From NCBI GenBank assembly GCA_018830225.1, contig JAHJSS010000029.1, positions 1 through 33,964 on the forward strand: 33,964 nucleotides of DNA, read 5' to 3'. The notes under the pieces are model-generated. The model did not search any database, was not told the origin of the DNA, and saw only the letters and a program-made list of their open reading frames with translations. Source of the stretch: Nanobdellota archaeon. Lineage in GTDB: Archaea > Nanobdellota > Nanobdellia > Woesearchaeales > UBA11576. The translations under genes and the position numbers were made by a program. Each line of letters opens with the position of its first letter. Position 1 is the stretch's first letter. Shown here in pieces: positions 1 to 33,964 of the stretch.

Positions 1-52
1 CAAAAACATTTAAATACACCCAGGTATACTGCTCTCTCCGGATAAAAAGAGG

Positions 53-366
53 GTATTTGTTTAGCTCTTACTGTCGCAGCGCCACGCTGCTAGTGGCGCG
101 TTGCCGGCAGGGAATTAAATCTTTAGCCGCGGGAGGCTGGCGCCTTCCATATGTCAAAAGCGGCAGGGGACCACCGGTCAAAGACCGGTGGCATGTTCGC
201 TTCGCTCACCCCTGCCGCCTTTTGAGCATGCTCAGCATACCACCACTAACCACCAATCACAGATTGGTGGTATGCTGACATATCAATTGAGATGTGGCCG
301 GTTTCCGCCCCTCATTTCCGATTAGCGCGTAAGCGGTGGCGCTGCTAAAATCAGCTAAACAAATAC
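53..366. repeat. Palindromic repeat element copy A (MITE-like, about 314 bp) with 14-bp perfect terminal inverted repeats and nested internal hairpins
   Basis: GTATTTGTTTAGCT at 53-66 is the exact reverse complement of AGCTAAACAAATAC at 353-366; subterminal GCAGCGCCAC/GGTGGCGCTGC; near-identical ends in copy B (32103-32286). Confidence 0.8.
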
Positions 367-379
367 AAAAGAGGCAAAT

Positions 380-844
380 ATGGTAATCCACGAGAGCTTT
401 GTCACAAGGAAGCCGCTTGAGTTCACCCTGATAGTCCTTGTAATCGTGCTTGTGGTGCTCCTGCCTTTCTACTTCATCACAAAGAAGAATGCAGCTCCTG
501 CTGAAGAGGGGCAGCTTATCCCTGAGACATACAGCGAAGTGAACTATCTGTTAGGGCCCGAAAGCGACCTTTCTGAGAGCGACAAGAAGCATCTTTTCGC
601 CCTGAGCTATGAGGGCAACTTTGTCCAGTGGAGCGGAAGCATGCTATCCTGTGATAGCCTGGGTTCAATGTTCAGGGTGAGCATAGATGAGACTGGAAAT
701 AACTTCGGCGATGTCATCTTTACGACAATGAGTGACTGTACAGACATACCTGCAGGCACAACCATAACATTCAAGACAAGGCTCATCGATTGGAAGATAA
801 CAACTTTTGTCGGAAAGGATGGTGAGATAATAAAATGGGAATAG
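380..844 (+). CDS. Single-pass membrane protein with extracellular domain, tandem paralogue of the next gene
   Basis: N-terminal TM (FTLIVLVIVLVVLLPFYFI); RBS-like agaggc just upstream; shared YxEV...V-W...SC...DCT...GKDG pattern with 835-1323. Confidence 0.8.
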   Translation: MVIHESFVTRKPLEFTLIVLVIVLVVLLPFYFITKKNAAPAEEGQLIPETYSEVNYLLGPESDLSESDKKHLFALSYEGNFVQWSGSMLSCDSLGSMFRVSIDETGNNFGDVIFTTMSDCTDIPAGTTITFKTRLIDWKITTFVGKDGEIIKWE

Positions 845-1323
845 TGCCAGAAGAGAAAGGCTGGGCCAGCAGGCATCCTATCATAACAACAATAATCGCA
901 ATCATACTGATAGCTGCGGCAGGCCTGGGATTAAGGGTGCTCCAGCAGAAATACTTCCCTGCAGAGGCGCAGGAGTTCACCGCCCCGGTCTTCATCAATG
1001 AGTCATATTATGAGGTGGACCAGTACTTCGATGTGAACAGCAACCTGACACAGAAAGAGCAGGATGAGCTGTTCGACACCAAGTATAGGTTCAATGTAGT
1101 CAAGTGGACATGCGAGCCCATAAGCTGCCAGGAGGTACTGGGCACGCCCACTCTCAAGCTCATCTGCAACGAGAACGGCTTCACAGAGGATGCCCGGGTC
1201 GCGATGAAAGAGGACTGCACAGAATCCGCAAAGAGGCCTGAAGTGACTGTCGTGTTCCAGCTGATGAGCAAGACAACAGGCGCATACTACCTCGGAAGGT
1301 CTGGCAGGGTCGTTGAGGAGTAG
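835..1323 (+). CDS. Single-pass membrane protein, tandem paralogue of the previous gene
   Basis: ATG overlaps the end of the upstream ORF (translational coupling); TM IITTIIAIILIAAAGLGL. Confidence 0.8.
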   Translation: MGIVPEEKGWASRHPIITTIIAIILIAAAGLGLRVLQQKYFPAEAQEFTAPVFINESYYEVDQYFDVNSNLTQKEQDELFDTKYRFNVVKWTCEPISCQEVLGTPTLKLICNENGFTEDARVAMKEDCTESAKRPEVTVVFQLMSKTTGAYYLGRSGRVVEE

Positions 1324-1366
1324 AGCAATAAAAACATTTAAAAAGAAAAGCGCCTTAAAAGCCAAA

Positions 1367-1732
1367 ATGAAAAAGAAGGTGAAACAGACATCAAGTCTTC
1401 CTGCGAAGCGGGAGACGAGATCTGCAATAAGGCAGCAGGTTCTCAGGGACCTGGCCCACCAGCACCACCAGAAGACAGAGTCCCAAGCAAGGATGTACAG
1501 GTTCGGCTTCTGGCTGTTCTTCTTCCTTGTACTATTCAGCGTCACATTCGGCGTGTGGGCAATATCCTCTATCTACAAGAATTTCCAGGTCGTCACAAAT
1601 ATACTCGATGAGTCTTTCGAGAGGACAAACCTTGTCCTGGACATAACATCCAGCAAGATACAGAGCTGCGAGAGCTCGCTGAAGCAATGCGAGATACAGG
1701 CAGTAGCGAATGGCGGCACGCCTGCTGAATAG
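1367..1732 (+). CDS. Small basic membrane protein with one TM segment
   Basis: ATG at 1367 (MKKKVKQTSS) after an AT-rich promoter-like aaaaacatttaaaaag; TM FGFWLFFFLVLFSVTFGVWAI. Confidence 0.65.
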   Translation: MKKKVKQTSSLPAKRETRSAIRQQVLRDLAHQHHQKTESQARMYRFGFWLFFFLVLFSVTFGVWAISSIYKNFQVVTNILDESFERTNLVLDITSSKIQSCESSLKQCEIQAVANGGTPAE

Positions 1733-1799
1733 ACGTAATCTACACCTGTTCTTAAATTCTGACAAAAGGCTTAAATATGCCGGGCGCCTGATTTTATGC

Positions 1800-2348
1800 A
1801 TGAAGCCCAGGCTTGTCTTGACTATCTTGGCGATATCATCCCTCCTTCTGCTTGTGCAGATAGCATCTGCTGGAGAATTCTTCCTGAAGCAGACCATATA
1901 TGAGGGGGAGACAAAGAGCTATGACGTCGGAGGCTATGTGTATGAAGTACATCTCATCTCAGTCTTCGATTCCCAGCTCAAGGCCCAGTTCGAGGTCAAT
2001 GGCGAGAAGACAGATGCGCTCGCAGAGGACGAGAGCTACAAGCTTTCAGATGGGGCTGTGATACAGGTGCGCGACGTGCTTCCGCAGGAAGCAGGCGAAG
2101 GGGCAGACCTGGTGCAGTTCAACCTTTTTCCAGTAGCGCACCCTGAAGCAAGTACAAAGACAGTGACTGCAAACGCGACACCAAAGACAGAACTATCTAT
2201 AGCCGCTGCAGCGCAACCACAGCAGGCGACAAAGGAGACAAGTGCTTTGCTGCCTGCCCAGGAAGCAAGGGTAGACGTAACCAAGAAACAGCCTGAAAGG
2301 AGCTGGTGGAGCCGCCTCATAGAAAGGCTCAAGAACCTATTCAAATAG
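1800..2348 (+). CDS. Secreted protein with signal peptide and C-terminal WWSRLIERLKNLFK tail
   Basis: Signal peptide MKPRLVLTILAISSLLLLVQIASAG; in-frame start at 1800. Confidence 0.7.
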   Translation: MKPRLVLTILAISSLLLLVQIASAGEFFLKQTIYEGETKSYDVGGYVYEVHLISVFDSQLKAQFEVNGEKTDALAEDESYKLSDGAVIQVRDVLPQEAGEGADLVQFNLFPVAHPEASTKTVTANATPKTELSIAAAAQPQQATKETSALLPAQEARVDVTKKQPERSWWSRLIERLKNLFK

Positions 2349-2387
2349 GAATGCAAACAAAGAAAACAGATATCGCCAGCGTGGCGA

Positions 2388-2591
2388 TCACTTCTCTTTC
2401 TTCAGGAACTCTGTGTAGCCGCACTTGCCGCAGGTGAGGCGGTTGTTGTGTGCTGCAAGGAAGACACCTACGCCGCACTTCGGGCAGAACTTGTTCTTCC
2501 TCTTCAGGTCGGAACCTTTGACCTCGTACTGCTTGTACTTCTGTGAGCTCTTTTTCTTCTTTTCCTTTGCTTTCTTCTCAGCCATCTTCAA
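2388..2591 (-). CDS. rps27ae: 30S ribosomal protein S27ae
   Basis: Zn ribbon [27 protein letters not shown]; adjacent to S24e. Confidence 0.93.
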
Positions 2592-2915
2592 TCACTCTGC
2601 CGCCTGCTCCTTAGCCTCCTCTTTCTTCTCTGCGTGCTTGTCGAGCAGGGACTTGTCCTCAAAACGGAGCATGTCATCCTTCTTGGAGTAGACATTAGCT
2701 ATGATCTTCGCCCTCTCGACGCCATACCTGTTGTAGATATGCTTCACCACAGTAAGTGCGGCATCGCTCTTGGTTTTTGCGGCGATCGCGTCCCTTATCT
2801 GTTTCCTCGTCGGTGTAGGCCCCTTGAAGTTCAGGAAAAAGGTGTACCTCTTCCTTGACAGCAAAGGCATGTCCCTTTCCTTCAGAAGCTCTAGATCCAT
2901 GATAGTCACCTGCAC
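2592..2915 (-). CDS. rps24e: 30S ribosomal protein S24e
   Basis: Family-like sequence LLSRKRYTFFLNFKGPTPTRKQIRDAIA...YNRYGVERAKIIANVY; native start probably MDLELLKERD. Confidence 0.93.
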   Translation of the reverse strand: MQVTIMDLELLKERDMPLLSRKRYTFFLNFKGPTPTRKQIRDAIAAKTKSDAALTVVKHIYNRYGVERAKIIANVYSKKDDMLRFEDKSLLDKHAEKKEEAKEQAAE

Positions 2916-3094
2916 TTGAGTGCGTACTCCCCCTTGACCTCGACGCCTATCTTCTGGGCAATCCCGGATTTCGCTGCGTCAGCGATGAATATCCTTCCCT
3001 GCCAGTTCGTGGAGAACTTGTTGTCCTTGCATATCGGGCACTCATTGCCTTCGACAAAGATCTTGCACTTCTTGCAGCATTTCTTTTTAGCCAT
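2906..3094 (-). CDS. spt4: Transcription elongation factor Spt4 (RNA polymerase subunit E'')
   Basis: MAKKKCCKKCKIFVEGNECPICKDNKFSTNWQGRIFIADAAKS. Confidence 0.93.
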   Translation of the reverse strand: MAKKKCCKKCKIFVEGNECPICKDNKFSTNWQGRIFIADAAKSGIAQKIGVEVKGEYALKCR

Positions 3095-3122
3095 CTTGAA
3101 TTACCTTATTTACATTATTACA

Positions 3123-3719
3123 CTATTTCCCTTTCTTCTTCTCAGGCTTATCCTCTGCCTCTTTCTTGCCCTTCTTGGGCGACTTCTCCTTGTCTTCCTC
3201 GATCCAGTCGAGCTTGCCGAGGAACTCCTGCCTCATGGTGAGGCCAAGCTTCGGGTTGTTGACCTCCCTGAAAGACACTGCGATTATCCTCGCCCTGCAC
3301 CTGTCACCGACCTTCAAAGTGCGTTTTGAGTCCTTGCCTGAAAGGACCTTCTCTTTTGAAAACGAGACAAAATCATCCATCGCCTGAGAGACGTGGATCA
3401 TGCCCTCTATCGGGCCTAAGTGTATGAACGCGCCGAAATCAGCTATGTCGCGTATCTTGCCGAGGACCACCTCGTGCATCTCTGGCTTGAAAGTGAGCAG
3501 CTCGAAAGTGGTATCATAGTATGATGCGCCGTCTCCAGGTATTATTATCCCCTCGCGGATCTCATCGACCTTTGAGACATCGATGACCGTACCCAGCTCC
3601 TTGGATATGAAGCCGTCGTACTTCTTCTTGATCTGCTTGGTGACAGCCTCTTCAGCCGAAAGGCCGAACAGCTCTGGAGATACCCTGATATGGTCTTGAA
3701 GTTTTGTCCTGTAAAACAT
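3123..3719 (-). CDS. rpo7: DNA-directed RNA polymerase subunit Rpo7 (E')
   Basis: S1-like domain IRDIADFGAFIHLGPIEGMIHVSQAMDD; directly upstream of spt4. Confidence 0.93.
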   Translation of the reverse strand: MFYRTKLQDHIRVSPELFGLSAEEAVTKQIKKKYDGFISKELGTVIDVSKVDEIREGIIIPGDGASYYDTTFELLTFKPEMHEVVLGKIRDIADFGAFIHLGPIEGMIHVSQAMDDFVSFSKEKVLSGKDSKRTLKVGDRCRARIIAVSFREVNNPKLGLTMRQEFLGKLDWIEEDKEKSPKKGKKEAEDKPEKKKGK

Positions 3720-3753
3720 GCGGGATACCCTTTAACGTGTTATTTCATCCGAA

Positions 3754-3790
3754 AACAAGCTTTACCCCTTCAAATGATGAAAAGCTTGTT
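3754..3790. repeat. 10-bp perfect inverted repeat, possible stem-loop
   Basis: AACAAGCTTT (3754-3763) / AAAGCTTGTT (3781-3790), 17-nt loop, between the PIN gene stop and the rpo7 start. Confidence 0.6.
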
Positions 3791-4175
3791 AAATGAGCTT
3801 TAAATACTTTTTCTGCCTTAAAACAATCAGTTGAACGTTTTTTCGCTTTAAAACGTCTTTTAAAGCCATATCTTGCGTCGCAACTATGAAATCAGCCGGT
3901 TTTGCCAGTTCTAAAATCAGTTTATCAGTGTTTAAATTCTTTTCTGTTTTTAAAGAACGCACTTCCTTTGCCTTAATCAGCTGCAGAGCCAGCCCTGCTG
4001 CCTGTTTATCACGTCCAGAAGCGCTCTTTTTCAGCTTGTCCAGCTCTTCCAATGTCTTGTCCACTATGCAGAGCTCATAAGGCTCTTCCATTATCTTCTG
4101 GATCTCTGAGAATATGTCTACCTTGAACTGTGCTGGGATCAGCAGGAAGTTAGTGTCAAGTATTATGTGTTTCAT
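3789..4175 (-). CDS. PIN-domain protein (Fcf1-like archaeal family)
   Basis: MKHIILDTNFLLIPAQ...; acidic residues ELDKL and DFIVATQDMALK typical of PIN domains; location next to rpo7/spt4. Confidence 0.85.
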   Translation of the reverse strand: MKHIILDTNFLLIPAQFKVDIFSEIQKIMEEPYELCIVDKTLEELDKLKKSASGRDKQAAGLALQLIKAKEVRSLKTEKNLNTDKLILELAKPADFIVATQDMALKDVLKRKNVQLIVLRQKKYLKLI

Positions 4176-4296
4176 GATATCATCAATTATATCATCGGGC
4201 GCCAGGATGTTTAAAAAGGTTGTGCTGGGGTTTCAGGCTCTGTTCTTTGTTAAGGCTTTGCCATGTTCTTTTTTATAAATTATATAATAACGCTTA

Positions 4297-4323
4297 TATA
4301 TGTTAAAATCATCATAACATATA
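4297..4323. promoter_or_regulatory. AT-rich inverted repeat upstream of the AbrB-PhoU gene
   Basis: TATATGTTA (4297-4305) / TAACATATA (4315-4323), perfect 9 bp. Confidence 0.4.
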
Positions 4324-4370
4324 GGGGATATGTTTTTTTGTTCTTTTATATATGCGGGTAATGGTGTGGA

Positions 4371-5327
4371 ATGAACATGGAATACAGAAAGATAATCGAG
4401 TTCGGGAAGTCAAGCTATGTAGTCTCGCTGCCGAAATCCTGGATGGGTGAAAAGAAGCTCGGCAAGGGAGATGTGGTATACGTAGGCAGGGAGGAAGACA
4501 ACCTAGTAATATACCCTGCTGAAAGGAAAGAGACTTCCGAACCCAAGCGCATAACGATCGATGTCACGAACATGACGCAGGATGAGATACGCCTCCGCCT
4601 TATATCGAAATACATCAGGAACTTCAACGAGATCACGCTCGTGGCAGACAACCTCCAGTCCAAGGCAAAGGACATCAGGGCGATAATCCACGACCTGATG
4701 GCACTTGAGGTGGTGGAAGAGACCGCAAGCAAGATAGTGACGAAGGACTTCATCCACATGGAGGAGATATCCCCTGTAGATCTAATCAATAAGATGGACA
4801 CCATAACCAGGGAGATGATCCAGGACTCGAAGAACTCGTTCAAGGAGGACAGGTACGCGAACATATCAGAACGCGACTCTGACGTGAACAGGATATCCTA
4901 CCTTGTCTACAGGGCGATGAAGCACTACCAGAATAATTCTCTCATCGCGAGGAAAAAAGGCCTGAAACCTGAGGAGCTGATGGCCTTGTGGATGGCCGCG
5001 GTCAAGATAGAGAGCATAGCTGACGACGCAAAAAGGCTGGCGAAACTGATCCGGAGGCTGAATTTCAAGAAACAGGAGCAGGACCAGTTCTACAAGCTGT
5101 ACTCATTGGTCGAGAAATACTATGTCGATAGCATCACTGTCTTCTATGACCATGACGCTGAGAAGGCGTTCAAGCTGATCTCACAGAAGAAGAGACTCAT
5201 AAAGCAGTGCAGGGACTTCTACAGGCAGAACTGGAACCATGAGTGGGTGCCTGTGATACTCGAGAAGCTGAAGTCGATAATCGGGACCAGCAAATCGCTG
5301 CTGACTTATGTCTGTGACAGGGAATGA
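4371..5327 (+). CDS. PhoU-like regulator with N-terminal AbrB/SpoVT-type domain
   Basis: N-term RKIIEFGKSSYVVSLPKSWMGEKKLGKGDVVYV is AbrB-like; the rest is PhoU-like helices. Confidence 0.85.
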   Translation: MNMEYRKIIEFGKSSYVVSLPKSWMGEKKLGKGDVVYVGREEDNLVIYPAERKETSEPKRITIDVTNMTQDEIRLRLISKYIRNFNEITLVADNLQSKAKDIRAIIHDLMALEVVEETASKIVTKDFIHMEEISPVDLINKMDTITREMIQDSKNSFKEDRYANISERDSDVNRISYLVYRAMKHYQNNSLIARKKGLKPEELMALWMAAVKIESIADDAKRLAKLIRRLNFKKQEQDQFYKLYSLVEKYYVDSITVFYDHDAEKAFKLISQKKRLIKQCRDFYRQNWNHEWVPVILEKLKSIIGTSKSLLTYVCDRE

Positions 5328-5342
5328 GAGAAAAGCGACAGA

Positions 5343-6434
5343 CTAATCCTTCTTGTCTTTCACTTCTTTTGACCTGGAGACGACGATGCAGTTCTTCTCA
5401 GCGCTGACGAGTATCTCATCATCCTTCCTGAGGCCTGAAATCTCTGTGATTATCTCCGGCAGCACTATCCTGCTCCTGTTCAGCTGCACTTTAGTGACTA
5501 TAGTCTTGGCTGAATCGCTCAGCCCAGCAGCCTTTGCTATCTTCTCGCTCAGCTGGGCGTTCTCGCCATGGAACTTCTTCGCAGACTCGTAGAGGTACTC
5601 GGCAATCTTCTCTGCGACGTTTATGCCGGTCGCATCTGTTATGCCCTGCAGTCCAGGGCTCAGGTTCACCTCGATGACCATGGTCCCGTCCTTGCCTTTA
5701 AGGAGGTCAACAGCACAGACCTCTGCGCCGATCGCTTTGGCGGTCTTAATAGCCAGCTCCTTGGACTTGTAGTCGAGCGTGACCTTCTGACCCTTGCCGC
5801 CGGCGTGTATGTTGGCACGTTTCTCTCCCTCGACAGCCTGGCGCTCCATCGCAGCAGCGACCTTATCGCCGACCACTATCACCCTTATGTCCTTGCCTCC
5901 TGTCTCGACATATCTCTGGATTATGACCGGCTGGTTCAATGCAGAGAACGCGTCAAGGATGGAAGCTGCAGAGAGGTAAGAGTCGGCGAACATGACCCCC
6001 TTGCCCTGGGTCCCGGAAGGGAACTTCAGGACGATAGGATAGCTGAGCTTCTCAAGGAGCTGCTTCGCGCCGGCAGGGCTGGCTGATATGTAAGTCTCAG
6101 GCATAGGGATGTTCTCACGCTGAAGCGCAAGGTGAGTCAGCATCTTGTCATGCCCTATCGTGAACCCCTTAGGCTCTATCGGCGTGTATGCCTTCTCAAA
6201 GACAGAGCTCGCGACAGCATTGAGTATCTGTATGTAACGGAAAGAGCCCTTTATGTAGACGCAGTCATAGTCCTTCATCTTCTTGCCGTTGTGGAGGACC
6301 ACGTGCTTCTTTCCGCCGAGGTCTACTTCCAGCTCACGCAGGTCTATGTCGTCGACAGACTCGAAATACTTCTGCATGGCCTCAAACGTCCACTTCGAGC
6401 TTACACTTCCCAGACTTATCAGCGCAGCATTCAT
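5343..6434 (-). CDS. RimK-family ATP-grasp ligase with C-terminal AbrB/SpoVT-like segment
   Basis: ATP-grasp motifs YPIVLKFPSGTQGKGVMFADS, QRYVETGGKDIRVIVVGDKVAAAMER, VIEVNLSPGLQGITDATGINVA; C-term VQLNRSRIVLPEIITEISGLRKDDEILVSAEKNCIVVSR. Confidence 0.88.
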   Translation of the reverse strand: MNAALISLGSVSSKWTFEAMQKYFESVDDIDLRELEVDLGGKKHVVLHNGKKMKDYDCVYIKGSFRYIQILNAVASSVFEKAYTPIEPKGFTIGHDKMLTHLALQRENIPMPETYISASPAGAKQLLEKLSYPIVLKFPSGTQGKGVMFADSYLSAASILDAFSALNQPVIIQRYVETGGKDIRVIVVGDKVAAAMERQAVEGEKRANIHAGGKGQKVTLDYKSKELAIKTAKAIGAEVCAVDLLKGKDGTMVIEVNLSPGLQGITDATGINVAEKIAEYLYESAKKFHGENAQLSEKIAKAAGLSDSAKTIVTKVQLNRSRIVLPEIITEISGLRKDDEILVSAEKNCIVVSRSKEVKDKKD

Positions 6435-6438
6435 CTTC

Positions 6439-6873
6439 TCATCTTCCTTTGGGTATCTCTTTAGCAGGGTCTATGAGGAACCCCTTCTTCAATATGTTCT
6501 GGCCGATCAGGATGCTGTACTTCATCTCAGCCCTGTCCGCGATTGTGAACTCTGTCTTGAACTCCTTGTCAGCGAGGACCATCTTGGCCTCCACCATCGG
6601 GCGCAGGCTCTTGCCTGAAGCTGACTTGACAAGCTTTGCCTTCAGTATCGGCCCGAGGCTCAGCTCTGCCGCAAGCTTGACATCGACGCTTGACTTGGTC
6701 GCGCCTGAATCTATCCTTGCGAGCACTTCCATGCTCTTTCCGGTAGGGCCTGTCATTTTTACAGGCTCGACAAGACCCACGACAGTCTTCTGCTTGTATT
6801 TTATTACTATATTCCTTTTGTCTCCCAGTATGAACATCTTGTATACCTCTTGGTTTTCATGCAATCGATTCAA
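6439..6873 (-). CDS. Retropepsin-like aspartic protease, RimB / RimK-associated protease family
   Basis: VLARIDSGATKSSVDVKLA and KYSILIGQNILKKGFLIDP; adjacent to the RimK-like gene. Native start may be MFILGDK (6831). Confidence 0.85.
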   Translation of the reverse strand: MNRLHENQEVYKMFILGDKRNIVIKYKQKTVVGLVEPVKMTGPTGKSMEVLARIDSGATKSSVDVKLAAELSLGPILKAKLVKSASGKSLRPMVEAKMVLADKEFKTEFTIADRAEMKYSILIGQNILKKGFLIDPAKEIPKGR

Positions 6874-6889
6874 ACATGATCATCTAGCA

Positions 6890-8431
6890 TCATTTCAAAG
6901 CCTTCTTGAGGCCCTCATCAGCCTTCTTCGCCTGCTCCTCTGGCGTCTGCTCAATGTCTGTGAACCTCATCGTCGGGAAAAGTATGATGTCCCGGATGCT
7001 CTCAGAGTCAGTCAAGAGCATTATCATCCTATCCAGGCCGATGCCTATGCCCGCATTCGGCGGCAGCCCATACTCAAGCGCCTGGATGTAATCCTCATCC
7101 ATAGGGTGCGCCTCTTCAGCCCCTCCCCTCAGCAGCTTCGCCTGCTCCTCAAGAAGAGCCCTCTGCAGGATGGGATCGGTCAGCTCAGAGTATATATTAC
7201 CTACTTCCCAGCCGTTCACGTAAGGCTCATCCCGCTCGATAAGAGCAGGATTGTCCCTGTGCGGCTTAGCAAGCGGGCATGACTCCTTCGGATGGTCTAT
7301 GATATGGGTCGGCTGGATAATCTTATCCTCGCAGAGCTCCTCAAAAAGGAGCATGATCGCAAGTCCTCTTGAGAACTCACCCTCATAATCTATATTGTAA
7401 CCATTCAGCATATCCTTCAGCTGTCCATCATCAAGGCTCTCCACATCAATGTTCGCCAGCTCGTTCAGCGCTGCGGTCATCGTCATCCTCTTCCATGGTG
7501 CCTTGACATCAATCTCCTTTCCCTGATAACTTATCTTGGTGGTCCCGATGACCTTGAGCGCGACATACTGCCAGAGTTCCTCAAATAGCTTCATCGCGTC
7601 ATTGTAATCCGCGTAAGCCCATTGGACCTCCATCATCGTGAACTCAGGATTATGCGTCTTGTCAGAGCCCTCATTCCTGAAGCAGTAGCTCAGGTCATAC
7701 ACCTTCTCGAAACCGCCGACAATCAGGCGTTTCAGGTGGAGCTCATAAGCGATCCTCAGGTACATGGTCATGTCCCATGCATTGATCTTCGTGATGAAAG
7801 GCCTGGCGCTGCCGCCGCCATATATGGGCTGCAGTATCGGGGTCTGCACCTCGATGAAGCCTTTCCCGTCGAGAAACTCCCTCACTGCGCTGAGTATCTT
7901 CGCGCGGGTCATGAACACATCCTTGACTTCAGGATTCATTATCGTGTCCAGATACCTCTTCCTGTAACGTATCTCCTTGTCCTGGAGCCCATGATACTTC
8001 TCAGGGAGCGGCCTCAATGACTTCGCTAGCAGGTCGAACCTCTGAACATAGACAGAAATCTCACCTGTCTTGGTCTTGAACACCTTGCCAGAAGCGCCCA
8101 TCATGTCTCCGATGTCCATCTTCTTCAGCAGAGTGTAAGCGTCATCACCGACATCATCCTTGCGTATATACAGCTGGATCCTGCCTGTCTGGTCCTGCAG
8201 GTGGAGAAAAGAAGCCTTGCCCATGTTGCGCAGCTGCATTATCCTTCCGGCAACACTGACCAGGTCATCAGCATGTTCTTCAGCCTTAATATGCTCATAC
8301 TTCTTCAGGAGGTCCTTCGCATGATGCGACTTGCTGAAAGAGTAGGGGTATGGATTGATGCCTAGACCTTTCAATACGCTCAGCTTATCTACACGTTCCT
8401 TTATCAGTCGATTCTCTTCCTCTATCCCCAT
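6890..8431 (-). CDS. lysS: Lysyl-tRNA synthetase, class II
   Basis: Class II motifs FRNEGSDKTHNPEFTMMEVQWAYADY and GIGIGLDRMIMLLTDSESIRDIILFP; N-terminal OB fold. Confidence 0.95.
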   Translation of the reverse strand: MGIEEENRLIKERVDKLSVLKGLGINPYPYSFSKSHHAKDLLKKYEHIKAEEHADDLVSVAGRIMQLRNMGKASFLHLQDQTGRIQLYIRKDDVGDDAYTLLKKMDIGDMMGASGKVFKTKTGEISVYVQRFDLLAKSLRPLPEKYHGLQDKEIRYRKRYLDTIMNPEVKDVFMTRAKILSAVREFLDGKGFIEVQTPILQPIYGGGSARPFITKINAWDMTMYLRIAYELHLKRLIVGGFEKVYDLSYCFRNEGSDKTHNPEFTMMEVQWAYADYNDAMKLFEELWQYVALKVIGTTKISYQGKEIDVKAPWKRMTMTAALNELANIDVESLDDGQLKDMLNGYNIDYEGEFSRGLAIMLLFEELCEDKIIQPTHIIDHPKESCPLAKPHRDNPALIERDEPYVNGWEVGNIYSELTDPILQRALLEEQAKLLRGGAEEAHPMDEDYIQALEYGLPPNAGIGIGLDRMIMLLTDSESIRDIILFPTMRFTDIEQTPEEQAKKADEGLKKALK

Positions 8432-8541
8432 TTTATCAGAACCATATAATTACAGACGTTTTATAAAGATTGTGGTTGGAGAGCGAGGGCTTATATGGCA
8501 ATCATACCCCAAGAAAAGAGAAAAAAAACAAAAAAATAAGT

Positions 8542-8781
8542 TCAAATCTCGAAGTTAAGCTCGTTGTCAAGGTTGTCCAGGTCTGAAGATGCGAAATCCT
8601 CATCCAGATCGTCTATACTTCCGAGGTCGGACTCAACATCACTTACAGCCGCTGAAGTCGTTCCAGCAGCCCCCGCAGTCGTGACATCAACTGCAGGACT
8701 TGGTTTTGGCGCGGGCTTTCCAGCGCAGCCAAGAGTGAAGAGCAGAGTCAAGACCAAAAAAAGTGCAATAGCTTTTTTCAT
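8542..8781 (-). CDS. Small acidic lipoprotein
   Basis: Signal peptide with lipobox MKKAIALFLVLTLLFTLGCAGKP; start refined to 8781. Confidence 0.65.
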   Translation of the reverse strand: MKKAIALFLVLTLLFTLGCAGKPAPKPSPAVDVTTAGAAGTTSAAVSDVESDLGSIDDLDEDFASSDLDNLDNELNFEI

Positions 8782-8894
8782 TCCGAGTTCCTCCACATCA
8801 TAGGTCATATGTTGTTTTATAAATGTTGCCGTTTCAAGCAGCCTGTGCCGAACCATAATCAAGAAAAAAAACAAAAAAATGGTTCAGTCTGGGC

Positions 8895-10193
8895 TTACTC
8901 TTCTTCGCTCTCTTCGGACTCTTCAGAGGTTTCATTCTCTTCTGTCTCTTGAGGGTCTTCTGTCTCTTCTGCTTCGGTCTCTTCAACTTCTTCAGTCTCT
9001 TCTTCCTCTTCTACTTCTGTCTCTTCAGGTTCCTCTGTCTCTGTCTCTGCTTCTGTATCATCAGCGCCTGCGACATCTATGCTTCCGCTGTTGAGCCTCT
9101 TGATCTCATTGACGACATCCCTGAGCAAGTCCCTTGCATCCTTCAGGGCATCCTTTGCCTCTGTGAGGAGCGCATGGACCTCCTTGGCGGCCTCATCGAC
9201 CTCGCCAGGGGTGTTCGCGGCGGACCATATACTTCTTGCCTGATTGTACTTGTCAGCGGCAGTGTCCAGCTTGGCGCTGAACTCATCCAGCTTCGCATCG
9301 AGCGCTGAAACGTCAGCACCTTTCTCGACAAGCTTGTCCCTGGCGTTGTACAGCCTCTTCTCAAGCTGTTCTGTCTTCAGGACTATGTTGCCGAGCCTTG
9401 CGTTGACGAGCCTGCCAGCGTGCTTCTTGAGGGCAACCTTGGTGTGCTGCCATGCTTCCCTTATGGTCTTGGCAGCCTCGTTGATATCCTCCTTTGAAGA
9501 GCTCTCATCAAGGTTCTCGATGACTGCCTTCGCGTCCTCGACCTCTTGCATCTTCTCATCAAGGTCCGCGACTATCTCTGCAATCTCTTCCTCAGAAAGG
9601 TCCTCAGAAGCCTCCACCTTTGCCTTGACCCTCTCGAGCTCCTTGAGCACGAGGTCTGCAGCATTCATCAGGTGAGGTTTTGCATTCTCCTTTATCTTCT
9701 CCCTCTTCTGCTTGCATTCATCTGTATCAGAATCCTTGCAGTCCTTATACACCTCTTTGGCACGCAAGAACTTCTCCTTCTGCTTGGCATAAGTCTCGCT
9801 TACCTTCAGGAAATTCTCTTTTGCCTGCTGGTATCTGTTCCTGGCGCGCTCAAGCTCTTCCTTGACTATGCTGCGCTTGACAAGCAAGGGCTTGTCACTG
9901 AGCCTGGCTCTCACAGTCTCCTTTATCTCCTTCCTTACTTCGGGGAGGGGTGTGCCGCTTTCCCTGCCTTCCTGAACGATCTGCCTCACTTCCTGCCTTA
10001 TCTCTCTCCTTGCAGTTACTGGCGCCGGTGCGGTCTCATTGATCGGCTCGCTGATCAGGACAGGCACGGGTCCCTCCTCAGCCTGCACGCGCTCTTCAGC
10101 GCGTACACGTTCAGCCTCTTCTGCAAGAGCCATGGGAATCATGCTCAGCAAGAAGACAGCCATAACAAACAATGCGCTAAATCTCTTCCACAT
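8895..10193 (-). CDS. Secreted coiled-coil protein with Glu/Thr-rich acidic C-terminus
   Basis: RBS ggaggt 7 nt before ATG at 10193; signal peptide MWKRFSALFVMAVFLLSMIPMALA; C-term EETEVEEEEETEEVEETEAEE. Confidence 0.8.
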   Translation of the reverse strand: MWKRFSALFVMAVFLLSMIPMALAEEAERVRAEERVQAEEGPVPVLISEPINETAPAPVTARREIRQEVRQIVQEGRESGTPLPEVRKEIKETVRARLSDKPLLVKRSIVKEELERARNRYQQAKENFLKVSETYAKQKEKFLRAKEVYKDCKDSDTDECKQKREKIKENAKPHLMNAADLVLKELERVKAKVEASEDLSEEEIAEIVADLDEKMQEVEDAKAVIENLDESSSKEDINEAAKTIREAWQHTKVALKKHAGRLVNARLGNIVLKTEQLEKRLYNARDKLVEKGADVSALDAKLDEFSAKLDTAADKYNQARSIWSAANTPGEVDEAAKEVHALLTEAKDALKDARDLLRDVVNEIKRLNSGSIDVAGADDTEAETETEEPEETEVEEEEETEEVEETEAEETEDPQETEENETSEESEESEEE

Positions 10194-10535
10194 TTTATTG
10201 ACCTCCATATTTTGTTTTTTTTTTGGATTGTGTTGCTTGATGTGATGTTCCAGTTCTGATAAAAACAAGACCCCGCCCGAATGCGAGGCATGCGTTAATG
10301 TCAGGCGGGAATCCTGAAACAACACCAGGAGTAATACGGCAGGGTTCTTTAAAAAGATACTTTTTCAGAAAATGCTTTACAAGGATTTTTGTCTCGCTTA
10401 AAACTTTACAATGCTTTATACGCCTTTAATATTCTGTTTTGCTTCATTTCTGGACTGTTTTTGGCTAAATGGTCCTTATTTGGGCTCAAAAACTTTACGA
10501 TATTTTTTTATATGTGGATTAGTTTTAGCCTTAAT

Positions 10536-11348
10536 ATGAGATATTCAAGACTGATCATCCTGCTTGTCATGCTTCTTGTACTGATGGACGTGGCTGTTGC
10601 TGCTACACTATACGGCAAGATATATGATATAGAGCTGAATGAGCTGAATGATGTTGTTGTTGAGGTGGATTCAGAGCCGCGACAGCGACACGTGTCAAAG
10701 GATGGCACATATTCATTTGAGCTCAATACAGGAGATTATACAATAACTGCCACATACAACCCAGACGACTTCCACAATTACACCACTTCTGAACAGGTCT
10801 CGATAAAGGAAGAGGGGGATTATGTATATGACCTGTTCCTATTCCCTGATTTTGATCCTGATGCAGAGGACCTGCTCGCAGAACAGGATATCTTTGATGT
10901 AGATGAGAAAGTCATTGATGAGAACGGCAGGATCTCTGGATTGACTGTGGCCATAATAGCTGTCGCGGTAATCATAATCCTACTGTTTGTATACTATCTG
11001 GTCGGGCGCATGAAGGACAAGCATGAGAGAGAGGAGCTCGAGGAAGCGGAGAAGGTAGAGAGACAGGCGAGGGCTGCGCTGAAGAAAGAGATGGAAGACG
11101 CCGGCTTGAGGAAAGAGAAGAGATTCCGGGCAAGGCCTACGCAGGAAGACATTGAAGACGCGGACCTTACTAGACTGGTAGGGATCATCAAGAAAGAAGG
11201 CGGAAGGACGACGCAGAAAGAGCTCCGCAAGCAGATACCACTCAGTGAAGCCAAGATAAGCCTGATGATATCAGAGCTTGAGCACAGGAAGATAGTGCAG
11301 AAGGTCAAGAAAGGCAGGGGAAACATAATAATCCTAAAGAAGCGATAA
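10536..11348 (+). CDS. Membrane-anchored winged-helix protein (predicted membrane-associated transcriptional regulator, COG2512-like)
   Basis: Signal peptide, beta-rich extracellular domain, TM VAIIAVAVIIILLFVYYLVG, cytoplasmic wHTH TQKELRKQIPLSEAKISLMISELEHRKIVQKVKKGRGNIIIL. Confidence 0.75.
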   Translation: MRYSRLIILLVMLLVLMDVAVAATLYGKIYDIELNELNDVVVEVDSEPRQRHVSKDGTYSFELNTGDYTITATYNPDDFHNYTTSEQVSIKEEGDYVYDLFLFPDFDPDAEDLLAEQDIFDVDEKVIDENGRISGLTVAIIAVAVIIILLFVYYLVGRMKDKHEREELEEAEKVERQARAALKKEMEDAGLRKEKRFRARPTQEDIEDADLTRLVGIIKKEGGRTTQKELRKQIPLSEAKISLMISELEHRKIVQKVKKGRGNIIILKKR

Positions 11349-11366
11349 GTAATAGCATGAAACAGT

Positions 11367-11513
11367 CTATCTTTCTGTCCTATTCGAATCGGCCCTTCCT
11401 GGATTGTTGATGAAATAAGCTACAGCGCCGAGAAACCCGAACACCAGCATCGTTATCAGCCACACGACAAATACGACGCCGATTATGCTCCAAAGGACCG
11501 CGATGATGTTCAT
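11367..11513 (-). CDS. 48-aa single-TM microprotein (not in supplied ORF track)
   Basis: Translation MNIIAVLWSIIGVVFVVWLITMLVFGFLGAVAYFINNPGRADSNRTER*; gaggggtgg upstream of the ATG. Confidence 0.5.
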   Translation of the reverse strand: MNIIAVLWSIIGVVFVVWLITMLVFGFLGAVAYFINNPGRADSNRTER

Positions 11514-11582
11514 TTTCCACCCCTCAATTCATATCATTCATCAAAGAAAAACAATAAAAAAATAAAAAATTAGGCTGTCAAA

Positions 11583-12596
11583 TTATTTATTCCCGCCTTT
11601 GCCCTTGTCAGGTTTCTCAGGCTTTCCTTTTTCCTGGGCTGCGGTCTCTTCAGCAGCTTCTTCGCCTGAATCCCCGCCTTCCGACTCTGCTTCTTCAGAA
11701 CCTGCGGATGCCTTGTCCTTGCCTTTGCCCTGATTCGTCTTCATAAGGTCTGTGTGCTGGACAGTGACGGTCTTCCCGCCGCCTTCCTTCTCCTCAACCA
11801 GCTTGATCTTCACGCGGACCCTGTTCTTCTTGGCCTTGACAGTCGCGTCGACCTTGCTTGTGGTGTCCTTATATCCTGCCATGATCCCATCAAGCTGGGC
11901 CTGCTGCTCTTCAGTAAGCTGGCCTTTCACCTTGAGGCGGATGTTCTGGTTCAGCTCTTCAGCCTCTTGCTGGAGTTCTGCAAGACCTTCCTCGACCTCT
12001 TCCACTTCAGCAAGCTCTTCTTCTGCATCAGACTCTTCAATCTCATTTATGTTCTCCTGCACTTCCTCAAGAATCCCTTGCTGAGCTTCCTGCGCGGCTT
12101 CTGCTTCTGCGAAGCGCTTCTGGGCAATCATCATCTTGATCTCTGCGTGCCTCTCAAGCGCGTGCGCAAGACCTTTCTTTGCCTTAGCAGACTTGCCCAA
12201 TGTAAGCTTGAGGCTTATCCTTTCCATGGCCTTCTCAAGCCCCCAAAGAACTGGGCTGTCAGGCGTTATGCCTGCCGCATCCTCTTCCTCCTCACTGACC
12301 TCAATCAGCGGCTCTTCAGCAGCTTCTTCAGCCTCTTCTGCAGGGGCGTCCTCTGTCACTTCCTCTGCCGGAAGCTCTTCAACCGGAGCCTCCTCAGCGA
12401 CCTCTTCTGCCGGCTCCTCTTCTACTAGAGTCTCCTCAGCGACCTCTTCTACAGGTGTCTCCTCCGCAGGTAGCTCTTCGACAGGGGTCTCTTCCAACTC
12501 TTCGACCGGCACTTCTGTGGTGTCTTCAGCAGCAGCAAAAGCCATTATGCTAAAAACCATCACAAGCGCCAGCAAAACACTCAAAATCTTCTTCAT
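11583..12596 (-). CDS. Secreted acidic-repeat protein with DUF5667-like domain
   Basis: Signal peptide MKKILSVLLALVMVFSIMAFAAA; repeats VEELPAEE/VEEVAEE; then GITPDSPVLWGLEKAMERISLKLT typical of DUF5667-like proteins. Confidence 0.75.
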   Translation of the reverse strand: MKKILSVLLALVMVFSIMAFAAAEDTTEVPVEELEETPVEELPAEETPVEEVAEETLVEEEPAEEVAEEAPVEELPAEEVTEDAPAEEAEEAAEEPLIEVSEEEEDAAGITPDSPVLWGLEKAMERISLKLTLGKSAKAKKGLAHALERHAEIKMMIAQKRFAEAEAAQEAQQGILEEVQENINEIEESDAEEELAEVEEVEEGLAELQQEAEELNQNIRLKVKGQLTEEQQAQLDGIMAGYKDTTSKVDATVKAKKNRVRVKIKLVEEKEGGGKTVTVQHTDLMKTNQGKGKDKASAGSEEAESEGGDSGEEAAEETAAQEKGKPEKPDKGKGGNK

Positions 12597-12642
12597 AACA
12601 ATCCCTCCTTGTCTTGTTTCAACATCGGATCCGATCAATTGA

Positions 12643-13740
12643 TCACTTGTGCTCCTTTTTCATCATGGAGCCGACAAAAGCAGCTCCCACAGTAACGATT
12701 ATCAGCAGCGGCAGAAGGAACCCCTTCAGCGCCTTGAAATCAAAGCTCGTGTCCTCGACATCGCTTATGTTCTCTGCCATGAAGACTGCGAACGTCGAAA
12801 GTCCGTTGCTGCTCTGGCCCTCGAACACCAGCAGGCCTTCCTCGTCGATGCCAGCGAACTCAGTCGGCAGGACCTCAGAATATCCTTCGTCATACCTGAA
12901 TATCCTGACGTTGTTTATGTTCTCCTCACCGACCCACTCCGGCTCGACCTTGAATGTTATCTTGGCGTCCTTGACCTCTGCGCCATTCTTCAGGCCGATC
13001 TTGTCGACCTTCATCACTCCGCCGCGGTTCCCCAGCCTTAGCTTGTTCTTCTTGGCGAGATTGTCAAATCTTGCGGCGACCTCTGCATCAAGCTCGTTGT
13101 TGGTTGTTATGTCCAATGAAGAATCCTCATTCATGTAGTTGAGCCCGACATCGACATTTGCCTTCATCATGCGCTTGTTCCCTTTGGAGTCAGTGACCTC
13201 GACCTGCTTCTCTTTAGAGACCAGACGCAAGGACTTGATGCTCCTGAGCGAAGCCTGGCCCTTCTCGATCCTGTTCTCCTCAGAATCTAAAAGATCAAGA
13301 TCCGCGATTATCTCCGCGACCTCTTCCCCAGACAGGTCCTTCAGCTTTATGCGCGCCTGCTCTTTCACTTCCTGGCCCTGAGGCACACGAAGCTTCATCT
13401 TGCCGTTGGACTTCTCCATCTTCACGCTGACTGTATCCTCTGCAGCATCTGTAGCGCTGCCTTCAGCCAAAAGCCCGCCCATCTTGATGTTGTGGCGCAG
13501 CTTCTCAGACTTCTTGCTGCTGACCGTCTTGACTTCCTTGAAGACACTGCTTCCTGAAGAAACATCGAACTCTGTGGCGCTCAATTGCGCCGCTGTCTGG
13601 AACTGCTTGGCCTTGCCTTTAGCAGCGTCATCAGTATATTGTGTGTACTGCATGTCTTTGGCCTGTTTGGCCAGTATAGGTACTGCAAGAATGGCTGTGA
13701 TCAGCAGAACAACCAAAAAAGTGAACATCTTGTTTCTCAT
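12643..13740 (-). CDS. Surface protein with C-terminal TM and PGF-pre-PGF-like domain
   Basis: Signal peptide MRNKMFTFLVVLLITAILAVPILA; FKVEPEWVGEENINNVRIFRYDEGYSEVLPTEF...GLSTFAVF; TM FLLPLLIIVTVGAAFVGSMM. Confidence 0.7.
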   Translation of the reverse strand: MRNKMFTFLVVLLITAILAVPILAKQAKDMQYTQYTDDAAKGKAKQFQTAAQLSATEFDVSSGSSVFKEVKTVSSKKSEKLRHNIKMGGLLAEGSATDAAEDTVSVKMEKSNGKMKLRVPQGQEVKEQARIKLKDLSGEEVAEIIADLDLLDSEENRIEKGQASLRSIKSLRLVSKEKQVEVTDSKGNKRMMKANVDVGLNYMNEDSSLDITTNNELDAEVAARFDNLAKKNKLRLGNRGGVMKVDKIGLKNGAEVKDAKITFKVEPEWVGEENINNVRIFRYDEGYSEVLPTEFAGIDEEGLLVFEGQSSNGLSTFAVFMAENISDVEDTSFDFKALKGFLLPLLIIVTVGAAFVGSMMKKEHK

Positions 13741-13787
13741 GTCTACCACCCGCGCCGTTTGGCAATGATATAAAAGATAAAATAATG

Positions 13788-13814
13788 GCCACAACACCCT
13801 TGCGGTGTTGTGGC
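13788..13814. repeat. Perfect 11-bp hairpin in the 5' region of the minus-strand surface gene
   Basis: GCCACAACACC-CTTGC-GGTGTTGTGGC. Confidence 0.75.
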
Positions 13815-13957
13815 TGGTATATATGCGAGGCATACCTATCACAATATGCTAGATATCATATAGCGGGAAAATACTTAGTTATTATCTACAGGACAGAGTC
13901 TCAGAATGGTTCAGAAGATGGTGTCCGTGGCTGAAACGGTTCAGTATTGTTCATCAT

Positions 13958-14950
13958 TCATTCTTTCAGGAAAACAAGGTTTTTCTTGCCTCTTTTCTCC
14001 TTATGAATGATTTTTCTGGTTTCAAGCTCCTTAAGAAGGCCAGATATCTTTGCTTTGGAGAACCCGGTGGCAATCCTCAGCGTCCCCTGCTCGCATCGGC
14101 CTTCCTTGAGCCTTATGACATTGATTATCTGCTGCTCATCTTCCTTCAGATGCCTGTCAATATTGTCTGATCCTTCTTTGTTTGATCCTGCTGGCACAGC
14201 TGCCTTGACCTCTGTAATCTCAATCTTGGCCTTTGCCTTCCTCTTCCCATTGGAGCGGTAGGTGAGATATGACACTGCAGCCAAAGCGACCATGATGCCG
14301 AGCACTATGAGGATGACAGGTATCCAGTACCTGGCAGGCTTATTGTACTTCACGTACAACGCCAGCTCATCATCCTTCTTGACATCATTGAATACCCAGA
14401 CGACTGTGATGACCTGCCCATCGGTCTCAAGCCTCTTAGGTTGAGGATAGACAGCAGACCCTGAGACCGGCCCGTTCCCCATCGGCCTGTCAAGGACCGC
14501 TTTCTCAGGAAGCGACACCTTTATCCTTAGCTCTTCTGTGTCGAACGGCACCTTGATCGCTGCTATGAAGCTGTCCCCTTCCAGAAGCTCGTCGGTGATG
14601 TAAGAGTATTTGACATACCTGTTGTTTTTGAGAAAGAACATCAGATTGTTAGATTCCAGTATCGCAGGGTACTCAAAATTATCCACCTTGTTGGTGATAT
14701 CCCTGGCATCAAAAGGCAATCCGACAGAGAAATTTGTCGTCTGCTTCGAGGAGAATAGCAGCTCTGACTCGACAAGCACCTTGTTGTATGCTATGAACAT
14801 GCTGGTATAATCCTTTGAAAGATAAACACCATCAGGAACATCATCTGACAATTCTTCCACTCCTTCCTGCGCAAAGGAGAGTGATGAGAATGCTGCAATA
14901 GCTATTGCTAAGATGCAAAAGAACTGAAAAAACCTGGCTGGATTGAACAC
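13958..14950 (-). CDS. Membrane-anchored winged-helix protein (COG2512-like)
   Basis: Signal peptide, extracellular region, TM YWIPVILIVLGIMVALAAVSYLTY, C-term wHTH QGTLRIATGFSKAKISGLLKELETRKIIHKEKRGKKNLVFLKE. Confidence 0.75.
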   Translation of the reverse strand: MFNPARFFQFFCILAIAIAAFSSLSFAQEGVEELSDDVPDGVYLSKDYTSMFIAYNKVLVESELLFSSKQTTNFSVGLPFDARDITNKVDNFEYPAILESNNLMFFLKNNRYVKYSYITDELLEGDSFIAAIKVPFDTEELRIKVSLPEKAVLDRPMGNGPVSGSAVYPQPKRLETDGQVITVVWVFNDVKKDDELALYVKYNKPARYWIPVILIVLGIMVALAAVSYLTYRSNGKRKAKAKIEITEVKAAVPAGSNKEGSDNIDRHLKEDEQQIINVIRLKEGRCEQGTLRIATGFSKAKISGLLKELETRKIIHKEKRGKKNLVFLKE

Positions 14951-15050
14951 TATACTCCTCCAACCTCCAAATCCCCCTATCCTGTGAGCATCAGCGCATT
15001 TAAATAGTTTTCCGGGAATATTTATAAACGCCTGTTGCTGGTGAAACCCT

Positions 15051-16109
15051 ATGATACAGCTGGAAGGGGACTATCTTGAAGGCGGAGGACAGCTAGTCCG
15101 CAATGCGCTGGCACTGTCTACTATCACTGGAAAGCCATTTGAGGTCAACAACATACGCAAAGGAAGGAAGGTTCCCGGGCTCAAGGCGCAGCACATCCAC
15201 TGTGTCGAGGCATTGAAGAAGCTCTGCAATGCAAAAGCAGAGGGGGTGGAGCCTGGTTCTACATGGCTCCGATTCGAGCCAGGCAAGATAGAGCCTAAGA
15301 CAGTCTCAGTTGATATCGGAACTGCAGGATCTGTATCTCTATTGCTGCAATCATTACTCCTGCCTGCAATGCTCGCGGGCGGCAAAGTCAGGCTCAAGAT
15401 CCGCGGAGGAACAGCAGGCAAGTGGGCGATGCCCTTTGATTTCTTCAACGAAGTCTTTGTCCCGCAGTTGAGGAGGTACGCAGACATCGACTGCAAGCTC
15501 GTGCGGCGCGGGTATTACCCAAAAGGCGGAGGAGAGATAGACCTGAAGATAAAAGGAAAATATACCTTTGAAGATCTGGCGTCTGCGCCGAAAATCGACC
15601 TGGTCAAGCAAGGTTACCTTATGCAGATCAAAGGAGCGAGCCATGCGTCAGCAGACCTCGAGAAAGCGCAGGTCGCAGAAAGGCAGGCAGGGGCTGCAAA
15701 GCAGGTCCTGAGCAAGCTCAATGTTCCTGCGCAGATAGCGACGACGTACTCTGAGACTCTAAGCACAGGATCCGAGATTACGCTCTGGGCAGTATTCTCG
15801 CTCCAGGAGGATGATGTCGACGTCAGCAACCCCATAAGGCTCGGTGCGGATGCGCTCGGAGAGCCCGGAAAGAGGGCTGAATTGGTGGGCGAAGAGGCGG
15901 CGAAGAAGCTGCTCAGCGAGATAGAGAGCGGCGTAGCAGTAGACTCCCATCTTGCAGACAACCTAATACTATTCATAGCAGTCTTTGGAGGGCAGTTAAA
16001 GACATCAGAGATAACCGACCATACCAAGACAGGTGTCTATGTCGTCGAGAAATTCCTTGGCAAATGCCTTGATATTGATGAGAAAAACAAAATAATCAGA
16101 AAGATATAG
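15051..16109 (+). CDS. rtcA: RNA 3'-terminal phosphate cyclase
   Basis: EGDYLEGGGQLVRNALALSTITGKPFEVNNIRKGRKVPGLKAQHIHCVEAL; DNLILFIAVFGG; H near C-term. Confidence 0.95.
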   Translation: MIQLEGDYLEGGGQLVRNALALSTITGKPFEVNNIRKGRKVPGLKAQHIHCVEALKKLCNAKAEGVEPGSTWLRFEPGKIEPKTVSVDIGTAGSVSLLLQSLLLPAMLAGGKVRLKIRGGTAGKWAMPFDFFNEVFVPQLRRYADIDCKLVRRGYYPKGGGEIDLKIKGKYTFEDLASAPKIDLVKQGYLMQIKGASHASADLEKAQVAERQAGAAKQVLSKLNVPAQIATTYSETLSTGSEITLWAVFSLQEDDVDVSNPIRLGADALGEPGKRAELVGEEAAKKLLSEIESGVAVDSHLADNLILFIAVFGGQLKTSEITDHTKTGVYVVEKFLGKCLDIDEKNKIIRKI

Positions 16110-16113
16110 ATAA

Positions 16114-17172
16114 TCACTTACGCTCTTCAGGCGCTTCAGGTGCCGCTTCTTCTTTTGCCGGCTGCTTTGCTTTCGGCTCGGCTGCGGGCACTTCCTTTCT
16201 CTTATGTTCTGCTGCTTTACGCGCCTCGCCCCTCTCTTCCCAGCCTCTTGCAGGCCTCTGCCTCCTCTTCCTGCCTTCCCTCTCCGCCGACTCCTCCCTC
16301 GCCTGGAACGCGAGAAGGTCCTCGTTGGTGAGCTTCAAGCCCTTCTTTATCTTCTCCTCAACAGACCGCTTCTGCTCGACGATCTTCATCTCCTCTTCCT
16401 TCTTCACCTTCTTCTTCTCTGCGAAATCGATGCCATCGATCTTCCCTCTCAGCTCATTGATCTCGTCGATCTTCGCCCTGACCAGATCGTTCTGCTCGTT
16501 GTACTTGGTCTTCCACTCGACGAAGTTCTTGAGCGCCTCCTCTTCCTTCGCCCTGAGCTCCTTGACTTCCTTTGAGGACTCTATAATCTCCTCATGGAAC
16601 TGCTGGCTCGCCTCCGCCTTCGTCTGGACCTTGCGATGGCTCTCATCAGCCTTCTTCCGTGTCTTGTCTATCTCCTTACTGAGCAGGTGAATCTTCTCGA
16701 AGACATCGCTGACCTCCTTCGCCTGGTCAAGGAGCTTCTTCTTCTCAGCGATCCTCTTCATCACCCTCTGCTCAACGCTGAAAGGCAGAGCCTCGGTCTC
16801 GATGCTGAGCTCGAGCTTCTCGATCTCCTGCTGTATCCTCGAAGGGTCAACATGGATGCCGAACTTGCGGGTTATCTCCTGCTTCTCCTTCTGAAGCATC
16901 TTCATCTCGTCAAACTTGTCCTTGAGGAGCGTGTTGAGCTCCTGCCTCCTCTGCTTGGAGTCCTTGACCTGCTTGGTGAAAGTGTTCCTCTTGCCCTTGG
17001 CTTCACGTATGGTCCTGACGACATCAGAAAGCTCCTGCGTGGCCTTACGTTTCTTCTCGAACCAAGCCTCTTTTTGAGAATGCAGCTCGTTAAGCTTAGA
17101 CTTGAGAGTGTCAAGCTCTTTCCTCTTGACCTCTATTTCAGCAAGTGTCTTCTTCCGTTCTTCCTCATTCAT
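16114..17172 (-). CDS. Archaeal coiled-coil protein (COG1340-like)
   Basis: Long Lys/Glu-rich heptad sequence; next to the L12-L10-L1 cluster. Confidence 0.7.
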   Translation of the reverse strand: MNEEERKKTLAEIEVKRKELDTLKSKLNELHSQKEAWFEKKRKATQELSDVVRTIREAKGKRNTFTKQVKDSKQRRQELNTLLKDKFDEMKMLQKEKQEITRKFGIHVDPSRIQQEIEKLELSIETEALPFSVEQRVMKRIAEKKKLLDQAKEVSDVFEKIHLLSKEIDKTRKKADESHRKVQTKAEASQQFHEEIIESSKEVKELRAKEEEALKNFVEWKTKYNEQNDLVRAKIDEINELRGKIDGIDFAEKKKVKKEEEMKIVEQKRSVEEKIKKGLKLTNEDLLAFQAREESAEREGRKRRQRPARGWEERGEARKAAEHKRKEVPAAEPKAKQPAKEEAAPEAPEERK

Positions 17173-17253
17173 ATGGATCCCGTTGTTCAAAAATGAAAAA
17201 AGTGCTTAAGAGCACATGAAACCGGCATTAAAAAAACAAGATAAAAAAATCAA

Positions 17254-17565
17254 TCAGCCGAACAAAGCCCCGAGACCTGCGGCTGCCTGCTCTTCGCTCT
17301 TCTTCTCCTCTTCCTTGCTCTTCTCTTCCTTCTTGGACTCACCGCCGGCAGGACCACCTGCTAGCGCAGCAGCCACCGGAGCAGCAACGACTGCTGCCTT
17401 CTCAATAGCCTCGTCAATGTTCACGCCCTCAAGGGCAGCGACCAGCGCCTTCACCCTTGTTTCATCGACCTTGACGTTAGCAGCCTCGAGAACCTTCTTC
17501 ACAGAAGCTTCGTCCACTTTCTGACCTGCTTTGTGCAGCAACATCGCAGCATAGACATATTCCAT
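17254..17565 (-). CDS. rpl12: 50S ribosomal protein L12 (P1)
   Basis: [19 protein letters not shown]...; C-term [18 protein letters not shown]. Confidence 0.95.
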
Positions 17566-17618
17566 TTTCGTTCCCTCCGTGTATTATGATACCAAACCTA
17601 TCTTCAACCTTTTTTTCT

Positions 17619-18476
17619 TCAGCCCGGCACAAGCTTCTTCAGGCCGAGCATCTGGTTGTGAGCCTTCGCCAGAAGCAGAGGCATCACAGCATCAGCATAA
17701 ATGTCCTGAGACACAGCCAAAGCCTTTGCGTCATTGAACGCCTTGGTGATCATCAATGTCGTGGTCTCCTTGGTGAGTATTCCCGCCTCGACGGCAAGGT
17801 TGATGGCCCACCTGTAAGCCTTGGTGACATTATTGATGTATTCTGTCTCATCGACAGACAGTATGTCCTTGGTGAATATGTGACCGTCCTCATATGTCGC
17901 TGTGAGGTCAAGGCCTATCTCCATCGGCTCTATGCCGAGCCTCGTGAGGATCCCTGCGAGCTCAGGCTTTATCACAGTGCCTTCCTTCGCGACCAGCGAA
18001 TCCTTCTTGATGACAACCTTACCGCCCTCGATTCCCGCGGCGATACCTGCCTGACCGAGCTGGCCGATGATCGGACCAGGAGCGAATCCTGTAGGGCCTG
18101 CAGGGACGATGATATCATTAGGCGCTTTCTGGCCTGCCCTGATAGGTGCCTTTGACTTGCTCTTCTTCAATGTCTTGAAGAGAGAGAAAGGATTATCCTT
18201 CGTGAAGATCAACGCGGGCATGCCCTTCATGTAAGGTAGGAGCTTCTCGATGCCTGGCTTGTCCTTGGAAGCCCGCTCAAGGGCTATCTTCATGAGCCTC
18301 CTCTTGCTCATCTTAAGCACGACCTTGCCCCTCAGCCTTGCCCTCATGTTCTGCAGCTGCTTTGTCGGCAGGTTCTCCATGTTCACCGCGCCGATTATGG
18401 GGTACTCTTTCGCTAGCTTGACGAACTCAGCGACAACCTTCTTCTTCGCTTCCGGGAGGTGGACAGTCTTCACCAT
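17619..18476 (-). CDS. rplP0: 50S ribosomal protein L10 (P0)
   Basis: VVAEFVKLAKEYPIIGAVNMENLPTKQLQNMRARLRGK; order L1-L10-L12. Confidence 0.93.
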   Translation of the reverse strand: MVKTVHLPEAKKKVVAEFVKLAKEYPIIGAVNMENLPTKQLQNMRARLRGKVVLKMSKRRLMKIALERASKDKPGIEKLLPYMKGMPALIFTKDNPFSLFKTLKKSKSKAPIRAGQKAPNDIIVPAGPTGFAPGPIIGQLGQAGIAAGIEGGKVVIKKDSLVAKEGTVIKPELAGILTRLGIEPMEIGLDLTATYEDGHIFTKDILSVDETEYINNVTKAYRWAINLAVEAGILTKETTTLMITKAFNDAKALAVSQDIYADAVMPLLLAKAHNQMLGLKKLVPG

Positions 18477-18477
18477 C

Positions 18478-19146
18478 TCACTTCACCTCGACAGGCTTGC
18501 CCATGGTGAGCTTGAGCAGCATGTTCTTGATATTGTTCTGCTCAGAAGGCAGCTTATGGATCAAAGAATTGTATACAGTGATTATGTTGTCTATGACCTC
18601 GTCCTCATTCTGGTCCTCAATGCCGACAGAGCACTTTATCACCGGCTGTGTCTTCGCCTTTATGACAGCGGTCTTCTGCAGCCGGTCATACAGCGGCTGA
18701 AGAGCTGCCTTCGGAGGGACCACACATCCTGCCTTAGGGTTTGGCATCTTGCCCCTTGTGCCCAGTATCTTACCGAACACCTGGGCCAACTTCGGCATTA
18801 CCGTTGCCTGGGCTATGAAGAAAGCATGCTCCTGGGCGAGCTTCTTGGCGAGCTTCTTGTCCTTCTGGTACTTATCGAAATCATCAACTGATATTGTTGT
18901 GTCGCAGACCTTCTTTGCCTCTTCCTTAAGCTCAGGGCCCACAAAAGCGCAGATCTTGACAGGTTTTCCCTTAGAATAATGAAGATTTGCATAGACCTCT
19001 ACATGGTTCTCAGGCTTCTTTAAATCCAGCCCTCTGAGGTTTATGATGAAATCGAACGTCTGCTTGAAATTACGCTTCTTAGAACTCTCCTTAACCTTCT
19101 TAAGAGCTTCTTTGACGCTATCTTTGTCCATTAAGACCATCTCCAC
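18478..19146 (-). CDS. rpl1: 50S ribosomal protein L1
   Basis: FIINLRGLDLKKPENHVE...VFGKILGTRGKMPNPKAGCVVPP; start may be internal (19131). Confidence 0.93.
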   Translation of the reverse strand: MEMVLMDKDSVKEALKKVKESSKKRNFKQTFDFIINLRGLDLKKPENHVEVYANLHYSKGKPVKICAFVGPELKEEAKKVCDTTISVDDFDKYQKDKKLAKKLAQEHAFFIAQATVMPKLAQVFGKILGTRGKMPNPKAGCVVPPKAALQPLYDRLQKTAVIKAKTQPVIKCSVGIEDQNEDEVIDNIITVYNSLIHKLPSEQNNIKNMLLKLTMGKPVEVK

Positions 19147-19317
19147 CCTCCTACGAACCCAAAACGGCTGTAGTCTGCGGGATTACTGTGGTTAAACTAG
19201 CATTGATGGGTGGAAAGGGGGTATATAAAGATGGCGGTTATGGGTTGTGAACAAATCACCCCCTAATATGTGCTTGGATTAGCTACTCAGTTTTTGGGTG
19301 GAAAAAGCGAGAATTAA

Positions 19318-20499
19318 TTAGGGTTGTTGTATCTCTCGCAGAATCTCGCAGAAAGGGTCGCTGGCAGTGCCATTCTTCAGGAATCCTGCAGTCCTGTCAC
19401 CACCTTTGCAGTATTGAAAGCAGTCAGCATCAGCGCATCGTGGATCAAGGTCATGCAGTCTGTTGAAGAGATGGTCTTCTTTGTTCTTTAATCGTCTGAA
19501 TATATCTTTTAGGGATTCTTCTGTTATATCCCCAATACTCCACTGGTCTGTCTTGCCCTCCCGCATCAGATGAGTGCATCCGAAATATACATTACCATCA
19601 CTTGATATCCGCAATAGGTATGCTGGGCTTTCCACATGGGCGCTGGGCATCAATCGGTGCCCCTCCACAAGGTATGATGCGAGACCCGTGTCTGAGCAAT
19701 ATCTTCTTGTTGATTCATCAACACCGAGTTCCCTGAACAATCTTGGCAAGAATCTGCTGTATGCTGGTGGTATTGCGATGAATATCTTGTATTCCCTGCT
19801 GGTGACATCCTGGACTGCTTCCATGAACTGCTCTTCGTTGAGAAGCATCTTGTCATCAGGCCATCCAAGATAGAACGCAACATCGAGCTTGACTCGCCCA
19901 TTGTCCCCGAATCTATCGCTGATCATGTCGACCAAGGCTCCTGCTTCTTTATAGCTTCCTGAGTTCAGTGTTGCAATCAGGCCGATCATCTCGAACATAT
20001 CGTTATCTGCGGCATAGCATATGTTTTCCCAGCTTCTGGCGAATGCCCCTTCCCCCCTGATAGCGTCATGGACCCCTTCACAGCCATCCAAGGAAGGGTC
20101 GAGATAATGCACCCTGCCTTGCAGTCTGTGCTGGAGTTCAGGGGTCAGCAGGATGCTGTTTGTCATAAGGATTACTTTTTCTGCTATTTCAGAAGCAGCA
20201 TGGCTTACCCTGACCAGCTTATCTGGGGTCATTGTCGGTTCCTTGCCTGAGATGCTGAAATATTTTGCTCCTTCAATTTCTTGTATCCTTTTTAGCAATA
20301 ATTCTTCAGGGATCACTTCGCCAGATACTTCCCGTTTTTGGATGCAGTGGGTGCAGCTGAGATTGCAGATCTCATTGATCTCTGCTGAGATGCTAAAAGG
20401 AACATCTATAGGTGGATCTGTCTGGTCTCGTTTAGAGTAAACGAGCGATCCTATTATTGATTTACTATAGGGTGTTGGGAATCTCATTCTAGTTGCCAT
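19318..20499 (-). CDS. Radical SAM protein with SPASM-like C-terminal cysteines
   Basis: CX3CX2C motif CNLSCTHC; C-term CADADCFQYCKGGDR. Confidence 0.88.
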   Translation of the reverse strand: MATRMRFPTPYSKSIIGSLVYSKRDQTDPPIDVPFSISAEINEICNLSCTHCIQKREVSGEVIPEELLLKRIQEIEGAKYFSISGKEPTMTPDKLVRVSHAASEIAEKVILMTNSILLTPELQHRLQGRVHYLDPSLDGCEGVHDAIRGEGAFARSWENICYAADNDMFEMIGLIATLNSGSYKEAGALVDMISDRFGDNGRVKLDVAFYLGWPDDKMLLNEEQFMEAVQDVTSREYKIFIAIPPAYSRFLPRLFRELGVDESTRRYCSDTGLASYLVEGHRLMPSAHVESPAYLLRISSDGNVYFGCTHLMREGKTDQWSIGDITEESLKDIFRRLKNKEDHLFNRLHDLDPRCADADCFQYCKGGDRTAGFLKNGTASDPFCEILREIQQP

Positions 20500-20596
20500 A
20501 CTATCTATTATGTCTTAGGCAATATTTAATGCTTTTTCAATAAAAAGTTAATAAAACACCAAAATATTTATATATTATTTCCTATTTCTTAACAAT

Positions 20597-21616
20597 ATGG
20601 CTATGAACTACATAAACTGGGTCGTACAGAAATCTCCCCCGCTCTACAAGATAGACAGCAAAGACAGGAAGATAATCCAATTATTATCAGGCAATTCGAG
20701 ATCGTCCTTGAAGAGCATCTCAAAAGAAGTGAAGATCAGCGAGGTCGCAGTCTTCAGAAGGATCCGGCGCCTGGAAAAACAAGGCATCATCACAGGACAC
20801 ACTTGTCTTATTGATTTCCAAAAGCTAGGGTTTGACATATATTGTGTGGGAATAAAGGTCAACGTGGCACATAAAGAAAAAGAAGGGTACATACAACAAA
20901 TGCTGAAGAATCCTTTCCTCTCGCAGATCGTGGCGCTCTCTGGTGGAAAATGGGATTTCCTGGTCAGGTTCTTCTCAAAAAGAGAGAACATAGAAGAGGT
21001 TATATCTTATTTTGATCATCCCCAGATAGAGCGGTTCGATCTCTCGCAGATCAGCAGATTATTCTACGAAAGAAAAGATACTGCGGAAGTCATGAAAAGC
21101 AGCACGAAGAGAGAACAAGCAGATAAGAAGGATATCAGCATCTTGCATGAACTCGCAATAGACTCTCGACAATCAATAACAGATCTCGCCTTGAAAGTAG
21201 GCCTTTCAGCAAAGCAGACTATGGAACGGATAAAGAACCTGCTGCAGAAAAAGATCATCCTCGCCTTATCCGCATACAGCAACCCGATGGTCTATGGAGG
21301 GATGGGCTTCCTGCTCCTGATCGAGACAAAGATGCGAAGCCCGCAAGAGAAGATCGCGACAAAACTTGTAAGACACAAGACATCAACAGGAGGCTGGGTA
21401 AACCTCCAAACACCCAACATAATAACAGGCCACATCATCTCTGACCTCAAAGAACTTGACGACATCGAAGATGAGATGGCAGATGACAGGGAATCGATAA
21501 AAACATGGAACTTCGTGAAGATAGATGAACAACTCTACTACAATTTCTTCCCTGACAAGATATTTGAACTGCTGATCCAGGAAAGGGAGTCGCAGCGGAT
21601 ATTAAGAACAAGATAA
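20597..21616 (+). CDS. Lrp/AsnC-like regulator with two winged-helix modules
   Basis: DRKIIQLLSGNSRSSLKSISKEVKISEVAVFRRIRRLEKQGIITGH and a second KKDISILHELAIDSRQSITDLALKVGLSAKQTMERIKNL. Confidence 0.85.
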   Translation: MAMNYINWVVQKSPPLYKIDSKDRKIIQLLSGNSRSSLKSISKEVKISEVAVFRRIRRLEKQGIITGHTCLIDFQKLGFDIYCVGIKVNVAHKEKEGYIQQMLKNPFLSQIVALSGGKWDFLVRFFSKRENIEEVISYFDHPQIERFDLSQISRLFYERKDTAEVMKSSTKREQADKKDISILHELAIDSRQSITDLALKVGLSAKQTMERIKNLLQKKIILALSAYSNPMVYGGMGFLLLIETKMRSPQEKIATKLVRHKTSTGGWVNLQTPNIITGHIISDLKELDDIEDEMADDRESIKTWNFVKIDEQLYYNFFPDKIFELLIQERESQRILRTR

Positions 21617-21631
21617 AATAAGGGTCTTTTT

Positions 21632-22189
21632 TCACGCCTGCTTCAGCATGTTCTTCTTCTTGAAGTCAATGTTGTGCCGTTGGAGTAATTGTGTGAACTC
21701 GTCAGAATTGCTGATCGGGATCTCTATGACTCCTGGCGCTATGTGTTTTCCTTCGAGGAGCTTGATCAGTCCCTCTTTCCCTCGCCCGCTCAATATGTAA
21801 TTGAACTTAACCTTCTCTGTGTGGGACTTGTCCTTCAGGCTGTACGTGAAAAGGGTGCTGCCCTCAAAGCCTATCTTCTTCGAGAATGGTTTGTCATCAA
21901 ACACGCTGAAGCCCTCCAGAAATATTCCTGTCTTCCCGAAGAACTCTGGTCTGAAAAGCTCTTCGAGCAGGAGCCCTTTCATGTCGACTTTCAGATCCGT
22001 GTCTAGTCTTTCTTTTATCCTCTGTACTTTATCAAGTCTCTCTCTCAAAGATCCTGAACGGAATATGACTGCTATGTCTACGTCGTTCGGCTTTGCCTTT
22101 CCCTTGACTGCAGAGCCGTAAATGACGATGTCAAATATTTCCTTGTCCTTGCTTTCTTTCTTCAGAGAGCTCTTTAATCCTTTCAGCAT
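21632..22189 (-). CDS. Nucleotidyltransferase-domain protein (MNT-type antitoxin candidate)
   Basis: DIVIYGSAVKGKAKPNDVDIAVIF matches the GSxxKGxxxxxDxD motif; overlaps the HEPN gene. Confidence 0.85.
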   Translation of the reverse strand: MLKGLKSSLKKESKDKEIFDIVIYGSAVKGKAKPNDVDIAVIFRSGSLRERLDKVQRIKERLDTDLKVDMKGLLLEELFRPEFFGKTGIFLEGFSVFDDKPFSKKIGFEGSTLFTYSLKDKSHTEKVKFNYILSGRGKEGLIKLLEGKHIAPGVIEIPISNSDEFTQLLQRHNIDFKKKNMLKQA

Positions 22190-22496
22190 CTTCTCTCATC
22201 ATCTCCGCGGCTTCCTCATCCATCTTCTTGGTGTAGCTGTCCTGATAGAACGGGAAGTCCTTGTCTATTATCGCATACAGTTCAGGGTGCCTGTCTTGGA
22301 CAATCCTGAACCTGTGGGTGTGTGAAGAGGGCACTTCACCCTCTTTCTTCAAGAGAAACAGGTCAATACCGGCACATATCGCTTTGAAGAACAGTGTTGT
22401 TGCAGAATTGAATTTGTTCTTTTTGAGCTCTTCTTCTGCAGATGAGAAGTATTCCTCGAAATTCTCTCTCAATATCTGTTCTTTTTCATCCATCAT
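22131..22496 (-). CDS. HEPN-domain protein
   Basis: NSATTLFFKAICAGIDLFLLKKEGEVPSSHTHRFRIVQDRHPELYAIIDKDFPFYQDSYT; overlaps MNT. ATG at 22496 or 22493 (the ORF-track start at 22505 is TTG). Confidence 0.8.
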   Translation of the reverse strand: MMDEKEQILRENFEEYFSSAEEELKKNKFNSATTLFFKAICAGIDLFLLKKEGEVPSSHTHRFRIVQDRHPELYAIIDKDFPFYQDSYTKKMDEEAAEMMREDAERIKELSEERKQGQGNI

Positions 22497-22586
22497 ATTG
22501 TACAACGTGGTGGTATTATTTAAATCTTTTGGTTGTATGATACAACTTAGGGTTTATTTTGATGTTTTTTTGTTGTATTGTACAAC
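22492..22586. promoter_or_regulatory. Three palindromic operator-like sites at 40-bp period around the HEPN/MNT promoter
   Basis: TACAAC at 22501-22506, 22541-22546, 22581-22586; full palindromes GTTGTATGATACAAC (22532-22546) and GTTGTATTGTACAAC (22572-22586); degenerate ATCATATTGTACAAC (22492-22506). TTTAAATA-type TATA between sites 1 and 2. Confidence 0.75.
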
Positions 22587-22691
22587 GATGGTTTATAGAC
22601 AGAATCGCGCGCAAACCTGGGTTTGTTGGGTGTCAAGCCACGTTTTCCCCGTAGGCACTGGGTTTCGAGCAAGCTCGAAACAAAGCTTGAA

Positions 22692-22836
22692 CCAGCACCA
22701 CGCAGCTATGCTTATTTAGGCTGCAACCTGGATATGTGCTGGTTGTTGCTTGCGCAATATACGTAAAGGTGGAGGGTTGATTCAGCCCGAATCTGCTTCT
22801 TTTTGCGCAGACACGCTATTAGCGGTGGTGCTGCTC
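22692..22836. repeat. Degenerate palindromic element, copy D of the GCAGCGCC-core family
   Basis: Left CAGCACCACGCAGCTA resembles copy A GCAGCGCCACGCTGCTA; right AGCGGTGGTGCTGCT (22821-22835) versus copy A AGCGGTGGCGCTGCT. Confidence 0.6.
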
Positions 22837-23569
22837 AGGTATACAAGAACTCCTTCCTCTTGTTGAGGGTAGAGTAAGGCACTTCGCCGAACTCGCAGTC
22901 GTTGCAGGTAGGGTCAAGGGATATCCACCCGTCCTCCTCCTTGTACTTCTTAGGGGCATCATCAATCTTCACCTGGACATAGACATGGTCAGGGATGAAA
23001 GCGAACCTTATCGGTATGCCTACAGCCATCTCAAGATTTGCAAGCAGTATGGCGAGCCCGTCGCAGTCAGCGCCTCCTGAGTAGAGCGTCTCGAAAGGGC
23101 TCTCAAGATAATTGTTTGGGGGGTCACCGACATAATGGAGATTGTCCCTCACGAAATAGAAGATGGCCTTCGCATAGCAGACATCGCTCTCCCTGCAGCT
23201 GGCAGTGGCTATCCTCGCGGCCATGTTGCGCACTGACTGATGAGAAGGCATGATCAGCCTCAGGAAATCAGCCCTTGACCCTCCAGGTATTCCGGCAGTA
23301 TCATTGGCAAGAATAGAGATGCCATAAGGCATGACTTCAGCAAGAGTGGGAACATCCTTCGGGACAGGATCTATCTTTATGCCGTAATACGGCACGACCA
23401 TCATTATGATCAGCAGGAGAAGGACGAGCACGAGCAGGTAAGCGAAAGGGTTGGGCCGCCCATTCTCTCTCTTCTTGATCTTCTCAGTGCCTGGGCGCGT
23501 GTGTTTCTTCTCAAGCTCGCGCAGGGCCTGTTCAGCCTCTTTTATCAGCTCTTCCTCTTCCATCAGCAT
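22835..23569 (-). CDS. Membrane-anchored transglutaminase-like protein
   Basis: TM YLLVLVLLLLIIMMVVPYYGI; catalytic triad pattern GADCDGLA, DHVYVQV, WISLDPT. Confidence 0.88.
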   Translation of the reverse strand: MLMEEEELIKEAEQALRELEKKHTRPGTEKIKKRENGRPNPFAYLLVLVLLLLIIMMVVPYYGIKIDPVPKDVPTLAEVMPYGISILANDTAGIPGGSRADFLRLIMPSHQSVRNMAARIATASCRESDVCYAKAIFYFVRDNLHYVGDPPNNYLESPFETLYSGGADCDGLAILLANLEMAVGIPIRFAFIPDHVYVQVKIDDAPKKYKEEDGWISLDPTCNDCEFGEVPYSTLNKRKEFLYT

Positions 23570-23625
23570 AGCAGGTTATCAAAAAACTTTATAAATGCTT
23601 CGCAGTTACTGGAGCCTGATGCGAT

Positions 23626-24333
23626 ATGCCGGACCAAAAAAATACGCCGAAACACATAGGCATAATCCTTGACGGTAACCGCAGGTTCGCGAAGAGGCTG
23701 ATGGCCAAGCCATGGATGGGGCACAAGTGGGGAGCAGATAAAGTCCAGAAGCTGTTCGAGTGGTGCAAAGAACTCGACGTCAAGGAACTCACGCTCTACG
23801 CTTTCTCTATGCAGAACTTCAACAGGCCAAAAGAAGAGTTCGATTACCTCATGAAGGTATTCCTGGAATTCTTTGAAGATGCGAAGAACAACAAGGCAAT
23901 CCATGAAAACAAGATACGCGTCAGGTTCATAGGAAGGATAAACCTATTCCCGAAAGAGGTCTACCAGAAGATGCTCGAGCTCATGGAAGCGACAAAAGAG
24001 TATGACCAGTACTTCATCAATTTCGCGATGGCATACGGCGGAAGGGAAGAGCTCATCGACGCTGTCAAGAAGATAGGCAGGCAGCTAGAGGCAGGAGAGA
24101 TAAAGCCAGAGGACATCGACGCAGAGATGATAAACAGGAACCTCTACATGGACCACGAGCCAGACCTGATAATAAGGACAGGCGGCGACCACCGCACCTC
24201 AAATTTCCTTGTGTGGCAGAGCTGGTACTCGGAATGGTTCTTCCTGGAGAAGACCTGGCCAGAGTTCGAGAAAGAGGACCTTATCGCGTGCATCAATGAC
24301 TATATGGACAGGGAAAGAAGGTTCGGAAAGTAA
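23626..24333 (+). CDS. uppS: cis-Prenyltransferase (polyprenyl diphosphate synthase)
   Basis: HIGIILDGNRRFAKRL, TLYAFSMQNFNRPKEE, DLIIRTGGDHRTSNFLVWQSWYSEWFF. Confidence 0.95.
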   Translation: MPDQKNTPKHIGIILDGNRRFAKRLMAKPWMGHKWGADKVQKLFEWCKELDVKELTLYAFSMQNFNRPKEEFDYLMKVFLEFFEDAKNNKAIHENKIRVRFIGRINLFPKEVYQKMLELMEATKEYDQYFINFAMAYGGREELIDAVKKIGRQLEAGEIKPEDIDAEMINRNLYMDHEPDLIIRTGGDHRTSNFLVWQSWYSEWFFLEKTWPEFEKEDLIACINDYMDRERRFGK

Positions 24334-24392
24334 GTTTTATAATTGAGTTATGTTTCTCTGGTCAGCTGAGAGGTGTTGGGGGTTAGACAAGG

Positions 24393-24653
24393 ATGAAATC
24401 ATATGTGAATACTATTTTGTCATACGTGCCGATTGCAGTGGGAGCTGCGGCAGGAAGCTGCATGCTGATATTTGGCATAGGTCAGGAGTTGTCTGATGTC
24501 ATTCATATAGAATCAGACCTTCCAAGGATGGGGATAGACACGCTTGTAGGAGTCACTCCGATGTTTGCAGCATGCGGCATCGTCGAAGGGGCCAGGGCGC
24601 TCTGCGGATATAAACCTAAGAAGGAAATCCCCTGCGAGTATCGGCAGGAATAG
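24393..24653 (+). CDS. Small membrane protein
   Basis: Two hydrophobic segments; ORF in intergenic gap. Confidence 0.5.
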   Translation: MKSYVNTILSYVPIAVGAAAGSCMLIFGIGQELSDVIHIESDLPRMGIDTLVGVTPMFAACGIVEGARALCGYKPKKEIPCEYRQE

Positions 24654-25199
24654 TCACTCGCTGAATACCTGCGCCTGGAACCTGAAGACCTTGTTCTTCC
24701 TGTTCTTCCACGCATCTTCTGGAAGCCCTGCCTTCTGGCAGGTCATCTCCAATGCGCGCTCAGGAGTGCAATGATATTCTGTGAACACCTGCGGAAGAAG
24801 AAGACCTGAGCCTGACGGGCCCTTGATAATCAGGCCGTCCTCGCCAATCTTGATGTGCTTGGGCAGGTCCTCCGGGTCTGAGGCAATCTCCTCAGGCACT
24901 GTAAGCACAGAGACCTCGATGTCGATGTCCTTGAGCTCGCCCTGCTCCACTGGGTGGAACCTGCAGTCCTCGAACGCAGCAGCTCGAGCAGCCTCAAACA
25001 CCGCCTGGTAAAGAGGATAAATAGGGTATGGAAAACCTATGCAGCCCCTCAGCTCACCTTTCTTGTGAAGCGTGACAAATACCCCTTGCTTGTCGCTGAA
25101 CTTCTTGTATGTCTCGAGATTTATATCCTTCTTTGAGAAGTATGATTCTATAGACTTTCGCGCGAGTTCAATAAGTCTTTTTCCGTCTTCCTTGCGCAT
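24654..25199 (-). CDS. AMMECR1-domain protein
   Basis: GVFVTLHKKGELRGCIGFPYPIYPLYQAVFEAARAAAFEDCRFHPV; LLLPQVFTEYHCTPERALEMTCQKAGL. Confidence 0.95.
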   Translation of the reverse strand: MRKEDGKRLIELARKSIESYFSKKDINLETYKKFSDKQGVFVTLHKKGELRGCIGFPYPIYPLYQAVFEAARAAAFEDCRFHPVEQGELKDIDIEVSVLTVPEEIASDPEDLPKHIKIGEDGLIIKGPSGSGLLLPQVFTEYHCTPERALEMTCQKAGLPEDAWKNRKNKVFRFQAQVFSE

Positions 25200-25201
25200 C
25201 T

Positions 25202-25477
25202 TTACTTGACTGCCTTGGAGAATGATTTCAGGAACTCATCTGCGTCCTTCTTGACGCTCTTGACAGCATCCGCAAGAATCTTCTTAGGGTCGCCGGATTC
25301 CACCTCTATCACGAGCTTAGGTACACCGACAAGAGGGTGCGATATGTTGTAACCAGCAACCTTGACCTTCTTATTCTTCCACAGCTCTGACTTCAGGGCA
25401 TTGCAGAGGGTATGGCCCTCACCCTTAATCTCAACAACAAGCCTGTTTTTCGATTCCTCAAGAACATTGATCTCCAT
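25202..25477 (-). CDS. rpo11: DNA-directed RNA polymerase subunit Rpo11 (L)
   Basis: LVVEIKGEGHTLCNALKSELW...VAGYNISHPLVGVPKLVIE. Confidence 0.93.
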   Translation of the reverse strand: MEINVLEESKNRLVVEIKGEGHTLCNALKSELWKNKKVKVAGYNISHPLVGVPKLVIEVESGDPKKILADAVKSVKKDADEFLKSFSKAVK

Positions 25478-25614
25478 TATATACCCCCATTAAATGCGAT
25501 TTATACAGGGAGTTAGGGGTGGTTTATAAATGTTGCTGGCGCGGATTTTTTAACTACTTACTAGTGGTGAAAAATAGAAAGATTTAAAAAGGAAAGGCTA
25601 TTTTGGTGGCTAAA

Positions 25615-27186
25615 ATGCATGAAAAAGATGGCATGCTCATGTTCGACAGCGAAGGCCAGGTAGAGATAGTCCTTGAACTGCTGCGGCGTGGGCTTAATGG
25701 TAGAATGATAATAACAGACTGCGGCAGGAATCCCCGCGTATTTCTTGATGAGGCAGAACAGGACGAATTCCTCAGGTCCAGAAAAATGGATCCTGACCAT
25801 CTGCGTGTGGTCATGAGTCAGCGCAGACCTGACCGCTATGTTGATCCAAAAGAGCAGAATTCCCCTGGCGCAGAGCAGAGATTCGGGCCAGGAACCCTTG
25901 ACCCAGTAAACATACTCCAGTATGGCCGTGGCGGATCTACTGTGCGCGTAGCCCAAAGGCTTGCCGATGACTCTTACCCTGTACGCATCCCTTTCGCGAT
26001 GAAGGTCGTCGAGAAGACCTGCCCTGATGAATGGAGCGCGATGATGGAAGAGAGGATAATGAGGGAGCTGAAGCAGCGCGGAAGACGCGTCGCAGAGATC
26101 TACCGGCGCGAAGGCCGCGTGCTCGACATCGAGATGGTCTCCCCGACGATATATGAATTAGCCAACACCGACGGACGTTCCCAACAGGAGCTTGAATCTC
26201 TCCTTGAGGATGCGATGGATGAGAAGCTAATGATATATCAGGACCTTCCTGAGATACTTGATGCTGACGTTGTAGAAGAGGTCAAAAGGAGGAGAGTTGC
26301 CTGCCTGAGGCCTGATTTTCCAGGGCTTTCCGATGAGGACATAGAGCACAACTATGACTGCTTGAAGCTCATAAAGTCGCTGCACCTCCATGACGATGAA
26401 CGTATGCGGAAACTGGCAGGCATAGAACACCCCTCGCAATTCCTAGATGTCTATGAGGAGGCGTATGGCTGGATGTTGCGTGAGGAAAGACGCGTACACG
26501 CAAGGCTTCTCAGCGACGAGTACACGAGGAACCGCGGAGTGAGGGACGGCAAGACCATAGCGTTCGACTTCACGCCGAGATTCGACATCCCGCAGATAGA
26601 TGACCTGTTCCTGCTGCAGGCAGGAGGCAATAGGCTTCAGCCGGATACGCAGCAGAGGCTCGTAATGCGCTCTGCAATTGAGCAAGGTAGGGAGCCATGG
26701 GACTACTACGCCACATACATCTGCGCCTCCCCGACACGCTCCTATATGCAGATGGCATACATCGTCGATGACCTCCATTCGATGCACATCTGGCTCGAGA
26801 GGCTGCATGCTGGCGGTATGAATGTGTCTGCGTGGAAGGACCCTGCACAGTATGTCGACGAGTTCTCGCAGGTCTATGTATCACGGCTTGCAGCATTGAT
26901 GGATGAGTTCGTCTCCTATGCAGAGCAGGCCAAGCAGTATGCACATCACCATGGGATGAACTGCGTTTTTGGGGCGCCGACCGCCCGCAGCATGGAGCAT
27001 ATGGCTCAGCTCTTGACGACGCCACGGAAGGTCGTTTGGCTCCATAATGCAGCGATGGAACTCCTCGGGGCACGGCTGGCAGGGTTTCTGGACCGCCAGA
27101 AAGATGCGCCGTTCTTCAAAGAGACCGAAGTGCTGGATGAGATAGAGGGACAGATATCAGACGTATTGGAAGCGCAACTGCTCTAG
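25615..27186 (+). CDS. Protein of unknown function, candidate divergent protein-kinase-like fold
   Basis: ggtgg RBS before ATG 25615. ILQYGRGGSTVRVAQRL (Gly-loop-like), PFAMKVVEK (VAIK-like), VHARLLSDEYTRN (catalytic-loop-like), IAFDFTPRFDIPQIDDL (DFG-like). Confidence 0.7.
   Translation: MHEKDGMLMFDSEGQVEIVLELLRRGLNGRMIITDCGRNPRVFLDEAEQDEFLRSRKMDPDHLRVVMSQRRPDRYVDPKEQNSPGAEQRFGPGTLDPVNILQYGRGGSTVRVAQRLADDSYPVRIPFAMKVVEKTCPDEWSAMMEERIMRELKQRGRRVAEIYRREGRVLDIEMVSPTIYELANTDGRSQQELESLLEDAMDEKLMIYQDLPEILDADVVEEVKRRRVACLRPDFPGLSDEDIEHNYDCLKLIKSLHLHDDERMRKLAGIEHPSQFLDVYEEAYGWMLREERRVHARLLSDEYTRNRGVRDGKTIAFDFTPRFDIPQIDDLFLLQAGGNRLQPDTQQRLVMRSAIEQGREPWDYYATYICASPTRSYMQMAYIVDDLHSMHIWLERLHAGGMNVSAWKDPAQYVDEFSQVYVSRLAALMDEFVSYAEQAKQYAHHHGMNCVFGAPTARSMEHMAQLLTTPRKVVWLHNAAMELLGARLAGFLDRQKDAPFFKETEVLDEIEGQISDVLEAQLL

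Positions 27187-33964: not shown

What the first reader, a model, noticed from the sequence alone, without database searches (positions are those of the whole stretch)
53..366. New palindromic (MITE-like) repeat family with TATTTGTTTAGCT termini
Copies A (53-366) and B (32103-32286) share both ends (34/40 left, 34/36 right), a central GGCCGGTTTC[CT]GC block, and inverted termini, but differ in length and internal sequence. Neither encodes a transposase. Each lies very close to gene boundaries (copy A ends 14 nt before the ATG at 380; copy B ends 7 nt from the METTL5 stop). Two to four related copies in 34 kb suggests a mobile or amplified family.
Basis: seen in the sequence. Interest (0 to 1): 0.7.

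Follow-up and report, generated by a model that had tools for sequence, protein, structure and literature searches.

The report
IS66-linked MITE family in Woesearchaeota
The two repeats are copies of a short, gene-less jumping DNA element that an IS66-type transposase most probably moves around the genome of an uncultured archaeon; one copy has itself been hit by a second, different mini-element.

Summary
Copies A and B share a perfect or near-perfect 14-bp TIR (GTATTTGTTTAGCT). About 14 copies with both ends lie in this 1.3-Mb genome, and the exact TIR occurs in 11 of 100 genomes searched, own included (up to 84 ends per genome). Both window copies have exact 8-bp target duplications (A AAAAGAGG, B TTTTATTT). 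Over 36 elements, 23 have exact 8-bp duplications, against 0 of 1,260 mismatched flank pairs. A same-genus relative has the empty site of A (one AAAAGAGG) and lacks B. Two relatives carry complete elements with the same TIRs and 8-bp duplications that encode an IS66 transposase; ends of such elements also sit at contig breaks in the window's own genome. Copy A is longer because a 130-nt IS200/IS605-like element is nested inside it; without it A is 184 nt, exactly like B. Copies also carry a GC-rich subterminal stem not found in the autonomous IS; it shows compensatory changes and persists where TIRs have decayed, once inside the METTL5-like gene. This is a new member of a known kind (MITE). 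The stem is the unexplained part.

The parts
45..52 (+). left target-site duplication of copy A (AAAAGAGG)
   Evidence: exact 8-bp repeat of 367-374; single copy at the empty site of relative G002
53..366 (+). copy A: MITE with TIR GTATTTGTTTAGCT at both ends; 184 nt plus a 130-nt nested insert
53..66 (+). left TIR of copy A
   Evidence: exact match to TIRs of the autonomous IS66-type elements
353..366 (-). right TIR of copy A; its first 19 nt inward equal the DUF2080-side end of the IS on own contig C43
152..281 (-). nested non-autonomous IS200/IS605-like (PATE-like) element, inserted 3' of TTGAT on the minus strand (ATCAA at 282-286 on +)
   Evidence: 99-100% identical copies on C67, C62, C12, C66 and partial ones on C39, C38, C22, C10; two hairpins, no TIR, no TSD
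367..374 (+). right target-site duplication of copy A (AAAAGAGG); includes the SD-like GAGG of the ORF at 380
380..844 (+). 154-aa ORF of unknown function (no Pfam/NCBIfam hit) whose inferred 5' leader carries copy A
   Evidence: conserved in G002 with the same TATA-like TTTAAATA (window 11-18) and start context
32095..32102 (+). left target-site duplication of copy B (TTTTATTT)
32103..32286 (+). copy B: 184-nt MITE
   Evidence: 98% identical over its full length to a copy on C78, 89% to one on C9; absent at the orthologous site in G002
32287..32294 (+). right target-site duplication of copy B (TTTTATTT), overlapping the METTL5-like stop codon
   Evidence: coordinates
32639..32816 (-). TIR-less relative of the MITE core inside the METTL5-like ORF 32293-33126, which stays open through it
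   Evidence: 85% identical over 179 nt to G000:C13:5104-5282; absent from the METTL5-like gene of G002; core match at 32639-32660, arms 178 nt apart

Best explanation
Copies A and B are members of a non-autonomous MITE family moved in trans by an IS66-family transposase (ISBst12-like: one transposase ORF, in some copies with a small DUF2080 ORF). The transposase recognises the terminal GTATTTGTTTAGCT repeats and joins the short element to a staggered cut in AT-rich, mostly intergenic DNA; repair of that cut leaves an 8-bp duplication. Shown: TIRs, 8-bp duplications, several near-identical copies, empty sites, and autonomous IS66 elements with the same ends. Inferred: that this transposase moved these copies, and the chemistry. 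Copy A landed at the Shine-Dalgarno-like AAAAGAGG of the ORF at 380 and duplicated it, so the gene kept a ribosome site but gained a hairpin-rich leader (inferred). Later A was itself hit by a 130-nt IS200/IS605-like element.
For: About 14 two-ended copies in the genome and TIRs in 11 of 100 genomes searched. Exact 8-bp duplications at 23 of 36 elements and at least 7/8 at 28 of 36; mismatched left/right flanks give 8/8 in 0 of 1,260 pairs and 7/8 in 0.5%; exact duplications peak at k=8 only. Empty site for A in G002 with one AAAAGAGG and B absent in G002. G075:C42:2478-4042 (1,565 bp, TSD CATAATAT) and G026:C63 (1,594 bp, TSD ACAAAAAT) have the same TIRs and encode proteins called IS66 by NF033517 at 7e-68 and 1e-67, over its cut-off. 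G026 also carries a DUF2080 ORF. Own genome: IS66 C-terminus at the ends of contigs C46 and C7, 75% identical to G075, and a DUF2080-type ORF start at the end of C43, each next to the TIR. The C43 end and the right end of A share 19 identical nt.
Against: No complete IS66 element is assembled in the own genome (draft, 81 contigs), and its C46/C7 ends carry GTACTTG rather than GTATTTG. The three relatives richest in the TIR (G008, G010, G068) show no close (>50% identical) IS66 transposase in their incomplete assemblies. MITE interiors do not resemble the IS interior, so they are not simple deletion derivatives. Transposition was not observed.
Confidence: 0.9

Rival explanations
1. The repeats are MITEs, but moved by another, unseen transposase family that also makes 8-bp duplications and shares the TIR.
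For: Genomes with the most copies (G008, G010, G068) have no close IS66 hit.
Against: The only TIR-bounded elements with a transposase that were found are IS66, twice complete and in several partial copies. Ends of own IS fragments match MITE ends beyond the TIR.
Confidence: 0.06
2. Functional structured RNA or regulatory element (leader or 3'-end hairpin) spread by duplication rather than a transposon.
For: Copies sit close to gene ends; the GC-rich core stem has compensatory changes (107 double-change comparisons against 22.5 +/- 10.6 in shuffles).
Against: 8-bp duplications and empty sites, unrelated neighbouring genes, no Rfam match in the window. Fold-back repair of palindromes can produce the same compensatory pattern.
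Confidence: 0.03
3. Two-layer composite: the GC-rich core is an independent small palindromic mobile repeat, and only some copies lie inside IS66 TIRs. (This concerns the core; it does not compete with the MITE reading of A and B.)
For: Several core copies lack TIRs, including the one in the METTL5-like gene and copies on C78, C10, C22, C69.
Against: Residual TIR-like letters stand next to some TIR-less cores (G002:C7, C13:5104), and the FEN1-side copy shared with G002 has lost its TIR but kept its core, as expected for old MITEs. No flanking duplications were noticed at TIR-less cores (by eye only).
Confidence: 0.15

Closest known systems
ISDge4 / ISBst12 group of IS66 (Deinococcus geothermalis; PMC12898284)
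   Same: TIRs GTGACTACTCAGCA and GTAACTGCTCAGCA resemble GTATTTGTTTAGCT (the second agrees at 9 of 14 positions); 8-bp duplication; one transposase ORF of 449 aa (437-451 aa here).
   Different: Bacterial host; no DUF2080 ORF and no MITE derivative mentioned in the passages read.
Archaeal MITEs (SM1-SM4 of Sulfolobus, Haloquadratum MITEs; PMC10969869, PMC3119063)
   Same: Short, non-coding, TIRs shared with a transposon, target duplications, interior unrelated to the transposon.
   Different: IS66 is not mentioned in the MITE review; the host here is a DPANN archaeon; a second GC-rich subterminal stem is conserved.
PATEs of Haloquadratum walsbyi (PMC3119063)
   Same: The element nested in A has near-terminal palindromes, no TIR, no duplication and a short target at one end.
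   Different: No matching TnpA gene was found in the own genome.
Rickettsia palindromic elements (RPE; from memory)
   Same: A core-type palindrome sits inside a conserved protein gene (METTL5-like) that stays open.
   Different: Only one such case seen; the repeat belongs to an IS66-linked MITE lineage.

Membership tests
MITE | short (<500 nt), no transposase ORF | tested here: met
   two-ended copies of 146-345 nt
MITE | TIRs matching an autonomous element | tested here: met
MITE | target-site duplications of the partner's length | tested here: met
   8 bp in MITEs and in both complete IS elements
MITE | multiple copies and empty sites | tested here: met
MITE | mobilised by the partner transposase | not testable with these tools
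   needs a transposition or cleavage assay
IS66, ISBst12 group (autonomous partner) | IS66 transposase over curated cut-off | tested here: met
   NF033517 229 bits against cut-off 180; PF03050 115 bits against 23.1
IS66, ISBst12 group (autonomous partner) | 8-bp duplication and TIRs like those of the group | tested here: met
   CATAATAT and ACAAAAAT; GTATTTGTTTAGCT; yardstick ISDge4
IS66, ISBst12 group (autonomous partner) | no tnpA/tnpB accessory genes, a single transposase ORF | tested here: met
   1,565 and 1,594 bp hold one transposase ORF; the small ORF in G026 is DUF2080
PATE / IS200-IS605 non-autonomous (nested element) | subterminal hairpins, no TIR, no TSD, fixed short target at one side | tested here: met
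   TTNAT-like letters precede most copies; flanks otherwise unrelated; read by eye over about nine copies
PATE / IS200-IS605 non-autonomous (nested element) | ends shared with a TnpA-encoding element | tested here: not met
   no Y1 transposase in the own genome; those of G001 lack these ends. The element is therefore called PATE-like only
Known Rfam RNA | match at gathering score | tested here: not met
   no match in the window

The most novel reading that the evidence does not exclude
The GC-rich subterminal stem (about 10 bp, a one-nucleotide bulge in many copies, then a further short helix) is a functional folded structure, in DNA or RNA. It is kept by selection after insertion, so that dead MITEs persist as domesticated hairpins, including one read through as protein in the METTL5-like gene.
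Probability: 0.2. Interest if true: 0.6.

Novelty: new member of a known kind. Interest (0 to 1): 0.4.

Why it matters
It gives a MITE and transposase pair, with empty sites, for uncultured DPANN archaea, where my literature searches found no MITE described; none of them turned up an IS66-derived MITE in archaea either. It accounts for recurrent palindromes in these assemblies and for some contig breaks, and shows how such elements lengthen gene leaders and enter coding sequence in small genomes. The conserved subterminal stem offers a testable question: why a MITE keeps a second, sequence-variable but complementary stem that its autonomous partner lacks.

Tried and rejected
Structured-RNA origin: no Rfam hit, and duplications plus empty sites speak for transposition. 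Deletion derivative of the IS: only the ends match, so rejected. PF03050 in the own genome gave nothing, because the transposase is cut by contig ends; the C-terminal peptide found it. A scan of genome contigs with the transposase found just two loci, too few for a distribution. A Y1 transposase partner for the nested element was not found. Paper searches for DPANN or IS66-derived MITEs found none; the library holds open-licence papers only.

Full report
What was checked. Copies A (53-366) and B (32103-32286) are real. Both begin GTATTTGTT[TC]AGCT and end AGCTAAACAAATAC, have no transposase ORF, and share the central GGCCGGTTTC block. The own genome (1.317 Mb, 81 contigs; the window is contig C23) holds 33 TIR matches with at most one mismatch, against 1 for the reversed control pattern. 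About 14 of the copies have both ends, at 159-314 nt, in at least two subfamilies. B is 98% identical to a copy on C78 and 89% to one on C9.

Why A and B differ. BLAST of A against the genome gave matches of about 136 nt at 99-100% to four unrelated places, all inside A. Cutting out window 152-281 leaves 184 nt, the length of B, C78, C9 and C6. The insert has two hairpins, no terminal inverted repeat and no target duplication; on its own strand (window minus) most copies follow TTNAT-like letters. These are the traits of non-autonomous IS200/IS605 elements, the PATEs of Haloquadratum (PMC3119063). No Y1 transposase with these ends was found, so I call it PATE-like only.

Transposition signature. 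The sample is 36 elements from eight genomes: own copies, MITEs of G002, G004, G008, G010 and G068, and the IS elements of G075 and G026. Of these, 23 have exact 8-bp direct repeats outside the TIRs and 28 match at 7 or 8 of 8. Pairing the left flank of one element with the right flank of another gives 8/8 never in 1,260 pairs and 7/8 in 0.5%. Exact duplications of other lengths are rare (at most 2 of 36). The targets are 78% A+T. In the same-genus relative G002 the leader of the ORF at 380 reads ...acatttaaataca...AAAAGAGGcaaacATG with a single AAAAGAGG, a clean empty site for A. G002 also lacks B between the METTL5-like gene and the next gene. The copy beside FEN1 (C9) is shared with G002, where its TIR has decayed: an older insertion.

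The partner. Of 100 genomes searched, own included, 11 hold the exact TIR: 79 ends in G008, 84 in G010, 64 in G068. Two relatives have a complete larger element between such TIRs: G075 (1,565 bp, duplication CATAATAT) and G026 (1,594 bp, duplication ACAAAAAT). Their proteins are IS66 transposases (NF033517, 229 bits against a cut-off of 180; PF03050), 52% identical to each other. G026 also encodes a DUF2080 protein, a family named as transposase-associated. In the own genome the same C-terminus lies at the ends of contigs C46 and C7, 75% identical to G075, and a DUF2080-type start at the end of C43. Each adjoins the TIR, so autonomous copies probably exist but break the assembly. The nearest described relative of these ends is ISDge4 of the ISBst12 group (GTAACTGCTCAGCA, 8-bp repeat, 449-aa transposase; PMC12898284). 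The genome record that matches G075 at 100% is titled Nanoarchaeota archaeon and the other hit Woesearchaeota. G075 is in the same order as the window, so the host is a DPANN archaeon of that group; its own name was not shown.

Consequence for the window genes. The TATA-like TTTAAATA at 11-18 is conserved in G002. A is inserted about 35 nt downstream of it and duplicates the Shine-Dalgarno-like GAGG, so the ORF at 380 should still be translated, from a leader longer by 322 nt (inference). The duplication of B overlaps the METTL5-like stop codon, and the stop is kept.

The second stem. Apart from the TIR, MITE copies have a GC-rich subterminal inverted repeat 1-19 nt inside it. Of 26 copies tested, 22 score above at least 199 of 200 shuffles and the other four have p=0.01-0.05; the two autonomous elements do not reach significance (p=0.275 and 0.06). 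One arm often carries a single extra base. For the sub-type GCAGCGCCGCGTGARGCTCGGC (17 matches in the own genome, 16 in G004, 5 in G002), 13 distinct stems show full double changes at four of ten pairs: 107 double-change comparisons against 22.5 +/- 10.6, maximum 66, in column shuffles. Shuffles ignore relatedness, the search for the closing arm favoured paired stems, and fold-back repair of palindromes can copy one arm onto the other, so this does not prove selection. Many of these cores lack a recognisable TIR; TIR-like letters beside some suggest old MITEs whose AT-rich ends decayed first. One lies in the METTL5-like ORF, which stays open through it, and is absent from G002.

Verdict. A and B are MITEs of an IS66 (ISBst12-like) element in a Woesearchaeota-type archaeon: a new member of a known kind, well supported. 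What remains open is the role of the second stem and the identity of the transposase in the most heavily loaded relatives.

Noticed in passing
window 32639-32816 (minus), inside ORF 32293-33126: About 60 extra residues in a METTL5-like methyltransferase, made of a TIR-less MITE-core palindrome; absent in same-genus G002.
   Followed up: partly
G000:C13:27600-27920 (L003), G000:C10 near 36100-36280 (L054), right flank of the MITE at G000:C60:3979-4137 (L014): A third palindromic repeat family with ends like GGTGCTGTCAAGTTAAGTGTCATG; one IS66-type MITE (C60) abuts it and lacks a matching duplication.
   Followed up: no
L193-L198 (G068): G068 MITEs share the TIR but carry a longer stem (GCGGTGGCGACTGCC) with a larger bulge; it may be homologous to the core of A.
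   Followed up: partly
L232, L233 (G004:C91): Core palindromes nested inside other core-like palindromes.
   Followed up: no
G000:C20:22964-23273 and G000:C75:5052-5276: MITE copies enlarged by further short hairpin inserts (for example GGGTTTCGAGCAAGCTCGAAAC, CTTTCAAGCAAGCTTGAAAG).
   Followed up: no
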